DNA of 64,000 nucleotides from assembly GCA_030418545.1 (NCBI GenBank), contig QAIB01000005.1, positions 310,001 through 374,000 on the forward strand. Direction: 5' to 3'. A program made the translations under genes and the position numbers. Positions 1 to 64,000 of the stretch are shown here, piece after piece; within the stretch, counting starts at the first letter, position 1, and each line of letters begins with the position of its first letter. The notes beneath the pieces are model-generated. The model was not told where the DNA came from. It saw only the letters and a program-made list of their open reading frames with translations, and searched no databases. Source of the stretch: Xenophilus aerolatus (lineage in GTDB: Bacteria > Pseudomonadota > Gammaproteobacteria > Burkholderiales > Burkholderiaceae_C).

Positions 1-288
1 GTGCTCGCGAAGTTCGTCGCCGACGGCCCGACCGAGGCCGAACTCAAGGCCGCCAAGGACAACCTCATCGGCGGCTTCCCGCTGCTCATGGACAGCAACC
101 GCAAGCTGCTGGGCAACGTCGCCAACATCGCCTGGAACGACCTGCCGCTGGATTACCTCGACACCTGGACGGCGAAGATGAATGCGGTGACCGTGGCCGA
201 CATCAAGGCCGCTTTTGCGCGCACGCTGCAGCCGCAGAAGATGGTGACGGTGGTGGTGGGCGGCGCCGAGCCATCCGCCAAAAAGTAG
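1..288 (+). CDS. M16 (pitrilysin) family metallopeptidase, C-terminal end only
   Basis: Only the last 95 residues lie in the window; the gene begins to the left. The sequence is typical of the C-terminal, non-catalytic half of M16 zinc peptidases (a helix with EAELKAAKDNLIGGFP and a closing strand with MVTVVVGG). The zinc-binding HxxEH motif would be in the missing part, so activity cannot be judged. M16 genes commonly sit just upstream of rsmD-coaD in Comamonadaceae, which fits; here argP and argO lie in between. The GTG at base 1 is an internal codon, not a start. Confidence 0.8.
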   Translation: MLAKFVADGPTEAELKAAKDNLIGGFPLLMDSNRKLLGNVANIAWNDLPLDYLDTWTAKMNAVTVADIKAAFARTLQPQKMVTVVVGGAEPSAKK

Positions 289-328
289 GACCTGCTTTCG
301 TCATCCCGCCAAGGGAACCGGGCCACGA

Positions 329-381
329 CGCCCGCCTGGCGGGCGCATCCGGCCATCGATGTCGTGGTGAAGTGGATGGCC
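329..381. terminator. Two hairpins between convergent genes
   Basis: A 7-bp GC stem with a 3-nt loop (CGCCCGC/GCGGGCG, 329-345) is followed by GGCCATC/GATGGCC (351-381). They lie between the M16 gene and argP, which converge. Neither has a clear T-tract, so a terminator role is an inference from position. Confidence 0.3.
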
Positions 382-385
382 TGCT

Positions 386-1282
386 TCAGTGCAACGCTGC
401 CCGTGCCGCCCGCACCACGGCGGCCGTGAGCGCGGCCAGCAGCGTCGACGCGGCGCGCGCATGCTGCCAGTACAGCGGCACGTCCAGCACCGCGCCCGGC
501 ACCAATTCGACGAGGCTGCCCTCGGCCAGGGCCGGCGCGGCCAGTGCGGCCGGATGCAGGCCCCAGCCCATGCCGGCCCGTGCCGCCTCCACGAAGGCGT
601 GCGAGGAGGGCAGCCGGTGCTGCGGCAGCACCACCGCACGGTGGCACACGCGCCGCGCCCAGCGCGCCTGCAGCTGATCTTTATGGTCGAAGAGCAGGCT
701 CGGCGCCTCGGCCAGCGAGCGCGCGCCCACGCCCTGCGCGAAGTGGCGGGCGATGAAGTCCGGGCTGGCGGCCGCCACATAGCGCATCGCGCCCAGCGGC
801 TGCACGCTGCAGCCCGCGGCCGGCTGGGCCAGCGCCGTCACGGCGGCCAGCACGGCGCCGCTGCGCAGACGCTCGGCGGTGTGGTCCTGGTCGTCGACGG
901 CGATGTCCAGCAGCACCGGCGTCTGCGCCGCGAATGCGGCAACGCCCGGGGTGAACCAAGTCGCGAGGCTGTCGGCGTTGACGGCCACGGGCAAGGTCGC
1001 GCGGGCGGGCGCTGCGCCGTCGGCATCGAGCGCGGGCAGGGCGGCGCCCAGGTCGTGCTCCATGAGCCGCACCTGCTCGACGTGCTGGCACAGGCGACGC
1101 CCGGCGTCGGTCGCCGTGCAGGGCTGGCCCCGGACCACCAGCGCGCCGCCCATGCGCTCCTCCAGCAACCGCACCCGTTGCGACACCGCCGAGGGGCTCA
1201 CGTGCAGCGCGCGGGCTGCGCGCTCGAAGCTCCCCTCGCGGACGACGGCGTGCAGGGCGGCCAGGGCGGCGTAATCGAGCAT
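386..1282 (-). CDS. argP: LysR-type regulator ArgP (IciA)
   Basis: 298-residue LysR-type regulator with an N-terminal winged helix-turn-helix (about residues 12-45, ALHVSPSAVSQRVRLLEE) and a C-terminal effector domain. The N-terminus MLDYAALAALHAVVREGSFE is characteristic of ArgP, which senses lysine/arginine and activates the exporter gene argO. The ATG at 1282 is preferred over the one 12 nt upstream because family members begin MLDY. It is transcribed divergently from the LysE/ArgO exporter, and an 18-bp palindrome lies in the 76-bp gap, so the pair is very likely one regulatory unit. The assignment rests on family resemblance plus this context. Confidence 0.9.
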   Translation of the reverse strand: MLDYAALAALHAVVREGSFERAARALHVSPSAVSQRVRLLEERMGGALVVRGQPCTATDAGRRLCQHVEQVRLMEHDLGAALPALDADGAAPARATLPVAVNADSLATWFTPGVAAFAAQTPVLLDIAVDDQDHTAERLRSGAVLAAVTALAQPAAGCSVQPLGAMRYVAAASPDFIARHFAQGVGARSLAEAPSLLFDHKDQLQARWARRVCHRAVVLPQHRLPSSHAFVEAARAGMGWGLHPAALAAPALAEGSLVELVPGAVLDVPLYWQHARAASTLLAALTAAVVRAARAALH

Positions 1283-1283
1283 G

Positions 1284-1331
1284 GATGAAGCCAAACTGAA
1301 TCGAGTAAAGGAAATTCAGTTTGTCTTCATC
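1284..1331. promoter_or_regulatory. Palindromic ArgP operator between argP and argO
   Basis: Two 18-nt arms (GATGAAGCCAAACTGAAT, 1284-1301, and its inverse, 1314-1331) match at 17 of 18 positions around a 12-nt AT-rich spacer. The site touches the argP start and lies 27 nt before argO. LysR proteins bind interrupted palindromes in such divergent gaps, so this is the best candidate ArgP site. It may also carry overlapping promoters for both genes. Confidence 0.75.
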
Positions 1332-1358
1332 GCGTGCCGGCGGCAAGCTCGGCCCCCG

Positions 1359-1988
1359 ATGACTGCTGCTTCCTTTCTTCTCGCCTTCGGCCAGGGCCTG
1401 CTGTTGAGCCTGGGCCTCATCGTCGCCATCGGCGCGCAGAACGCATTCGTGCTGCGCCAGGGCCTGCGGCGCGAGCATGTGGGCGAGGTCGTGATGTTCT
1501 GTGCGCTGGCCGATGCCGTGCTGGTGGCCGCGGGCGTGGCCGGCATGGCGCAGCTCCTGGCTGGGCGGCCGGACCTGGCGCGCGCGCTCGCCATGGCGGG
1601 CGCAGCCTTCCTCGCCGGCTATGGCCTGCGCGCCCTCTGGCGCAGCCGGCGCGGCGACGCGCTGCGTGCCGAGGCGGACCGCCCGGCCTTGCCGCGCGGC
1701 GCGGTGCTGGCACAGGCCGCCGCCTTCACGCTGCTGAACCCGCACGTCTACCTCGACACCGTGCTGCTGGTCGGCAGCATCGGCGCGCAGCATGCGCCGC
1801 TGCAGCGCCTCGCCTTCGTCGCGGGTGCTGCGCTGGCGAGTGCCGGCTGGTTCGTGGCGCTGGGCTACGGCGCGCGCCTGCTGGCGCCGCTCTTCGAACG
1901 GCCCCGGGCCTGGCAGGTGCTCGACGCCGGCATCGGGCTCACGATGCTGGCGCTGGCGGCGGGGCTGCTGACGCGCGCGCTCGCTTAA
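1359..1988 (+). CDS. argO: LysE/ArgO family basic amino acid exporter
   Basis: 209-residue inner-membrane protein with about six hydrophobic segments, starting MTAASFLLAFGQGLLLSLGL. It has the LysE-family signature near residue 25-35 (AIGAQNAFVLRQGL) and the NPHVYLDTVLLVGS segment near residue 130. Members export L-arginine or L-lysine when internal pools are high. The ATG at 1359 is chosen because upstream codons run into the palindrome and would add a non-family N-terminus. Its partner regulator argP is divergent. Which amino acid is exported cannot be read from sequence alone. Confidence 0.88.
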   Translation: MTAASFLLAFGQGLLLSLGLIVAIGAQNAFVLRQGLRREHVGEVVMFCALADAVLVAAGVAGMAQLLAGRPDLARALAMAGAAFLAGYGLRALWRSRRGDALRAEADRPALPRGAVLAQAAAFTLLNPHVYLDTVLLVGSIGAQHAPLQRLAFVAGAALASAGWFVALGYGARLLAPLFERPRAWQVLDAGIGLTMLALAAGLLTRALA

Positions 1989-1997
1989 GCTCGCCGC

Positions 1998-2621
1998 ATG
2001 CCCCGTTCTTCTCCCAAGCCTGCCGTCAAGAGCGCCCGCCCGCACGAGGTCCGCATCATCGGCGGCCAGTGGCGCCGCACCCGCCTGGCCGTCGCCGACA
2101 GGCCCGGCCTGCGCCCCACGCCCGACCGTGTGCGCGAGACGCTGTTCAACTGGCTCGCCAGCCTGGCCGGCGCCACGGGCGGCGAGCTGCCCGGCTGGCA
2201 TTGCATCGACGTCTTCGCCGGCACCGGCGCGCTGGGCTTCGAGGCCGCGTCGCGCGGCGCCGCCGTGGCCCTGCTGTGCGAGCAGGACGCAGCCCTCGTC
2301 GCGCAGATGAAGGCGACGCGCGAGAAGCTGCAGGCCGAGGCCGTGCGTGTCGAGCGCGGCGATGGCGTGGCCCAGCTCGAGCGCGCGCCTGCCGGGCAGT
2401 GGCATGCCGTCTTCATCGATCCGCCCTTCGACCAGGCCGCGCTGTACGAGCGCAGCCTGCGTGCCGTGGCGCGCGTGCTGCGGCCCGGCGGCGTGGTGTA
2501 CCTGGAAGCTGCGCGCGCCTGGAGCGACGAGGAGCTCGCCCCCTTCGGCCTGTCGGTCTACCGGCACCTCAAGGCCGGCGTGGTGCATGCGCACCTGCTG
2601 CGCGCGGCCGGCAGCGCCTGA
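1998..2621 (+). CDS. rsmD: 16S rRNA (guanine966-N2)-methyltransferase RsmD
   Basis: 207 residues, the usual RsmD length. The SAM-binding motif [17 protein letters not shown] is at residues 71-87 and the catalytic DPPF at 141-144. The N-terminal [11 protein letters not shown] and [15 protein letters not shown] segments are RsmD signatures. It methylates G966 in helix 31 of 16S rRNA during small-subunit assembly. It starts 9 nt after the argO stop and is followed by coaD, the usual neighbour. Confidence 0.95.
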
Positions 2622-2721
2622 GATCGCTGGAGAACCCGCGCGACAGCGCGGCATGTTGCGCCGCAAGGTGGCGTACATAATGCGCCCGAACGACGAACCC
2701 GGTCCCCAGCAGGAGGAACTC

Positions 2722-3225
2722 ATGACATCCAACGTGATCGCGGTCTATCCCGGCACCTTCGATCCCATGACGCTCGGTCACGAGGACGTGGTGCGGCGCG
2801 CGACGCAGCTGTTCTCCAAGGTGATCGTGGCGGTGGCCGCCGGCCACCACAAGAAGGCGCTGTTCACGCTGCAGGAGCGCATCGACATGGCCCGCGAGGT
2901 CGCGCGGCCCTACGGCGAGACGGTCACCGTCGAGAGTTTCTCCGGCCTGCTGCGCGACTTCGTGGTCGCGCGTGGCGGCAAGGCCATGGTGCGCGGGCTG
3001 CGGGCCGTGACCGACTTCGACTACGAGTTCCAGCTGGCCGGCATGAACCGCACGCTCATGCCCGAGGTCGAGACGGTGTTCCTCACGCCCCAGGACAAGT
3101 ACCAGTTCATCTCCAGCACCTTCGTGCGCGAGATCGCCGTGCTCGGCGGCGAGGTCGGCAAGTTCGTCTCGCCGCACGTGGAGCAGCGGCTCGCGGCCAA
3201 GGTGCGCAGCCTCGGGCGGGAGTGA
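2722..3225 (+). CDS. coaD: Phosphopantetheine adenylyltransferase CoaD
   Basis: 167 residues. It has the nucleotidyltransferase signature [10 protein letters not shown] (residues 11-20, with the T/HxGH site) and ISSTFVRE (130-137). It transfers AMP from ATP to 4'-phosphopantetheine, the fourth step of coenzyme A synthesis, in the cytoplasm. The strong ribosome site AGGAGG at 2711-2716 fixes the ATG at 2722. A TACATAAT element at 2674-2681 may be a -10 box. The last codons overlap the pxpB start by 4 nt, so the oxoprolinase genes appear to be read through from coaD. Confidence 0.96.
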
Positions 3226-3902
3226 GCTTGGCCGACCGAGCGGCCGGCCCCGCGCCACGCGTGCACGCTTTGGGCGACGCAGCGCTCCTGGTCGAACTGC
3301 CACCGCCCGCCACGCTCGCTGTCCAGCGCAAGGTCTGGGCGCTCGGCCAGGCCGCGCAGGCCTGGCCCGAGGTGGGCGAGGTGCTGCCGGGCATGAACAA
3401 CCTCACGCTGCTGTTCGACCCCGAGCGCATCGACGCCGGCGAACTGGAGCTGCGCGTGCTCACCCTCTGGCCTGAACTGGGTGAGTCCGCCGCGGGGGAG
3501 GCCCGCACGGTGCAGATCCCGGTGGCCTACGGCGGCGAGCATGGGCCCGACCTGCACGACGTGGCCCGCCACACCGGCCTGCCGGCCGACGAGGTGGTGC
3601 GCCGCCACGCCGCGGGCGACTACGTGGTGTACCTGCTGGGCTTCCTGCCCGGCTTCGCGTTCATGGGTGGCCTCGCGCCCGAACTGGCCACGCCGCGCCG
3701 CAGCGAGCCGCGCACGGCGGTGCCGGCGCGGTCCGTGGGCATCGGCGGTGCGCAGACCGGCATCTACCCGCTGGTGTCGCCCGGCGGCTGGCAGCTCATC
3801 GGCCGCACGCCGCTGGCGCTGTTCGACCCGCAGGCGGCCGATCCCACCCTGCTGCGTCCGGGCGACCGCGTGCGCTTCGTCGTGGAGAGCGTCGAGTTGT
3901 GA
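3222..3902 (+). CDS. pxpB: 5-oxoprolinase subunit PxpB (KipI/allophanate hydrolase subunit 1 family)
   Basis: 226 residues beginning at a GTG that overlaps the coaD stop. Family marks include [12 protein letters not shown] near the N-terminus and [19 protein letters not shown] in the middle (the GFxPGF loop). With PxpC and PxpA it forms the ATP-dependent 5-oxoprolinase that opens pyroglutamate to glutamate. All three genes are present here within 2.7 kb, which supports oxoprolinase over a Kip-type sporulation inhibitor or urea amidolyase role. The stop overlaps the pxpC start. Confidence 0.92.
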
Positions 3903-4933
3903 GCGGCACCCTCGTCGTTCACAGGCCGGGCATGCTCGCCTCGGTCCAGGACCTGGGCCGCGAAGGCCTGCGCCAGCTCGGCATCTGCCCCGGCGGCGCG
4001 CTCGACACGCTGGCGCTGCGCCTGGCCAACCGCCTCGTCGGCAACCCCGAGGGTGCGGCCGGCCTCGAGCTGACGATGGGCAATGCCGAATTGCGCTTCG
4101 AGTCCGACACCCGCATCGCCTACCTCGGCAGCGACTTCGACGCGCGGCTGGACGAGCAGCCGCTGCACCCCGGCTGGAGCGTGCCCGTGCGCGCCGGCCA
4201 GCGGCTGCGCTTCGGCGGCGCCAACCGCGTGGCGGCTTCGGCCGGCCTGCGCAGCTGGCTGGCGGTGGCCGGCGGCATCGACGTGACGCCCATGATGGGC
4301 TCGCGCAGTACCGACCTCAAGGCCGGCTTCGGCGGGCACGAGGGGCGTGCGCTGAAGAAGGGCGACCGGCTGCCCCTCGGCGCGTCGGGCCTGACCGAGG
4401 CGCAGCGGGCGCGTCGCGCCTTCGGCGTGCGCGGACCCGATCCGTGGCGCGACGAGGGCGCCGACGCGCCTGTGGCGCCGGCCGGCGACGACGGTGCCAC
4501 CGTGCTGCGCGTCATGGCCGGGCCCGAAGCCCATCAGTTCACCGCCGCATCGCGCGCCGCCTTCCACGCCGCCGCCTGGCGCATCACGCCGCAGAGCAAC
4601 CGCATGGGCAGCCGCCTCGAGGGCCCGGCGCTGCAGCGCGAGGCGGCGGGCGACATGCTCTCGGCCGGCGTCGTGCCCGGCACCGTGCAGGTCCCGCCTT
4701 CGGGCCAGCCCATCATCCTCATGGGCGACGCACAGACCACGGGCGGCTACCCGCGCATCGCCGTGGTGATCCGCGCCGACCTGTGGAAGCTCGCGCAGGC
4801 GCCGCTGGGCGGGCTGCTGCGCCTGATCGGGGTCGACGCCCCCGCCGCACTGGCCGCCTGGCAGGCGCAGAAGCGCTATCTCGCGTCGGTGGAGCAGGGG
4901 CTGGCGGCCATGGGGTGGCCGTCGCAGAATTGA
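3899..4933 (+). CDS. pxpC: 5-oxoprolinase subunit PxpC (biotin-dependent carboxyltransferase/KipA family)
   Basis: 344 residues, GTG start overlapping the pxpB stop by 4 nt. The opening PGMLASVQDLGREGLRQLG and the LAVAGGIDV and MGSRSTDLKAGFGG segments are diagnostic for the KipA/allophanate-hydrolase subunit 2 family. It is the partner of PxpB in the oxoprolinase complex. After it comes a 127-bp palindromic element, then pxpA, so the operon is interrupted by a hairpin-forming repeat. Confidence 0.92.
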   Translation: MSGTLVVHRPGMLASVQDLGREGLRQLGICPGGALDTLALRLANRLVGNPEGAAGLELTMGNAELRFESDTRIAYLGSDFDARLDEQPLHPGWSVPVRAGQRLRFGGANRVAASAGLRSWLAVAGGIDVTPMMGSRSTDLKAGFGGHEGRALKKGDRLPLGASGLTEAQRARRAFGVRGPDPWRDEGADAPVAPAGDDGATVLRVMAGPEAHQFTAASRAAFHAAAWRITPQSNRMGSRLEGPALQREAAGDMLSAGVVPGTVQVPPSGQPIILMGDAQTTGGYPRIAVVIRADLWKLAQAPLGGLLRLIGVDAPAALAAWQAQKRYLASVEQGLAAMGWPSQN

Positions 4934-4945
4934 TCGCCTGACAAG

Positions 4946-5072
4946 CGGACAGCCGAACGCAGAGGGCGCGAAGGATTCGCAGAGGCCGCAGAAAAAGGCC
5001 GAACTTCTTCTTTTCAGCGGTTTTCTCTGCGCGCTTTGCGCAACCTCTGCGCCCTCTGCGTTCGGCTGTCCG
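4946..5072. repeat. Family B palindromic element, copy 1
   Basis: 127 bp with perfect 24-bp terminal inverted repeats (4946-4969 and 5049-5072) beginning CGGACAGCCGAACGC. The pairing continues imperfectly inwards, so almost the whole unit can fold into one hairpin. It starts 12 bp after the pxpC stop and ends 29 bp before pxpA. It is a diverged relative of the three copies in the 24.4-26.9 kb ABC operon, using CGCAGAGG where those have CGCGAAGG. Confidence 0.9.
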
Positions 5073-5101
5073 GTCCCGTTTTTCTCACCCTGAATAACCC
5101 C

Positions 5102-5842
5102 ATGCAAATCGACCTCAACGCCGATCTCGGCGAAGGCGCCGGCAACGACGAGGCGCTGCTCGCGCTCGTGAGCTCGGCCAACATCGCCTGCGGCTGGCAC
5201 GCCGGTGACGCGAAGACCATGCGCCAGTGCGTGCGCTGGGCCATCGACAACGGCGTGGCCATCGGCGCGCACCCGAGCTTCCCCGACCGTGAGAACTTCG
5301 GCCGCAGCGCCATGCAGCTGCCGCCGGACGAAATCGTCGCCAACATGCTCTACCAGATCGGCGCACTGGCCGCGATCGTGAAGGCCGAGGGCGGCACGCT
5401 GGTCCACGTCAAGCCGCACGGCATGCTCTACAACCAGGCCGTGAAGGAGCCCGAGCTGGCCGCGGCCCTGTGCGAGGCGGTGCGCAAGTTCGACCCCTCG
5501 CTCAAGTTCTTCGGCCTGGCCGGCAGCGGCATGATCGAGGCCGCGCGCCGCGCCGGCCTGACGCCGGTGGAAGAGGTCTTCGCCGACCGCGGCTACATGC
5601 CCGACGGCAGCCTGGTGCCGCGCAGCCAGCCTGGCGCGCTGATCGAGGACGAGGAGGCCTCGCTGGCGCAGACGCTGTCGCTGGTGCGCGACCACCAGGT
5701 GACGGCGATCGACGGCAGCACGGTGGCGGTGAACGCGCAGAGCGTGTGCCTGCACGGCGACGGCGCACATGCGCTCGCCTTTGCGAAACGCATCCGCGAG
5801 CGGCTCACGGCCGAGGGCATCGCGATCACGCCGCTGGCCTGA
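5102..5842 (+). CDS. pxpA: 5-oxoprolinase subunit PxpA (LamB/YcsF family)
   Basis: 246 residues, the usual family length. The start [20 protein letters not shown] and the motifs [13 protein letters not shown] (about 28-40) and [10 protein letters not shown] (about 103-112) are strongly conserved in LamB/YcsF proteins. PxpA catalyses pyroglutamate ring opening together with PxpB and PxpC. The ATG at 5102 is chosen because residues upstream of it are encoded by the palindromic repeat and match nothing in the family. Confidence 0.94.
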
Positions 5843-5970
5843 GCGCGCCGCGCGCTGTCGGCCGCCCCGGCCGGTGCACGCCGACCCCGTCGATGTGACG
5901 GATGCCCTTGCCTCCCTGACCGGTCGCTCTTACAAGCGGGCGATCAAAAAGAAGTTCAGGGAGTTAACTC

Positions 5971-6195
5971 ATGGAACTGCGCGACATCGCAGTGACCGTA
6001 CGCGAGCTGGCGCACGGCGGGTTCGGCTGGGTGCTGTTCGAAGGCACCGGCGAGGACGGCAGCTTCGCCTCCTACGCCCGCCTGCAGGCGTCCGAACGAC
6101 CGTACGACAGTTACTGGACGGCGCTGGCCGCGGGCATCGGGGCGCTGCGTAGCCTCGGCACGCCGGAGCGGGGTCCGCGCCGACGGCTGGATTGA
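5971..6195 (+). CDS. Small hypothetical protein
   Basis: 74 residues (MELRDIAVTVRELAHGGFGW...), preceded by AGGGAG about 8 nt upstream of the ATG. No signal peptide or membrane segment; the C-terminus is Arg-rich (RGPRRRLD). It lies alone between pxpA and a convergent hydrolase gene. I do not recognise a family. A ribosome site and smooth amphipathic composition suggest it is real. Confidence 0.5.
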   Translation: MELRDIAVTVRELAHGGFGWVLFEGTGEDGSFASYARLQASERPYDSYWTALAAGIGALRSLGTPERGPRRRLD

Positions 6196-6211
6196 AATCC
6201 GGAAGAGAAAA

Positions 6212-6261
6212 GGGCTGCAGCGCCGACCGTACGGGCGCCGTTTGCTATTGATTCGATAGCA
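6212..6261 (+). repeat. Family A 50-bp repeat, copy 1
   Basis: 50-bp unit starting GGGCTGCAGCGCC and ending with the small palindrome GCTATTGATTCGATAGC. It overlaps the last codons of the minus-strand hydrolase gene. Other copies: 8666, 13131, 24629, 28688, 32919 (partial), 38895 and 58973. Confidence 0.85.
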
Positions 6262-6955
6262 GACGGCACAGCCAGTCGCCGAGAAAGGCGTTGACGGTGC
6301 CTGGCTTCTCCATCGTGAGCATGTGGCCGCAGGCCGGGACCCAGTGCAGCTCGGCCTGCGGCAGCAGCGCGGCGATCTCGCGCGAGGCGGCGGGCGGCGT
6401 CAGGCGGTCGCTGTCGCCGCACATCACCAGCACCGGGCAGCGCAGCCGGCCCAGGTGCTGGCGTGCATCGGGACGCTGCATCAGCGCGCGGTTCTGGCGG
6501 ATCAGCTGCGCCGCGCCGGCGTCCAGGATGATGTCCAGGTAGCGCTGCGTCAGCGCCCGGTCGGCCGCCTGCGCCGGATGGAAGGCGAAGACGATGTTGG
6601 GCTCGATCACGTCGCGCACGTCGCCCTGTTCGAAGAGCTCGATGGCCGAGGCACGCAGCTCGTAGGTCTCGGGCGTCTCGGGCGCGGCATTCGTGCCCAG
6701 CAGCGCCAGCCCGGCGACGCGTTCCGGCGCCTGGCGGGCTGCCTCCATGGCCACCATCCCGCCCATCGAGGCGCCGCACAGCACCAGCGGGCCGGCCGTC
6801 TCGGCGAGCACGGCGGCGGCCATGGTCTCGATGCTGGCGTGCCGCATGTGGGCGTCGCTCACGAGCGGATCGAGGGCGGGCGGGACGATCGGCAACTGGG
6901 CTTCCCAGAGGCGGGCATCGCAGGCCAGGCCGGGGAGAAAGACGAGGCGGGGCAT
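6245..6955 (-). CDS. Alpha/beta-fold hydrolase
   Basis: 236 residues. The nucleophile elbow GASMGG places Ser at residue 63. The likely acid is Asp181 or Asp183 (CGDSDRLTPP) and the catalytic His is 211 (ACGHMLTME). It resembles small esterase/MenH-like hydrolases; the substrate cannot be told. No signal peptide. Its final codons are formed by a family A repeat, so the extreme C-terminus is probably acquired sequence. It is divergent from the phosphatase gene at 7068. Confidence 0.85.
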   Translation of the reverse strand: MPRLVFLPGLACDARLWEAQLPIVPPALDPLVSDAHMRHASIETMAAAVLAETAGPLVLCGASMGGMVAMEAARQAPERVAGLALLGTNAAPETPETYELRASAIELFEQGDVRDVIEPNIVFAFHPAQAADRALTQRYLDIILDAGAAQLIRQNRALMQRPDARQHLGRLRCPVLVMCGDSDRLTPPAASREIAALLPQAELHWVPACGHMLTMEKPGTVNAFLGDWLCRLLSNQ

Positions 6956-7067
6956 GGCGGCATTCTGGCATCCGCCGGCGCCACGGCGCGACCCTGGGAG
7001 GCGCGAATCGCCCGAGCTTGCGCGGCGTCATCCAGGCCGCACGTGCGTGTGGACAATGGCGGGGTCC

Positions 7068-7736
7068 ATGCCCACCGACCTGATCCTCATCCGCCACGGC
7101 GAGACCGACTGGAACCGCGAGCTGCGCTTCCAGGGCCACATCGACGTCCCCCTCAACGACACCGGCCACGAGCAGGCGCGCCGCCTGGGCCTGCGCCTGA
7201 AAGGCGAGCGCGTGGCGCACATCGTGTGCAGCGACCTGCTGCGCACCCAGCAGACCACGGCGCCGGCCGCGCAGCAGCTCGGCCTGCCGGTGCAGACCAC
7301 CGTCACGCTGCGCGAGCAGAACTTCGGCATCGGCGAAGGGCTGCGCGGCGACGAGATCCAGGCCCGGCATCCGCGCGCCTGGGAAGACTGGCTGCTGTTC
7401 CAGGCCGACCGCGGGCTGCCCGGCGGCGAGACCACGCGCCAGTTCCATGCGCGCGCCATCGCGGCCCTGGGCAGCATCGCGGCCCAGCATCGGGGCGGGA
7501 CGGTGCTGGTGGTGACGCACGGCGGCGTGCTCGACATGGTGTGGCGCACGGTGCGTGGCCTGGGGCTGGACGGCCCGCGCCAGAGCGACATCCCCAATGC
7601 CGGCATCAGCCGCGTGCGCCTGGCCGACCCCGCGCAGCCGGAAGCCATCGAAATCCTCGAATGGGCCGACACGGCGCACCTCGTGGGCCTGGGCCCGCAG
7701 CCGACCTACGACCAGAAACGGCACCTCAAGGATTGA
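7068..7736 (+). CDS. Histidine phosphatase family protein (phosphoglycerate mutase-like)
   Basis: 222 residues with the catalytic LIRHGETDWN (His10 is the phosphate-accepting residue) and the second conserved histidine in VVTHGGVLD. Members are cytoplasmic phosphatases or cofactor-dependent mutases. The short length and lack of mutase insertions favour a phosphatase such as CobC/GpmB-like enzymes. The ATG at 7068 is chosen because RHGE must lie close to the N-terminus. Confidence 0.9.
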   Translation: MPTDLILIRHGETDWNRELRFQGHIDVPLNDTGHEQARRLGLRLKGERVAHIVCSDLLRTQQTTAPAAQQLGLPVQTTVTLREQNFGIGEGLRGDEIQARHPRAWEDWLLFQADRGLPGGETTRQFHARAIAALGSIAAQHRGGTVLVVTHGGVLDMVWRTVRGLGLDGPRQSDIPNAGISRVRLADPAQPEAIEILEWADTAHLVGLGPQPTYDQKRHLKD

Positions 7737-7755
7737 GCGCGCGAAGGCGCCGGAT

Positions 7756-7983
7756 TCACACCCCGAGCGCCTGCGCCGCGTCCTCGCACCAGAAATGCGC
7801 CGCGGCGTAGAAGCCCTCCCACACGCAGCCATTGCAGCCGCGGCCGCAGCAGGTCGTCGGTTCGGGCGGGGGCGCGCGCAGCGTCACGCCCTGTGCCTCT
7901 GCCCGTGCCTGCCAGGCGGCGAAGCAGGCGCGCGTGTACGCCAGGTCGCCGGTGCGCGGCGAGGGTGGCGGCGCGTCGCTCAT
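7756..7983 (-). CDS. Oxidoreductase-like domain protein (CCGRGCNGCVW motif)
   Basis: 75 residues. The cysteine cluster CCGRGCNGCVWEGFY (about 45-59) is the signature of the small Oxidored-like family, found alone in proteobacteria or fused to oxidoreductases elsewhere. Four closely spaced cysteines suggest metal or cluster binding, but the function is unknown. Its ATG overlaps the stop of the upstream lipase gene, so the two are co-transcribed. Confidence 0.8.
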   Translation of the reverse strand: MSDAPPPSPRTGDLAYTRACFAAWQARAEAQGVTLRAPPPEPTTCCGRGCNGCVWEGFYAAAHFWCEDAAQALGV

Positions 7984-8612
7984 CGCCAGCCCGCGGCGCG
8001 CAGCTGATCGGCGATCTGCTGGGCGATGCGCGCGTAGCCCTGGGCGTTGGCGTGGATGCGGTCGGAGCGCAGCGCCGCATCCGACAGCACGTCCGCGTAG
8101 ACGCCGGGTATCAGCAGCGCCTCGCCGGTGCGCGCGAGCTCGGCATAGAAGGGAGCGTCGCTCAACGCGCCCACCGCGGCCCGCATGGCGTCGGGCGCCG
8201 GCGTGGCGATCAGCGCCACGTGCGGCGTGTGGGCGCGGGCCTGCGCGAGCAGTTCGGCGATGTGGCGCCGCGTGGTGTCGGCCGGCACGCCGCGCAGCAT
8301 GTCGTTGCCGCCGATGCCCACCAGGATCGCGTCGAAGCGCTGCGTCGCCAGCAGCGGCGCGAGGCGCGCCAGCGCGCCTTCGGCGGTGTCGCCGTTCACG
8401 CCCTCGTTCACCACCTGCCAGCCGGTGAGCGACGCCAGCTGCACGGGCCAGGCGGCCTCGGGCGGCGCGCCGTAGCCGAAGGTCAGGCTGTCGCCCAGCG
8501 CCAGCACCGTGGCGCTGGCCGGCAGCATCGCGGCCTTGGACGCCTTGCGCTGGCATCCGGAAAGGGCCCAGGGTGCGGCGGCGAGCAGGGTGAGGAGACG
8601 GCGGCGTTGCAT
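7980..8612 (-). CDS. GDSL arylesterase/lysophospholipase, TesA-like lipoprotein
   Basis: 210 residues from the ATG at 8612. The N-terminus MQRRRLLTLLAAAPWALSGC is a lipoprotein signal with Cys20 as the lipid site, so the enzyme is probably anchored in the periplasm. Block I GDSLTFGYG gives nucleophile Ser42; block III is GGNDMLRG and block V DRIHANAQGYARIA supplies Asp and His. TesA-type enzymes hydrolyse thioesters, aryl esters and lysophospholipids. An upstream ATG at 8657 exists but would spoil the signal peptide. Confidence 0.88.
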   Translation of the reverse strand: MQRRRLLTLLAAAPWALSGCQRKASKAAMLPASATVLALGDSLTFGYGAPPEAAWPVQLASLTGWQVVNEGVNGDTAEGALARLAPLLATQRFDAILVGIGGNDMLRGVPADTTRRHIAELLAQARAHTPHVALIATPAPDAMRAAVGALSDAPFYAELARTGEALLIPGVYADVLSDAALRSDRIHANAQGYARIAQQIADQLRAAGWR

Positions 8613-8665
8613 GACGCGGGGCAGTGTAGAGACCGGCCAACAACCCCACGGTTTCAAGCCGAATC

Positions 8666-8715
8666 GGGCTGCAGCGACCGTCCCGCCTGGGCAGACAGCT
8701 ATCGATCCTGTAGCA
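8666..8715 (+). repeat. Family A 50-bp repeat, copy 2
   Basis: 50 bp, GGGCTGCAGCGACCG to CTGTAGCA. It sits 22 nt beyond the stop of the minus-strand GntR gene, before the lipase gene. Confidence 0.85.
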
Positions 8716-8737
8716 ATCCGCTTCAGTCCAGTTCGAT

Positions 8738-9484
8738 TCAGTGCCGTGCGTGGTGACGTTCGTACAGTTCCAGCACGATGTCCTTCACGCCGTTCACGTG
8801 CGCGGCCACCGCCTGGGCTGCGGCTTCGGGGGCGCCCTGGCGCAGCGCGGCCACGATGGCGCGGTGGTCCTCGTTGGAGCTGCGGTTGAAGCCGGCCAGC
8901 GAGAGCTGCATGAAGGACATGCGCTGGATGTGGCCCTGCAGCATCGCGAGGATCTGCTTGGACAGCGGCCGTTCGGCAGCGCGGTAGAGCAGGTCGTGGA
9001 AGCGCCCGTTGAGCTCGCTGAAGGCCCAGGCGGTGGGCGCGTCGTCCATGGCATCCACCAGACGCTGGGCCTCGTCGAGGTCCGCCGCCGTGAGCAGCGG
9101 CGCAGCGGTGCGCATGAGGTGCGGCTCGACCATCGAGCGCAGCTCGAAGGCGTCGCGCAGCTGCGCCAGCGTCAGTTCCTTGACCAGCGCGCCGCGGTTG
9201 AGCAGCAGCTCGACGAAGCCGTGCGCCTCCAGCGTGCGCAGTGCTTCGCGCACCGGGATCTTGCTGACGTGGAACAGCGCGGCCAGCTCGTCCTGCCGCA
9301 GCGCGCGGCCGGGCGCGAGCAGACCGCGCACGATGGCCTCGTGCAGCACGCGCACGATGTCGTCGGTCGACAGGCGCCCGCCCGCAGCCGTGCGGCGCTC
9401 GCGCACCAGGCGCTGCAGCGGCGTCTCGCCGGGCGCGGTGGCGGCCTCAGCGGGATTCGGTGCGTCGGCTGTCGTGGCCTTCAT
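8738..9484 (-). CDS. GntR-family regulator, FCD subfamily
   Basis: 248 residues. The N-terminal winged helix (about residues 30-90, with LRQDELAALFHVSKIPVREALRTLEAHGFV) is the classic GntR HTH, and the C-terminal helical domain with DLLYRAAERP and DHRAIVAALRQGAPEAA is the FCD ligand domain. Such regulators usually repress catabolic or transport operons until a small carboxylate or nucleobase-like ligand binds. The start overlaps the end of the ABC ATPase gene by 38 nt, so it is the last gene of the importer operon and probably controls it. Confidence 0.9.
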   Translation of the reverse strand: MKATTADAPNPAEAATAPGETPLQRLVRERRTAAGGRLSTDDIVRVLHEAIVRGLLAPGRALRQDELAALFHVSKIPVREALRTLEAHGFVELLLNRGALVKELTLAQLRDAFELRSMVEPHLMRTAAPLLTAADLDEAQRLVDAMDDAPTAWAFSELNGRFHDLLYRAAERPLSKQILAMLQGHIQRMSFMQLSLAGFNRSSNEDHRAIVAALRQGAPEAAAQAVAAHVNGVKDIVLELYERHHARH

Positions 9485-10298
9485 GGATCTTCTCGCGCAC
9501 GAAGGCGCAGATCTCGTTGAACAGCGGATGCTCCTGCATCTGCGCACGCCGCGGCCGCTCGAAAGGCACGCGGATGTCGGCCACGATGCGCGAGGGCCGG
9601 GCGTTCATCACCAGCACGCGGTCGGACAGGAACACCGCTTCGCGGATGCTGTGGGTGATGAACACGGCGGTCTTGTGCACCTGGTCCCAGAGCTGGGCCA
9701 GCATGAGGTTCATGTCGTCGCGCGTGATCGCGTCCAGCGCCGAGAAGGGCTCGTCCATCATCAGCAGGCGCGGGTCGTTGACCAGCCCGCGGCAGATGGC
9801 CACGCGCTGGCGCATGCCGCCGGAGAGTTCGGCCGGTCGCTTGTCCCGAAAGTCCCAGAGCCCCGTGAGCTTCAGCAGCCGCTCGGCCTCGGGCCGATGC
9901 TCGGCCAGCACGCGCTTCTGCGTGCGGATGGGGAAGAGCACGTTGTCCATCACGCTCTTCCAGGGCAGCAGCGTGGCGTCCTGGAACACGTAGCCGAAGT
10001 CGCGCCGCGGCCCGTCCACCGCGCGGCCATCGACGGCGATGCGGCCGGCGGTCGGCAGCTCCAGGCCACCGATCATCGACATCAGCGTGCTCTTGCCGCA
10101 GCCGCTCGGGCCGACCAGGCTCACGAAGTCGCCTTCGTCGATGTCGAAATCGGCGTGCTCCACCGCATGCACGTCGCCGTTGCGGGTGGGGTAGGTCTTG
10201 CCGACCTGCCGCACCGTGAGGTAGCTGCGGTCGCGCTCGGGCGCGGTGCTGCGCGGCAGCAGCCAGGGGTGCCGGGGGGTGGTCAACATCGGGTCCAT
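9447..10298 (-). CDS. ABC importer ATPase (nitrate/sulfonate/HMP type)
   Basis: 283 residues. Walker A GPSGCGKST, signature LSGGMRQRVAICRGL and Walker B LLMMDEPFSALD are intact, followed by the H-loop VFITHSI. It resembles SsuB/TauB/ThiZ ATPases that work with NMT1-type binding proteins. It energises the permease encoded 4 nt upstream (10303). Confidence 0.92.
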   Translation of the reverse strand: MDPMLTTPRHPWLLPRSTAPERDRSYLTVRQVGKTYPTRNGDVHAVEHADFDIDEGDFVSLVGPSGCGKSTLMSMIGGLELPTAGRIAVDGRAVDGPRRDFGYVFQDATLLPWKSVMDNVLFPIRTQKRVLAEHRPEAERLLKLTGLWDFRDKRPAELSGGMRQRVAICRGLVNDPRLLMMDEPFSALDAITRDDMNLMLAQLWDQVHKTAVFITHSIREAVFLSDRVLVMNARPSRIVADIRVPFERPRRAQMQEHPLFNEICAFVREKIHEGHDSRRTESR

Positions 10299-10302
10299 GG
10301 CG

Positions 10303-11061
10303 TCAGGCCCCGAAGGCGTGCCGGGTCCAGCGCTCCAGCAGGGCCACGACGCCGTAGAAGCCCAGGCCGAAGACGCACAGCACCGTGATGGCGGCCAGGA
10401 TCAGCGAGGTGTCGGCCTGCGAGGAGGCGAAGAGGATGAGGTAGCCCAGCCCCGCCTGCGAGGTGATGAACTCGCCGACGATCACCCCGATGATGGCGAA
10501 GGTGGTCGCGATCTTCATGCCGCTGAACACATAGGGGAGCGCGTGCGGCAGGCGCACCGACACGAACACCTGCCAGCTCGAGGCCGTGAGCGCCCGGCAC
10601 AGGCGCAGCAGCGACTTGTCGACATGGTCCAGCCCGGCCAGGGCCGCGATCACCACCGGAAAGAAGCTGATGAAGACCGAGAAGGTCAGCCGCGACTGGA
10701 AGCCGATGCCCAGCCAGACGATGAACAGCGGCGCCAGCGCGATCTTGGGAATGAGCTGGAACAGCACGACGTTGGGGTAGAGCATGCTGCGCATCAGCCC
10801 CGAGGCGCTGAGCAGCGCGGCCAGCGCCACGCCCAGCAGCGAGGCGATGGCGAAGCCGGCCACGCTTTCCCACACGGTGGGCCAGGCGTGTTCCATGAGG
10901 AGCGGGAAGGTCTCTACCAGGCGCCGGGCGATGGCGCTGGGCGTGGGCAGCAGCACCTCGCGGATGCCGAAGGCGCGCACCACGATCTCCCACAGCACCA
11001 GCGTGCCGACGGCGAAGGCGAGCGGCAGCCCGATGCGCTGCAGCGGACCGGCCTCGTTCAT
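10303..11061 (-). CDS. ABC importer permease (SsuC/TauC/ThiX type)
   Basis: 252 residues, about six hydrophobic spans and the binding-protein-dependent transport loop (ALTASSWQVFVSVRLPHALPYVFSGMKIA near residue 160-190) that contacts the ATPase. A gap of 79 bp separates it from the binding protein gene upstream and only 4 bp from the ATPase gene downstream. The substrate is inferred only from context (see the binding protein). Confidence 0.92.
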   Translation of the reverse strand: MNEAGPLQRIGLPLAFAVGTLVLWEIVVRAFGIREVLLPTPSAIARRLVETFPLLMEHAWPTVWESVAGFAIASLLGVALAALLSASGLMRSMLYPNVVLFQLIPKIALAPLFIVWLGIGFQSRLTFSVFISFFPVVIAALAGLDHVDKSLLRLCRALTASSWQVFVSVRLPHALPYVFSGMKIATTFAIIGVIVGEFITSQAGLGYLILFASSQADTSLILAAITVLCVFGLGFYGVVALLERWTRHAFGA

Positions 11062-11140
11062 CGCGCGGGCAGGCCGTCGAGCAGCGGCGTGGACGCGTGG
11101 GGCAGCGGCTTGGGGCGGGCCGGGATCGCGAAGGACACCA

Positions 11141-12247
11141 TCAGGCGCCGCTCACCATCCTGCTGTAGGGCGCGACGTTCCTGCGGATGGCGTCCCACTC
11201 GGCGTTGCCGAGCTTGATCTTGCCGACGAAGCGGTTGGTGGCGAGGTCCTCGGGCACCAGCGGCTTGGCGTCGGCCTTGAGCGCGCCGGCGCGGGCGGCC
11301 AGCGAGATCATGCCGGCCAGCTTGGGGATGCTGCTGTAGCCCAGGCCGTGCTCGATCGCCTCCGGCGCCACCATGGTGGCCTGCGCGAGGCCCTGCGACA
11401 GCCTGGCGTTCTCCTTGCCGCCCTTGGCCAGTGCGATCTCGGGCTGCGCCTTGTAGAGGATCTCGAGCGACTCGTCCGGCTTCTTGAGCGTGTAGACCAC
11501 CGACTCCAGGATGCCGTCGACCATGGCCTGGCACAGGCCGGGGTCGGCGTTGATGGTCTCGGTGCGCGCGATGACCTGCGCCGCGTAGAGTTCGATGCCG
11601 GACTTGGCCCAGGGGATGAAGCGCGTCTTCACGCCCAGCGAGTCCAGCACCGGAATGCTGGACGAGCCGATGGCCGTGATCGCGTCGACCTGCTTGTCCA
11701 TCAGCGCGCGCTCGATCAGGCGCGCATCGAGCTGCTGGCGGGTGACCTTCGACAGGTCGATGCCCGTCTTCTCGGCGAAGGCCGTCCAGTAGGGCGATTC
11801 CGCCGAGGTGGCGACGGTGCCGACGCGCTTGCCCTCGAAGTCCTTGGGGGTGCGGATCGGCGAGTCGGCCAGCACCAGGTTGCCCATCAGCGAGTCGTAG
11901 CCGACGGTGGCGAGCGCCTGCAGCGGCAGGCCGCGCGCCATGTTGACCAGGGTGCCGCCGAAGAAGACCACGCCCAGGTCGAACTGCTTGTTGGCCACCG
12001 CCTGCGCGGCCGCCACCGAGCCGTTGCCGCGCGCGACGGTGAGGTCGATGCCGCGCTTCTTGAAGTAGCCGAGCTCCTTGCCCACCATGGGCCAGTAGTT
12101 GGAGCCATTGACCACCCAGGGCAGCGTGATGCTGACGGCGCGCGTCTGCGCGAAGGCGGGCAGGGCGAGGGCGCTGCCGGCGGCAGTGGCGCCGGCCGCC
12201 TGCAGCAGTCGGCGGCGGGACAGGGCGGGCGGGGTGGGAAGGGACAT
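11141..12247 (-). CDS. ABC substrate-binding protein, NMT1/ThiY-like, Tat-type signal
   Basis: 368 residues. The leader SRRRLLQAAGATAAG followed by ALALPAFAQT looks like a twin-arginine signal, so the protein is probably exported folded to the periplasm. The mature part has the NMT1 fold features of pyrimidine, sulfonate or taurine binders. The neighbouring phosphoribosyltransferase gene makes a nucleobase-like or pyrimidine ligand the best guess, but the binding pocket cannot be assigned from sequence. The start at 12247 is set by the signal peptide. Confidence 0.85.
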   Translation of the reverse strand: MSLPTPPALSRRRLLQAAGATAAGSALALPAFAQTRAVSITLPWVVNGSNYWPMVGKELGYFKKRGIDLTVARGNGSVAAAQAVANKQFDLGVVFFGGTLVNMARGLPLQALATVGYDSLMGNLVLADSPIRTPKDFEGKRVGTVATSAESPYWTAFAEKTGIDLSKVTRQQLDARLIERALMDKQVDAITAIGSSSIPVLDSLGVKTRFIPWAKSGIELYAAQVIARTETINADPGLCQAMVDGILESVVYTLKKPDESLEILYKAQPEIALAKGGKENARLSQGLAQATMVAPEAIEHGLGYSSIPKLAGMISLAARAGALKADAKPLVPEDLATNRFVGKIKLGNAEWDAIRRNVAPYSRMVSGA

Positions 12248-12312
12248 GGCGGACTCCGGCAGGCCGTTCGGGTCCATCGCGGTGCAGCACGGCCGGGCGC
12301 GATGCACCAAAA

Positions 12313-12336
12313 CGTATACGAAACAAGATACGAAAA
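12313..12336. promoter_or_regulatory. Candidate GntR operator upstream of the ABC operon
   Basis: A CGTATACG palindrome at 12313-12320 and a direct repeat of ATACGAAA (12316 and 12328) lie 66-90 nt upstream of the binding protein gene. FCD-type GntR regulators typically recognise GT-N3-AC-like palindromes, so this AT-rich patch in a GC-rich region is the probable target of the regulator encoded at 8738. Confidence 0.5.
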
Positions 12337-12393
12337 GTGCGAACGGCCCGGTTCACGCAGTTTGCGTGCCAAGAGGCTCACCGCCGCGCGCGC

Positions 12394-13110
12394 TCAGTCG
12401 CGCAGGCCCCAGCCCCCGTCCACCGCCTGCAGCAAGGGCGAGTCGAACACGCCGACCAGGCGCGCCGCGCGCTCGGGGCCCAGGGTGTGGGCCCAGCGCC
12501 GTCCCTGCCGCATCGCGACGCCGCAGGCCAGCACCTGCGCGCCGAGCGATTCGATGAGCGTCCAGGGCGCCCCCAGCGTGCTGCCGCTGCTCACCGCGTC
12601 GTCCACCAGCACCACGCGTTTTCCTCGCACCAGGGGCAGCAGGTTGGGATCGAGGTAGACCCGCTTGCCGGCCGTGGGTGTGGTGATCGACTGCACGGCG
12701 CCAGACAGCGACTCGTCGTACCAGTACTTGCGCGAGTAGCCCATGGGCACGTAGCGGCTGTGGCCCAGGTGGCGCGCGACCACGGGCGCGAAGGTCAGGC
12801 CCAGCGTCGGGATGCCGATCACGACCTCGGGCTGCAGCGGCGCGAGGCGCTCGGCCAGCATCCGACCCAGCGTCTCGACCACCTCCAGCGAGGCCTGGTT
12901 GCAGATCAGCGACGCGACGGCGTGCGTCGGCTCGTCGGCGAGCGCTCGGATGGGCAGCACCAGCACGCGGCCGTCGGGCAGGCGCGCGGGGTAACCGTAC
13001 TGCCAGGGGCCCTCGGCGGGGCCGGCCTCGTCGGCATCGACGATGCGCTGCCAGTAGGCGGTGGTGGGCTCGGTGAAGGGGGCCGGGGGCATCGGCGAAG
13101 AGGTCGTCAT
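12394..13110 (-). CDS. Type I phosphoribosyltransferase
   Basis: 238 residues. The PRPP-binding loop VVLVDDAVSSGST lies near residue 168-180 and GIPTLGLTFAPVVARHLG forms the flanking strand-loop. It presumably joins a base to PRPP in the cytoplasm. The N-terminal 60 residues are unlike standard Apt or Upp and the base is unknown. Adjacency to an NMT1-type importer and a GntR regulator gene suggests uptake followed by salvage of the same compound. Confidence 0.82.
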   Translation of the reverse strand: MTTSSPMPPAPFTEPTTAYWQRIVDADEAGPAEGPWQYGYPARLPDGRVLVLPIRALADEPTHAVASLICNQASLEVVETLGRMLAERLAPLQPEVVIGIPTLGLTFAPVVARHLGHSRYVPMGYSRKYWYDESLSGAVQSITTPTAGKRVYLDPNLLPLVRGKRVVLVDDAVSSGSTLGAPWTLIESLGAQVLACGVAMRQGRRWAHTLGPERAARLVGVFDSPLLQAVDGGWGLRD

Positions 13111-13130
13111 CCGGAGTTAGGAATAAAAAG

Positions 13131-13180
13131 TGCCTGTGGCGCCCGCTGCGCCTGGGCCGGCAGCTATGGATTCCATAGCA
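13131..13180 (+). repeat. Family A 50-bp repeat, copy 3
   Basis: 50 bp, TGCCTGTGGCGCCCG to GGATTCCATAGCA, ending 2 nt from the stop of the minus-strand TPR gene. It contains the palindrome CTATGGATTCCATAG. Confidence 0.85.
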
Positions 13181-13182
13181 GG

Positions 13183-14541
13183 TCAGTGCGCTTCGGCCAG
13201 CGGCGGCAGGCCCAGTCCCGCATACACCGTGCCGGCCAGCCGCCGCAGCCGCCGCGACTCGGGCTGGCCGTTGAGCTGCTGCTGCACGATGCCCTGGGCA
13301 CCGGTGAGCGCGGCCTGTGTGCCGCTTCGCACGAGCGCATCGAGGTAGACCTGCTCGAAGAGGTCGCGCTGCGCGTGGCTGCCGCCGATCTCGACCATGC
13401 GCGGCAGCGCCGTGCCCAGGCCCTCGATGGCAGCGGCGTGGTTGCCGCGCGCGTGCGCCAGCAGCCCGCGCGCCGCCGGCACGCACACGCGCTCCCAGGC
13501 ATGGCGTGTGGCCGCGGGGGCGGTGGGCGCGTAGGCCTCGATGTGGCGCAGCAGCGTGTCGGCCTCGGGCCGGCCGGCGCGCGCCAGGCCGTAGAGGTAC
13601 TGCAGGTCGAGGAAGGGCAGCACGTGGTCGGCGGTGCGGCCGGCCAGGTGCACGGCCACGTCCTGCCAGCGATCGCCGACATCGATGCCCGCGAGTTCCA
13701 GCCGCGCCAGCAGCGACACGGCGCCGATCTGGTCCTGCGAGTAGTCCTTGACCACGCCCCAGCAATGGCGGTCGTACACCGCCAGCGCCTCGTCGTCACG
13801 GCCCAGGTCGATGAGGAAGAGCGCCAGGTGCCACCAGTTGTGCGTGACCATGAAGGAGTTCAGGCCGGTCCAGGTCTCGCTCACGTCCTCCATGAAGGCC
13901 AGGCCCTCGGTGAGGCGGCCCTCGGTCAGCATGACATGCGCCAGCGCATGGTGGGCCCACGGCTCCTTGCGCTCCATCGCGATGGCACGGCGGGCGCTGG
14001 CTTCGGCCTCGCGCATCAGGTGGCACTGCTCGTAGCCGAAGGCCAGCATGCCGTGCAGGTAGGGCACGTCGGCCGCATGCGGCGCCGCCGCCAGCGCCAG
14101 CCGCAGCATGCCGGGGCAGTCGCCGAGGTTGAAGCAGTGGTACTGCCCGAGCTTGAGCGACACCAGGTCGCGCGGGAACTCGCGCGCCTGTTCCTCGTGC
14201 AGCCGGATCGCCTCCCGGATGTCGCCCGCCACCCAGGCCGCCACCGCCGCGATGTAGCGGCGTTCGCGTGGCGTCGCCTGCGCGGCCCCGGCCTGCGCGC
14301 GTTCGATGAAGGGCCGCGCATTGGCCACCGCGTCGGCCGACTCGGCAAACATCTGCAGCGTGGCGCCGTAGGCCTGCACCAGCGGGTCGGGGTCCTCGTG
14401 CGGCGTTAGGGCGAGGTTGGCAGCGCGTGCTTCGCAGGCGATGAAGCCGCCCACGAAGTCGTCGACCAGGCGATGGCTGGTGCTGTCGCTCAGGCTGAGC
14501 GGATTGCCGAGCGGGTCGGTGGCGGTGGGTGCGGAGGACAT
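13183..14541 (-). CDS. TPR protein resembling TTC38
   Basis: 452 residues, cytoplasmic, almost wholly helical. Several helix pairs match the degenerate TPRs of the TTC38-like family (PRDLVSLKLGQYHCFNLGD, EPWAHHALAHVMLTEGRL and NWWHLALFLIDLGRDDEAL). No catalytic motif is evident; a scaffold role is likely but the partner is unknown. It is divergent from the large three-domain hydrolase gene, with about 110 bp between starts, so the two could share regulation. Confidence 0.8.
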   Translation of the reverse strand: MSSAPTATDPLGNPLSLSDSTSHRLVDDFVGGFIACEARAANLALTPHEDPDPLVQAYGATLQMFAESADAVANARPFIERAQAGAAQATPRERRYIAAVAAWVAGDIREAIRLHEEQAREFPRDLVSLKLGQYHCFNLGDCPGMLRLALAAAPHAADVPYLHGMLAFGYEQCHLMREAEASARRAIAMERKEPWAHHALAHVMLTEGRLTEGLAFMEDVSETWTGLNSFMVTHNWWHLALFLIDLGRDDEALAVYDRHCWGVVKDYSQDQIGAVSLLARLELAGIDVGDRWQDVAVHLAGRTADHVLPFLDLQYLYGLARAGRPEADTLLRHIEAYAPTAPAATRHAWERVCVPAARGLLAHARGNHAAAIEGLGTALPRMVEIGGSHAQRDLFEQVYLDALVRSGTQAALTGAQGIVQQQLNGQPESRRLRRLAGTVYAGLGLPPLAEAH

Positions 14542-14654
14542 GGCCGAGATTCTGCCGGCGTGCCGGACTGTGCGTGCGCACTACCTCGGATGCGGGATGC
14601 GCAGGCCCGTGGGCGCCGCGCATCATGGCAGCAGCGAATGCACCGGAGCCTGCC

Positions 14655-17360
14655 ATGCCTCAGCTCACCGACCTTCATCTCGCTCGCATCATGCGCAACG
14701 CCTCCGGGCGCCGTCGCGCCGAGTGCCTGCAGCCCTTCAACGATGCGATGCAGGCGAACGGCATCGACACGCTGAACCGCGCCGCCGCCTTCATTGCGCA
14801 ACTGGCGCACGAATCGGGCGAACTGCGCTGGCTGGAAGAGATCTGGGGCCCGACCGCCGCGCAGAAGCGCTACGAGCCGCCGAGCGACCTGGCCCGGCGG
14901 CTGGGCAACACGCAGAAGGGCGACGGCTTTCGCTACAAGGGCCGCGGGCCGATCCAGGTCACGGGCCGCTTCAACTACAAAAAATACGGCGAGCTGCTGG
15001 GGCTGGACCTGGAAGGCGACCCGGCGCAGGCGGCGCAGCCTGCGGTCGGCTTCGCCATCGCCGGCTGCTTCTGGTCGCGCAACGGCCTCAATGCGCTGGC
15101 CGATGCGGGCGACTTCAGCGGCATCACGCGGCGCATCAACGGCGGGCAGAACGGCGCCGCCGATCGGGAGCGCTTCCACGCGCTCGCTTTGCAGGTGCTG
15201 GCGGACAGTTTCCCCGCACGTGCCGCGGCACCGGCGAAGGCCGCGCGCGCCACGCGCGCCGCAGCGGCCGGCTCGCTGCCGCGCGGCCAGGAGGCGATCG
15301 AGGCCGACGCCGCGGCCATGGCACAGGAGGACAAGCGCACCGCCGGGAAGGCGTCCGGCAAGGGCAAAGGCAAGGCGGCCGCGCCGGCGCCGGCAGAAGC
15401 CCCCGCGCGCGCTTTCGATGTGCGGCCCGACACGCTCGACTTCCGGGACCTGATGTACACGCCCACCCTGGTGGAAGTGCCCACGCACGTGCCGCTGGGC
15501 GACTACATCGACCAGGGCGTGCCCATCCTCGACCAGGGCCGCGAAGGCGCCTGCACCGGCTTCGGCCTGGCGACGGTGGCGAACTACCTGCTGCTGCGCC
15601 GGCGCGTGCTGCCGGACCGCACGCCCGTCAGCCCGCGCATGTTCTACCAGCTGGCGCGCCGCTACGACGAATGGCCGGGCGAGGACTACGAGGGATCGAG
15701 CGCGCGGGGCGCCATGAAGGGCTGGCACAAGCACGGCGTGTGCGCCGAGTCGCTGTACCCCCAGGTGCTGCCGCGCGGCCAGAAGCACGGCCTGAACGAG
15801 GCGCGCACGGCCGACGCGGTGCGGCGGCCGCTGGGCGCGTACTTCCGGGTCAACCACAAGGACCTGGTGGCCATGCATTCGGCGATCGCCGAGGTGGGCA
15901 TCCTCTATGCCAGCTGCCGCGTGCACCAGGGCTGGAGCGCAGTGGGTGCCGACGGCCTCATCGCGCAGTCCGACGCCATCCTCGGCGGCCATGCCTTCGC
16001 CATCGTCGCCTACGACGAGCGCGGCTTCTGGCTGCAGAACTCGTGGGGCCCGACGTGGGGACAGGGCGGCTTCGGCCACCTGAGCTACGACGACTGGCTG
16101 GCCAACGGCACCGACGTCTGGGTGGCGCGCCTGGGCGCGCCGGTGACGCTCACGCGGCCCGAGTCGGCGGCCACCGCGCATGCGAAGAGCTCGGCGCAGT
16201 CGAACGCCTACGCCTATGCCGAGCTGCGGCCGCACATCGTGAGCGTGGGCAACGACGGACGGCTCAAGGCCGGCGGCGACTACGGCAGCACGCCGCAGGA
16301 GATCGCGCGCGTGTTCGAGGAGGACATCCCGCGCGCCGTCGCGGCCTGGAAGGTGCCGCGCGTGCTGCTGTACGCACATGGCGGGCTGGTGAGCGAGCAA
16401 TCCGCGGTGCAGCGGCTGGCCGAGTACCGGCCGCTGCTCATCGGCGGCGAGGTGTATCCGCTGGCCTTCGTGTGGCGCACCGACTACTGGACCACGCTCA
16501 CCAACATCCTCAAGGACGCCATCTCCCGGCGTCGGCCCGAGGGTGCGCTGGACGCCACCAAGGACTTCATGCTCGATCGGCTGGACGACGCGCTCGAGCC
16601 CGTCGCGCGCGCGCTCACCGGCAAGTCGGCCTGGGACCAGATGAAGCAGAACGCGCTGGCCACCAGCGCCGCCGGCGGTGCCGCGGTGCTCGTGGCGGAC
16701 CACCTCCAGAAACTGGCAAAGAAGCTGCCGGGGCTCGAGATCCACCTGGTCGGCCACAGTGCCGGTTCCATCCTGCTCGCTCCGGTGCTGGGACTGCTGG
16801 GCGACCGCGGACTCCAGGCGAAGACCTGCACGCTGTGGGCGCCGGCCTGCACCACGGCGCTCTTCCGCGCGCACTACCTGCCCGCGCTGCAGAAGAAGGT
16901 GCTGCGCAAGCTGGCGCTCTTCCTGCTCACCGACACGGCGGAGCAGGACGACCACTGCGCGCACATCTACAACAAGTCGCTGCTGTACCTGGTGTCCAAC
17001 GCCTTCGAGGATCCGGCCCGCATCCCGCTCTTCCGCGACGGCGTGCCGATCCTGGGCATGGCGCGCTGGCTCGACGCCGAGCTGCGCAAGACCCTGGACT
17101 CTTTCGGCACCGACGTCGTGCTCGCGCCCAACAACGAGCCTGAAGCCTCGCTGTCGGCCTCGGGCGCAATGCACCACGGCGACTTCGACGACGACCGGCG
17201 CACGGTCATGGCGACCTACCGCCGCATCGTCGCCGACGGGCCGGTGGCAGCCGCGCGCCGGGGCGAGGCGGCAGCCGGCGCGCTGCCGGTCTTCAAGCGC
17301 TCCGAGTCGTCGATGCGCGACCAGCGCCAGCAGCTGGACTGGCGCACGCAGCGCGCCTAG
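14655..17360 (+). CDS. Three-domain enzyme: GH19 lysozyme/chitinase, papain-like peptidase, alpha/beta-hydrolase
   Basis: 901 residues. Domain 1 (about 1-185) is GH19: AHESGELRWLEE gives the catalytic Glu53 and the FRYKGRGPIQVTGRFNYKKY segment is the family core, as in phage endolysins. A low-complexity Ala/Lys/Gly linker (about 186-255) follows. Domain 2 (about 258-500) is C1-peptidase-like: DQGREGACTGFG gives Gln294 and Cys300, GGHAFAIVAYD gives His446 and QNSWGPTWGQGGFG gives Asn462, so the whole catalytic set is present. Domain 3 (about 565-830) has LYAHGG at 573-577 and GHSAGS with Ser702, an alpha/beta-hydrolase or lipase fold. There is no signal peptide. GGAG 6 nt upstream supports the ATG at 14655. 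An anti-bacterial effector exported by another route, or a phage-derived lytic enzyme, is inference. Confidence 0.85.
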   Translation: MPQLTDLHLARIMRNASGRRRAECLQPFNDAMQANGIDTLNRAAAFIAQLAHESGELRWLEEIWGPTAAQKRYEPPSDLARRLGNTQKGDGFRYKGRGPIQVTGRFNYKKYGELLGLDLEGDPAQAAQPAVGFAIAGCFWSRNGLNALADAGDFSGITRRINGGQNGAADRERFHALALQVLADSFPARAAAPAKAARATRAAAAGSLPRGQEAIEADAAAMAQEDKRTAGKASGKGKGKAAAPAPAEAPARAFDVRPDTLDFRDLMYTPTLVEVPTHVPLGDYIDQGVPILDQGREGACTGFGLATVANYLLLRRRVLPDRTPVSPRMFYQLARRYDEWPGEDYEGSSARGAMKGWHKHGVCAESLYPQVLPRGQKHGLNEARTADAVRRPLGAYFRVNHKDLVAMHSAIAEVGILYASCRVHQGWSAVGADGLIAQSDAILGGHAFAIVAYDERGFWLQNSWGPTWGQGGFGHLSYDDWLANGTDVWVARLGAPVTLTRPESAATAHAKSSAQSNAYAYAELRPHIVSVGNDGRLKAGGDYGSTPQEIARVFEEDIPRAVAAWKVPRVLLYAHGGLVSEQSAVQRLAEYRPLLIGGEVYPLAFVWRTDYWTTLTNILKDAISRRRPEGALDATKDFMLDRLDDALEPVARALTGKSAWDQMKQNALATSAAGGAAVLVADHLQKLAKKLPGLEIHLVGHSAGSILLAPVLGLLGDRGLQAKTCTLWAPACTTALFRAHYLPALQKKVLRKLALFLLTDTAEQDDHCAHIYNKSLLYLVSNAFEDPARIPLFRDGVPILGMARWLDAELRKTLDSFGTDVVLAPNNEPEASLSASGAMHHGDFDDDRRTVMATYRRIVADGPVAAARRGEAAAGALPVFKRSESSMRDQRQQLDWRTQRA

Positions 17361-17421
17361 GGGCAGGAGGCCCGCCCGGGCTCGGGCGCGGGCTCGCGCG
17401 GCGCGCTCTCGCCCTCTTCAG

Positions 17422-17820
17422 TCAGACGCCCGCCGCCTGGTGCCGAAACTCCTGCGTGCGGCCACCGTAGCCATAGGCCGCGGCACGCGCATCGATCACG
17501 TGCACGTAGCTCACCTCGTGCAGGTCGGGCCGCAGCCGCTCGAAGGCGGCGTGCACCTCGGCCAGGTAGCGTGCCTTCTCGGCCTTGGTGTTGGTCTCGT
17601 CGGTGACGCTGATGTCGAGGTGGAAGGCGCTGCGCTGCTGCTCGGCCAGCGAACGGCTGCCCACGAACCATAGCGCGGCCGGAATGAAGTGCACGGTGGT
17701 GGCGATGACCTCGGGCTTCTTGCCCAGCACGCGCTGCGTGAGCTCTCCGACGGCGGCGACCGCTTGGCGGGCCAGGGCGGCATCGGGTTCGCCGGACAGG
17801 TGGATGACGATGTGGGGCAT
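17422..17820 (-). CDS. Tautomerase-superfamily protein
   Basis: 132 residues starting MPHIVIHLSGEPD; the Pro after Met becomes the N-terminal catalytic base in 4-oxalocrotonate tautomerase and MIF-type enzymes. At about twice the length of a 4-OT monomer it resembles the fused trimeric tautomerases. The substrate is unknown. It is divergent from a LysR gene whose product probably regulates it. Confidence 0.85.
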   Translation of the reverse strand: MPHIVIHLSGEPDAALARQAVAAVGELTQRVLGKKPEVIATTVHFIPAALWFVGSRSLAEQQRSAFHLDISVTDETNTKAEKARYLAEVHAAFERLRPDLHEVSYVHVIDARAAAYGYGGRTQEFRHQAAGV

Positions 17821-17874
17821 GGCGCTTCTCCTTGGGAGTGGAATGACGATGGGGTCATTCTGGGCGCCGGGTAG

Positions 17875-17924
17875 CCATCGGTAAAACGGGAATAAATAAT
17901 GTGTTCCATCGAAATTGCCGATGG
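17875..17924. promoter_or_regulatory. Candidate LysR operator between the tautomerase and LysR genes
   Basis: CCATCGG (17875-17881) and CCGATGG (17918-17924) form an inverted repeat spanning an AT-rich stretch with AATAAATAAT. The site lies in the 111-bp divergent gap just before the LysR start, as expected for autoregulation. Confidence 0.5.
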
Positions 17925-17931
17925 ATAAACG

Positions 17932-18798
17932 ATGCAGGGATTCGACATCGAACAGCTGCGCACGTTGGTGGCCGTGGTCGACGCGGGCAGCGTCACCGGC
18001 GGCGCGCCGCGCGTGTTCCTCTCGCAGTCCGCCGCGAGCGAGCAGCTGCGCAAGCTGGAGGAGCGCGCCGGCCAGGTGCTGCTCCACCGCGGCAGGGCCG
18101 GTGTGTCGCCGACGCCCGCGGGCGAGCGCCTGCTGGCCCATGCGCGTCGCCTGCTCGCGCTGAGCGACGAGGCCTGGCGCGACCTGCACGGCGTGGCGAT
18201 GCGGGGCGAGCTGCGCCTGGGCATCACCGACTACTACCGGCCGGCCGACCTCGCGCGACTGCTGGCGCGGCTGGGTGCGCAGTACCCGCAGCTACGGCTG
18301 CACGTCACGGTGCGAAAGAGCGGCGAGGTCGAGGCCGCCTATGCGCAGGGCGAGCACGACGTCGGCGTGTCGATGCGCATCGTGGGCCAAGGCGCGCCGG
18401 CGCGTGCCACCGGGGCCCTCCTGCGGCAGGAGGCCTTGCGATGGATGGCGGCCCCCGGTGTGCGGCCGGAGCGCGGGGCGCCGCTGCGCCTGCTGGCGCT
18501 GCCCGACAGCTGCGCGCTGCACCAGTTCACCGTGGGCCTGCTGCGCCGGCGCAAGGTGCCCTACAGCATCGTGCACGTGGCTTCGGGCGTGGCGGGGCTC
18601 CAGTCGGCACTGGCGGCGGGGCTCGGCATCGCCTGCCTCAACGAATCGGCGCAGGGGCCCGGCGTGGCGCCGCTGGCCGCGCCGCACGGGCTGCCGGCGC
18701 TGCCGAAAGTCGCCTTCCACGTGCTGCCGCCGCGCCAGGGCGAAGACGCGTTGGTCGGCCGCGTGCGCGAGGAACTGGCGGCGCTGCTGGCGGCCTAG
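17932..18798 (+). CDS. LysR-family transcriptional regulator
   Basis: 288 residues. The N-terminal winged HTH (about 16-48, with VFLSQSAASEQLRKLEERAG) is followed by a linker helix and a shortened effector domain. It is divergent from the tautomerase gene with a palindrome in the gap, so that gene is the likely target. The HTH has GGAPRVF where most members read AAxxLxxSQ, a mild divergence. The ligand is unknown. Confidence 0.88.
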   Translation: MQGFDIEQLRTLVAVVDAGSVTGGAPRVFLSQSAASEQLRKLEERAGQVLLHRGRAGVSPTPAGERLLAHARRLLALSDEAWRDLHGVAMRGELRLGITDYYRPADLARLLARLGAQYPQLRLHVTVRKSGEVEAAYAQGEHDVGVSMRIVGQGAPARATGALLRQEALRWMAAPGVRPERGAPLRLLALPDSCALHQFTVGLLRRRKVPYSIVHVASGVAGLQSALAAGLGIACLNESAQGPGVAPLAAPHGLPALPKVAFHVLPPRQGEDALVGRVREELAALLAA

Positions 18799-18822
18799 CC
18801 GCGCCCCCGCGTGCCGACGGCG

Positions 18823-20241
18823 CTACGCCATCGGCGGCTGCGGCCACGGCCGCTGTTCGCCGCGGATCTGCTCGAAGGCGCGCGCGACTTTCAGCACGCC
18901 CAGGTCGTCGAAGCGCTGTCCCGCGATCTGCAGGCCGATGGGCAGGCCCGCTGCCGAATAGCCGCAGTTGACCGAGGCGGCTGGCTGCTCCGACATGTTG
19001 AAGGGCACGGTGAAACCGATGTGTTCCAACGGGCGCAGCGGGTCGTTGGTGGGCGAGGCGTCCTCGGCCGGCGCCGGCATGTTGGGCGACACCGGCGAGA
19101 TCACGTAGTCGAAGCGCGCGCAGGCGGCCACGGTGGCCACGCGCGTGACGTGGAACTGGCTCGCGGCGCGGAACATGTGCTCGCCTGAGAAGCCGGCCGC
19201 GCTCTCGGCCCAGGCACGGATGTAGGGCAGCACCTTGTCGCGCTGGTCGGCCCGCAGCGCCTTCATGTCGACGAAGGAGCGCATGCGCCAGAAGTGGTCC
19301 ATGCCGTCGAGCATGGCCTGCGACATGAAGGGCTGCATCGGCTGCACGCTGGCACCGGCGCGCTCGAACAGGATGGCGGCGTGGCGCACCGCGGCGGCGA
19401 TCTCGGGGTCGACCGCGAGGCCGCAGCCGGCGTCGAGCAACAGGCCGATGCGCAGGCCGCGCAGGTGCTCGGGCCCGACGTCGTGCTGCGACCAGGGGAT
19501 GTCCTGTCCCGGCAGTCCCATGCTGTCGCGGGCATCGGGCACGGCAAGCGCCTGCATCATCAGCGCTGCGTCGGCCACGCTGCGCGTCATGGGGCCGGCC
19601 ACGCGGCCGGTGTAGCTGTTGTCCAGCGGGATGCGGCCCAGGCTGGGCTTGAGGGTGAAGATGCCGCACCACGAGGCCGGCAGCCGCAGCGAGCCGCCGA
19701 TGTCGGTGCCCACGTGCAGCGGCCCGTAGCCGGCCGCCGCCGCCGCACCGGCGCCGGCGCTGGATCCGCCGGGCGTGCGGGCGAGATCCCACGGGTTGCG
19801 CGACAGGCGGTGGAAACTCGACAGCCCCGAGGAGAGCATGCCGAAGTCGGGCATGGTGGTCTTGCTCACGAGCACCATGCCGGCTTCCTTGAGACGCGCC
19901 GCAGCGGGGGCGTCGGCGGCGGCCGGGCGCAGGTCGACTGCTGCGGTGCCCGCGGGCATCGGATCGCCGGCCGTGGTGATGTTCTCCTTCAATGTGCCGG
20001 GCACGCCGTCGAGCGGGCCGAGCGCTTCGCCGCGCTGCCAGCGGGCCTCGCTGGCGCGGGCCTGCGCCAGTGCGGCGTCGGGCCGGTAGAGGTAGGTGGC
20101 CTGCAGGGCGGGCTCCCAGCGCTCGATGTGGTCGATCACGGCCTGGGTGGCGTCGACGGGCGACAGCGTGCCGGCACGGTACGCGTCGGAAAGTTCGGCC
20201 GCGCTCCAGTCGTGCAGCGGGCGGGCGGTGTCAGCGTTCAT
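18823..20241 (-). CDS. Amidase-signature (AS) family amidase
   Basis: 472 residues. The Ser-cisSer-Lys triad is visible: Lys85 in GTLKENITT, the GGSSAG motif at 158-163, and nucleophile Ser184 in GTDIGGSLRLPASWCG. AS enzymes hydrolyse amide bonds of small or aryl amides. No signal peptide, so cytoplasmic. It is the last gene of the peptide-type ABC operon, 78 bp after the second binding protein gene, which suggests that imported amide-containing compounds are its substrates. Confidence 0.9.
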   Translation of the reverse strand: MNADTARPLHDWSAAELSDAYRAGTLSPVDATQAVIDHIERWEPALQATYLYRPDAALAQARASEARWQRGEALGPLDGVPGTLKENITTAGDPMPAGTAAVDLRPAAADAPAAARLKEAGMVLVSKTTMPDFGMLSSGLSSFHRLSRNPWDLARTPGGSSAGAGAAAAAGYGPLHVGTDIGGSLRLPASWCGIFTLKPSLGRIPLDNSYTGRVAGPMTRSVADAALMMQALAVPDARDSMGLPGQDIPWSQHDVGPEHLRGLRIGLLLDAGCGLAVDPEIAAAVRHAAILFERAGASVQPMQPFMSQAMLDGMDHFWRMRSFVDMKALRADQRDKVLPYIRAWAESAAGFSGEHMFRAASQFHVTRVATVAACARFDYVISPVSPNMPAPAEDASPTNDPLRPLEHIGFTVPFNMSEQPAASVNCGYSAAGLPIGLQIAGQRFDDLGVLKVARAFEQIRGEQRPWPQPPMA

Positions 20242-20319
20242 GGCGTGCGAAGAAAAAAAGCCGTGTCCCGCGGCGGCGGAACACGGCATGGGTCAGAAGT
20301 CAGGCCGTCAGGAAGAGGC

Positions 20320-21810
20320 TCAGGACCACGACAGCGCGGCCAGCTCGTTGGCCGAGATCGGCATCGCCGTCCACAGCCCCTTGACGGTCTTCTTCGCGAT
20401 GATCGGGAAGGTCGGCTGGAACAGGAAGCCGTTGGCCGCGTCGTTGGCCAGCAGCCGCTGCGCGTCGCCCAGCAGCTTGTTGCGCTCCGTCGCGTTGCCG
20501 GTGGTCTTGATCTTGTCGTACAGCGCCTGGAAGGCCTTGTTGTTGTAGCCCCAGTAGTAGTCGGGCTTGGCGTAGTTGCCCAGGTCGAAGGGCTCGACGT
20601 GCGAGACGATCGTGAGGTCGTAGTTGAAGCCGCCGCCGTAGGTGCCGCTGAGCCACTGCGCCCATTCGACGTTCTGGATCTTCACGTTGATGCCGATCTT
20701 CGCGAGCTGGGCCACGATCACTTCGCCGCCCTGGCGCGCGTAAGGCGGCGGGGGCAGGGTCATGGTCAGTTCGAGCGGCGTCTTCACGCCGGCCTCGGCC
20801 AGCAGCTTCTTGGCCTTCTCGATGTCGAAGGGGTTCACGGCCGTGGTGTCGACGTAGCCGGGCGCGCCGGGCACGTAGTGGCTGCCGATGGGCGTGCCGA
20901 AGCCGTCGGCGGCGCCTTCGATCACGGCCTTGCGGTCGATGGCCGCCAGGATGGCGCGGCGCACCCGCACGTCGTCCAGCGGCTTCTTGCGCTCGTTGAT
21001 CGCAAGGATGGTCTTGGCCCGCGAGCCGCCCAGGATGACCTGGAACTGCGGGTTCATCTTGAACTGCGGCACCACGCGCGTGGCGATGCGCGGGAAGGCG
21101 TCGACGTCGCCGGCCAGCAGCGACGCGGCCTGCGCCGCCGGGTCGGAGATGAAGCGGAAGGTGACCTTCTGCAGCTTGGGCTTCTGCACGCCCTTGTAGC
21201 CCGGCCAGCGGCTGACCACCAGCGAGGAGCCCTTGGCCCAGCTGTCGAGCTTGTAGGGGCCGGTGCCCACGGGCTGCGTGGCGTTGCTGCCGGCACTCTT
21301 GGGCTCGACGATCACGGCCGTCGCCTGGCCCAGGATGAAGGGCAGGTCGGGGTCGATCTCCTTGTTGATCACGACCACGGTGTGGGCGTCCACCGCCTGC
21401 ACCGAGAAGTTGGCGAAGGTGCGCTTGTCCTTGTTGGTGCTCTTCTCGCCGCCGGCGCGCTCGAAGCTGAACTTCACGGCCTCGGCGTTGAAGGGCTCGC
21501 CGTTCTGGAAGGTGATGCCCTGCCGCAGCTTGAAGGTGTAGGTCTTCAGGTCGGGCGAGATCTCCCAGCTTTCGGCCAGCAGCGGCGACACGCTGCCGTC
21601 GGCGTTGATCTTGGTGAGCGTCTCCATGATGTTGTAGAGCACGATCTCGCCGATGGCCGAGGCGGCGTTGGCGGTCGGGTCCAGGCCCGGCGGTTCGAGC
21701 GTCATGCCCAGCACCATGGCGTCCTTCCTTCCCTGCGCCAGGCCGGCCAGCGGCGTGGCGAGCGCGGCGGTGGCGCTGCCGGTGAGAAGAAGGGTGCGGC
21801 GGTTCAACAT
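20320..21810 (-). CDS. ABC substrate-binding protein (peptide/opine type), copy 2
   Basis: 496 residues, SBP family 5. The export signal is MLNRRTLLLTGSATAALATP. The family core TYTFKLRQGITFQNGEPFNAEAV is split as usual, with VGTGPYKLDSW and PGYVDTTAVNPFDIEKAKKLL further on. It is clearly paralogous to the product of 22008-23504 along the whole length (same motif spacing, for example ATRV versus ASVS loops), indicating tandem duplication. It delivers oligopeptides or similar ligands to the permeases encoded at 25823-27782. Confidence 0.9.
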   Translation of the reverse strand: MLNRRTLLLTGSATAALATPLAGLAQGRKDAMVLGMTLEPPGLDPTANAASAIGEIVLYNIMETLTKINADGSVSPLLAESWEISPDLKTYTFKLRQGITFQNGEPFNAEAVKFSFERAGGEKSTNKDKRTFANFSVQAVDAHTVVVINKEIDPDLPFILGQATAVIVEPKSAGSNATQPVGTGPYKLDSWAKGSSLVVSRWPGYKGVQKPKLQKVTFRFISDPAAQAASLLAGDVDAFPRIATRVVPQFKMNPQFQVILGGSRAKTILAINERKKPLDDVRVRRAILAAIDRKAVIEGAADGFGTPIGSHYVPGAPGYVDTTAVNPFDIEKAKKLLAEAGVKTPLELTMTLPPPPYARQGGEVIVAQLAKIGINVKIQNVEWAQWLSGTYGGGFNYDLTIVSHVEPFDLGNYAKPDYYWGYNNKAFQALYDKIKTTGNATERNKLLGDAQRLLANDAANGFLFQPTFPIIAKKTVKGLWTAMPISANELAALSWS

Positions 21811-22007
21811 AGCGAGTGATCTCCGAAGGGATGAAGCGTGGACGCGGAGCAGCCATCGAGGCCGCCGGCGAGGCACGCCGAGGGCGGCCATGCAGCAGGA
21901 ACGATGCCATGCCGCCGCGCATTCTCTCGCAGCGAAGGCGCACCGTGCTGGGCGCCGGGGCCCCGTTCCCTCGGGACGTTCCCCAAGGCGGGGCGCAGGC
22001 GTGCCGT

Positions 22008-23504
22008 TCAGCCCCAGGACAGGGCCGACAGGTCGTTGGCGAAGATGGGCTGGTCCTTCCACAGCCCGCGCAGGCCGCGGGCCGCCACGGTGATGAACTG
22101 CGGCTGGTAGAGGAACCCGTTGGCGGCGTCCTCGGCCAGCAGGCGCTGGGCCTCGCCCAGTGCGCGCAGTCGGTCGGCCTCGCGCGGGCTGCTGCGGGTG
22201 CGCTCGAACACTTCGTTGAATTTCTCCGAGCGGTAACCCCAGTAGTAGTCGGGCTTGGTGTAGTTCACCAGGTCGAAGGGCTCGACGTGCAGGATCAGCG
22301 TCAGGTCGTAGTTGTGGGCCCCGCCGTAGGTGTTGCCGATCCACTGGGCCCATTCGACGTTCTGCAGCCTGGCGTTGACGCCGACCTTGGCGAGCTGCGC
22401 CGCGATGAGCTCGCCGCCCTGGCGCGCATAGGGCGGAGGCGGCAGGATGAAGTTCAGCTCCAGCGGCGTCTTCACCCCGGCCTCGGCGAGCAGCCGCTTG
22501 GCCTTGTCGGGGTCGTAGGGATTGATGCCCAGCGTGTCGACGTAGCCCGGCGCGCCGGGCACGTAGTGGCTGCCGATGGGCACGCCGCGCCCATCCATCG
22601 CGGCCTCGATGACCGCCTTGCGGTCGATGGCCGCCAGCAGGGCCCGGCGCACGCGCACGTCGTCCAGCGGCTTGCGGCGCTGGTTGATGGCCAGGATGGC
22701 CTTGCCGCGCGAGGCGTTGAAGAGCACCTGGAAGCGCCGGTCGTTCTGGAACTGCGGCAGGCTGCGCGAGACCGAGGCATGCGGGAACAGGTCCACGTCG
22801 CCGGCCAGGAGCGCGGCCACCTGCGCGGCCGGCTCGGAGATGAAGCGGAAGCTCACGCGGCGGATGGCGATGGTGTCGGGCTGCCGCCAGTCGTCGCGCT
22901 TCGCCAGCACGATGGTGTTGCCCTTGTTCCAGGCCTCGAGCCGGTAGGGGCCGGTGCCCACGGGTTGGGTGGCGTTGGTGTCGGCGCTCTTGGGCTCGAC
23001 GATGATGGCGGAAGCCTGGCCCAGCAGGAACAGCAGGTCGGGTTCGATCTCCTGGCTGATGAGCACGACCGTGTGGGCATCGACCACCTGGGCCTTCAGG
23101 TTGGTGAAGGTGCGCCGGTCCTTGTTGGTGCTGCCGGCGGCGGCCGCGCGGTCGAAGCTGAACTTCACGGCCTGCGCATCGAAAGGCTCGCCGTTGCTGA
23201 ACTTCACGCCCTTGCGCAGGCGGAAGGTGGTGGTCTTCAGGTCGGGCGAGACTTCCCAGGTCTCGGCCAGCAGCGGCTTGACGCTGCCGTCGGACTGGAT
23301 CTTGGTGAGCGTCTCGAAGACGTTGTAGAGCACCACCTCCGAGATCTCCGCGCCGGCCTTGGCGGTCGGGTCCAGGCCGGTCGGCTCCAGCGTGAGGGCG
23401 AGCACCAGGCTGTCCTTGCGGCGGGTCTGCGCCGTGGCCGGCAAGCCGAATGAGAGGGTGGCGGCGCTGGCCGCGGTGGCGATGAAGGTGCGTCGTTGCA
23501 GCAC
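22008..23504 (-). CDS. ABC substrate-binding protein (peptide/opine type), copy 1
   Basis: 498 residues from a GTG at 23504, set by an AAGGA ribosome site 5 nt upstream. The signal sequence is VLQRRTFIATAASAATLSFG. SBP family 5 motifs include LRKGVKFSNGEPFDAQAVKF and VGTGPYRLEAWNKG. It differs from copy 2 mainly in surface loops, so the two may bind related but different ligands for one importer. About 145 bp separate it from the ATPase gene upstream. Confidence 0.9.
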   Translation of the reverse strand: MLQRRTFIATAASAATLSFGLPATAQTRRKDSLVLALTLEPTGLDPTAKAGAEISEVVLYNVFETLTKIQSDGSVKPLLAETWEVSPDLKTTTFRLRKGVKFSNGEPFDAQAVKFSFDRAAAAGSTNKDRRTFTNLKAQVVDAHTVVLISQEIEPDLLFLLGQASAIIVEPKSADTNATQPVGTGPYRLEAWNKGNTIVLAKRDDWRQPDTIAIRRVSFRFISEPAAQVAALLAGDVDLFPHASVSRSLPQFQNDRRFQVLFNASRGKAILAINQRRKPLDDVRVRRALLAAIDRKAVIEAAMDGRGVPIGSHYVPGAPGYVDTLGINPYDPDKAKRLLAEAGVKTPLELNFILPPPPYARQGGELIAAQLAKVGVNARLQNVEWAQWIGNTYGGAHNYDLTLILHVEPFDLVNYTKPDYYWGYRSEKFNEVFERTRSSPREADRLRALGEAQRLLAEDAANGFLYQPQFITVAARGLRGLWKDQPIFANDLSALSWG

Positions 23505-23649
23505 GTCGGTCCTTGCGTGGTCGATGGGACGGACACCGCGGGACCCGGGGCGTGCCCCCGCGGCCGCGGGCCACCGGCATCTTGCGCGAAGGCAGGCCCG
23601 CGCCGCAACCTCGTGCTTATGACGCAAACATCCGAAGCCGCCGCGGCGC

Positions 23650-24468
<819 letters not shown>

Positions 24469-24486
24469 GGTTCAGAAAGCGGGAGC

Positions 24487-24606
24487 GGGCAGCCGTACGC
24501 GAAGGACGCAGAGATCACGCGAAGGGCGCGAAAGGGAATCCGAAAAGTTTCCATGGATTTTTTGCGTTCTTCGCGAAACCTTCGCGCCCTTCGCGTACGG
24601 ATGTCC
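24487..24606. repeat. Family B palindromic element, copy 2
   Basis: About 120 bp; the left end reads CAGCCGTACGCGAAGGACGC and the right end inverts to CATCCGTACGCGAAGGGCGC. Between them are repeats of CGCGAAGG and TTCGCG around a short AT-rich loop. It lies in the gap between the two ATPase genes. Confidence 0.88.
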
Positions 24607-24628
24607 GTCTTCATTTTTTAATCAAAAG

Positions 24629-24678
24629 TGCCCGTAGCGCCCGTCCCGCATGCGCAAGATGCTACGGAATTGGTCGCA
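24629..24678 (+). repeat. Family A 50-bp repeat, copy 4
   Basis: 50 bp, TGCCCGTAGCGCCCG to ATTGGTCGCA, diverged at its end. It lies 7 nt beyond the stop of the upstream ATPase gene and next to family B copy 2, so two unrelated repeats share one gap. Confidence 0.7.
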
Positions 24679-24685
24679 ACCTCGC

Positions 24686-25684
24686 TCATGCCGCGACCTC
24701 CTGCCCCGCGGCTTCGGCGGCCACCGCGTCGAGCCGGATGCAACGCACCTGATGCCCGTGCGCCAGCGGCGTCGGCGGTGGCGGCGTGGTGTGGCAGGCG
24801 TCGATGGTGAAGCGGCAGCGGCCCGCGAAGGGGCAGCCGGGCGGCAGGTCGACCAGTTCGGGCACGCTGCCGCGGATGGTGGCCAGGCGCCCGCCGCGTG
24901 GGGCGCCCAGCACCGGGCGCGCGGCGAACAGGCCCTGGGTGTAGGGATGGGCGCGCTCGGCGAAAACGGCGCCGGTCGGGCCGCTCTCGACCACGCTGCC
25001 GCCGTACATGACGAGCATGCGCGACACGTTGTTGGCGATCACGCCGAGGTCGTGCGAGATCAGGATCATCGCCATGCCGCGTTCCTCGACCAGGCCGCGG
25101 ATGAGGTCGAGGATCTGCTTCTGGATGGTGACGTCGAGCGCGGTGGTGGGCTCGTCGGCGATCAGCAGGTCGGGCCCGCAGGCCAGCGCCATCGCGATGC
25201 CGATGCGCTGGCGCTGCCCGCCCGAGAACTGGTGCGGGTAGGCGTCGAGCTTGGCCGCCGCGTCGGGAATGCCCACGCGCTCCAGCAGCGCCAGCACCTC
25301 CTTGCGCGCATCGGCCGCCGAGAGCCCGCGGTGCAGGCGCAGCGGCTCCCCGACCTGGCGCGCGATGGTGTGCACCGGGTTCAGTGCCGTCATCGGCTCC
25401 TGGAAGATCATGCCGATGCGGTTGCCGCGCACCTGGCACAGGGCCTTGTCGGGCAGGCCCACGAGTTCCTGGCCGTCGAAGCGGATGCTGCCCGTGACCT
25501 TCGCGTTCGCAGGCAGCAGGCCCATGAGCGACATGACGGTGATCGACTTGCCGCAGCCGGATTCGCCCACGATGCCCAGCGTCTCGCCGCGTTCGAGCGA
25601 GAAGCTGATGCCGCGTACCGCCTCGGCGGGTCCGCGCTGCGTCTGCAGGCCGATGTGGAGGTCGTTGACTTCGAGGAGGGGCAT
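24686..25684 (-). CDS. Peptide-type ABC ATPase, OppD/DppD-like
   Basis: 332 residues. Walker [10 protein letters not shown] (40-48), signature [15 protein letters not shown], Walker [13 protein letters not shown] and a C-terminal OppD/DppD oligopeptide domain with [10 protein letters not shown] and a further cysteine that often carries an iron-sulfur cluster. It pairs with the OppF/DppF-like protein. Confidence 0.93.
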
Positions 25685-25693
25685 GGTCAGAAA

Positions 25694-25819
25694 GCGGACA
25701 GCCGTACGCGAAGGGCGCGAAGGTCACGCGAAGAGCGCGAAAGAAGACCTGAAAGGAATGTCATTGAATTTTTTGCGTCCTTCGCGAAAGCTTCGCGCTC
25801 TTCGCGTACGGAGGTCCGC
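25694..25819. repeat. Family B palindromic element, copy 3
   Basis: 126 bp between the OppD-type ATPase gene and the DppC-type permease gene. It begins GCGGACAGCCGTACGCGAAG and ends with the inverse, CTTCGCGTACGGAGGTCCGC. Its right edge is 3 bp from the permease stop codon. Confidence 0.9.
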
Positions 25820-25822
25820 ATT

Positions 25823-26692
25823 TCATCGTGCCCTTGCCAGCTTCGGGTCGAGCAGGTCACGCAGGCCGTCGCCGAGCAGGTTCAGGCCCAGCACGGCGAA
25901 GGCGATGGCCAGGCCGGGCCAGACGGCCAGCAGGGGCTGCTGGAACATGAGCGTCTGCGCCTCGCTCAGCATGCGGCCCCACGAGGGCTGCGGCGGCTGC
26001 GTGCCCAGGCCGAGGTACGACAGCGCGGCCTCGGCCAGGATGGCGATGGCGAAGCGGATCGTGATCTGCACGATCAGCACGGCCGAGATGTTGGGCAGCA
26101 CGTGCTGCATCGTGATGGCGAAGGGCCCCTTGCCGCAGGCGCGCGCGGCGGCGATGTACTCGCGCGACCAGATCGCGTTGGCCGACGCGCGCGTGATGCG
26201 CGCAAACGTCGGGATGTTGTAGATGCCGATGGCGATGATCGCGTTGACGATGCCGGCGCCGAACACGGCCGTGAGCATGATGGCCGAGAGGATGGCGGGA
26301 AAGGCGAGCGAGAAGTCGGTCAGGCGCATGATGGCCTCCTCGACCCAGCCGCGCCGCGCCGCCGCCAGCAGGCCCAGGGCCGTGCCGACCACCAGGCCGA
26401 TGCCCACGGCGATCACGCCCACCAGGATCGACGCGCGTGCGCCCACCAGCAGCAGCGAGGCCACGTCGCGCCCGAAGGCGTCGGTGCCGAGCCAGTGCCG
26501 CGCCGAGGGCGACTGCATCTTGGCCGCCATGTCCATCTCGTAAGGCGACCAGGGCGTCCACAGGTACGACACGGCCGCAGCCGCGACGAGCAGCAGCGTC
26601 AGCACGCCGCCGATGACGAAGCTGCGATGTCGCAGGGCGCGTTGCCAGAAGCCGGGGGCGGTGCGCGGGCTGGCGAGGGTGAGGGTGTTCAT
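25823..26692 (-). CDS. Peptide-type ABC permease, DppC-like
   Basis: 289 residues. The N-terminal helix FVIGGVLTLLLVAAAAVSYLW is followed by the OppC/DppC N-domain, five further spans and the EAA-type loop with EYIAAARACGKGPFAITMQHVLPNI. GTDAFGRDVASLLLVGARASI is a DppC signature. The ATG at 26692 is used because upstream residues are encoded by a palindromic repeat. Confidence 0.93.
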   Translation of the reverse strand: MNTLTLASPRTAPGFWQRALRHRSFVIGGVLTLLLVAAAAVSYLWTPWSPYEMDMAAKMQSPSARHWLGTDAFGRDVASLLLVGARASILVGVIAVGIGLVVGTALGLLAAARRGWVEEAIMRLTDFSLAFPAILSAIMLTAVFGAGIVNAIIAIGIYNIPTFARITRASANAIWSREYIAAARACGKGPFAITMQHVLPNISAVLIVQITIRFAIAILAEAALSYLGLGTQPPQPSWGRMLSEAQTLMFQQPLLAVWPGLAIAFAVLGLNLLGDGLRDLLDPKLARAR

Positions 26693-26704
26693 GGGTTCAG
26701 GATT

Positions 26705-26829
26705 CGGACTGCCGTACGCGAAGGACGCGAAAGTCACGCGAAGGTCGCGAAAGGAACTCGAAAATCATTTTCATGGGCATCTTTCGCGTCCTTCGCGAAA
26801 CCTTCGCGCCCTTCGCGTACGGATGTCCG
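26705..26829. repeat. Family B palindromic element, copy 4
   Basis: 125 bp between the two permease genes. The left end reads CGGACTGCCGTACGCGAAGG and the right end is the near-exact inverse, CCTTCGCGTACGGATGTCCG. It ends 2 bp before the DppB-like stop codon. Confidence 0.9.
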
Positions 26830-26831
26830 CT

Positions 26832-27782
26832 TCATACGTCGCTCGCCTTGATGCGCGGATCGATCACCGCATACAGCACGTCGACCACGAAGTTCACGAT
26901 GACGACGAAGGCGGCCAGCAGCATCACGCAGTTGCGCACCACGACCAGGTCGCGGTTGCTGATGGCCTGGAAGATCAGGCGGCCCAGACCGGGCAGGTAG
27001 AACACGTTCTCGACCACGATGGTGCCGGCCAGCAGCTCGGAGAACTGCATGCCCATCACGGTGACCACCGGGATGAGCGCGTTGCGCAGCACATGGCGCC
27101 AGAGCACCGCGCGCTGGCCCACGCCCTTGGCACGCGCGGTGCGCACGAAGTCCTCGCGCATCACCTCCAGCACCGCCGAGCGCGTGATGCGCGCCAGGAT
27201 GGCGGCCTGCACCACGGCCAGCGACAGGGCCGGCAGCAGCAGCGACTTGATGCCCGCGCCGATGCCTTCGCCCCAGCCGTCGAAGCCGCCGGCCGAGAAC
27301 CACTGCAGCTTCACCGAGAACAGCAGGATCAGCAGGATCGCGAACCAGAAGTTGGGAATGGCCACGCCGACCTGGGCCAGGCCCATCAGGCCCACGTCGC
27401 CGAGCTTGTTGTGGCGCGCTGCGGCCGTCACCCCGACCAGCAGCGCGATCAACGTGGTGAAGGCCATCGCCATGAAGGCCAGCGGGATGGTCAGCTGCAG
27501 GCGCTCGAGGATCAGGTCGAGCACGGGCGAGCCGTAGGTGTAGCTGTCGCCGAGGTTGCCGGTGAGCAGGCCGCCGATCCATTGCCAGTAGCGCGTCCAA
27601 GCCGGCTGGTCCAGGCCCAGCTTGGTGGCGAGGGCAGCGACCGCGCTGGGGTCGGCGTCCGGGCCCATCAGCATCTGCGCGGCATTGCCGGGCAGGATCT
27701 CGAGCACGAGGAAGACGATGACCGAGGCGCCGATCAGGGTGCCGACGAGGGTCGCGAGGCGCTTGAGAAGAAAGAGGCTCAT
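26832..27782 (-). CDS. Peptide-type ABC permease, DppB-like
   Basis: 316 residues and six spans, beginning MSLFLLKRLATLVGTLIGAS, a typical DppB start. The conserved DQPAWTRYWQWIGGLLTGNLG follows near residue 70-90, and the cytoplasmic EAA loop is EDFVRTARAKGVGQRAVLWRHVLRNALIP. It is the first gene of the operon that runs through ATPases, binding proteins and amidase. Confidence 0.93.
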   Translation of the reverse strand: MSLFLLKRLATLVGTLIGASVIVFLVLEILPGNAAQMLMGPDADPSAVAALATKLGLDQPAWTRYWQWIGGLLTGNLGDSYTYGSPVLDLILERLQLTIPLAFMAMAFTTLIALLVGVTAAARHNKLGDVGLMGLAQVGVAIPNFWFAILLILLFSVKLQWFSAGGFDGWGEGIGAGIKSLLLPALSLAVVQAAILARITRSAVLEVMREDFVRTARAKGVGQRAVLWRHVLRNALIPVVTVMGMQFSELLAGTIVVENVFYLPGLGRLIFQAISNRDLVVVRNCVMLLAAFVVIVNFVVDVLYAVIDPRIKASDV

Positions 27783-28276
<494 letters not shown>

Positions 28277-28304
28277 CCGAGGGCCGGCGCGGCGCGGTCC
28301 GGGC

Positions 28305-28769
28305 TCAACCCTTCTTCCTGCGTTTGTCGCCCGCAACGGCCGCCGATGGATCGCGCGCGGTGAAGGCGTCGGTTTCGCCTTTCGCGTGCTTCTTCGGCTT
28401 GTGGGTCTTGGGCGGCTTCGCTACCGTCTCGTGCGGCGCAGGCTTGGCTGGCGGGGCGGGCGGCGGCGCGATGATGGCCGGCCGCTGTCGGGCGGCCTCG
28501 TGCTCCAGCGCGCGGCGCTCGCGCGCCATCGTTTCGGCCTGCCGCTGCGTCTCGCGGGTGTGCCGCTCCTGCGCCTGGCGGTCGGCGGCGCTGCGTGCGT
28601 CGTCCACCGCCACGGCGCGGCCGCCGGCGCAGGGCTGGTCGCTGTAGCTGCTGCCGCAGCGCCAGGCCTGGTTTCCAGTGCCGTTCGGGGCCGCAGCGCC
28701 CGCCGTATGGGCGCAGGCTGCTATCAAAAGTGAAGCAATCGTGTGAGCGGCGCGGTGTTGTGTGCGCAT
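28305..28769 (-). CDS. Secreted hypothetical protein with Cys pair and charged tail
   Basis: 154 residues. The signal peptide is roughly 1-26 (TIASLLIAACAHTAGA), followed by QAWRCGSSYSDQPCAGG, reminiscent of DUF4124-type envelope proteins. A coiled-coil, Arg/Glu-rich middle (RQAQERHTRETQRQAE) and a Pro/Lys tail follow. The signal-peptide codons coincide with a family A repeat (28688-28737). Function unknown. Confidence 0.75.
   Translation of the reverse strand: MRTQHRAAHTIASLLIAACAHTAGAAAPNGTGNQAWRCGSSYSDQPCAGGRAVAVDDARSAADRQAQERHTRETQRQAETMARERRALEHEAARQRPAIIAPPPAPPAKPAPHETVAKPPKTHKPKKHAKGETDAFTARDPSAAVAGDKRRKKG
28688..28737 (+). repeat. Family A 50-bp repeat, copy 5, inside a signal-peptide coding region
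   Basis: 50 bp, GGGCCGCAGCGCCCGCC to AAAAGTGAAGCA, 59 nt beyond the pth stop. Read on the minus strand it encodes residues around LLIAACAHTAGAAAPNG of the downstream secreted protein. Confidence 0.75.
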
Positions 28770-28796
28770 CGTCTCTCCTCCCTGGGGTGCTCGGCG

Positions 28797-29435
28797 CTAA
28801 CCCGGCGCCGCGGCGGGCGGCCCGCCGTCGCCCGGCTCGCGCCGGGGCGGTTTGGGCCGGGGCGGCTTGCTGGTGTGGATCAGCAAGGTCGCCTTGTCCA
28901 TCTCGCCGGCCACCAGGGCCGGCACGGCGTGCAGGGTGCGCACGATCGTGTCGTCGATCGCCTCGCGCTGCTCGCGCAGCGGCTTCTTGAGCACCCAGTG
29001 GATGACTTCGCTCTTCACGCCGGGGTGGCCGATGCCGATGCGCAGGCGCCAGTAGTCACCCGTGCCCAGCTGCGCGTGGATGTCGCGCAGGCCGTTGTGG
29101 CCAGCGTGGCTGCCGCCGAACTTGAGCTTGGCCTGGCCGGGCACGACGTCGAGTTCGTCGTGCACCACGAGGATCTCTTCCGGTGCGATCTTGAAGAAGC
29201 GGGCGAGGGCGCCGACCGACTTGCCCGAAAGGTTCATGAAGGTCTGCGGCTCCAGCAGCCACACGGTCTGGCCCTGGACGGTGGTGCGTGCCACCAGGCC
29301 GTGGTAGCTGCGCTCGGGCTGCAGATGGAGCTTCCAGTCGCGCGCCAGGGCGTCGATCCACCAGAAGCCCGCGTTGTGGCGCGTGGCCTCGTACTCCGGG
29401 CCCGGATTGCCGAGGCCGACGAACAGCTTGATCAT
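28797..29435 (-). CDS. pth: Peptidyl-tRNA hydrolase
   Basis: 212 residues. Catalytic His20 and Asn10 lie in [19 protein letters not shown], and [12 protein letters not shown] carries the conserved Asp. It recycles peptidyl-tRNA dropped by ribosomes. The C-terminal extension of about 20 residues is Pro/Arg-rich. It follows rplY, as in many bacteria, but with a terminator between them. Confidence 0.97.
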
Positions 29436-29472
29436 GGGGGTGGATTATCCGGGTGGGTTTTTTGCGAGGCCC

Positions 29473-29504
29473 GAAAAGCAGACGGCCCGCCGAAGCGGGC
29501 CGTC
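29473..29504 (-). terminator. Rho-independent terminator after rplY
   Basis: On the minus strand GACGGCCCGC-TTCG-GCGGGCCGTC forms a 10-bp stem with a UUCG-type loop, followed by TGCTTTT. It lies 22 nt past the rplY stop and separates rplY from pth. Confidence 0.85.
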
Positions 29505-29526
29505 GAATCGCACACGCGAGCGGCGA

Positions 29527-30171
29527 TTACTTCTTCTTGCCACCCTTGGCCGGTGCGGGCGCGGGTGCTGCGGCTGCAGCGCCTTCGGCCGGTGCTTCGG
29601 GTTCTTCCTCGACGGCCGGCGCCGTGGCGGATGCCAGGACGGGGTTGACCTTGCCGTGGCTCACCCAACGCACGCCGCGCGGCAGCTTGATGTCCTTGAG
29701 CGTGACGGTGCCGTTCTTCTTCAGGCCCGACAGGTCCACCTCGATGAACTCGGGGAGTTCCGACGGCAGGCAGCTCACTTCCAGTTCGGTCGTGACGTGG
29801 TTGACGAGGTTGTGCTCGAGCTTGACGGCATCGGACTCTTCCTCACCCTTGAAGTGCAGCGGCACCTTCATGGTCATGCGGGTGCGGGCATCGACGCGCT
29901 GGAAGTCGATGTGCTGCACCAGTTGCTTGAAGGGGTGGTATTGCACGTCGCGCAGCAGGACCTTGCTCACGTTGCCGCCCAATTCCATCTCGAGGACGGA
30001 GGAGTGGAAGGCTTCCTTCTTGAGGGCGTGCCACAGGGCGTTGTGGTCGAGTTCGATCAGTTGCGGCTGGCCTTCGCCACCGTAGACGATGCCGGGCGTC
30101 TTGCCGGCGTTGCGCAGACGGCGGCTCGCACCCGTACCCTGCTTGGCGCGCTCGAAAGCGACGAATTTCAT
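29527..30171 (-). CDS. rplY: 50S ribosomal protein L25/general stress protein Ctc
   Basis: 214 residues: an N-terminal 5S-rRNA-binding L25 domain ([20 protein letters not shown] then [10 protein letters not shown]) and a C-terminal TL5/CTC beta domain, with an Ala/Pro/Glu/Lys tail. It stabilises 5S rRNA in the large subunit. A clear terminator follows. Confidence 0.95.
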
Positions 30172-30307
30172 AGCGATTCTCCAGATGGAACCGGCCGCGA
30201 CCAGCCTGGCTCCGTTTCAAAAAGTCCCCGGAGGGACACGAAGAAGGAGCGGCGAAGCCTGCTCCTCCAAGACGGCGCGAAGCATCGCGCAGCGTCGTCT
30301 CTCTACT

Positions 30308-30382
30308 GCAGTTGGGGTCCGGCTTTGCCGGCCCCGACTGCACTGATCTTCAAGTTCACTCGGCGATCGAAGATCGCTGAGT
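30308..30382 (-). other. Two strong hairpins between prs and rplY
   Basis: A stem GCAGTTGGGG..CCCCGACTGC with loop TTTG (30308-30341) and an 11-bp stem ACTCGGCGATC/GATCGCTGAGT with loop GAA (30358-30382), the latter 2 nt after the prs stop. No T-tract follows, so these may protect the prs mRNA end or lie in the rplY leader rather than terminate. Confidence 0.5.
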
Positions 30383-30384
30383 GC

Positions 30385-31359
30385 TCAGAACAGGTTTTCC
30401 TGGTCCGAGAACAGGCTCATCACCGACTCGCCCTTGGCGATGCGCTGGATCGTCTCGGCGAACAGCGGCGCCACGGACAGCTGGCGGATCTTGCTGCAGC
30501 CCAGTGCGGCATCGGACAGCGGGATCGTGTTGGTCACGCAGACTTCGTCGAGGGCGGTGCCCTGGGCGATGCGTTCCATGGCCGGGCCCGAGAACACCGG
30601 GTGCGTGCAGTAGGCGTACACGCTCTTGGCGCCGCGCTCCTTCAGCACCTCGGCCGCCTTCACCAGCGTGCCGGCGGTGTCGATCATGTCGTCCATGATC
30701 ACGCAGTTGCGGTTCTCGATCTCGCCGATGACGTTCATCACCTCGCTCACGTTCGCCTTCGGGCGACGCTTGTCGATGATGGCGAGGTCGCAGTTGAGCT
30801 GCTTGGCCAGAGCGCGGGCACGGACCACGCCGCCGACGTCGGGCGAGACCACGATCAGGTCCTCGTAGTTCTTGGCGCGCAGGTCGCCCAGCAGCACCGG
30901 CGAGGCGTAGATGTTGTCGACCGGGATGTCGAAGAAGCCCTGGATCTGGTCGGCGTGCAGGTCCATCGTGAGGACGCGGTCGACGCCGACGGTCTGCAGC
31001 AGGTTGGCGACCACCTTGGCCGAGATCGGCACGCGGCTGGAGCGCGGGCGGCGGTCCTGGCGGGCGTAGCCGAAATAAGGGATGACGGCGCTGATCCGCT
31101 CGGCCGAAGCGCGCTTGAGCGCGTCGACCATGATCAGCAGTTCCATCAGGTTCTCGTTCGTGGGCGCGCAGGTCGACTGGACGACGAACACGTCGCGGGC
31201 ACGGACGTTCTGGTTGATCTCGACGGTGACTTCTCCATCGGAGAAGCGGCCCACGCGGGCGGCGCCCAACGTGGTGCCCAGGTGCTGCGCGATCTCGGCC
31301 GCGAGGCCGGGATTGGCGTTGCCGGTGAAAACCATGAAGTCAGGGTGATGCGCCTGCAT
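30385..31359 (-). CDS. prs: Ribose-phosphate pyrophosphokinase
   Basis: 324 residues, class I PRPP synthase. Characteristic segments: [31 protein letters not shown], the [17 protein letters not shown] flag region, [18 protein letters not shown] and the PRPP loop [13 protein letters not shown]. It makes PRPP from ribose-5-phosphate and ATP. The order ispE-tRNA-Gln-prs-rplY-pth is the common betaproteobacterial arrangement. Confidence 0.97.
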
Positions 31360-31443
31360 GCGTGTTTCCCGGCGGTCTGAGCGATTGGGCCTTGAAGGCC
31401 CGCACCTTGCGGCGCGGCGCCGTTCTTTGTCGTGGAAAGAATT

Positions 31444-31520
31444 TGGCAGGGGAGAAAGGATTCGAACCTTTGCATGCCGGAATCAAAATCCGGTGCCTTA
31501 ACCAGCTTGGCGACTCCCCT
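31444..31520 (-). tRNA. tRNA-Gln (anticodon TTG)
   Basis: 77 nt including CCA. The acceptor stem AGGGGAG pairs with CTCCCCT, the anticodon stem-loop is CCGGA-TTTTGAT-TCCGG with anticodon TTG, and the T arm contains GGTTCGAATCC. The sequence closely follows E. coli tRNA-Gln. It sits between ispE and prs. Confidence 0.95.
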
Positions 31521-31591
31521 ACACAGGAGAGTGGTCAAAGACCACCCACCGATGAATGTCGCACCCAGCCACCTCTCGGCGACTGGCTTTT

Positions 31592-32458
31592 CTAGACCGC
31601 CCAGCCTGCGAGAGGATGGACTTCCAGATTGCTGCACTGCCGAAGCTGCCAACCCGGTGGCGGGTCGTCGAGCAACGGGCCGTGCGGCGCATTGTCTCTC
31701 TGTTCCAGCGGCGCGAACACCGCACTGCCGGACCCGGTCATCCGTGCCTCCAGTCCCTGGCTGCCGAGCCATTCGATGGCCTGGCGCACCTCGGGGCAGA
31801 GCCTCTGGGCAACCGGCTGCAAGTCGTTGTGGCCGAATCTGAAGATTTCGGCTGCATCGTTTGCAGCAAAGCCAGAGAGTATAGCAGGACTTGTTTCGCG
31901 TTGAAGGTCTTCGGCGGCAAAAATGAGACGCGTGTCCAGCCCCGCCGTCGGCTTGAGCACCGCGAAGCGACCGCTCGGCAGGGCCACCGGCGTTATCTCC
32001 TCGCCGATGCCCTCGACCCAGGCGTTGTGGCCGCGCAGGAAGAAGGGCACGTCGGCACCCAGCGCGAGGCCGATCCGCTCGAGCCGCTGCAGTGGCAGGC
32101 GAAGGTCCCACAGTCGATTGAGGGCCAGCAGGCAGGTGGCCGCGTCGGACGAGCCGCCGCCCATCCCGGCCTGGGCCGGCACCTGCTTCGCGACGCCGAT
32201 GTGCGCGCCCTGGCCCGGTGCGGCGAAGGCCTGCAGCGCTCGCGCGGCGCGCAGCACGAGGTCGTCCGCGGGGAGTGGCGTCGTCAGGTCCTCGCGCGTG
32301 AGCTGCCCATCGCGCCGCAGCTCGACGTGCAGCACGTCGCTCCAGTCGATCAGCATGAACACCGACTGCAGCAGGTGGTAGCCGTCGTCGCGGCGGCCCG
32401 TGATGTGCAGGAAGAGGTTGAGCTTGGCCGGCGCCGGCAGGTCGTACAGGGCGTTCAC
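31592..32458 (-). CDS. ispE: 4-diphosphocytidyl-2-C-methyl-D-erythritol kinase
   Basis: 288 residues, GHMP kinase. PAPAKLNLFLHITGRRDDGYH is at the N-terminus, the ATP loop is PAQAGMGGGSSDAA and motif III is RMTGSGSAVFA. It phosphorylates CDP-ME in the non-mevalonate isoprenoid pathway. The GTG start at 32458 overlaps the lolB stop by 4 nt. Confidence 0.96.
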   Translation of the reverse strand: MNALYDLPAPAKLNLFLHITGRRDDGYHLLQSVFMLIDWSDVLHVELRRDGQLTREDLTTPLPADDLVLRAARALQAFAAPGQGAHIGVAKQVPAQAGMGGGSSDAATCLLALNRLWDLRLPLQRLERIGLALGADVPFFLRGHNAWVEGIGEEITPVALPSGRFAVLKPTAGLDTRLIFAAEDLQRETSPAILSGFAANDAAEIFRFGHNDLQPVAQRLCPEVRQAIEWLGSQGLEARMTGSGSAVFAPLEQRDNAPHGPLLDDPPPGWQLRQCSNLEVHPLAGWAV

Positions 32459-32985
32459 GGCCGTCGGCTCTCGACGCCGGCACGCGGCACGGCCTCGAAG
32501 ACCACGCGCAGGTCGGCCGTGGGCTGCGGCGACTCGCGCACCGCCTGCAACCGGCCCGAGGCGACCTGGCTCAGGTCGGCACGCCAGCCCGGCACGGCAG
32601 CCGGCTGGCCCGCTAGCCATTGGAAGAGCGCGTCCACCGGCAAGGCGGCGCCGGTCACGCGTTCGGCCAGCGTGTCGATGGAGTCGTAGCGCTGCGTGCG
32701 CTGGCCGTCGCGCAGCAGCGCTTCGCCCGGCGACCACTGCAGGACGCCCAGCGTGCTGCCGATGGGGCTGGTGAGCGTGAGTTCGCCGCGGCCGGGCGCA
32801 CCGCGCAACTCGAAGAGGGCGGCGAAGGACTGCACCGGCTGGCTGTCCACGCGCAGAGACAGGCGCCCTGTCCATTGGCCGTCTTGCGCGTCCAAGCTGT
32901 CGCCGGGCCGCGCGGGTGTTGCGCAGCCAGCTATGAAAAAGGGAGCAACCGCCGCTACGGCGGCCAGGGCCGTGCGGCGCTTCAC
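32455..32985 (-). CDS. lolB: Outer-membrane lipoprotein insertase LolB
   Basis: 176 residues. The GTG start overlaps the TPR gene stop by 4 nt. The lipobox FFIAGC puts the lipidated Cys at residue 21. The mature part matches LolB (QDGQWTGRLSLRVDSQPVQSF and a C-terminal strand region). It receives lipoproteins from LolA and inserts them into the outer membrane. Position before ispE is conserved. The lipobox is encoded within a partial family A repeat. Confidence 0.92.
   Translation of the reverse strand: MKRRTALAAVAAVAPFFIAGCATPARPGDSLDAQDGQWTGRLSLRVDSQPVQSFAALFELRGAPGRGELTLTSPIGSTLGVLQWSPGEALLRDGQRTQRYDSIDTLAERVTGAALPVDALFQWLAGQPAAVPGWRADLSQVASGRLQAVRESPQPTADLRVVFEAVPRAGVESRRP
32919..32947 (+). 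repeat. Family A repeat, copy 6 (right half), inside the lolB signal-peptide codons
   Basis: 29 bp (TTGCGCAGCCAGCTATG to GGGAGCA) matches the right half of the 50-bp unit. It lies 34 nt past the TPR gene stop. On the minus strand it encodes APFFIAGCA of LolB. Confidence 0.6.
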
Positions 32986-34796
32986 AGCTTCACGCGCAGG
33001 CGCTTGAGTGTTTCCTGCAGGGTCTGGTTGTCGGCATCGGCCAGCACGGCCTGCTTCCACACCGACACGGCGCGGTCGCGCTGGCCGCTGGCCCACAGCA
33101 CCTCGCCCAGGTGGGCGCCGATCTCGGGATCGGGACGCTTCTTGTAGGCGGCTTCGAGGATGCGCTGCGCCTCCGCGACGTTGCCCAGCCGGTACTCGAC
33201 CCAGCCCAGGCTGTCGGCGATGAAGGGATCGTCCGGTGCCAGCGAGACGGCCTTGCGGATCAGCTCGCGCGCTTCCTCGAGGCGGATGTTCCGATCGGCC
33301 AGCGAGTAGCCCAGCGCGTTGTACGCGTTCTGGTTGTCGGGCTTCATCGCCATCAGCTTGCGCAGCAGCCGCTCCATTTCGTCGAGGCGGTCGATCTTCT
33401 CGGCGGCCATGGCCTGTTCGTAGATCAGGTCGCTGTCGGCGGGGTCGGCGGCGCTGGCCTTGGCCAACATGTCGTAGGCGGCCTGGTACTCCCTGGCCTC
33501 GCGCAGCAACTGCACCTCGGCCATGAACTTCTGCTTCTTGTCGGCGTCGCTGCGCTCGGGCAGGTTGCGGATCAGTTCGCGCGCCTGTGGCAGCTTGCCC
33601 TGGCGGGCCAGGAGCAGGGCGCGGCGCGTCTGCGCCGCCGCCAATTGGTCCGTGCTCTCGATGCGCGACAGCCAGCGCTCGGCGCCGGCAAAGTCCTTGC
33701 GCCTCTCGGCCAACTGCGAGAGCTGGATGTAGGCCTGCGCCATGCCGCGCGTGCGCTCGTCGGCGTCGCGCTGCTGGCTCGCCAGTTCGAGGTAGCGCTG
33801 CAGCGATGCCTCCGCCGCGCCGTCCTGGCGCGCCTGCACCTGCAGCGAGCCCAGCAGGAGCCACGGGTCCGGCAGGTCGGGGCGGGCCTTGGTGACCGCC
33901 TCGAGTTCGGTGGTCGCCTCGGCATAGCGCTGTCCTTCGGCCAGCACCCGTGCATAGGCCACGCGGGCTTCCGGCAGGGCCTTGGGGGTGGCCAGGTAGC
34001 GCTTGACCATCGCCTCGGCCTCGGGCCGGTCGGGATCGATCAGGTCCAGCGCGAGCACCGCGGGGCCGTCGGCATCCGGGTCGGCGGCCTGGCCCTTGCG
34101 GGCAGCGTCCATGGCGCCGGCCTCGTCGCCGGCCACCAGGCGCAGGCGGCCCACGGTCGTCCATGCAAGCCCGGCGGTGGCGGGGTTCTTCAGGTCGTCG
34201 ACCAGGGCCTGCTCGACCACCGAGGCGGCGAGCTTCTTGTCGGCGGCGCGGCTGTAGTTGCGCGCGATGACCGCCATCAGCAGCGGATGCTCGACCACCG
34301 GCGTGGCGGCAAGTTCGGCACGCAGGGGCTCCACCGTCTCGCTCAGGCGGCCGAGCACGATGAGCACCTGCAGTTCGAGGCGGCGCGCGTCGCGCGAGTC
34401 CGGGATCGACTGCTTCCAGGCGCGGGCCGCGACCAGGGCGGCCTCGGGCGAGCGGGCCTGCACGGCCACGTCGACCGCACGCTGGAACAGCTTGGGGTCG
34501 CCGGTGCGCCGCGCCGCATCGAGCAGCAGCTGGAAGCCTTCGACCGGGTCGCCGCCGGCGCGCGTGTTGAGTTCGCCCAGCAGCACCTCGTAGAAGAGTT
34601 GCGCGGTCATTGCCGAGGGGCGCGCGGTGCTTTCCTCGGGCTTCTCGGTCTTCTCGGCAGGAGCTGCGGGAACGGGGGTCGACGCCGGTGCCGAAGGGTT
34701 CGCCGGCGCCGGGCCGGGCGACTGCGCATGGGCGGTCAGCGCGGCGAGTGCGAGGGCGGCCGCCGCAAGGCGGTGTCGGCGGAGCGTGGGGTGCAT
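32982..34796 (-). CDS. Exported TPR protein
   Basis: 604 residues. The N-terminal signal peptide (RLAAAALALAALTAHA) is followed by a Pro/Ala-rich stretch and then many tetratricopeptide-like helix pairs to the end (for example PDNQNAYNALGYSLADRNIRLEEA and DDPFIADSLGWVEYRLGNV). Probably a periplasmic or outer-membrane-associated scaffold. It is translationally coupled to lolB, which hints at a cell-envelope assembly role. The specific function is unknown. Confidence 0.88.
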   Translation of the reverse strand: MHPTLRRHRLAAAALALAALTAHAQSPGPAPANPSAPASTPVPAAPAEKTEKPEESTARPSAMTAQLFYEVLLGELNTRAGGDPVEGFQLLLDAARRTGDPKLFQRAVDVAVQARSPEAALVAARAWKQSIPDSRDARRLELQVLIVLGRLSETVEPLRAELAATPVVEHPLLMAVIARNYSRAADKKLAASVVEQALVDDLKNPATAGLAWTTVGRLRLVAGDEAGAMDAARKGQAADPDADGPAVLALDLIDPDRPEAEAMVKRYLATPKALPEARVAYARVLAEGQRYAEATTELEAVTKARPDLPDPWLLLGSLQVQARQDGAAEASLQRYLELASQQRDADERTRGMAQAYIQLSQLAERRKDFAGAERWLSRIESTDQLAAAQTRRALLLARQGKLPQARELIRNLPERSDADKKQKFMAEVQLLREAREYQAAYDMLAKASAADPADSDLIYEQAMAAEKIDRLDEMERLLRKLMAMKPDNQNAYNALGYSLADRNIRLEEARELIRKAVSLAPDDPFIADSLGWVEYRLGNVAEAQRILEAAYKKRPDPEIGAHLGEVLWASGQRDRAVSVWKQAVLADADNQTLQETLKRLRVKL

Positions 34797-34913
34797 CGAA
34801 CCATAATAATCCAAGCGTCTTAGGCCACGGCCCCGGTGGGCTTCCTTGAAAACATGGCCTTTCCGGCCTGGGCGGCACCTGCCGCCGAACGCCTGGCATC
34901 CCCTTCCTGACCC

Positions 34914-35729
34914 ATGCCTGAACTCCCCGAAGTCGAAATCACGCGGCGCGGCTTTGCCGACCGCATCGCGGGCGGCCGCATCACCGCCGTGCGCACCGGA
35001 AAGCCGTTGCGCTGGGCGCTTGCCGTGGCGCCCGAACTGCTCGTCGGCCGCGTCGTGCAGGGGGTGCGCCGGCGCGGCAAGTACCTGCTCATCGACCTCG
35101 ACCACGGGCTGCTGCTCCTGCACCTGGGCATGTCGGGGAGCCTGCGCTTCGGTGTCGATCTGCCAGAGGCGCAGGTGCACGACCACTTCGACCTGGTCAC
35201 GACGCAGGGCATGCTGCGTCTCAACGATCCGCGCCGCTTCGGCGCCGTGGTCTATGTGGAGGCCGAGGATTCCCCGCTCGCCCACAAGCTGCTGGGCGGG
35301 CTGGGCATGGAGCCGCTGGACGCCGGCTTCGACCTGGCCGAATTCCAGGCGGGGCTGCGACGCCGCCGAGCGCCGATCAAGCAGGTGCTGCTGGCCGGCG
35401 ACGTGGTCGTGGGCGTGGGCAACATCTATGCGTCGGAGGCGCTGTTCCTGGCGGGCATCCGGCCGACGCTGGCGGCCTCGCGCATCTCGCGGCCACGGGC
35501 CGCCCGCCTGCATGCGGCGGTGCGCGAGATCCTGGCGCGCGCCGTGGAGCGCGGGGGCAGCACTCTGCGCGATTTCTCTCACGTGGACGGGCAGACCGGC
35601 TACTTCCAGCTGGACGCCATGGTCTATGGTCGTGGGGGCGAGCCCTGCCGCGTCTGTGCCACCCCGATCCGGCAGATCCGCCAGGGGCAGCGATCGACCT
35701 TCTTCTGCCCCGTGTGTCAAAAAAGCTGA
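34914..35729 (+). CDS. mutM: Formamidopyrimidine-DNA glycosylase (Fpg)
   Basis: 271 residues. It starts [13 protein letters not shown] with catalytic Pro2 and Glu3, and ends with the zinc finger [24 protein letters not shown]. It removes 8-oxoguanine and cleaves the abasic site. It is divergent from the TPR-lolB-ispE operon, and followed by a GTPase gene and then mutY, its partner in 8-oxoguanine repair. Confidence 0.97.
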
Positions 35730-35822
35730 AACCCGCCGAACGGTCGCTGCGAGGCGTCCGAAAGGCCGTGCCGCTCGCAGAGTGGCAATGTTATATTTTG
35801 TAAACTACAACGAGCCGTCGCC

Positions 35823-37793
35823 TTGAGCCGATCCTTCAACCAGCAATTCGACCAGCACGGTGCCTGGCGGCGGAACTTCGCGCACCGGCTCAAGTGGCTG
35901 GCGAGCTGGCTGCGCGAGAACGACCTGATGGACCAGTCGGTGTCCGATCGCATGCGCGAGCTCGAGGCGCAGATGCGCACGAGCAAGGTCATGGTCGCCT
36001 TCGTCGCCGAGTTCTCGCGCGGCAAGTCTGAGCTCATCAACGCGATCTTCTTTGCCGGCTACGGCCGCCGCATCATGCCGGCGAGCGCCGGGCGCACGAC
36101 GATGTGCCCGACCGAGCTGGGCTACGACGCCGCGTACCTGCCGGGCCTTCGGCTGCTGCCCATCGAGACGCGGCTCGAGCCGCATTCGCTGACCCACTGG
36201 CGCGACCAGCCCGAGCGCTGGACCGAGGTGCCGGTCGACGTGCAGGACGCCGAGTCGCTGTCCGCCGCCATGCACAAGGTGGCCGAGGTGGACTGGGTGC
36301 CGGTCGAGCGGGCGCGTGCCCTCGGCTTCTGGAGCGACGAGACGCCGCAGGACAACCCCATGGTCGACGCCGAGGGCCGCGTCGAGGTGCCGCGCTGGCG
36401 CCACGCATTGCTCAACATGCCGCATCCGCTGCTGGAGCAGGGCCTGGTCATCCTCGACACCCCCGGACTCAACGCGATCGGTGCCGAGCCCGAGCTGACC
36501 GTCAGCCTGATCCCGCAGGCCCACGCCGTGGTGTTCATCCTTGGGGCCGACACGGGCGTGACGCGCTCCGACCTCGCCATCTGGCGCGAGCACCTCGTGA
36601 CCGAGGGCGACCCGGGCGAGACCCGCATCGTCGTGCTCAACAAGATCGACACGCTCTGGGACACGCTCAGCGCACCGGGGCAGATCGACGCGCAGATCGA
36701 GCGCCAGTGCACCCTCTCGGCCGACACCCTGGGCGTTCCGCGCGAGCGCGTGCTGCCGGTGTCGGCGCAGAAGGGGCTGCAGGCCAAGATCGCCAAGGAC
36801 GCCGCGCTGCTGCAGGGCAGCCGCCTGCCGGCGCTCGAAGCCGCGCTGGGCGACGGGCTGCTGGGCCGGCGCGAAACCATGCTGCGGCTGGCCGTCGAAG
36901 CCGGCGTGTCCGCCTTGCGTGCCGAAGCGTCGCGCATCCTCAGCGTGCGCGAGCGCGACCTGTCGGAGCAGGCGCTCGAGCTGCAGGGGCTGCGCGGCAA
37001 GAACAGTTCCGTGATCCGCCACATGCGCTCGCGCATCGAACAGGAGCAGTCCGAGTTCGAGTCGAGCAACACGCGCATCCTGGCCCTGCGTTCGGTGCAA
37101 GGCAAGCTGCTGCGCGAGGTGTACGCCGTGCTCGGCAGCACCGCGCTCAAGTCCGACCTCGCCCGGCTCGCTGCCACGCTCAAGCGTCCCGGCATCAAGC
37201 TGAGCGTCCGCAAGGTGTACGGCGCCACCTTCGACGTGCTGCGCAGCAACCTGCGCGAGGTGCAGGCCACCACGAGCGAAATCCAGGCGATGCTGCACGC
37301 CACCTTCCGGCAGCTCAATGCCGAGCATGGCTTCTCGCTGCAGGCACCGGCGGAGCCCGACCTGTCTGGCTTCGTCGCCGAGCTCGATGGCATCGAGCGC
37401 AGCCACCTGCACTACCTGGGCGTGGGCAACCTGCTCAAGCTCGCGCAGGGCGACTTCTGCGACCGGCTGGTCCGTGCGCTCGGCAGCCGGGTGCGCACCG
37501 TGAACGAGGCCGCGATGACCGAGGTGGAGCGCTGGAGCAAGGCGGCCGGCGCGCAGCTCGATGCGCAGCTCAAGGAGCGCCGCCGCAACTTCGTGCGGCG
37601 CATCGAATCGGTGGAGCGCATCCAGACCGCCGCCGGCGGCTTGGACGAGCGGCTGGGCGAGATCCGGTCGCAGGAGCAGGAACTGCAACTGCTCAACGAG
37701 CGCCTGCAGGAACTCACCGTCCTGCTGACCAGCCAGGAGCCGATCCCGCCCGCCGTGCCCGGTGCGCCGCGCGGCGAACTGCGCGCGGCGTGA
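35823..37793 (+). CDS. Dynamin-like large GTPase
   Basis: 656 residues. The G1 loop AEFSRGKSELINA lies near 62-74, G2 threonines in AGRTTMCPTE, G3 DTPGLNAIG and G4 LNKIDTLWD. A long helical region follows, including EQSAxELQGLRGKNS-like coiled coils, ending in EQELQLLNERLQELTVLL. It belongs to the bacterial dynamin/YjdA-LeoA group, thought to act on membranes or in chromosome and stress biology. A TTG at 35823 is the only start that keeps the full N-terminus; an AT-rich stretch with TATATT is 30 nt upstream. The stop overlaps the mutY start. Confidence 0.85.
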   Translation: MSRSFNQQFDQHGAWRRNFAHRLKWLASWLRENDLMDQSVSDRMRELEAQMRTSKVMVAFVAEFSRGKSELINAIFFAGYGRRIMPASAGRTTMCPTELGYDAAYLPGLRLLPIETRLEPHSLTHWRDQPERWTEVPVDVQDAESLSAAMHKVAEVDWVPVERARALGFWSDETPQDNPMVDAEGRVEVPRWRHALLNMPHPLLEQGLVILDTPGLNAIGAEPELTVSLIPQAHAVVFILGADTGVTRSDLAIWREHLVTEGDPGETRIVVLNKIDTLWDTLSAPGQIDAQIERQCTLSADTLGVPRERVLPVSAQKGLQAKIAKDAALLQGSRLPALEAALGDGLLGRRETMLRLAVEAGVSALRAEASRILSVRERDLSEQALELQGLRGKNSSVIRHMRSRIEQEQSEFESSNTRILALRSVQGKLLREVYAVLGSTALKSDLARLAATLKRPGIKLSVRKVYGATFDVLRSNLREVQATTSEIQAMLHATFRQLNAEHGFSLQAPAEPDLSGFVAELDGIERSHLHYLGVGNLLKLAQGDFCDRLVRALGSRVRTVNEAAMTEVERWSKAAGAQLDAQLKERRRNFVRRIESVERIQTAAGGLDERLGEIRSQEQELQLLNERLQELTVLLTSQEPIPPAVPGAPRGELRAA

Positions 37794-38884
37794 GGGGCAC
37801 GTCCCCCGCGGTGGCGTCGGCCAAGGCGCTGGCCGCCACTTTCGCTCCCCTGCTCGTCGACTGGCAGCGAAGCCACGGCCGCAGCACGCTGCCATGGCAG
37901 AACACGCACGATCCGTATCGCGTGTGGCTGTCCGAGGTCATGCTGCAGCAGACCCAGGTGGTCACCGTGCTGGGCTACTACGCCCGCTTCCTCGAGCGCT
38001 TTCCCACCGTGGCGGCGCTGGCGGCCGCCCCCGAGGACGAGGTGCTCGGGCTGTGGAGCGGGCTGGGCTACTACAGCCGCGCCCGCAACCTGCACCGCTG
38101 CGCGCAGGAGGTGGTGGCGCGCTTCGGCGGCGCCTTTCCGCACAACGCGGCCGAACTCGCCACCTTGCCGGGCATCGGCCGTTCGACGGCAGCGGCCATC
38201 GCGGCCTTCTGTTTCGGCGAGCGGGTGGCGATCCTGGACGGCAACGTGAAGCGCGTGCTGGGTCGGGTGCTGGCCTTCGAGGGCGACCTGGCGAGCGCCG
38301 CGCAGGAGCGGCTGCTGTGGGACGCGGCCACCGAACTGCTGCCGCCCGAGGGCGAGCGCGCAGCCATCTCTGCCTACACCCAGGGCCTGATGGACCTGGG
38401 CGCCACCGTCTGCATGCCGCGCCAGCCCAACTGCCTGCTGTGCCCGGTGCAGTCGCTGTGCCGCGCGCGCGCACTGGGCGCCACGGACCGCTTCCCGGTC
38501 AAGACGCGCAAGCTGCGCCGCAGCGCGCAGGCGCTGTGGCTGCTGCTGGCGCGCCGCGAGGATGGCGCTGTGTGGCTGGAGAAGCGGCCGGCGCGCGGCA
38601 TCTGGGCCGGTCTCTACGGCCTGCCGGCTTTCGACAGCCATGCCGCGCTGCTGGCTGCGTGCGGTGCGAGCGGCGACGCCGGCTTCGTCGACCTGCCGGC
38701 CTTCACCCACGTGCTGACGCACAAGGACCTGCACCTGCACCCCGTCGAGCGCCGGACGACCGGTGATGGGGCTCCGGTGATGGGCGCCGGGCAGTGGGTG
38801 GCGGCCGATGCCTGGCAGGCGCTGGGCCTGCCGGCACCGGTGCGCAAGCTGCTCGAGCAGCGACTGGGCGCCGCTGGCGTTTGA
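37790..38884 (+). CDS. mutY: A/G-specific adenine glycosylase MutY
   Basis: 364 residues, GTG start overlapping the GTPase stop (GTGA). Catalytic Glu49 is in SEVMLQQTQ, the HhH motif is LPGIGRSTAAAIAAF, and catalytic Asp150 is in AILDGNVKRVLGR. The 4Fe-4S cysteines are in CMPRQPNCLLCPVQSLC and a C-terminal MutT-like domain reads 8-oxoG. It removes adenine mispaired with 8-oxoguanine. Confidence 0.96.
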   Translation: MRGTSPAVASAKALAATFAPLLVDWQRSHGRSTLPWQNTHDPYRVWLSEVMLQQTQVVTVLGYYARFLERFPTVAALAAAPEDEVLGLWSGLGYYSRARNLHRCAQEVVARFGGAFPHNAAELATLPGIGRSTAAAIAAFCFGERVAILDGNVKRVLGRVLAFEGDLASAAQERLLWDAATELLPPEGERAAISAYTQGLMDLGATVCMPRQPNCLLCPVQSLCRARALGATDRFPVKTRKLRRSAQALWLLLARREDGAVWLEKRPARGIWAGLYGLPAFDSHAALLAACGASGDAGFVDLPAFTHVLTHKDLHLHPVERRTTGDGAPVMGAGQWVAADAWQALGLPAPVRKLLEQRLGAAGV

Positions 38885-38894
38885 GTGCCGAATC

Positions 38895-38944
38895 GGGCTG
38901 CAGCGCCCGTCCCCCTTGCGCAGGCAGCTATGAAATTGATAGTA
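38895..38944 (+). repeat. Family A 50-bp repeat, copy 7
   Basis: 50 bp, GGGCTGCAGCGCCCG to AATTGATAGTA, between the convergent mutY and rapZ genes and 13 nt past the rapZ stop. It is the best reference copy. Confidence 0.85.
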
Positions 38945-38957
38945 GATCGACGCCGGT

Positions 38958-39827
38958 CTACTCGGTGTCGAGTTCGCGGTGCCGCTTGAGTGCCGCCCAG
39001 CGGTCACCGAAGGCACGCGCCAGTTGCTCGACCAGGAACACCGAGCGGTGCTGGCCGCCGGTGCAGCCGATGGCCACCGTGACGTAGCTGCGGTGGTCGT
39101 CGGCCAGCGCGTCCAGCCAGTGCTGCAGGAAGCCCTCGATGTCCGCATACATGCGTGCCACCGCGTCGTGCTCGCGCAGCCACTGGGCCACCGGCGCGTC
39201 CCGGCCGGTGAGCGGGCGCAGCTCCGCCACGTAGTGTGGGTTGGGCAGCATGCGCACATCGAAGACGAAATCCGCGTCCAGCGGCAGGCCGCGCTTGAAG
39301 GCGAAGGACTGGAACACCAGCGTGAGCTGTCGCTGCGGCGCGCCGATCAGCGCCTTGATGTAGGTGCGCAGCTGCGCCGGGCGGATCAGGCTGGTGTCGA
39401 TCACGTCGGCGCCGTCGCGCAGCTCGGCCAGCAGCTCGCGCTCCAGCTCGATGGCCTGCGCCAGCGCGCGTTCCTGCTCCGGTGCGTCGACGCGGCCGTC
39501 CTGCCGCGACAGCGGGTGGCGGCGCCGCGTCTCGGAATAGCGGCGCAGCAGTGCGTCGGTGGTCGCGTCGAGGAAGAGCGATCGCAGCGCGATGCCTTCG
39601 CGCCGCAGCGTGCCCAGCTGCAGCGGCACCAGCGGCAGGGACACGCCGCTGCGCACGTCGATGGCGATGGCCACGCGCGCGGCGTTCTGCTGCGTCTGCA
39701 GCGTGATGAAGGGCTCCAGCAGCTCGGGCGGCAGGTTGTCGACGCAGTAGTAGCCGGCGTCTTCCAGCGCGTGCAGCGCGACCGACTTGCCGGAGCCGGA
39801 CATGCCGGTGATGAGGACGAGGTCCAT
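38958..39827 (-). CDS. rapZ: RNase adapter protein RapZ
   Basis: 289 residues with P-loop GMSGSGKS (8-15), then [16 protein letters not shown] and the C-terminal [16 protein letters not shown] signature. In enterobacteria RapZ presents the small RNA GlmZ to RNase E and so tunes glucosamine-6-phosphate synthesis; in this lineage the role is inferred by homology. Downstream of recN on the same strand. Confidence 0.95.
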
Positions 39828-39863
39828 GTCAGTCGCGCTCGACCGCCCGAAGCGACTGACGCG

Positions 39864-39910
39864 CTCCCTCGGGGGGCAGCGGACCGCGCGAAGCGGGGGA
39901 GCGTGGGGGC
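39864..39910 (+). repeat. Family C repeat, copy 1
   Basis: 47 bp with CTCCCTCGGGGGGCAGCGGA, then a variable part and AGCGTGGGGGC. It fills the recN-rapZ gap. A second copy at 41658 lies on the other side of recN in the same orientation. Confidence 0.7.
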
Positions 39911-39919
39911 GGTTTCATT

Positions 39920-41620
39920 TCAGGACGTCGCCTTTGCGCGCGCCTTGCCGCCGGCCGGCGGCCGATCGAGCATCTCGCGCGCATGGGCCAGCGAGGTGGC
40001 GGACACGCGCTCGCCGCCCAGCATGCGGGCGATCTCGCGCGTGCGGCCCTCGCCGTCCAGCGGTTGGACGCTGCTCTCGGTGCGGGTGCCGCCGTCCTTG
40101 GCGTCCGCTGCGGCGCGCTTGGCCACGAGCAGGTGATGGTCGGCACAGGCCGCCACCTGGGGCAGGTGCGTCACGGCGAGCACCTGGCGGTCGCGGCCGA
40201 GCTGCTGCATGAGGCGGCCGACGGTCTCGGCCACGGCACCGCCGACGCCTGAGTCGACCTCGTCGAAGATCAGCGTCTGCGCAGTGCCCAGTTCGCTGGT
40301 CGTCACCGCGATGGCCAGCGCGATGCGCGACAGCTCGCCGCCGGACGCCACCTTGCCGATGGGGCGCGGCGTGCTGCCGGCGTGGCCGGCGACCAGGAAG
40401 GTGGCTTCCTCGAGCCCCGCGCGGCCGGGCTGCGGCAAGGGCTGCAGGCTGACTTCGAAGCGCCCGCCCTGCATGCCCAGCCCCTGCATCGCCTGCGTGA
40501 CCGCCGCCGACAGCTTGGGCGCGGCCTGCTGCCGGGCCTTGGAGACGGCGCGTGCCGCCTTGAGGAAGGCCTGCTGCGCCGCCTGCTCCTTCGCTTCCAG
40601 CGCGGCCAGGTCGCTCTGCGCATCGAGCGTCTGCAGCTCGGCGCGCCAGCCGGCCAGCAGGGCAGGCAATTCGGCCGGCGTGCGCTTGTAGCGGCGCGCG
40701 AGCGACATCCACAGGCCCATGCGCTCGTCGAGTTCCGCCAGGCGCTGTGGGTCGACGTCGGCGCGCCGCAAGTAGCTGTGCAATGTATGGGCCGCATCGG
40801 CGGCCTGGGCCACGCTGGAGGCGAGCGCCTCGCCGAGCGCCTTGAACTCCGGCTCGATGTGCTCGCAGTCCTGCAGCAGCGAGACGGCGCGCGACAGCGC
40901 GGACAGCGCGCCGGCCTCGTCGTCCTCCAGCGCCGCGGCGGCGCCTTCGGCGGCATCGATCAAGGCCTGGGCATTCGACAGCCGCGAGTGCTGGGCCGAG
41001 AGGTCTTCCCACTCGTCCTCGCCGGGTGCCAGCTTGTCGACCTCGCTGACCTGCCATTGCAGTCGCTCGCGTTCGCGCTGCAGCGTGTCCTGCGCCTGGC
41101 GCGCGGATTCCAGCGCGCCGAGGGTCTGCCGCCACTGCTGCCAGGCGTCGTCCATCGCAGCGGTCTGCACGCCGGCATAGGCGTCGAGCAGGCCGCGCAC
41201 GGATTCGGGCCGCGTGAGGCTCTGCCAGGCGTGCTGGCCATGGATGTCGAGCAGGCGGTCGCCCAGTTCGCGCAGTTGCGCGGCGGTCGCCGGGCTGCCG
41301 TTGATCCAGCCGCGGCTGCGGCCCTGCAGGTCGACCGTGCGGCGCAGGAGCAGCGCTTCGCCGGCCTCGAAGCCACCCTCGTCCAGCCAGGCGGCCAGGG
41401 CCGGGTCGGCGTCGAACTCGGCGCTCACGTCCAGGCGCTCGGCGCCTTCGCGCACGGCACCCGCGTCGGCGCGGTTGCCCAGGGCGAGCTGCAGGGCGTC
41501 GATGAGGATCGACTTGCCCGCGCCGGTCTCGCCGGTGAGCACGGTGAAGCCGGCGCCGAGGTCGAGTTCGAGCGCGCGGACGATGACGAAATCGCGCAGG
41601 GCGATGCGACGCAAGGCCAT
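39920..41620 (-). CDS. recN: DNA repair protein RecN
   Basis: 566 residues, SMC-like. Walker A GETGAGKSILIDAL is near residue 29, a long coiled-coil region is in the middle, and the C-terminal signature LSRIALAIA with Walker B TLIFDEVDSGVGG completes the ATPase head. It acts early in double-strand-break repair. It follows nadK as in many proteobacteria. Confidence 0.96.
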   Translation of the reverse strand: MALRRIALRDFVIVRALELDLGAGFTVLTGETGAGKSILIDALQLALGNRADAGAVREGAERLDVSAEFDADPALAAWLDEGGFEAGEALLLRRTVDLQGRSRGWINGSPATAAQLRELGDRLLDIHGQHAWQSLTRPESVRGLLDAYAGVQTAAMDDAWQQWRQTLGALESARQAQDTLQRERERLQWQVSEVDKLAPGEDEWEDLSAQHSRLSNAQALIDAAEGAAAALEDDEAGALSALSRAVSLLQDCEHIEPEFKALGEALASSVAQAADAAHTLHSYLRRADVDPQRLAELDERMGLWMSLARRYKRTPAELPALLAGWRAELQTLDAQSDLAALEAKEQAAQQAFLKAARAVSKARQQAAPKLSAAVTQAMQGLGMQGGRFEVSLQPLPQPGRAGLEEATFLVAGHAGSTPRPIGKVASGGELSRIALAIAVTTSELGTAQTLIFDEVDSGVGGAVAETVGRLMQQLGRDRQVLAVTHLPQVAACADHHLLVAKRAAADAKDGGTRTESSVQPLDGEGRTREIARMLGGERVSATSLAHAREMLDRPPAGGKARAKATS

Positions 41621-41657
41621 CAGGCCTCCCGACGGGCCGCCCCGCGGCAGGCCTGCG

Positions 41658-41702
41658 CCCCCTCAAGGGGCAGCGGATACACGCAGTGAGAAGCGTGGGG
41701 GC
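41658..41702 (+). repeat. Family C repeat, copy 2
   Basis: 45 bp, CCCCCTCAAGGGGCAGCGGA then a variable part and AGCGTGGGGGC, in the nadK-recN gap. Shared ends with a divergent middle mark it as a relative of 39864-39910. Confidence 0.7.
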
Positions 41703-41708
41703 ACATGC

Positions 41709-42611
41709 TCAGGAACCTCCTTCGTTCCAGTGGAGTTTCTTGCGCAGGGTGTCGAAATAGCTCCAGCCGCGCGGATGCAGGAAGCGCACGCGGTAATCGG
41801 AGCGCCGCACCACGATCTGGTCGCCGTGCACCAGCGAGGCCAGCGACTGCATGTCGAAATTGGCGCTGGCGTCGCGGCCGCCGACCACTTCGATCGTGAT
41901 CTCCTCGGCATCGGGCAGCAGGATCGGCCGGTTCGACAGCGTGTGCGGCGCAATCGGAACCAGCACCCACCCCGGGATCGACGGGTGCAGCAGCGGCCCG
42001 CCGGCCGACAGGGCGTAGGCCGTCGAGCCCGTGGGCGTGGCGATGATGAGGCCGTCCGCGCGCTGGTTGGCGACGAAGTTGCGGCCCACCGACACCCGCA
42101 GCTCGACCATGCCGGAGGTCGCGCCGCGGTTGACCACGACGTCGTTCATCGCCAGGGCGTCGAACACCACCGCGCCGTCGCGCACCACCTGTGCGTGCAT
42201 GAGGCTGCGGTGGTCTTCCTCGTACTCGCCGGCGAGCATCGGGGTGAGCGTGGTTTGGTAGTTGTCCAGCGGGATGTCGGTGATGAAGCCGAGTCGTCCG
42301 CGGTTGATGCCGATCAGCGGCACGCCGTAGGGCGCCAGCTGGCGCCCGATGCCGAGCATGGTGCCGTCGCCGCCAACCACCAGGCCCAGGTCGCACTGCT
42401 CGCCGATCTCCTGGACGGTCAGCACCGGATGGCGGCAGGTCTTGGCCGGCAGACCGTCGGAATCGCTTTCGGCGCTGCTGCGCTCCAGGACCACCGAGCA
42501 GCCCTGCGAGCGCAGGAAATCGCCGATGTCGTCCATCACCCGATCCTGCGCGCGCGCCGCCTGAGCCTGGTACTTTCCGATGAGGGCCACGTGGCGGAAG
42601 GGCGGGGTCAT
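41709..42611 (-). CDS. nadK: NAD kinase
   Basis: 300 residues. [11 protein letters not shown] begins at residue 80, MNDVVVNRG is the substrate-binding motif and [16 protein letters not shown] the second conserved region. It makes NADP from NAD. In relatives it is divergent from hrcA; here a filamentous phage lies in the gap, starting 10 bp upstream of the nadK start codon. Confidence 0.96.
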
Positions 42612-42620
42612 GGCTACAAA

Positions 42621-42630
42621 TTACAACACT
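42621..42630. other. Candidate left attachment site of the inovirus
   Basis: TTACAACACT matches TTACAAAACT at 49829 in 9 of 10 positions. It contains the stop codon of the repressor gene. The duplication at both ends of the phage gene block is the only support. Confidence 0.45.
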
Positions 42631-42881
42631 TTTGCACGGAGGCGCTTGAGCATGCGCTCCTTGCAGGCGCTGTCGCGCTCGCTCTCCAGAGCTGCCACCA
42701 CGATCCACTTTTGAGGGTCTTGGCCAAGCTCTTCCGCCAGTGCTCCCGCCACCGCTGGCGACAGGTGCTCGCGGTCCTTCGCGGTGTACAGCGCACGCTT
42801 CGACAAGCCCAGGTCTGAGGCCCAGTCGGACAGACCCTTCACCTTCATGGCGTCGGCTAGCAGATTCATGGTGGTTTGCAT
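42621..42881 (-). CDS. Inovirus repressor, small HTH protein
   Basis: 86 residues. A helix-turn-helix is suggested by LSDWASDLGLSKRALYTAKD (about 17-36) and the following LSPAVAGALAEELGQDPQKW, a layout seen in DUF3693-like immunity regulators of filamentous phages. It is the only minus-strand gene of the element and is divergent from the replication-assembly operon, so it probably sets lysogeny. Met1 or Met5 may be the start. Confidence 0.7.
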   Translation of the reverse strand: MQTTMNLLADAMKVKGLSDWASDLGLSKRALYTAKDREHLSPAVAGALAEELGQDPQKWIVVAALESERDSACKERMLKRLRAKVL

Positions 42882-42900
42882 ATCGGTCGATTCCTCGTGT

Positions 42901-42962
42901 TGTATAACGGTTACACAGGACGAGGAAAGTATAGAAAGCGCTTGTTATACAGGGTGAGGAAA
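42901..42962. promoter_or_regulatory. Operator/promoter region of the inovirus
   Basis: Two direct repeats, GTTACACAGGACGAGGAAA (42910) and GTTATACAGGGTGAGGAAA (42944), match at 16 of 19 positions with centres 34 bp apart. TGTATAAC at 42901 and GTTATACA at 42944 form an inverted pair. The AT-rich boxes suit divergent promoters. Placement between the repressor and the main operon makes this the likely switch. Confidence 0.65.
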
Positions 42963-42967
42963 CAGTA

Positions 42968-43009
42968 GGCTCCGCAACGTTATTCACGTTGAGTAACGCA
43001 ACAGGAGCC
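42968..43009 (+). promoter_or_regulatory. Leader hairpin covering the ssDNA-binding protein ribosome site
   Basis: GGCTCC (42968) pairs with GGAGCC (43004) and CGTTATTC (42978) with GAGTAACG (42991; one mismatch). The second arm contains the AGGAG Shine-Dalgarno, so folding would block translation of the gene starting at 43016. Confidence 0.5.
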
Positions 43010-43015
43010 ACCACC

Positions 43016-43324
43016 ATGATTCGAGTGACCGTCAGCAGCACTGCTGTTCGCGAAATGTCCGGCAACGCCAAAGGCACCGGCAAGCCCTACCACCTCACGT
43101 TCCAGACCGTCTGGATGCACCTCGCGGACCGCGACGGCAATGCCGACCCGTACCCCACGAAGGTGGAAATCATCCTCCCCCGCGACAAGCAAGACGGCGC
43201 CGCCATCTTCTACCCCGTGGGCGAGTATCAGTTGGCCCCCTCCAGCATCTACGTGGACGCTCGCGGGAACGTTGCGGTGGCTCCGCGTCTGGTCCCGCTT
43301 CGCGCACCCGCAAAGGCTGCCTGA
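43016..43324 (+). CDS. Inovirus single-stranded DNA-binding protein (gene V type)
   Basis: 102 residues. The opening VTVSSTAVREMSGNAKGTGK and the end GEYQLAPSSIYVDARGNVAV match the G5P family of filamentous phage ssDNA-binding proteins, small OB-fold dimers that coat progeny strands and stop further replication. Ribosome site AGGAG 9 nt upstream. It is the first gene of the plus-strand operon. Confidence 0.85.
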   Translation: MIRVTVSSTAVREMSGNAKGTGKPYHLTFQTVWMHLADRDGNADPYPTKVEIILPRDKQDGAAIFYPVGEYQLAPSSIYVDARGNVAVAPRLVPLRAPAKAA

Positions 43325-43334
43325 GGGGGCCGCC

Positions 43335-43529
43335 ATGTCCCACTCGCCCGAGGCACTGAGCCACGCGCGATTGGCGAACCTTGAAGGCTCGCTGCTCGCG
43401 CTGCTCCGGGAGTACGAAGACATGCAGATCGATGGCCTCTCTGTGAGCGCCACCGTCGAGCATGGCCAGGTCGCCATCGACCTCCAGTTCTTGGCGAACG
43501 GCGTTCCGCTGTTCGGAGAGTCGCTGTGA
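43335..43529 (+). CDS. Inovirus hypothetical protein
   Basis: 64 residues, acidic and helical (LEGSLLALLREYEDMQ), with a beta-like end VEHGQVAIDLQFLANG. No membrane segment. It starts 10 nt after the ssDNA-binding gene and overlaps the next start. Function unknown; operon position suggests a replication accessory. Confidence 0.65.
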   Translation: MSHSPEALSHARLANLEGSLLALLREYEDMQIDGLSVSATVEHGQVAIDLQFLANGVPLFGESL

Positions 43530-43690
43530 AGGTGCCGACCCTCCTGGCCATCGGCGTCAGCGCCGTTTCCATGCAGGCATTCGGCGTTGCCAAGCTGAGC
43601 AGCGGCGGGTGGTCGTTCTTCTTGGCTGGCCTCGTGGTGTTTCAGTTCGTGGTGCTCGGCACGATCTGGGCAGCGGAGAAGCGAGCATGA
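43526..43690 (+). CDS. Small inovirus membrane protein
   Basis: 54 residues, GTG start overlapping the previous stop. Two hydrophobic stretches: TLLAIGVSAVSMQAFGVA and WSFFLAGLVVFQFVVLGTIW. It ends AAEKRA. The ATGA overlap with the next gene supports it as real. Confidence 0.6.
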   Translation: MKVPTLLAIGVSAVSMQAFGVAKLSSGGWSFFLAGLVVFQFVVLGTIWAAEKRA

Positions 43691-43923
43691 GCCGCCGGAC
43701 CATCGGGGAACGGGCGTTCCTTTGTTCGCTTGGCGGCATCGTCGTCACCGGCGCGGCTCTGTTCGTTGGCTGCCTGGGCGCCGTTGGCATCGCCGGCACG
43801 TACCGCTACATCGTCGAGCGCCCTCTCGAAGAAGTCCGCTGCGTCGAGTTCGACCGCCCCGCGATCCTGGCGGATCGCGAGTGCGTTCGCTGGCAGCGGT
43901 TCACCACGGCGGCTAAGCCATGA
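43687..43923 (+). CDS. Inovirus membrane protein
   Basis: 78 residues with one transmembrane segment (FLCSLGGIVVTGAALFVGCL), then a polar part with two cysteines (EVRCVEFDRP and DRECVRW). Overlapping starts and stops on both sides place it in the operon. Function unknown. Confidence 0.6.
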   Translation: MSRRTIGERAFLCSLGGIVVTGAALFVGCLGAVGIAGTYRYIVERPLEEVRCVEFDRPAILADRECVRWQRFTTAAKP

Positions 43924-44075
43924 GCCGCACCGCCCGCGAGTTCCTGCGCCTGATGCACTGGTGCAACTGGCAGGACGAAATCAGCGCGGCCGGTGGCCGG
44001 GCGCACCCCGCATTCCGCGAGCAGGACGCCAAGCTGCGTCGTGACGCGGCCTACCTCATCGGGTACATGGCATGA
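43920..44075 (+). CDS. Very small inovirus protein
   Basis: 51 residues (MSRTAREFLRLMHWCNWQDE...), soluble and charged. ATGA overlaps both neighbours, which is the main support. No family recognised. Confidence 0.5.
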   Translation: MSRTAREFLRLMHWCNWQDEISAAGGRAHPAFREQDAKLRRDAAYLIGYMA

Positions 44076-44302
44076 ACGCGCACGCTCAACTGTCGATGTT
44101 CGAGCCCGAGGGCGCCGAGGCCGTGCGCCTGCTGCGCTCGCACCTCGCCGAGGCCAAGCGCTGCCGTGATCGCGTCGAATACTTCGAAGTGCTCCAGATG
44201 CCGGGCGCCGCTCGGCGTGAGGAAGCCATGGCCGAGCAGGCCGAGTCCGCTGCGCTGGTGCTCGCGATCCTGCTTGACCTGGAAGCGGAGGCCGGCCTAT
44301 GA
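44072..44302 (+). CDS. Inovirus hypothetical protein
   Basis: 76 residues, strongly helical, Ala/Glu-rich (RREEAMAEQAESAALVLAIL). Probably a small cytoplasmic helical protein. Overlaps its neighbours by 4 nt. Function unknown. Confidence 0.6.
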   Translation: MNAHAQLSMFEPEGAEAVRLLRSHLAEAKRCRDRVEYFEVLQMPGAARREEAMAEQAESAALVLAILLDLEAEAGL

Positions 44303-44511
44303 CCTGCACCGAGCCTACTGTGGGGGATTGGGAGGTGTTCAACGGGCGGGACCCGGTCCGGGGGTGGGGATTCGTGGTTGCGCGACGGGTGCGCCACGGC
44401 GATGTCACGGTGTGGCAGCACATGGTCGATGACGCTGGCCATCGGCTCTGGTTTTCCAGCGGCGGCGATGCTCGCGTGGCCGTCCGTAACGCTCCCCGGG
44501 GCGGCGCATGA
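44299..44511 (+). CDS. Inovirus hypothetical protein
   Basis: 70 residues, mostly beta by pattern (GWGFVVARRVRHGDVTVWQH). No motif recognised. It is placed directly before the replication initiator with a 4-nt overlap. Confidence 0.6.
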   Translation: MTCTEPTVGDWEVFNGRDPVRGWGFVVARRVRHGDVTVWQHMVDDAGHRLWFSSGGDARVAVRNAPRGGA

Positions 44512-45431
44512 TCGCTAGCCTCGCCCAGTACGAAGCCCTGCGCGCGTCGTCGCAGGCGCGTTTCGCTGCCGCGTGGGCAGAGCAGGAAGCGCGCGCAGCG
44601 CGCGGGCTTGTCTCAGAATCAACAACTTGCAGGGGTCTGCCCACGGCCATCCAGTGGGCAGAGAACTGCATCACCATTGACCGGGCGCAAGCCCGTGTCA
44701 CACGCCTGCGCAAGGGCCTCGGCATCGCCGCCAAGCAACTGCACAACCTCGGCGGTCGCAACCAGCAGATCTGGATGCAGACGCTGACCTACGCCGGCGA
44801 CAACAGCAAGTGGCGGCCCGAGCACATCAGCCGTTACCTCGATGCCCTGCGGAAGTGGCACTACGCCCGCACCGGCAGCAAGACGGTGCGCTATGCCTGG
44901 GTGGCCGAGCTTCAAGAGCGCGGCGTCATTCACTACCACGTGATCGTTTGGCTCGATGCCGGCCTCGCGCCGCCCAAGGGTGACACGCCCTGGCGCAACG
45001 GCAAGGACCGCGCCGGCCTCACGCGCTGGATGCCGCCCATGTGGCCGCACGGCATGACCCGCCGCGACAAGGCCACAGCGCCTGTCGCCTATCTCATGAA
45101 GTACGCAAGCAAGGTCGAATCGAAGACCGTAGGAGGGTTTCCACGTGGAGCACGCATACACGGTGCAGGCGGCATGGATGCTGTTGGCCGCGGTATCCGC
45201 CGCTGGGTGCTTTGGCCTGCATATGTGCAGGGCAACGCAGCGGCCGGTGACCCCTTCAAGCCTGCGAAGGGAGGCGGCTATCTCAATGCTCAGACGGGCG
45301 AACTTGTCCAGTCTGAGTGGTCCCCAACGGGCGGCGGTTACAGCAGCTTTGTTCGCGTCCGCGTACAGCCACGCGCTATCGACGCCGCAGGGCCCTTCTC
45401 GTGGTGGTCTGCCGCCACGACGGTGCATTGA
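44508..45431 (+). CDS. Rolling-circle replication initiator (HUH endonuclease)
   Basis: 307 residues. Motif 1 is WMQTLTY (89-95), the HUH motif is HYH (His142, His144, in ERGVIHYHVIVWL) and the tyrosine motif is YLMKYASK with Tyr195/Tyr199. These are the marks of filamentous phage and plasmid Rep proteins that nick the plus-strand origin. There is a single candidate active-site region. Origin sequence not located. Confidence 0.85.
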   Translation: MIASLAQYEALRASSQARFAAAWAEQEARAARGLVSESTTCRGLPTAIQWAENCITIDRAQARVTRLRKGLGIAAKQLHNLGGRNQQIWMQTLTYAGDNSKWRPEHISRYLDALRKWHYARTGSKTVRYAWVAELQERGVIHYHVIVWLDAGLAPPKGDTPWRNGKDRAGLTRWMPPMWPHGMTRRDKATAPVAYLMKYASKVESKTVGGFPRGARIHGAGGMDAVGRGIRRWVLWPAYVQGNAAAGDPFKPAKGGGYLNAQTGELVQSEWSPTGGGYSSFVRVRVQPRAIDAAGPFSWWSAATTVH

Positions 45432-45432
45432 C

Positions 45433-45516
45433 ATGGCACAGCCTGAGAGCATCGCTGGAGGGACCCAGCCGGTCACGCGCAGCGGGGCCTGCTGGGTTCC
45501 GGAGGCGATGCGATGA
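45433..45516 (+). CDS. Tiny inovirus open reading frame
   Basis: 27 residues (MAQPESIAGGTQPVTRSGAC...). It begins 1 nt after the Rep stop and its last codon overlaps the next ATG, matching the operon style, but length and composition give little support. Confidence 0.35.
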   Translation: MAQPESIAGGTQPVTRSGACWVPEAMR

Positions 45517-45695
45517 ACCGGCTGCAATGGTGCTCCGTCGCTATCGCCGTGGCCGCTGTCTGGGGATGTGCCACCACGACGCCGCTTGGCACGGTGGCTG
45601 TGCCCGTGTCGCGAGACATCGGCAGCGCGCAGTGGTGGCATGAGCGAAACGCAGGCCACACCGGATGGCCGCCGAAGGATTGGAGGCCCCGGTGA
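45513..45695 (+). CDS. Small exported or lipoprotein-like inovirus protein
   Basis: 60 residues. The N-terminal hydrophobic stretch WCSVAIAVAAVWGCATTTP looks like a lipoprotein signal with Cys19. The rest is short and polar, ending DWRPR. The overlap with both neighbours supports it. Role unknown, perhaps a minor virion or lysis-type protein. Confidence 0.5.
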   Translation: MNRLQWCSVAIAVAAVWGCATTTPLGTVAVPVSRDIGSAQWWHERNAGHTGWPPKDWRPR

Positions 45696-45799
45696 GCATC
45701 GCATGGACCGACGCCGCAAGCGTCCTGCAGGCCATCTTTTGGATCAGCTTCGTGTTCCTGTTCGCGCTCGGCTACTCGCACGGCAACAAGGTCATCTGA
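45692..45799 (+). CDS. Minor coat-like membrane peptide (pVII/pIX type)
   Basis: 35 residues, GTG start: one membrane span (ASVLQAIFWISFVFLFALGY) and a short basic end. Size and position just before the major coat gene resemble the pVII/pIX end-cap proteins. Stop and next start overlap (TGATG). Confidence 0.55.
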   Translation: MSIAWTDAASVLQAIFWISFVFLFALGYSHGNKVI

Positions 45800-45915
45800 T
45801 GTTCGACACCGCAACCATCATGAAGCTGATCGGCGCTGCCGCTGGCATCTACGCAACCGGCTTCGTCGCCGGCAAAACCGCTGCATACATCCGTGCGATT
45901 CGCACGGTGCTGTGA
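45799..45915 (+). CDS. Minor coat-like membrane peptide (second)
   Basis: 38 residues with one hydrophobic span (LIGAAAGIYATGFVAG) and a basic C-terminus (YIRAIRTVL). As with the preceding peptide, it fits a pVII/pIX-type structural role by size and place only. Confidence 0.55.
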   Translation: MFDTATIMKLIGAAAGIYATGFVAGKTAAYIRAIRTVL

Positions 45916-45970
45916 ATTGGCAATACCGCCAAGCCGCGCCCGGGTCGGTTCACCCGGTTGGAGAGAAGAG

Positions 45971-46210
45971 ATGTTCGAGAAGACCCGCGCCATCGCGCGA
46001 AAGTACGGCCCGAAGGCCACTGTTGCGGCGATGACGCTGCCGTTCACCCTGGCCAGCTTCGCGCAATCGACCGATCCGTTCGACAGCGCTGTCGGCAGCA
46101 TCACCACGAAGGTGGCGGCGTACGGCGCCGCGCTCGTGGTGCTGGCGGCCTCCGCCGTCGGCTTCTTCGTGGCGATCAAGTACGTCAAGAAGATTCCGCG
46201 CGCGACGTGA
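45971..46210 (+). CDS. Inovirus major coat protein (pVIII type)
   Basis: 79 residues: a signal peptide to about Ala31 (TVAAMTLPFTLASFA), then a mature part of about 48 residues with an acidic N-end (STDPFDSA), a hydrophobic core (YGAALVVLAASAVGFFVAI) and a basic C-end (KYVKKIPRAT) that contacts the phage DNA. This three-part layout is that of filamentous phage coat proteins. A strong purine-rich ribosome site (GGAGAGAAGAG) directly precedes the ATG, as needed for very high expression. Confidence 0.88.
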   Translation: MFEKTRAIARKYGPKATVAAMTLPFTLASFAQSTDPFDSAVGSITTKVAAYGAALVVLAASAVGFFVAIKYVKKIPRAT

Positions 46211-47646
46211 TGAAAGCAGCGCACCGCCTCCTGTGGATGCTCCGAGCGCTGCTCGGGGCGGTGCTGCTGTGCGGCTCGGTCCTAGGCGGGCTCGTGCCCG
46301 CTACTGCCGTGGCGGCTATCCCGATGGGGACCAGCTACTGCGCTCAAAGCGGTAATGCCGGGCAGGGTGTCGCCAACGGTTGCGGCAGTTCAAAGGCGGC
46401 TGCGTGCACTGCGCTCGTCGCAAACTACAACGCGTCCGGCTACAGCCCGGACGATATGCTTCCTGTCACCGGCGCGCTCTTTGGTGCGGCGCCCAATGAG
46501 CAGTGTCGAATTATTCGCGGTGGTCCCTATGCCGGCACGGTGTACGGCGACTTCCCGATCTACAGCCAGGGCGAGGCATGCCCGGCTAACAGCACGCAGA
46601 GCGGCAACGTCTGCCAGTGCAACAGCGGGTATGTCGAAAGTGGCGGCCAGTGTGTGCAGAACCAGTGTGCTGCGAAGCTCGGTCAAACGACCATCGTGAA
46701 CTGGACGGCCGGATGGCAGCGCACTCCGAACGATGACCGGTCGCCGCTCGTCGCGGCCAACAAGCCTTCGAATGTGCAGGCCGTGTGCAACGCCGGGTGC
46801 GAGCAGACATTCAATTGGGCCGACGCATGCCCGGAGTGTAAGAGTTACGTCTCCCAGACACCCAACGGTCAAGGGCTCTATCGCGTCTCGGTCGATTTCG
46901 CGGCGACGTATACCGGCCAGAGTTGCACGCAGGGGCCGGCTGACGCGCCGATCACTGCGGACAACAGCAAAGACCCTCCTTGCCCTGGCTACGTAGGAGA
47001 GGTTAACGGCGTCAAAGGCTGTTATGGCACCGCAGACAAGCCGGTGACGACGCAGCCCAGCAATCTCCCGTCGGGCAATCCCATCATCGCCGGGAATCCC
47101 GCCGCAGGCGCGAAACCCACCAGCGGCGAGGGAAGTGGCTCGGGCAGTGCCGGGCGCACGCCGTCAAGTGGCTCAGGCGGGAGCGCTGGCGGGCCTTCTG
47201 CTGCCGCGCAGGGCGGCAAGGGCAACGGTGCTGGCGGCGCATCTACTGGTAGCGGAACCACGAACAAGCCCGGGGACGGCAAGGAACAAGAGAACTGCGG
47301 CGCGCCGGGACAGCCCATGTGCAGCGTCAAGGTCGATGAAACCGGCACGCCGTCGAGCGTCAGCACTGCCGATGGGTACGGCCAGAGCGTTGACACCTTC
47401 AAGGATGCGCAGAAGTCGAACATTGATGGTGCGGGCGCGAAGGCTAAGGAGACTATCGGCGAGTGGGGCCTGCCGTTTGAACTGCCGACCTCATGCCAAG
47501 CGCTGCCAACGGGCGCTTTCAACTTCACGCTCGATATCTGCCAGTGGCAGGGAATGATTCACGACCTGATGGCGATGGTGTGGCTGTGCGTCACCGCATG
47601 GGCCTGCATTGGCATGGTCGGTCGCACGATGTCTGGAGGTAGTTGA
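46210..47646 (+). CDS. Adsorption protein, pIII/TspB-like
   Basis: 478 residues. Signal peptide to about 36 (LVPATAVAA), a cysteine-rich N-terminal region with an EGF-like stretch (CPANSTQSGNVCQCNSGY), a Gly/Ser linker (about 310-360), and a C-terminal membrane anchor (HDLMAMVWLCVTAWACIGMV). This is the architecture of phage pIII and of TspB proteins of Neisseria filamentous phages. It would bind the host pilus or other receptor and cap the virion. Start codon overlaps the coat stop. Confidence 0.82.
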   Translation: MKAAHRLLWMLRALLGAVLLCGSVLGGLVPATAVAAIPMGTSYCAQSGNAGQGVANGCGSSKAAACTALVANYNASGYSPDDMLPVTGALFGAAPNEQCRIIRGGPYAGTVYGDFPIYSQGEACPANSTQSGNVCQCNSGYVESGGQCVQNQCAAKLGQTTIVNWTAGWQRTPNDDRSPLVAANKPSNVQAVCNAGCEQTFNWADACPECKSYVSQTPNGQGLYRVSVDFAATYTGQSCTQGPADAPITADNSKDPPCPGYVGEVNGVKGCYGTADKPVTTQPSNLPSGNPIIAGNPAAGAKPTSGEGSGSGSAGRTPSSGSGGSAGGPSAAAQGGKGNGAGGASTGSGTTNKPGDGKEQENCGAPGQPMCSVKVDETGTPSSVSTADGYGQSVDTFKDAQKSNIDGAGAKAKETIGEWGLPFELPTSCQALPTGAFNFTLDICQWQGMIHDLMAMVWLCVTAWACIGMVGRTMSGGS

Positions 47647-47647
47647 C

Positions 47648-47968
47648 ATGCCAATCTTGGGTGCTTTCCTGGCGTCGGTCTTCGGCGCGCTGTTCGGTGG
47701 GTTGACGAAGGACGTTGCGCGCAAAGGTGCCACGATGGCCGCTGCGCTCGTGTCGTTCGCGGCTGCTGCCACGACGCTACTTGCCGTGATGCGCTCGACC
47801 GTGCAGCCGTTGATGCAGGCGATGTTCACTACCGGTTACGGTCAGGTCATCGGCCTTGCGTTCCCGCCAGTCGCCGGGACATGTCTCACTGCTATTGCCT
47901 CGTGCTGGGTTGCCTGTGCGGTCTACCGTATGCATGTCCGTATCGTGCAAGCCACAGCGAGCGCCTGA
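47648..47968 (+). CDS. Minor virion membrane protein, pVI-like (DUF2523/DUF5455 type)
   Basis: 106 residues with three hydrophobic segments (ILGAFLASVFGALFGGL, MAAALVSFAAAATTLLAV and LTAIASCWVACAV). Its place between the pIII-like and Zot genes is that of pVI, which closes the virion end with pIII. Stop overlaps the zot start. Confidence 0.75.
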   Translation: MPILGAFLASVFGALFGGLTKDVARKGATMAAALVSFAAAATTLLAVMRSTVQPLMQAMFTTGYGQVIGLAFPPVAGTCLTAIASCWVACAVYRMHVRIVQATASA

Positions 47969-48819
47969 TGCCGGTCTACAGCGTTGAGGGCAAGCTGGGC
48001 ACCGGCAAGACCAAATTTACGGTGTGGCGTGCACAGGAGGCGCTGCAGCAGCGGCGTCGCGTCGCGAGCAACGTGGACATTAAGCCCGAGGTGCTGCACC
48101 CCTATGGCCCTCGCACTTACGTGCGGATTCCGGACAAGCCAACCGCTTTCGATCTCGAAGCGCTCGGGCATGGCAACCCGGATAACTACGACGAGGAACG
48201 CAACGGCGTGTTGATCCTCGATGAGCTTGGCACCTGGCTCAATGCACGCAGCTTTCAGGACAAGGACCGCGCCCACGTGCTGGACTGGCTCATCCACGCC
48301 AGAAAGCTCGGCTGGGACGTTTACCTCATCGTGCAGGACGCCGGCATGATCGACAAGCAGGTGCGCGAAGCGTTGATCGAGTACCAAGTGCGGTGCATGC
48401 GCATGGACAAGGTCCGCATCCCCTGGGTCGGGCGGCTGCTCGGCATCTTCCGTGAGCGGTGGGCGTACCTGCCGAAGTTCCATCAGGCCACGGCCCGGGT
48501 TGGCTTCGCTGGGGGGCAGATCGTCGCGGACCGCTGGATGTTTCGAGGGATCGGCCTGCACGCCGCCTACGACACCCGGCAAATCTTCCGCTCCGACTAT
48601 CCGCACGGCTCGCACAGCGTGCTCCCGCCGTGGGACTGGACGCCTGAGCTACTGCCGCTCGAACGCCTGAAACAGCGCCTGCGGGACGCGATCAAGGCCC
48701 AGGCAAGGCCCAGGCCGCCTGCCAAGCCGAAAAAGGCCCTGGCGGCCCTGATTGGCCGGTTGCCGGCCCAGGACGCGGAAAGGTGGACCCGGCACTGCAT
48801 CGCCAAGGGGTTGATCTGA
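47968..48819 (+). CDS. zot: Zot-family assembly ATPase (pI-like)
   Basis: 283 residues. Walker A GKLGTGKTKF (8-17) and Walker B GVLILDEL are intact, followed by the Zot core HARKLGWDVYLIVQDAGMIDKQVR. It drives extrusion of phage through the inner membrane. It is shorter than typical Zot/pI (about 350-400 residues) and shows no convincing transmembrane helix after the ATPase domain; the tail is Lys/Pro/Ala-rich. How it anchors to the membrane is unclear. Confidence 0.88.
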   Translation: MPVYSVEGKLGTGKTKFTVWRAQEALQQRRRVASNVDIKPEVLHPYGPRTYVRIPDKPTAFDLEALGHGNPDNYDEERNGVLILDELGTWLNARSFQDKDRAHVLDWLIHARKLGWDVYLIVQDAGMIDKQVREALIEYQVRCMRMDKVRIPWVGRLLGIFRERWAYLPKFHQATARVGFAGGQIVADRWMFRGIGLHAAYDTRQIFRSDYPHGSHSVLPPWDWTPELLPLERLKQRLRDAIKAQARPRPPAKPKKALAALIGRLPAQDAERWTRHCIAKGLI

Positions 48820-48853
48820 CCGGGGCAGCGAAGGCGCCGGGAGTGTTCTGGAG

Positions 48854-48938
48854 AGGCTCGTAGAGCCTTGGAGGAACAGTCTCGGGGTCGTAGCGGCGCA
48901 AAGGGGGCAAGGATGTTACGCTCCGTTACATGCGGAGC
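48854..48938 (+). other. Hairpins in the inovirus non-coding segment after zot
   Basis: AGGCTC-GTA-GAGCCT (48854-48868) and GCTCCG-N7-CGGAGC (48920-48938) fold cleanly; the second covers the ATG at 48930. Filamentous phages carry origin and packaging hairpins in such gaps, but neither can be assigned a role from sequence. Confidence 0.4.
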
Positions 48939-49223
48939 TTCATGGCACTCCTTTTCTTCGTCGCACTCGGCGTAAATGCCCAGCCCGTTCACGAACGCGA
49001 CCGGGCGGCCGATATCGCTCGGATGATGGGCCAGCAGCCGAAGGGCTCGGGCGAGAGGGGTATGGGGCAGCGCCCCATGGAGGACCGTCGATCAGGCGAT
49101 TCCCCCCGTATCGAGGTGCAAGGTGTCGGGCCGTGTCCACCAGGGCATGGCGTCGGCGCAATCACCACGCATCGGGAAGGTCGAACTCAACGGAAGGAAA
49201 TCTGCGCGGCACCCCTCAAGTAA
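48930..49223 (+). CDS. Small secreted accessory protein of the inovirus
   Basis: 97 residues; the N-terminus SFMALLFFVALGVNAQ is a signal peptide, and the rest is charged and Gly-rich with a Cys near PCPPGHG and another at ICAA. The ATG at 48942 is an alternative outside the hairpin stem. Not part of the standard inovirus set. Function unknown. Confidence 0.6.
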   Translation: MRSFMALLFFVALGVNAQPVHERDRAADIARMMGQQPKGSGERGMGQRPMEDRRSGDSPRIEVQGVGPCPPGHGVGAITTHREGRTQRKEICAAPLK

Positions 49224-49288
49224 AGCAGGGCGTCTCTCGCGCTTGCAAAACAGACCGCCGCAGGCGCGAGCGGTGGCAGAGGCAGGGC

Positions 49289-49840
49289 ATGGAAATTGGG
49301 TATGGAAGGGTTTCAACCAACCAGCAGGACACAGCACTGCAAGAGGACGCATTTAGGCGTGCAGGGGTGCGGCGTGTCGTCACGGAGAAATGGTCCGGAG
49401 TGGGCGTCCGCCCCGAGTTGCGCAAGCTGATCGCCGGCCTTCGCCCTGGCGATCGCGTGACGGTCTACAAGCTCGATCGGCTCGGTCGGAGCCTCCAAGA
49501 CCTCTTGGCAATACTCGAGCGCATCGACGCGGCCGGCGCGAGGTTCCGCAGCCTCACAGAGCCCATCGACACCACAACGCCGGCCGGCAAGCTCATGTAC
49601 TCCGTGCTGGGCGCAGTGGCCGAATTCGAGCGGTCGATCATCCGGGAGAGAACCCTTGCGGGGCAGGCGGCCGCGAGGGAGCGGGGGAGGTATGTCGGCA
49701 GGCCCCCGCACCTGACGTTGAAGCAGTGTGAGCAGGTCGCCAAGCTGCTCAGTCGCGGGTACGCCGTTGACGCCCTGGCGGATCGGTTCGGCGTGAACCC
49801 CTGGGTGATAAAGCGCGCGCCGCTGCGCTTACAAAACTGA
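49289..49840 (+). CDS. Serine recombinase (resolvase/invertase family)
   Basis: 183 residues. YGRVSTNQQDTALQ carries the nucleophile Ser9; YKLDRLGRSLQDLL and GAVAEFERSIIRERTLAG are the catalytic-domain signatures; a C-terminal Hin-type HTH follows (LTLKQCEQVAKLLSRGYAV). It probably integrates and excises the phage. Its stop codon overlaps the candidate right attachment repeat. Most filamentous phages instead borrow host XerCD. Confidence 0.88.
   Translation: MEIGYGRVSTNQQDTALQEDAFRRAGVRRVVTEKWSGVGVRPELRKLIAGLRPGDRVTVYKLDRLGRSLQDLLAILERIDAAGARFRSLTEPIDTTTPAGKLMYSVLGAVAEFERSIIRERTLAGQAAARERGRYVGRPPHLTLKQCEQVAKLLSRGYAVDALADRFGVNPWVIKRAPLRLQN
49829..49838. other. Candidate right attachment site of the inovirus
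   Basis: TTACAAAACT, partner of 42621-42630, ends inside the recombinase stop codon and 18 bp before the hrcA start. Confidence 0.45.
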
Positions 49841-49856
49841 ACACTAAAATCTTTCA

Positions 49857-50861
49857 ATGCTGGACGACCGCGCCAAGTTGTTGCTCAAGACTTTGGTCGA
49901 GCGATACATCGCCGACGGCACGCCCGTCGGTTCGCGCACGCTCTCCCGTGCGCCCGGGCTGGAACTCTCGCCCGCGACCATCCGCAACGTGATGGCCGAC
50001 CTCGAGGAACTGGGCCTCATCGTGAGCCCGCACACCTCGGCAGGCCGCATTCCGACCGCGCGCGGTTACCGCCTCTTCGTCGACACCATGCTCACCGCGC
50101 AGCGGCCGCAGCTCGCCGCGCCGAGCCTGCCGGCCGACCAGCCGCAGAAGGTGATCGCCAACGCGGCGCAGCTGCTGTCGAACCTCTCGCAGTTCGTCGG
50201 TGTGGTCATGGCGCCGCGGCGCACCTCGGCCTTCCGCCACATCGAATTCCTTCGGCTGTCCGACCGGCGGCTGCTGGTCATCATCGTCTCGCCCGACGGC
50301 GATGTGCAGAACCGCGTCATCTTCACCGACCGGGAGTACTCGCAGTCCGAACTGGTCGAGGCATCGAACTACCTCAATGCGAACTACAGCGGCCTGTCGA
50401 TGGAACAGGTGCGCGACCGCCTCAAGACCGAGATGGACACCTTGCGTGGCGAGATCGCCTCGCTGATGCAGGCGGCGGTGCAGGTCAGTTCCGAGGCCAT
50501 GACGCAGGCGCAGGAAGAGGTGGTCGTGGCCGGCGAACGCAACCTGCTCGCGGTGAGCGATTTCTCCAGCGACATGGGGCAGCTGCGGCGTGCCTTCGAA
50601 CTGTTCGAGCAGAAGGCGCAGCTGCTGCGGCTGCTCGACGTCTCCAGCAAGGCCGACGGCGTGCGCATCTTCATCGGCGGCGAAAGCCACGTCGTGCCTG
50701 TCGAGGAACTGTCGGTCGTGAGCGCGAGCTACGAGGTCGACGGGGAGGTGGTGGGCACGCTGGGCGTGATCGGCCCCACGCGCATGCCCTACGACCGCAT
50801 GATCCAGATCGTGGACATCACCTCGCGCCTGGTGAGCAACGCGCTCAGCCATCACAAATAG
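49857..50861 (+). CDS. hrcA: Heat-inducible transcription repressor HrcA
   Basis: 334 residues. The N-terminal winged helix has [24 protein letters not shown] and the conserved [20 protein letters not shown]; the C-terminal GAF-like domain follows. It binds CIRCE elements to repress chaperone operons. No CIRCE was seen in the window. Its native promoter region has been displaced by the phage inserted 18 bp upstream of its start, so its transcription may now depend on phage DNA. Confidence 0.96.
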
Positions 50862-50909
50862 GACGCGGCCGAAGGCCCACGGGCGGACGCCTAGAATCCC
50901 GCGTCGCGC

Positions 50910-50986
<77 letters not shown>

Positions 50987-51041
50987 CGCGAGGTTTTGAG
51001 AAGATATTTTCGTGAGTCCGGGATGCGCCAAAAACGCGTGC

Positions 51042-51047
51042 TATACT
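51042..51047 (+). promoter_or_regulatory. -10 box of the tRNA-Arg promoter
   Basis: TATACT lies 11 nt before the tRNA 5' end, in an otherwise GC-rich gap. A matching -35 was not identified with confidence. Confidence 0.45.
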
Positions 51048-51057
51048 TGCGAGCTTA

Positions 51058-51134
51058 GCGGCTGTAGCTCAGCTGGATAGAGTACTTGGCTACGAACCAA
51101 GGGGTCGTGGGTTCGATTCCTGCCAGCCGCACCA
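51058..51134 (+). tRNA. tRNA-Arg (anticodon ACG)
   Basis: 77 nt including CCA: acceptor GCGGCTG/CAGCCGC, anticodon stem TTGG-CTACGAA-CCAA with anticodon ACG, T arm GGGTTCGATTCC. Its 3' end abuts the prophage, so it is the likely attB gene. Confidence 0.95.
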
Positions 51135-51154
51135 TACTTTCCTTCGGGAATTCA

Positions 51155-51188
51155 ACAGCTTAGAGGCTTACCCCTCTAGGCTGTTTTT
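51155..51188. terminator. Hairpin terminator shared by tRNA-Arg and integrase
   Basis: ACAGCTTAGAGG pairs with CCTCTAGGCTGT around CTTA, followed by TTTTT on the plus strand. The integrase stop codon (51176-51178) lies within the right arm, so the hairpin would serve both converging transcripts. Confidence 0.75.
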
Positions 51189-52357
51189 CTTTGCGCGGGG
51201 ACTTTGTGGGGACTCAGTTCCCGCCGCCTCTCTTCGTGCTCCAGCCGCAGCGTCGTCAGGCTCTTGTTCCAGCCCGCCTGCTCGGCCTTGATCTTCTCCA
51301 GCGCCGCGAGCAGCTCCACCAGCTGGCCCATCGTGTAGTGATGGGTCATGTTGTTGGTCGTGTGCCACAGCAGGTCGGAGATCGTCTCGCCCGACACGCC
51401 GGCCTCCCGCAGGCGCATGCCCACCGTGTGCCGCAGGTCGTGCACGTGCAGATCGCCCAGCTCGGCCGCCGCCCGCGCGCGCTCCCAGGCCGTGTTGAGC
51501 ATGCGCTCCACCGGCCGGTACGGCATCTTTGGCGGCTGATCGACGTTCTTGACCCGCTCGCGGCGCCACACGAAGACGAAGTCGTCGTGCATGCCGCGGC
51601 AGGACTCGATCACCGACTGCGCCACGCTGTTGCAGACCACCACCCGCGTGCGGCGGCGGCCCTTGACGTGCTGGCGCGGCACCTCGAACACCGAAACGCC
51701 CAGCTCCGGCACCTTGATCTCCCACTCCCACCGCAGGCTGCAGACCACGTCGTCACGCACGCCGGTGTTCAGGGTGAACAGCGACATGCGCGCCAGGTGG
51801 TCAGGCAGCAGCGGCAGCAGCCGGCGCTGCTCGGCCCAGGTGATGGGCCGCGGCTCGCGCTGAAAGCCAACGAGCGGCAGCAGGGTGATCGCCGGCGCCT
51901 TGTCCAGCCACGTCCGGCCCGCGTCGTCCCGCCAGCTCGTGGCCGCCAGGTTCAGGATCCGCCGCACCACGCCGAGCGCGGTGTTGATGGTCTTGTGCGC
52001 GCGGCCGGCTTGCAGCCGCGCGTCGACGTAGGGCTTGAGCGTGTTGTCGTGCACCTGGTGCAGTTCGAGCGCGCCGATGTAGGGCATGACACCTTTCAGG
52101 AGGTAGATCTCAGTTTCGAGCGATACCTTGTCCTGGTGGAGTGACACGTAGTGCGCCGCGGTCGCATCGAAGGTGCGGATCTCGCGGGCGCCGTGGACGG
52201 CCACCTCGCGCAGCTGGCCCAGCCGGGCGATCAGCCACCGTTCCGCTTCTTCAAAGCTGCCGAAGCCGCTGTGGCGAAGTCGATGCTTGCGCCACCACTT
52301 GTCGACCTCCCAGGTTCCGTTGTCTCGGGGGTAGATGCCCCGTGTCGTTTGGCCCAT
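51176..52357 (-). CDS. Phage integrase (tyrosine recombinase)
   Basis: 393 residues. Catalytic residues are in TGVRDDVVCSLRW (first Arg), HDLRHTVGMRLREAG (His-x-x-Arg), WHTTNNMTHHYTMG (His/Trp and the nucleophilic Tyr). The N-terminal arm-binding region starts MGQTTRGIYPRDNGTWEVDK. The gene points into tRNA-Arg, the usual arrangement at an attachment site. Its start overlaps the next gene by 127 nt. Confidence 0.93.
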   Translation of the reverse strand: MGQTTRGIYPRDNGTWEVDKWWRKHRLRHSGFGSFEEAERWLIARLGQLREVAVHGAREIRTFDATAAHYVSLHQDKVSLETEIYLLKGVMPYIGALELHQVHDNTLKPYVDARLQAGRAHKTINTALGVVRRILNLAATSWRDDAGRTWLDKAPAITLLPLVGFQREPRPITWAEQRRLLPLLPDHLARMSLFTLNTGVRDDVVCSLRWEWEIKVPELGVSVFEVPRQHVKGRRRTRVVVCNSVAQSVIESCRGMHDDFVFVWRRERVKNVDQPPKMPYRPVERMLNTAWERARAAAELGDLHVHDLRHTVGMRLREAGVSGETISDLLWHTTNNMTHHYTMGQLVELLAALEKIKAEQAGWNKSLTTLRLEHEERRRELSPHKVPAQRKTA

Positions 52358-52626
52358 TTGGTAACTCCTCTCTCGGTAATGGACCGCCCGTTCCGGGTGC
52401 CATTCTGCTCGTCGTTGGCCGCGCGCTCGGCGCCGTCGTCGTCACCGTGGCCGTCGGCCGCCTGGCTCTTGAACTTGTCGAACAACGCATCGAGGTCGAA
52501 GCGATCGAACACAAGGCAGCTGCCCTGCCGCATCGCGGTCAGGTGCGGGCGCCATTCCTCGTCGAAGGTGCGGCGCTTCACGCCGACGTACTTCATCGCC
52601 TCGGCGTAGCTCAGTCCGCGGTTCAT
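52231..52626 (-). CDS. Putative excisionase-like DNA-binding protein
   Basis: 131 residues. The N-terminal SYAEAMKYVGVKRRTFDEEW resembles a MerR/Xis-type winged HTH; the rest is acidic and low complexity. It lies directly upstream of the integrase gene and overlaps its first 127 nt in another frame. Recombination directionality factor is inferred from position and HTH only. Confidence 0.6.
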   Translation of the reverse strand: MNRGLSYAEAMKYVGVKRRTFDEEWRPHLTAMRQGSCLVFDRFDLDALFDKFKSQAADGHGDDDGAERAANDEQNGTRNGRSITERGVTKWAKRHGASTPETTEPGRSTSGGASIDFATAASAALKKRNGG

Positions 52627-52829
52627 GGCGTGGTCTTCTGGCGTGCGCTCATCGGCCGGCGTTGGTCGAGGGTGTCGGCGGCGGCGTCGGCGCTGGCCAG
52701 GGCGTCGTCGACCGCGTGGAGCTCGGCCATCACTGCGTCGAGCACGGCTTGGCGCAAATTTGGGTTCAGCGCCGGCACGTCGCGCTTCAGGCGGGCGAAA
52801 AGCGATTCCCGTGTTGCTAAGCCACTCAC
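52623..52829 (-). CDS. Small hypothetical phage protein
   Basis: 68 residues, GTG start overlapping the upstream stop, helical and acidic in the middle (VMAELHAVDDALASADAAADTL). Ends 4 nt into the next gene. No family recognised. Confidence 0.6.
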   Translation of the reverse strand: MSGLATRESLFARLKRDVPALNPNLRQAVLDAVMAELHAVDDALASADAAADTLDQRRPMSARQKTTP

Positions 52830-53677
52830 GGTGCGATCCTCCGGAATTCGACCACCCACACCCAGGGGTTTGCGGCCCAGCTGCCGGCGCCGTTGATTTG
52901 GTCCCAGAGCCGGCGGTACGCCCATTGCGGCCGGGCGGCATGTAGCGGACCGTCGCTCGCGCCGCCAGCCGTCCACATGTCTGCGCCAGGCAAAGGTGTC
53001 ACGCCCTCGGCCAGCGCATCCGCTTCGCTGATGTCCTGCAGCCGCTCGACGCGCACGCCGGTGACCTCCAGCAGGATCCGGCTGGCCCAACGGGGCATGT
53101 GGATGCTGGGGCGCCAGCGCACTCCAAAGTCGTCCTCGCTGCCGCCGGCGGGTCCCTGCTCGTAGCAGAGGTCCGGCGCAGGGTCGGTCGCTCGATAGTG
53201 GGCCTGGACCCACGCCGGGTGAACACACTCAAAGTCGTCTAGCGGACGGCGCCTGAGGGGACGTCCGTCCTGATGCGGCGGCTCCTGGTCGCACTCGACG
53301 CTTTGCTCAAGCGCAAATGTCTCGCGCACCCACAGCCGGTCGCCGGGCTGGCAGTATGGGCAGCCCAGGATTTCGCCGGTGCGGCTATGTCCGATCACGT
53401 TTTGGAACGGCACCGTTTCGCCGCCGCGGGTTCGGCCGCCATTCGGGCCTCCCCATGGCAGTACCTCCCACTGGCCCAGCCGGTTTTGATGGGGGAGCTT
53501 TACCACGCGCCGCGTCTGCGTCTTCGTGCCGGCCAGCAGGGCGCGCACCATGGGCGCGGAGAAGAGGATCGGGCGCTCGCGCACATCGCTCTTGGGCGAT
53601 GGCTGCACTTCATCGCCAATTCGCGGTACGAGGTGCGTCGGGCACGGCGTGGTGCTGATTTCGAGGGGTGGCATCAT
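52826..53677 (-). CDS. Phage protein resembling ASCH-fold morphogenetic proteins
   Basis: 283 residues. RPILFSAPMVRALLAGTKTQTRR and GDRLWVRETFA, with PSIHMPRWASRILLEVTGVRVERLQDIS and NPWVWVVEFRRI, form a family common in prophages and often labelled ASCH-domain or morphogenetic. ASCH domains are PUA-like RNA- or DNA-binding folds. The actual role is not known. Confidence 0.7.
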   Translation of the reverse strand: MMPPLEISTTPCPTHLVPRIGDEVQPSPKSDVRERPILFSAPMVRALLAGTKTQTRRVVKLPHQNRLGQWEVLPWGGPNGGRTRGGETVPFQNVIGHSRTGEILGCPYCQPGDRLWVRETFALEQSVECDQEPPHQDGRPLRRRPLDDFECVHPAWVQAHYRATDPAPDLCYEQGPAGGSEDDFGVRWRPSIHMPRWASRILLEVTGVRVERLQDISEADALAEGVTPLPGADMWTAGGASDGPLHAARPQWAYRRLWDQINGAGSWAANPWVWVVEFRRIAP

Positions 53678-53703
53678 GCGGCTTTCACCTTCTGGAGACG
53701 GAC

Positions 53704-54009
53704 ATGCGGGACGTTTTTGTGGTGACCACGCTGCAGTGGCTCGGCGAACGGGTCCTGGGCGCCCAAGTCGGCGAGGCGGACCCGACGAGTAACACGTGGA
53801 AGACGCCGCCGCGGTCCTACGATCCGGAGCAGCTCATGGATCTCATCGAGCGCCCGAATACGCTCGTGACATCGAAGACGCGCAGTGGCACGCAAGGGCC
53901 GAACCTCATGGTGCGCACAGATGCAAGCGGCGCGCGCACCATTCAGGCGATCCCGGTTCCGGGCGTCTATCAAAGGCTCGAAGACCAGATAGGCAACATC
54001 CCGAAGTAG
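53704..54009 (+). CDS. Hypothetical phage protein, plus-strand cassette gene 1
   Basis: 101 residues from the ATG at 53704, which has GGAG 7 nt upstream; an ATG 36 nt earlier is also in frame. No domain recognised (VFVVTTLQWLGERVLGAQV). It is one of three plus-strand genes inside an otherwise minus-strand early region. Confidence 0.55.
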   Translation: MRDVFVVTTLQWLGERVLGAQVGEADPTSNTWKTPPRSYDPEQLMDLIERPNTLVTSKTRSGTQGPNLMVRTDASGARTIQAIPVPGVYQRLEDQIGNIPK

Positions 54010-54252
54010 ATGGCCAAGTCCACCCGCACCGCGCGCCAGCTGCGCGAGATCCTGATCGAGCGCATCGAGGCGCTGCCCGGCATGGCCGGCCAGACCACCG
54101 ATGTGCACACCGGCGGCGTGCGCTGGGTCGACGCTGACCCCGGCGACCCGAACTGGTACGTGCCGCGCGGGCCGCAGGCTGAGGACTACCGGCTCGACGT
54201 GGCGCGCGTCATCCAGCAGACGCGGCTGGAGTTCGATCTCGATACGGATTGA
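54010..54252 (+). CDS. Hypothetical phage protein, plus-strand cassette gene 2
   Basis: 80 residues starting MAKSTRTARQLREILIERIE, a basic helix, then an acidic end. Its ATG follows the previous stop directly. No family recognised. Confidence 0.6.
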   Translation: MAKSTRTARQLREILIERIEALPGMAGQTTDVHTGGVRWVDADPGDPNWYVPRGPQAEDYRLDVARVIQQTRLEFDLDTD

Positions 54253-54255
54253 GCG

Positions 54256-54912
54256 ATGCCAACTCCGGAGTACTGTCTTTTTAGGATCGACTGGTGGCCG
54301 ATGTGCATGACAAAGGCAGAGTGGTCGGGGTGGGTGCAAGCCTTTGGTGCTGTCGTTGCCATCATCGCCACAGCTTCGATCGCGTGGTGGCAAATCCGCA
54401 GGATTGCAGCTGAGGCAGCCGAACAAAGGCGCCTCACTGACAAGCACAAGCTCCTCGCGCTGAGTCACCTGCTGCGTCGCGTCGAGACGACTTTGGCCAT
54501 CAGCTATTCGGCTGTTCAGGAACGCGGGCAGCAGCAAATCAAATTCTCGGTACCCGACCTCGACGCGGCATCTGAAGTACTCCACAGTATTTCGCCTTTC
54601 GACGTTCCGGGTTCCCAGACGTATGGGCGAATGCAGGTTGCGCTGAGAGCGCTCGCAGTGATGCGCAACTACGGGCGCAACTACGCTGGCAACGAACATG
54701 AAACTGATGCGGCGGCGCTGAAAGTCATCCACCTCGCAGGCGAATATTTCATGCACGCGTTTGATGTCTGCATTGCAGAGGCCGTGGCGCTCAGTCGTCC
54801 CTCCGATCCGGGCTTTTGGCAACCGGAGTGGCGTCTCGGACCATGGCGGACCGCTCAGGCTGGTAAGCAAGACTCTCAAGCTGCGACCCTTTCCAGCCCG
54901 CTATCCCGGTAG
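54256..54912 (+). CDS. Single-span membrane protein, plus-strand cassette gene 3
   Basis: 218 residues. One membrane span near residue 28-46 (WVQAFGAVVAIIATASIAWW) followed by a long cytoplasmic helical domain (HKLLALSHLLRRVETTLAISY). Codon use looks less GC-rich than in its neighbours. No family recognised; the topology would suit an exclusion or defence protein. Its end overlaps the convergent methyltransferase by 37 nt. Confidence 0.6.
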   Translation: MPTPEYCLFRIDWWPMCMTKAEWSGWVQAFGAVVAIIATASIAWWQIRRIAAEAAEQRRLTDKHKLLALSHLLRRVETTLAISYSAVQERGQQQIKFSVPDLDAASEVLHSISPFDVPGSQTYGRMQVALRALAVMRNYGRNYAGNEHETDAAALKVIHLAGEYFMHAFDVCIAEAVALSRPSDPGFWQPEWRLGPWRTAQAGKQDSQAATLSSPLSR

Positions 54913-56570
54913 TTCGCTGCCACGATCGCGCGCGCCAACGGCGGGCACACGCTGTTGCCGCACATGCGAACCTGCGCGGTCTTCGTCAGCGGCTCGCCGC
55001 GCGCGCCGTGGTCGATCTGGTAGGTGTCGGGGAAGCCTTGGGCGCGGTACAGCTCGCGCGGTGAGAGCATGCGCAGGCCGATGTCCACGATGGCGTACTG
55101 CTCGCCGTGAACGGTGACCAGCGCGAATCGGTCCTTCGTGGTGACGGTGTGCAGCGGCTCGGCCAGCTGCGGGTCCTGGTCGGTGCCGTAGTACTTCAGC
55201 AGGAAGGCGCGCACCTCGGCGAAGTGCTGGCCCTGGGCGCTGACCGTGTGCAGCGGTTCGTCGGTCGCCTGCGCGGTGCTGGTGCCGCGGAGCTTCACCA
55301 GGTTGCTGGTGACCACGCCCAGTGGCGCGGCGCCGCCCGGCCGCTTCACGTGGCCGTTGGCTGTCACGGTGTGCAGCGGCTCGCGCGCGTCGTGGCCCGT
55401 GCTGCCGGTTCGGAACTTCGTGATGTGCGCGGTCACCAGGCTGTGATGGTCCACGCTCGTGACGGTGCCAATCGGCTCTGCCGCCTCGCTGCCGACCACG
55501 CCGGTGTAGTGCTTGGCCAGGAAGGCGGCCACCAGCGCATGCTTCTGCCCGTCGACGGCGGTGCCGAGTGGCTTCTCGAGGCCAGGCACGCGCGGAGCCT
55601 GGCCGGGCCGCTCGCCGTAGCCGGTCTGCACCAGGGTTGGGATGACCAATGCGTGGTTGCCGCCGCCGGCGTGGATCGTGCGGATGGGCTCGCCGATGCC
55701 ATGCGACCGGCTGCCTGCTCGGTCCGCATGCTCGCCATGCGCCAGGCCGACGATGAACGGCTCGGCCGCGTCCACCACGTAGCGCATGACGCCCTTTGCC
55801 ACGCGGCGCAGGGTGGCGTCCGCCAGCGGGCGAGAGCGCTCGAAGATCGACGGGCACGGGATCGTCCAGTCGATGCACTCAGCCGCGGTGCGCCAGGGCG
55901 GCAGCTTCTTCGCCTTCACCGGCAGGGTGCCGGGCTTGCCATGCGTCGGCTCGGGCCACACGATGGGCAGGCCGTCGCAGCGCGCGACCAGGAACAGGCG
56001 CTTGCGGATGGTGGGCGTGCCGTAGTCGCTGGCGCGCAGTTCGCGCCACTCCACCACGTAGCCGAAGGAGCGCAGCGCGGCGAGCCATTCGTTGAACGTC
56101 TCGCCCTTGCGCAGCGGACAGGGCCGATCGTCGTCGCCAAGAGGGCCCCAGGTCTGGAATTCCTCGACGTTCTCCAGGCAGATGACGCGAGGCTTCGCCC
56201 CGGGGTCGCATTCGGCGAGGCGACGAATCCATGCCACCACCACCCAGGCCAGGCCGCGAATCTTCTTCGACACCGGCTTGCCGCCCTTCGCCTTGGAGAA
56301 ATGCTTGCAGTCGGGTGAGGCCCACAGCAAGCCGACCGGCTGGCCGCCGGTGACTTCCACGGGGTCCACCTCGAACACGTCGCTGATGAAGTGGCGGGTC
56401 TGCGGGTGGTTGACGGTGTGCAGCGACACCGCTTCGGGGTCGTGGTTGACCGCGATGTCGACGTGCCGGCCGATGGCCTGCTCGATGCCGGTGCTGGCGC
56501 CGCCGCCGCCGGCGAACAGGTCCACGACGAGCTCGGACGCGATAGGCAGGACGAATTGCGGTGTCAGCAT
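54876..56570 (-). CDS. DNA cytosine-5 methyltransferase with EPLHTVT repeats
   Basis: 564 residues. Motif I DLFAGGGGAS (17-26), motif IV SPDCKHFSKAKGG with Cys87 as the nucleophile, motif VI CLENVEEF and the late motifs CGNSVCPPLARAI. Between motifs VIII and IX (about residues 290-500) are about seven copies of a 25-35 residue unit centred on EPLHTVT (EPIRTIHA, EPIGTVTS, EPLHTVSA and so on) in place of an ordinary recognition domain. It probably modifies phage DNA against host restriction. No matching restriction gene is seen. Confidence 0.9.
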   Translation of the reverse strand: MLTPQFVLPIASELVVDLFAGGGGASTGIEQAIGRHVDIAVNHDPEAVSLHTVNHPQTRHFISDVFEVDPVEVTGGQPVGLLWASPDCKHFSKAKGGKPVSKKIRGLAWVVVAWIRRLAECDPGAKPRVICLENVEEFQTWGPLGDDDRPCPLRKGETFNEWLAALRSFGYVVEWRELRASDYGTPTIRKRLFLVARCDGLPIVWPEPTHGKPGTLPVKAKKLPPWRTAAECIDWTIPCPSIFERSRPLADATLRRVAKGVMRYVVDAAEPFIVGLAHGEHADRAGSRSHGIGEPIRTIHAGGGNHALVIPTLVQTGYGERPGQAPRVPGLEKPLGTAVDGQKHALVAAFLAKHYTGVVGSEAAEPIGTVTSVDHHSLVTAHITKFRTGSTGHDAREPLHTVTANGHVKRPGGAAPLGVVTSNLVKLRGTSTAQATDEPLHTVSAQGQHFAEVRAFLLKYYGTDQDPQLAEPLHTVTTKDRFALVTVHGEQYAIVDIGLRMLSPRELYRAQGFPDTYQIDHGARGEPLTKTAQVRMCGNSVCPPLARAIVAANYRDSGLERVAA

Positions 56571-57085
56571 GCCCGGTCCCCCAGGTACTTACGCCACGGA
56601 ACGATCCGGCCGCCCACCTTGAACCCCCACCCCTGCGACTCACCCCAGGTGAAGAACAGCGTGTAGGCGCCGCCGGCCGACACCTCGGTGATGCGGTGGC
56701 ACACGCTGGGCGCGATGGCCTGCGTGAAGCCGCGCAAGCGCAGGCGGGCGCCGCGGTACTCTTCGCGCCGCTCCTCGAGGTAGCCGCCGCGCAGGATGAT
56801 CGAGCGGGCATCCCAAGGGTGGTTGTGCTCGTGCGCATCGTCGTCTGGGCGCACGATGTGGTGCACGCGGATGCTGGGCAGCCTGCGCCAGCGCGCAGGC
56901 AATTGGTTGCCGTCGGCGTCCTTACGGTAGGGGTTGAACAGCCACCAGCGGGCCATGTACAGGTCGTCGCTGCTGCGCCCAGTGATGGCGTAGTACGGCG
57001 TGCGTTGGGCGCGGCGAATGAGCCATGCAGCCACCGGTCGGCGCGAGGCGATGAAGGCGGCGAGGCGCCAGAGGATGGATTTCAT
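56564..57085 (-). CDS. Cupin-like phage protein
   Basis: 173 residues. IRVHHIVRPDDDAHEHNHPWD gives three histidines (85, 87, 89) in a cupin-like HxHxH arrangement, followed by a beta-rich region (IILRGGYLEERRE and YTLFFTWG). Metal binding is likely; the substrate is unknown. The start overlaps the upstream methyltransferase stop by 4 nt, and the stop overlaps the downstream one by 7 nt. Confidence 0.65.
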   Translation of the reverse strand: MKSILWRLAAFIASRRPVAAWLIRRAQRTPYYAITGRSSDDLYMARWWLFNPYRKDADGNQLPARWRRLPSIRVHHIVRPDDDAHEHNHPWDARSIILRGGYLEERREEYRGARLRLRGFTQAIAPSVCHRITEVSAGGAYTLFFTWGESQGWGFKVGGRIVPWRKYLGDRAC

Positions 57086-57843
57086 GCTGCCTCCCGGAGG
57101 AGCGATGGCTGCCGCTGGCGCTCCGCCTGCATGCGTCTGCAATCGGGGTTGAGCTCGCACGCCGCCCACTGCATACCCAGCATCTCGGCGGCGATGCCCG
57201 TGGAGATGCTGCCGGCGAAGGGATCAATCACGACGCCGCCCGGCGGCACGCTGTAGCGCAGTAGTGGGGCCAGGATGCCGAGCGGCTTTTGTGTCGGGTG
57301 GACAGCATTGCCGTGCTCGTTCGGCACAAAAATCACGCTGGTGGCCAGCTTCGGGCCACCGTCTTCGCTGACATAGGTGCTCGCCTCGCCGGATGCAATC
57401 GCGCGCGTATGCGTTGGCTTGGTCTTGCGGCGCACCGTCTTGCCGACCGCGTCGTGGGTGAACTGCGGCCGGTGGTAAACATCGGCCCAAGCGCCGCGGT
57501 AGAACATGACCGCGTGCTCGTGGACGCGACGGAAGCGGTCGGCGTGGAACCCCGTGCCGTTTTGCTTCTCCCACACGACATCCTGGCTGTAGCGGAAGCC
57601 GTGTGCCTCCATCTCTGCGAAGACGGTGGCGAGGTAGCGCATCGAGCCGAAGACCCAGACCGACGCGGCCGGCTTCAGCACGCGCGCAACCTGCGCCATC
57701 CAGCCATCGCAGCGGCGGTCCCACTCGAGCGACGTGTCACCGTAGGGCGGATCGGTCACGCAGGCGTCGACGGAAGCGTCCGGCCACGCGGCCATGAGCT
57801 CGCGGCAGTCGCCCCAGTGGCAGCGGTTGAGCCAGTCGCTCAT
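57082..57843 (-). CDS. DNA N4-cytosine or N6-adenine methyltransferase
   Basis: 253 residues. The catalytic DPPY is at 31-34 and the SAM-binding DPFAGSISTGIAAEMLG is near the C-terminus (the order of the beta group), with HPTQKPLGILAPLL just before it. It methylates an amino group on adenine or cytosine; the specificity cannot be told. Second methyltransferase gene of the prophage, probably acting on phage DNA. Confidence 0.9.
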   Translation of the reverse strand: MSDWLNRCHWGDCRELMAAWPDASVDACVTDPPYGDTSLEWDRRCDGWMAQVARVLKPAASVWVFGSMRYLATVFAEMEAHGFRYSQDVVWEKQNGTGFHADRFRRVHEHAVMFYRGAWADVYHRPQFTHDAVGKTVRRKTKPTHTRAIASGEASTYVSEDGGPKLATSVIFVPNEHGNAVHPTQKPLGILAPLLRYSVPPGGVVIDPFAGSISTGIAAEMLGMQWAACELNPDCRRMQAERQRQPSLLREAA

Positions 57844-58244
57844 GCTGCGAATCCCCGCGGCCACACCAGCTGCCCGCCGATGCGACTCGGATGCCGGAAG
57901 GCGTCGTACGCGCCCGGCCGCTGGCAGGTCTGGCCGAGCTCTGCGCCCTCATAGGTGCCCGACGGCCCGTGACGGCGATGCGCGGCGGGCGCGCCGCCCT
58001 GCGCGGCCTCGCGCCGGTGACGCGCCAGCGCCGCGCGCCCGCTCGGGGTGATGGTGTAGTGCGCCAGCGCGCCCTGGCCGGCAGCGTGCCCGATCTCGGA
58101 AGCGACCAGGCCCTGCGTGCGCAGCTGCCAGAGGTCGCCGCGCGCGGGATGGCCCGCTTGCTGCTCTATCTGCCGGCGCAGCATGGGGCCGGTGGCCTGC
58201 GCGAGGATCTGCAGGGCCTGCGCGGCAGTGGGGGTGATGCTCAT
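57840..58244 (-). CDS. Hypothetical phage protein, possible winged helix
   Basis: 134 residues. The first 75 resemble a winged-helix fold (ALQILAQATGPMLRRQIEQQ, then LRTQGLVASE and a wing ALAHYTITPSGRAAL). The C-terminal part is Gly/His-rich. A DNA-binding role is possible. Stop overlaps the methyltransferase start. Confidence 0.6.
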   Translation of the reverse strand: MSITPTAAQALQILAQATGPMLRRQIEQQAGHPARGDLWQLRTQGLVASEIGHAAGQGALAHYTITPSGRAALARHRREAAQGGAPAAHRRHGPSGTYEGAELGQTCQRPGAYDAFRHPSRIGGQLVWPRGFAA

Positions 58245-58260
58245 CGCCTTGTTCCCTGCC

Positions 58261-58956
58261 TCAGGTGCTCACGGTCAGCTTCACGCTCGACGGGGCCAGG
58301 CCGAAGTCGCGCGCGACGAACTCGGACAGCACCACGCCCTGCAGGTGGCGCACGTCGTGCAGGTTGGCGATGACGACCTCCGGTGCGAACTGGCTGCCGT
58401 CGGTGGCGCTGACGTGCGCGCCCTCGTTCTGGCCGCTGCAGCCCGGGCGGGTGACCTGCCACAGCGTGCCGCCAGCGCCGCGCAGCGAGTCGGCCTCGTT
58501 CTCGAAGCGCACGTCGGTCACGACGAAGCGCGTCTCGCCAGCGTTCTGGTACTCGACCAGGCGGGCGAGCATGGCGCGCGTCCAGTAGCGCGGATGCTGC
58601 GCGCGGCGGTACTCGGTGCCCCACCACTGGAGGATCTGGCGCGGGGAGCGTGGCGCATCGAGCCACTCGGCCGACAGTGGCGACATGTGGTCCGGCGCCG
58701 CGGCGCTGAGCGACAGCACCACGGCCGCGAGGAAGTCGCGCGGCGCGCGGCGCATGCTCAGGGCAGGCACGGGTTGGTGCTTGGTGCTCGGGTGCGCCAG
58801 GTGCACCACCTCCACGCCGAAGGCGTCGGCCACCTCGGCACGCAGCGCGTCGGCAAAGGCCAGCTTGCGAAAGCGCGCGTGCGCCACGAGGAGGTCGGCG
58901 ACGGTGTCTTTGCCTGCGCCGGCGAACCCGGTCAGGCCGATGATGTGTTGCTTCAT
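58261..58956 (-). CDS. Deoxynucleoside monophosphate kinase (phage T4 gp1-like)
   Basis: 231 residues. The P-loop GFAGAGKDTVADLL begins at residue 10 and ILQWWGTEYRRAQHPRYW and VVTDVRFENEADSLRGAGG are signatures of phage dNMP kinases. It phosphorylates dNMPs, and in phages with altered bases also modified dNMPs, for DNA synthesis. It is grouped with two DNA methyltransferases. Confidence 0.85.
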   Translation of the reverse strand: MKQHIIGLTGFAGAGKDTVADLLVAHARFRKLAFADALRAEVADAFGVEVVHLAHPSTKHQPVPALSMRRAPRDFLAAVVLSLSAAAPDHMSPLSAEWLDAPRSPRQILQWWGTEYRRAQHPRYWTRAMLARLVEYQNAGETRFVVTDVRFENEADSLRGAGGTLWQVTRPGCSGQNEGAHVSATDGSQFAPEVVIANLHDVRHLQGVVLSEFVARDFGLAPSSVKLTVST

Positions 58957-58958
58957 GG

Positions 58959-59360
58959 TCAGTGGTGAAAGTCGGCCGCGACGCCCGCCATGCGGGCGTG
59001 AGCAGCTATGTTTTCGATAGCGCTTTCGGCGCCGTGCGGGGTGGCTGGCGTGTCTTCGGGCTCGGGCCAGCGCGGGGGTGCGAGCTCGCAGCTCACGACA
59101 TGGCCGCGCAGCTCGTTGTTGGTGGCGTGCAGGCGGTCCAGCTCCAGGCGCAGGCAGTGCCCGGCGCGCAGTTGCGGGTTGGCTTGGATGAAGCGGTCGG
59201 CCTCCGGGCCGCGCCAGATGGCCGTGAAGCCTGCGACGCCCCGATGGCTCGTGCGCTCGCCGAGCGAGAACAGCCAGCCCGGCACCCAGCCGGCGGTCGG
59301 CGACACGAGGCGCACGCTGGACGGGCGGCCGCGCAGGAAGAAGATGCCGGAGGTCTTCAT
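58959..59360 (-). CDS. Hypothetical phage protein
   Basis: 133 residues, beta-rich N-terminal half (SGIFFLRGRPSSVRLVSP), no motif recognised. Its 3' end (about 60 nt) is made of a family A repeat, giving the C-terminal SAIENIAAHARMAGVAA. Confidence 0.6.
   Translation of the reverse strand: MKTSGIFFLRGRPSSVRLVSPTAGWVPGWLFSLGERTSHRGVAGFTAIWRGPEADRFIQANPQLRAGHCLRLELDRLHATNNELRGHVVSCELAPPRWPEPEDTPATPHGAESAIENIAAHARMAGVAADFHH
58973..59022 (+). repeat. Family A 50-bp repeat, copy 8, in the prophage
   Basis: 50 bp, ending GAGCAGCTATGTTTTCGATAGCG, with the left half CGACGCCCGCCATGCGGGCG. It lies within the 3' end of a phage gene. Weaker match than the chromosomal copies, but the same length and orientation. 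Confidence 0.6.
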
Positions 59361-59364
59361 GGGG

Positions 59365-59670
59365 TCAGCTCCAGTGGTGGCGGGTCAGGGAAACCCAGGC
59401 CGCGGCGGCGATGCCGGCGGCGACCACGGCTCCGACCGCGAATACGGCGATGGCCGCGCGGGCGCGGTGCCTGGCCTGGCGCAGCAGGCTCTCCAGCGGG
59501 TCGGCGATCGGGTCGTGGCCCAGCGTGCCGCGCGTGCTGTCGAGCAGCTCGTTGTGGCGGTCGCGCTCGGCCTGGATGTGCTCGGGCGGCACGAAGGACG
59601 GGTCGCCGTTGAGCGGTGCGTGCGCGCTGAGCAGCGTGTCGAAGTCAACCGGGTGCGGCGCGCGGCTCAC
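59365..59670 (-). CDS. Small phage membrane protein
   Basis: 101 residues, soluble N-terminus and one C-terminal transmembrane span (AIAVFAVGAVVAAGIAAAAW), a tail-anchored layout. Function unknown; its stop is 4 nt upstream of the next gene. Confidence 0.6.
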   Translation of the reverse strand: MSRAPHPVDFDTLLSAHAPLNGDPSFVPPEHIQAERDRHNELLDSTRGTLGHDPIADPLESLLRQARHRARAAIAVFAVGAVVAAGIAAAAWVSLTRHHWS

Positions 59671-59855
59671 AGCAGCGATCCTTGCCGGTCGTCGGCGTCT
59701 GCACGGCGCTGCGCTGCCTGGGCCCGCTTGATGGTCTTGCGGATGTCGGTGGCGCAGGCCGGCACGTACTTGAAGCGGCGGTCCATGAGGCCGCCGACGG
59801 GCTTGGTGCCAGGGATGGCAGGCACGAGCGCCGGGCGGGGCGTGCTCGGGATCAT
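59667..59855 (-). CDS. Small basic phage protein
   Basis: 62 residues starting MIPSTPRPALVPAIPG and ending with a Lys/Arg-rich helix (IRKTIKRAQAAQRRADADDR). No family recognised. 4-nt overlap with both neighbours. Confidence 0.55.
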   Translation of the reverse strand: MIPSTPRPALVPAIPGTKPVGGLMDRRFKYVPACATDIRKTIKRAQAAQRRADADDRQGSLL

Positions 59856-59947
59856 GTCGACCACCCGTAGGCGAGCTGCGCGGCGAAGCCGACCACGAGT
59901 GCAGCCGACACGAGGAAGGGCAGGGTGCGGCGAAGCACTGCGGTCAT
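59852..59947 (-). CDS. Tiny phage membrane peptide
   Basis: 31 residues with a single span (TLPFLVSAALVVGFAAQLAY). ATGA overlaps at both ends are the support. Confidence 0.5.
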   Translation of the reverse strand: MTAVLRRTLPFLVSAALVVGFAAQLAYGWST

Positions 59948-60147
59948 GCCGCACCTCGCACATGCTCGATCTGCCAATCCCCGTGGCGGCTCTCGCCGCG
60001 CACGATGCCGGCGAGGCGGCTGTAGGCTACCGTCACGCCCTGTCCGCGCTGCTGGAGCATCCGCGCGGCGCGCAGCATGCCGGCGGCCGCGCTGCGGCTG
60101 ATGGGGCGGGCGGCGCCGACGGTGCAAAGCTGCAGCGCGGCCTTCAC
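59944..60147 (-). CDS. Small hypothetical phage protein
   Basis: 67 residues, GTG start overlapping the previous stop (GTGA). Basic and helical, with RAARMLQQRGQGVTVAYSRL in the middle. No family recognised. Confidence 0.55.
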   Translation of the reverse strand: MKAALQLCTVGAARPISRSAAAGMLRAARMLQQRGQGVTVAYSRLAGIVRGESRHGDWQIEHVRGAA

Positions 60148-60431
60148 GCAGCACCTCGCGCGGCGGCGTTGAGGCTGTCGATGTCTCGGTTCAGGCTGGT
60201 TGCCAGCTGCGAGAACGCGTTGGCGGCGGGCGGTACCGCGGGCAGCTGGGTTTCGCGTGGAACAACCGGCGCATCGACGATGCCGTCGATGGTCAGGCGG
60301 CCGCTGCGCAGCGCCTTGTCGGCCGTTGGCACGGGCATCGCCTGCCAGCACATGCAGGCGCCAGGGCGGCGGTAGAACGCCTGGCGCCGTGCGCCGCGCA
60401 GGCGGATCCAGATTTCGACGGCCTGCGCCAT
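60144..60431 (-). CDS. Hypothetical phage protein
   Basis: 95 residues. The N-terminal AVEIWIRLRGARRQAFYRRPGAC is strongly basic; the tail is Ala-rich and helical. It might bind nucleic acid. Function unknown. Confidence 0.55.
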   Translation of the reverse strand: MAQAVEIWIRLRGARRQAFYRRPGACMCWQAMPVPTADKALRSGRLTIDGIVDAPVVPRETQLPAVPPAANAFSQLATSLNRDIDSLNAAARGAA

Positions 60432-60432
60432 G

Positions 60433-60639
60433 TCAGGCCTCGACCGGCTCGACGCGCTCCACGCTGACGACCGGGCTTCCGGTCACATGCTGGGCGGCGC
60501 GGTGGGCGTGTTCGCCGTTGGCGGCTTTGACCTGCACGAAGGGCAGGACGCCGTTGTCGCTGGCGATGGGATGGCCGAAGCCATCGCGGGGGGTGAAGAA
60601 GCAGCGGTAGCTGCGTGAGGGGGAAATTTGCACGTCCAT
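60433..60639 (-). CDS. Hypothetical phage protein, first gene of the left early operon
   Basis: 68 residues (MDVQISPSRSYRCFFTPRDG...). No motif recognised. It lies directly downstream of an operator cluster (60664-60703), so it is probably the first gene controlled by the repressor in the leftward operon. Confidence 0.55.
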   Translation of the reverse strand: MDVQISPSRSYRCFFTPRDGFGHPIASDNGVLPFVQVKAANGEHAHRAAQHVTGSPVVSVERVEPVEA

Positions 60640-60663
60640 CTCCGTGTTGAGACGGACGTGAAT

Positions 60664-60703
60664 TTAGCGAAGCGCTAATCGTTAGTCAATAGCGTAACGC
60701 TAA
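60664..60703. promoter_or_regulatory. Repressor operator cluster, left
   Basis: TTAGCG-AAG-CGCTAA (60664-60678) is a perfect 6-bp-arm palindrome; ATAGCG-TAA-CGCTAA (60689-60703) has one mismatch. A further TTAGCG half-site is at 60722. The sequences match the operators next to the repressor gene (62032, 62080), so the same protein should bind both. The AT-rich context suits the leftward early promoter. Confidence 0.75.
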
Positions 60704-60759
60704 TTAAGCCTGCCCTAGCCGTTAGCGTTCGCCCCGAGGTGTGGCACGGCGGCACGGTG

Positions 60760-60999
60760 TCATCGGCGAAACCGCGCTGGCTCGCACCAAAACCTCGTAG
60801 CGACGCCGTGCTGGCGAGAAAAGAGGTCGGCCGCTGTGTTGCAGTTGTCTTGGTTGTAGTTGCCGCCCTCAGTTGCATCGAAGGTGGCCACGTGGATCCG
60901 CAATGACCGGTCCAGCGGGCTATTTCGATAAAGGGTGTAGGCGCCGTCAGCGTGCGCAGACGCGCACACCAGCATCGCGAGCACGGTGGCTACTCGCAT
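60760..60999 (-). CDS. Small secreted phage-region protein
   Basis: 79 residues. Signal peptide about 1-18 (VATVLAMLVCASAHA), then a short polar domain with two cysteines (DNCNTAADLF and RFWCEPARF). Co-transcribed with the lipoprotein upstream (10-nt overlap). Function unknown, possibly a lysogenic-conversion product. Confidence 0.65.
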   Translation of the reverse strand: MRVATVLAMLVCASAHADGAYTLYRNSPLDRSLRIHVATFDATEGGNYNQDNCNTAADLFSRQHGVATRFWCEPARFRR

Positions 61000-61268
61000 T
61001 TGAAGAGCACTTCGGCTTCTGGCCAGCCGCCCGCCATGCGGGCCTGGGTCTCTTTGACGTCGATGACTCGAGCCTGCTTATTGCTGCGACGGCAGAAATC
61101 ATTGGCTTCGCCGATCGCGGCCGTCTTGAGGCTGGCGGTTGTGACCCAGCCGCCGCTGCCTTGGTGCGCGACTTTGTGCAGGTCGTCGGAGAGCGGCACA
61201 ACGCCTGTGGTGGGCACGGCGCAGCCCGCAACGCCACAGGCGAGCGCCATGCCGAGTCCAAGCTTCAT
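60990..61268 (-). CDS. Small lipoprotein of the prophage
   Basis: 92 residues, signal GMALACGVAGC with the lipid site at Cys16. A short domain follows with two cysteines (EANDFCRRSN and VLFKCE) and the N-terminal HKVAHQGSGGWVTTA. It directly follows the repressor gene, so it is expressed in the lysogen. Function unknown. Confidence 0.65.
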   Translation of the reverse strand: MKLGLGMALACGVAGCAVPTTGVVPLSDDLHKVAHQGSGGWVTTASLKTAAIGEANDFCRRSNKQARVIDVKETQARMAGGWPEAEVLFKCE

Positions 61269-62020
61269 CACATCTTTCTCCCGTTCCAAGCCCAGACCAC
61301 CCGCCCACGCACCTGCACAGCGTTGGTCCCGTTCAGTACGTCGACCGTTTTCACGGTCGGGTTGTCGCTGCTGATCTCGAATGCGCCGTCCATCCGCTGC
61401 CTCACGCGCTTGATGTAAATGCGGTCGTTGGCCTCGAGTACGTACACGCCGTCGATCTTCGGATCTTGCACGCCGACATCGACCAGCAGCACGTCGCCGT
61501 CGATAAAGGTCGGCTCCATGGAGTCGCCGTAACCGTGGATGAACCGCAGGTTCTCCAGTGCCGTGGGCTTGATGGTGCGCGCCACCCACTGCGGCGAGAC
61601 TGTCAGGCGTCCGACGACGACCTCGTCGTGCATTTGCTCAGTGCCCGGGCCCATGCTGCCGGCGTTGGCCAGCACTGGAATGCTCAGGTGTTCGAACCCT
61701 GGCAGATAGTCCGTGCCGGGCACGTCAGTACGCACGACCGCTGCGGCCACAGCTGCGGGCAGCGCTTCCACTTCGTCCTCGCCGACTGGCTGGTCCATCC
61801 AGCCCTCGGGCAGGCCCAGGCGCTCCTCGATCGCGCGCGCGGTCTTGCGCGCCAGCGCCCGCGGCAGCCCAGTCTTCGAGTCCTTGGAGGCATTGATCCA
61901 CTGCGCCAACTGCGCGGGCGACTTCTCGATGAGGTTGGCAAGTACGACCTGGCGCCCCTTGCCATGTGTTTGCACCAGAAGCCTGAGGCGCTGCCGGTAT
62001 ATCTCTTCGATGGAAAGCAT
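61268..62020 (-). CDS. LexA/CI-type phage repressor with S24 peptidase domain
   Basis: 250 residues from MLSIEEIYRQRLRLL. N-terminal HTH domain (about 1-70), linker, then a self-cleavage domain: Ala120-Gly121 in ANAGSM is the likely cleavage bond, Ser167 (GYGDSMEP) the nucleophile and Lys204 (YIKRVRQ) the base. It should hold lysogeny by binding TTAGCG-N3-CGCTAA sites and cleave itself when RecA is activated. It is divergent from a YdaS/Cro-like gene. Confidence 0.9.
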   Translation of the reverse strand: MLSIEEIYRQRLRLLVQTHGKGRQVVLANLIEKSPAQLAQWINASKDSKTGLPRALARKTARAIEERLGLPEGWMDQPVGEDEVEALPAAVAAAVVRTDVPGTDYLPGFEHLSIPVLANAGSMGPGTEQMHDEVVVGRLTVSPQWVARTIKPTALENLRFIHGYGDSMEPTFIDGDVLLVDVGVQDPKIDGVYVLEANDRIYIKRVRQRMDGAFEISSDNPTVKTVDVLNGTNAVQVRGRVVWAWNGRKM

Positions 62021-62031
62021 CGAAGGATTCT

Positions 62032-62094
62032 TTAGCGTGCTGCTAAGAACTGGAATTCGCACGGCGCTATTGACGACCATTAGCGCGGCGCTAA
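62032..62094. promoter_or_regulatory. Repressor operators and rightward promoter at the lysis-lysogeny switch
   Basis: TTAGCG-TGC-TGCTAA (62032-62046, one mismatch) lies near the repressor start. TTAGCG-CGG-CGCTAA (62080-62094, perfect) falls between a -35 TTGACG (62070) and a -10 TAAATA (62092). A half-site with GCGCTA is at 62064. Binding would block the rightward promoter. Confidence 0.75.
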
Positions 62095-62106
62095 ATAATT
62101 CGATCC

Positions 62107-62355
62107 ATGACACTCTCCGAGTTCTTCGCCGCCGAGCGCGGTGCCCAGGCCCGCCTTGCCAGGGCGCTTGAAGTCGCTGCCCCCTTGCTCAGCGCGTGGG
62201 CTTCGGAGAATCCTGATACGCGACGACGAGTGCCGGCGGAGCGATGCCCAGACATCGAGCGTGCCACTGGCGGCGCCGTGCGCTGCGAAGACCTGCGCCC
62301 CGACGTCGCTTGGGACGTGTTGCGCATGCAGGTAGGGGAGGGCGCCCATGTCTGA
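62107..62355 (+). CDS. YdaS/Cro-like regulator
   Basis: 82 residues. A HTH (about 12-33, ARLARALEVAAPLLSAWASE) and the YdaS signature RRVPAERCPDIERATGGAVRCEDLRPD. Such proteins act as Cro-type antirepressors. The predicted transcript would begin only about 2-5 nt before the ATG, so the mRNA may be leaderless. Confidence 0.85.
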   Translation: MTLSEFFAAERGAQARLARALEVAAPLLSAWASENPDTRRRVPAERCPDIERATGGAVRCEDLRPDVAWDVLRMQVGEGAHV

Positions 62356-62380
62356 GGCCCCGAAAGATGACCCTCTAGCT

Positions 62381-62893
62381 CTACCAGTCCCGGCGATTGA
62401 AATCAGGGACGGAAACGAGGCGACTCGAAGGGGGAGCGGGGGTTGCGCGCTCGAGGCGATAGGCAAAGCTGCACAAACCGCAGCGAGCCACGCCTCCGAC
62501 GACATGGAGCACGCTCTTCTTTCCGGCGTCGAAGCACGTCTGACACAGGAAATGATGGGGCTCATCCGGGCGCTCAACCAGTTCGGCCTGCGGGCGCAGC
62601 TCATAGGCAAAGACGCTCCCGACCGCGCCGATTTTTGCCAAGCGGTAGCGAGCCTTCTCAGCCTGAGCAGCCTCCAGTTCGCGTACGCGCTGGCCAAGAG
62701 CATGGAGCGCGGCATCTTTGTCGATGGTGGCCGCCAGTACCTGGCTGAGCTGCATTTGGGTGTCCAGGACCTGTTTCGTGAGGTCAGCCTGGAGGGTCGC
62801 CGCTTTCTGGCGGTCGCGCTCGTCGATGAGCGCTCGGGCAATCGCTCCCACGGTCCCCAGGGAGGACATGAGCTGTGAGATTTCGACGGACAT
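62381..62893 (-). CDS. Phage protein with coiled coil and two CxxC pairs
   Basis: 170 residues from MSVEISQLMSSLGTVG. The middle is a coiled coil (DKDAALHALGQRVRELEAAQ) and the end holds LCQTCFDAGKKSVLH and RCGLCSFAYR, a likely zinc knuckle. It runs opposite to the surrounding plus-strand genes; a plus-strand reading of the same DNA lacks motifs. Function unknown. Confidence 0.7.
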   Translation of the reverse strand: MSVEISQLMSSLGTVGAIARALIDERDRQKAATLQADLTKQVLDTQMQLSQVLAATIDKDAALHALGQRVRELEAAQAEKARYRLAKIGAVGSVFAYELRPQAELVERPDEPHHFLCQTCFDAGKKSVLHVVGGVARCGLCSFAYRLERATPAPPSSRLVSVPDFNRRDW

Positions 62894-62965
62894 GGCGGCG
62901 TGCAGGCTGTTGCGCTGCCCGGAATGGTAGCGATCCGGCGTCGGTCGCTGAACAACGGAGGCGCC

Positions 62966-63367
62966 GTGGCTGAAGGCGAACAGGTGCCCCCGGTCGCGCA
63001 GGCCATGTGGCGCGCCTTCGATGGAAAGAACTTGCGGGCCGTGGCGGCGCACTTCGGCGTGGCCACGGCTGATGCATATCGCGCGATCACGGCTGTGGCC
63101 GATCGCGCTGCGCGTCTGGTCAGGCTGCAGACGGCGGGCGCTTCGCTTTCTTCAACGCAGCGCGCGTGGCTTTCCTTTCGTCTGAGGTCCGTTGTTCCAT
63201 GTCGATCAGTGTCTCCGTGCCCCCGGTGCTTGCCTATGGCAGCGAGGAGGGCGTCCCTGCCATCCCGGCCGGCCATGACGTCGAGCTGGCCGCGTTCAAC
63301 ACGGTGCGCAACTACGCGCGGCGCGTGGCGGGCGGCGTGGATGCGCTGGCCGACCGGGTCGGCATGA
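62966..63367 (+). CDS. Possible small regulator ahead of the CII-like gene
   Basis: 133 residues from a GTG with GGAGG 5 nt upstream. The first 60 residues look real (AMWRAFDGKNLRAVAAHFGV, a HTH-like stretch) but the last 56 overlap the CII-like gene in another frame and are Arg/Ser-rich. The true protein may be shorter or frameshifted. Confidence 0.4.
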   Translation: MAEGEQVPPVAQAMWRAFDGKNLRAVAAHFGVATADAYRAITAVADRAARLVRLQTAGASLSSTQRAWLSFRLRSVVPCRSVSPCPRCLPMAARRASLPSRPAMTSSWPRSTRCATTRGAWRAAWMRWPTGSA

Positions 63368-63747
63368 ACCGGAACACGCTGCTGCACAAGACCAACCCGG
63401 ACAACACCACGCATCACCTCTCGCTGAAGGAAGCGGTGCGCGTGCAGCGCGAGACGGCCGACTATTCGATCCTGCATGCGATGGCGAACGCGCTGGGCCA
63501 CACGGCCACGAAGGCGACGCCGGACCAGGCGGGCGGCGACCCGGTCGAGGCGTTCATGCGGCTGCAGGCGGCGCACGCGGACCTGGTCCGCGCGCTGGCC
63601 GACGCGGTGCTGGGCGGGGAGGCCGCCGTCACGCCCAACCAGATGCGTCGCGTGGACGCGATGGCGCAGGAGGCGATTGCGACCGTCGGTCACGCGATGG
63701 CGATGCTGCGCGGGCGCATGCGGCCGGCGCCGGAGCGCGCGCCATGA
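63199..63747 (+). CDS. Phage CII-like regulatory protein (CP76 type)
   Basis: 182 residues. AFNTVRNYARRVAGGVDALADRVGMNRNTLLHKTNP is the HTH of the phage CII/CP76 family and SLKEAVRVQRETADYSILHAMANALG follows, as in P2-like relatives. It would activate the lysogenic promoter or early genes. The start may be shortened to a codon nearer residue 29. Confidence 0.85.
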   Translation: MSISVSVPPVLAYGSEEGVPAIPAGHDVELAAFNTVRNYARRVAGGVDALADRVGMNRNTLLHKTNPDNTTHHLSLKEAVRVQRETADYSILHAMANALGHTATKATPDQAGGDPVEAFMRLQAAHADLVRALADAVLGGEAAVTPNQMRRVDAMAQEAIATVGHAMAMLRGRMRPAPERAP

Positions 63748-63980
63748 GCGGCACCCGTGCGGGCGCGGCCAAGCGCCGGGCTGCCGTGGCCGCCGTGGTG
63801 GCCGAGGCGGGCACGATTGACCACGTCGACCTGGCGCGCTTCGAGACGTTCACGCTGGATCGGCTGCGCTCAGCGGCGTCGTGCCGATGCCGCCGGACGT
63901 GCAGCCCGGCATCTACGGCGACATCGGCGAGAGCTGGTGGAACGAGACCGTTTCGGCGGGCAACTTCGTGCGCGAGCTGA
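63744..63980 (+). CDS. Hypothetical protein, frame broken after about 45 residues
   Basis: The ATG overlaps the CII-like stop (ATGA). About 45 residues look coding (AKRRAAVAAVVAEAGTIDHV then LARFETFTLDRLRS), then the frame turns into Arg/Ser-rich noise while another frame becomes protein-like (63881 onward). A deletion, frameshift or assembly error is likely in 63860-63885. Confidence 0.4.
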   Translation: MSGTRAGAAKRRAAVAAVVAEAGTIDHVDLARFETFTLDRLRSAASCRCRRTCSPASTATSARAGGTRPFRRATSCAS

Positions 63981-64000
63981 ACGAGCTCGATGTCGATGCG
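63881..64000 (+). CDS. N-terminal part of a head-maturation protease (ClpP-like), partial
   Basis: Forty residues from a GTG to the window end; IYGDIGESWWNETVSAGNF then VRELNELDVDA matches the opening of ClpP-type prohead proteases of siphophages, which continue with an INSPGG motif outside the window. There is no ribosome site, and the frame differs by +2 from the gene before it. Called by resemblance of a short segment, hence moderate confidence. Confidence 0.5.
   Translation, partial: MPMPPDVQPGIYGDIGESWWNETVSAGNFVRELNELDVDA

What the first reader, a model, noticed from the sequence alone, without database searches (positions are those of the whole stretch)
14655..17360. One protein joining a GH19 lysozyme, a papain-like peptidase and an alpha/beta-hydrolase
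All three domains keep their catalytic residues (Glu53; Cys300/His446/Asn462 with Gln294; Ser702 in GHSAGS), joined by an Ala/Lys/Gly linker. A peptidoglycan hydrolase, a protease and a possible lipase in one chain looks like an anti-bacterial weapon or a self-contained lytic enzyme. There is no signal peptide and no phage or secretion gene next to it. I know no described system with this set. It is divergent from a TPR gene (TTC38-like) that could be a partner or immunity scaffold.
Basis: partly seen in the sequence, partly recalled or inferred. Interest (0 to 1): 0.85.

Follow-up and report, generated by a model that had tools for sequence, protein, structure and literature searches.

The report
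Three-enzyme lysis protein, assembled repeatedly
One bacterial protein joins a wall-cutting enzyme, a protease and a lipase-like enzyme, and other bacteria have put the same three kinds of enzyme together from different parts, which suggests a self-contained way of bursting a cell.

Summary
Window 14655-17360 (+) is one intact 901-aa gene of Xenophilus sp. E41: GH19 endolysin, papain-like (C1) peptidase, alpha/beta-hydrolase (ABH). It is no assembly error: 28 of 138 distinct C1-ABH proteins collected (this one included) carry GH19. The stable unit is C1-ABH, often a stand-alone protein, in many phyla. New result: a wall hydrolase, a cysteine protease and this ABH family come together repeatedly from non-homologous parts: GH19-C1-ABH in two clades (one clade rejected, p-AU 0.00027), muramidase-C1-ABH, and amidase-ABH-caspase in one chain. 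At least 7 of 105 adjacent same-strand genes of unfused C1-ABH look like wall hydrolases or wall binders. ABH-caspase pairing was predicted before in NTP-dependent conflict systems (Kaur et al. 2020); my paper searches found no description of the full triad or its papain version. Best reading: a cytosolic, protease-gated lysis executor, perhaps altruistic defence. The function is inferred, not shown. The TPR neighbour is not a conserved partner. Against: no sensor gene beside it, 109 of 138 relatives lack a fused wall hydrolase, three lack a recognisable ABH serine, and the genome has a type VI secretion locus elsewhere, so delivery into rivals is not excluded.

The parts
14645..14648 (+). GGAG, likely ribosome-binding site, six bases before the ATG
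   Evidence: read from the sequence
14655..17360 (+). whole gene, 901 aa and stop: GH19 - linker - C1 - ABH - tail
   Evidence: same architecture in 27 other distinct proteins
14655..15215 (+). GH19 endolysin domain, residues 1-187; E53 at 14811-14813 and E62 at 14838-14840
   Evidence: PF00182 1.9e-8, PHROG 181 5e-59, fold match 9ms7 4.8e-11, E53 and E62 26/26
15216..15413 (+). Ala/Lys/Gly linker, residues 188-253, low confidence in the model, fast evolving
   Evidence: segments 189-207 and 229-248 with pLDDT under 50; dN/dS 0.27 against 0.08-0.10 in the domains, L034 pair
15414..16154 (+). papain-like C1 peptidase, residues 254-500; Q294 15534-15536, C300 15552-15554, H446 15990-15992, N462 16038-16040
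   Evidence: PF00112 6.7e-6, 3ois 1.7e-13, cathepsin B and papain folds from 1.9e-5, residues 107/107
16227..17258 (+). alpha/beta-hydrolase, residues 525-868; HGGL 575-578, GHSAGS with S702 at 16758-16760, D766 16950-16952, H841 at 17175-17177 in HGDFDDD
   Evidence: model pLDDT 86, alpha/beta-hydrolase matches, S702, D766 and H841 107/107
17259..17357 (+). 33-residue tail, poorly conserved against L035, L036 and L039

Best explanation
It is a single-chain lysis executor that acts from inside the cell. The papain-like domain is the controlled part. When it is unleashed it cuts the disordered linkers and frees, or activates, the alpha/beta-hydrolase, which damages the inner membrane as a lipase or phospholipase; the GH19 domain, which without a signal peptide cannot reach the wall, then passes through and cuts peptidoglycan, and the cell bursts. 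The likely purpose is altruistic lysis of an infected or damaged cell, or controlled release of contents. Shown: the three domains, conserved catalytic residues, purifying selection on each, and repeated assembly of the same three activities from unrelated domains. Inferred: every enzymatic activity, linker cleavage, order of action, membrane target, trigger and purpose.
For: C1-ABH fused to GH19 in two clades whose union as one clade is rejected (p-AU 0.00027) and to a muramidase, PF11860 2.5e-61, in L156. The same ABH family sits between Amidase_2 and caspase in single 913-993 aa proteins in 5 fetched loci (L147, L148, L162, L163, L164: Pfam run on three; all five aligned with amidase, GHSAG and caspase His/Cys motifs visible) and in a Kovacikia plasmid hit covering 98% of the query. 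ABH and caspase are adjacent genes in L125 and L145. A caspase gene directly precedes a GH19-C1-ABH gene in L186. At least 7 of 105 adjacent same-strand genes of C1-ABH proteins without a fused hydrolase resemble wall hydrolases or wall binders: L161 (same gene as L009) and L116 amidase, L175 and L176 GH108, L118 TIGR02594, L159 PG_binding_1, L126 DUF2272 with SH3. No hydrophobic N-terminus. Peptidase-driven host lysis has a precedent in LypABC (PMC13236601, abstract and passages).
Against: No sensor, NTPase or adaptor gene lies beside the window gene, so the trigger is unknown. 109 of 138 C1-ABH proteins have no recognised fused wall hydrolase, and 98 of the 105 adjacent genes were not identified as one. 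Three of 138 lack a recognisable ABH nucleophile (L118, L121, L142), so ABH catalysis may not be needed in every member. L146, a separate ABH gene, is followed by a biotin-synthase-like gene, not a caspase. The ABH substrate is unknown; the best fold match has TM-scores of 0.35 and 0.39 only. PADLOC has no match. My control for neighbours is partial.
Confidence: 0.4

Rival explanations
1. An anti-bacterial effector delivered into rivals, for example by type VI secretion, with three activities against wall, proteins and lipids.
For: The genome has Hcp (PF05638 2.1e-32) in a contig stretch with T6SS-like genes (recognised by eye). A GH19 domain occurs in the bactericidal T4SS effector TfcB (PMC11253643, start of abstract in a search listing).
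Against: No adjacent secretion or apparent immunity gene; only 33 residues follow the ABH, so no large C-terminal delivery domain; the Hcp genes lie on another contig; the neighbours of the relatives are mostly not shared between lineages.
Confidence: 0.22
2. An effector of the NTP-dependent conflict systems of Kaur et al. 2020, activated in trans by a sensor encoded elsewhere.
For: The same ABH family is adjacent to caspase, PLD and trypsin genes in L125 and to caspase, a uracil-DNA-glycosylase-like and an HSP90 gene in L145, which recalls the ABH-caspase pairing and the rare DNA-glycosylase that the paper reports. Trypsin_2 is fused to C1 in L122.
Against: No effector-associated domain, MoxR, vWA or GTPase gene was recognised beside the window gene. 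Their ABH sequences were not in hand, so identity of the ABH family is inferred. The bpMoxR model also rings in 12 of 14 control genomes, so its two matches in this genome say nothing.
Confidence: 0.2
3. A domesticated phage endolysin that gained two domains and serves lysis for prophage or gene-transfer-agent release.
For: The GH19 domain is 55% identical to the endolysin of Myxococcus phage Mx1.
Against: The C1-ABH part matched only 5 of 50,697 phage records, each over 30-38% of the query within the C1 part, and 1 locus in IMG/VR, also over the C1 part; no phage genes were recognised beside it.
Confidence: 0.1
4. A housekeeping or digestive multi-enzyme for wall turnover or for feeding on dead cells.
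For: All three activities fit digestion; a prolyl-type digestion role would need no partner genes.
Against: No signal peptide seen; patchy occurrence: 35 of 399 genomes of the order, 16 of 398 of the phylum, 20 of 369 of the class.
Confidence: 0.08

Closest known systems
ABH-caspase effector pairing in MoxR-vWA (VMAP) and GAP1 conflict systems (Kaur et al. 2020, PMC7159879; passages and sections 9 part 1, 28 and 32 seen)
   Same: An alpha/beta-hydrolase paired with a cysteine protease; the ABH family found here also pairs with caspases
   Different: Here the protease is papain-like and fused, a wall hydrolase is fused too, and no NTPase, sensor or adaptor gene was recognised beside it
System 3 of the same paper: EAD1-linked lysozyme and papain-like domains
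   Same: Wall hydrolase and papain-like domain in one predicted effector set
   Different: There they are separate EAD1-containing proteins and the papain-like domain is taken as a peptidoglycan peptidase; here one chain, no EAD1 recognised, plus the ABH
LypABC lysis system of Caulobacter (PMC13236601; abstract and passages seen)
   Same: Host-encoded, peptidase-dependent lysis without a holin-endolysin pair
   Different: Trypsin-like peptidases and an NLR-like ATPase; the passages seen name no wall hydrolase or ABH
Phage GH19 endolysins (PHROG 181)
   Same: The N-terminal domain, 55% identical to that of phage Mx1
   Different: The C1-ABH half is hardly found in phages
TfcB, GH19 effector of the bactericidal T4SS (PMC11253643; start of abstract in a listing)
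   Same: GH19 domain at the N-terminus of a larger bacterial protein
   Different: No C-terminal translocation domain here; two further enzymes instead

Membership tests
GH19 endolysin | GH19 fold with two catalytic Glu | tested here: met
   E53 and E62 26/26. That these two are the catalytic pair is recalled
GH19 endolysin | peptidoglycan hydrolysis | not testable with these tools
   needs an assay
Papain family C1 | papain fold with Gln, Cys, His, Asn | tested here: met
   107/107
Alpha/beta-hydrolase fold, serine hydrolase type | fold with GxSxG nucleophile, acid and late His | tested here: met
   model and fold matches; S702, D766, H841 107/107; 135 of 138 with GHSxG. Which acid is catalytic is not settled
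DDHD phospholipase A1 | DDHD fold and activity | tested here: inconclusive
   best Foldseek match 9jyx, E 1.3e-4, TM 0.35 and 0.39
Kaur conflict-system effector | ABH of the caspase-paired family | tested here: inconclusive
   same family as the caspase-adjacent ABH of L125, BLASTP 2e-14 with shared motifs; the paper's own sequences were not compared
Kaur conflict-system effector | core NTPase (MoxR-vWA, GTPase or STAND) or effector-associated domain in the protein or beside it | tested here: inconclusive
   no such domain in the window protein or in the four neighbour sequences scanned; the wider window was not scanned for them
T4SS killing effector such as TfcB | C-terminal translocation domain | tested here: not met
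   only 33 residues after the ABH; the usual size of that domain is recalled
Known anti-phage systems | match to a PADLOC-DB 2.0.0 model | tested here: not met
   0 families at E up to 1

The most novel reading that the evidence does not exclude
Bacteria have repeatedly built a gasdermin-free counterpart of lytic cell death: a cysteine protease (papain or caspase) that gates a membrane-attacking alpha/beta-hydrolase and an endolysin, in the extreme case all in one chain, so that one cytosolic protein carries switch, membrane breaker and wall breaker.
Probability: 0.3. Interest if true: 0.9.

Novelty: new variant of a known kind. Interest (0 to 1): 0.72.

Why it matters
Repeated assembly from non-homologous parts is strong evidence that the three activities work together. 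If so, one gene would hold everything needed for programmed lysis, testable by single-residue knock-outs in a laboratory strain. It would also give a concrete role, attack on membrane and wall, to the alpha/beta-hydrolase that was predicted to act with caspases in bacterial conflict systems but has no known substrate that I found.

Tried and rejected
Sequencing or joining error: rejected, 27 other distinct proteins have GH19-C1-ABH. TPR gene as partner: rejected. Phage origin of the whole protein: not supported. Single origin of the GH19 fusion: both GH19 groups as one clade rejected on a thinned 51-row quick tree (p-AU 0.00027); the 138-row quick tree needs 3 changes for the wall-hydrolase label, which could be gains or losses, and it warned of long branches. 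N-terminal extensions of L005, L007, L030 and L088 look like over-long reading frames and were not counted as domains. L067, L077, L091 and L093 have a small unidentified N-terminal part, L103 and L106 another. The first four MoxR-type and vWA signals among neighbours (3 of 105 each) were not followed. bpMoxR in the own genome: uninformative, it rings in 12 of 14 controls.

Neighbour control: 115 genes drawn at random from 435 at gene distance 3-5 in the same loci. The answer listed 25 of 169 families; no wall hydrolase was among the families with two or more members, whereas Amidase_2, GH108, PG_binding_1 and PG_binding_3 had two each among the 105 neighbours (25 of 138 families listed). Single-member families are mostly unlisted in both, so this is not a full test, and 7 of 105 is a lower bound. 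Gene models came from my own simple open-reading-frame caller, so neighbour sets are approximate; L183 and L200 gave no labelled model. Loci are the 80 best of 295, so the share with GH19 among the 138 is biased towards the window; in the order sample it is 6 of 35 positive genomes (own, G248, G268, G284, G029, G313), with G368 unresolved. L002, a second GH19 match in the own genome, has 2 stops inside and was left alone.

Full report
What is there. The window lies in Xenophilus sp. E41 (contig NZ_QPIB01000043.1; G000 contig 43). The gene 14655-17360 codes for 901 residues with a Shine-Dalgarno-like GGAG before the ATG. GH19 spans about residues 1-187, C1 254-500, ABH 525-868. The full-length AlphaFold2 model is moderate (mean pLDDT 72, pTM 0.52); its best PDB matches are GH19 endolysins (9ms7, 4.8e-11) and papain or cathepsin B structures (from 1.9e-5). 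The ABH alone folds well; its best matches are the Nir2 DDHD domain and other alpha/beta-hydrolases at low TM-scores. I had no coordinates, so active-site geometry was not measured.

The family. A search with the C1-ABH part found 295 related stretches in GTDB species genomes, of which the best 80 were kept; they come from Pseudomonadota, Bacteroidota, Planctomycetota, Acidobacteriota, Verrucomicrobiota, Cyanobacteriota and others. In samples of whole genomes it occurs in 35 of 399 (order, E up to 1e-20), and the ABH profile in 16 of 398 (phylum) and 20 of 369 (class). Of 72,556 plasmid records 26 match, 14 over at least 80% of the query. From all loci I collected 138 distinct C1-ABH proteins: 28 with GH19, 1 with muramidase, 109 with neither; 9 of the 109 have an N-terminal extension over 100 residues without an identified catalytic domain. 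In an alignment of 107 the C1 residues Q294, C300, H446, N462 and the ABH residues S702, D766, H841 do not vary. In the 138, 135 keep GHSxG; L118, L121 and L142 do not.

The triad recurs. First, GH19-C1-ABH occurs in two clades: one around the window (Variovorax, Cupriavidus, Halomonas and others), one more distant (L010, L012, L014, L016, L017, L129; C1 47-48% and ABH 33-35% identical to the window in three of them). Holding both together as one clade is rejected (p-AU 0.00027, thinned 51-row quick tree). Second, L156 has an N-acetylmuramidase (PF11860, 2.5e-61) before C1-ABH. Third, in L147, L148, L162, L163 and L164 one chain of 913-993 aa carries Amidase_2, the same ABH family and a caspase domain (Pfam on L147, L148, L162; alignment of all five); a Kovacikia plasmid stretch matches 98% of it. 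Fourth, ABH and caspase are neighbouring genes in L125 and L145, and a caspase gene precedes GH19-C1-ABH in L186. Fifth, among 105 adjacent same-strand genes of unfused C1-ABH proteins at least 7 are wall hydrolases or wall-binding proteins: amidases (L161, L116), GH108 (L175, L176), TIGR02594 (L118), PG_binding_1 (L159), DUF2272 with SH3 (L126). That TIGR02594 and DUF2272 are wall enzymes is recalled. A divergent CHAP and PG_binding gene lies beside L119. L118 also has a caspase-family gene directly downstream, and caspase matches lie near the C1-ABH gene in S. mexicanum and Rhizobium sp. CC1099.

How it may work. Domains, catalytic residues, purifying selection and repeated assembly are shown. 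The rest is inference: without a signal peptide the endolysin is confined to the cytosol, as many phage endolysins are before a holin opens the membrane (recalled). A lipase-like partner could open it, and a protease could be the switch, with the fast-evolving disordered linker (pLDDT under 50 in parts; dN/dS 0.27 in the L034 pair) as its target. The protease may instead degrade other proteins.

What is known. Kaur et al. 2020 (passages and sections 9 part 1, 28, 32) report that caspases in VMAP systems always have an ABH gene beside them, ABH and caspase effectors in GAP1 systems with a rare DNA-glycosylase, and EAD1-linked lysozyme and papain-like domains. L145 (ABH, caspase, UDG-like, HSP90) resembles the GAP1 list. 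The papain review (PMC10380794) and the GH19 database paper (PMC8547705), by term search of their texts, do not mention this fusion. The library lacks most subscription papers, so this is no proof of novelty.

Verdict. Real, conserved, and part of a wider pattern that the finding did not contain. I file it as a new variant of a known kind because the ABH-protease pairing has been predicted before. It is not shown to belong to those systems.

Noticed in passing
own genome, L205 (G000 contig 2, 122000-141000), about 3872-6319: A caspase (PF00656 4.1e-10) in an 815-residue frame directly before an Hcp-like domain (PF05638 3e-5) and genes that look like T6SS parts (TssF-like, ClpV-like, by eye): perhaps a T6SS-linked caspase.
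   Followed up: partly
L125 12-14 kb stretch of a Mesorhizobium plasmid (NZ_CP062230.1): Operon-like run of ABH, caspase, a 1449-aa trypsin and PLD protein, and a second trypsin-like gene.
   Followed up: partly
L122 and L123 (Paracoccus plasmids): C1 peptidase domain with a trypsin-like domain at the N-terminus (Pfam on L122; annotation of L123), next to a protein of about 2000 residues.
   Followed up: no
L059, L063, L080 (Larkinella): A vWA protein of 881-901 aa lies 30-80 bases upstream of C1-ABH on the same strand (Pfam on L059; gene cluster).
   Followed up: no
L067, L077, L091, L093 (Chitinophagaceae): C1-ABH with a small conserved N-terminal part, preceded by a conserved pair of genes, one with a weak Ntox23 match.
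   Followed up: no
L118, L121, L142: C1-ABH relatives without a recognisable ABH nucleophile; L118 and L121 are on alphaproteobacterial plasmids.
   Followed up: partly
L002 (G000 contig 1, 162282-162971): Second GH19 stretch in the own genome, 38% identical, with 2 stops inside.
   Followed up: no
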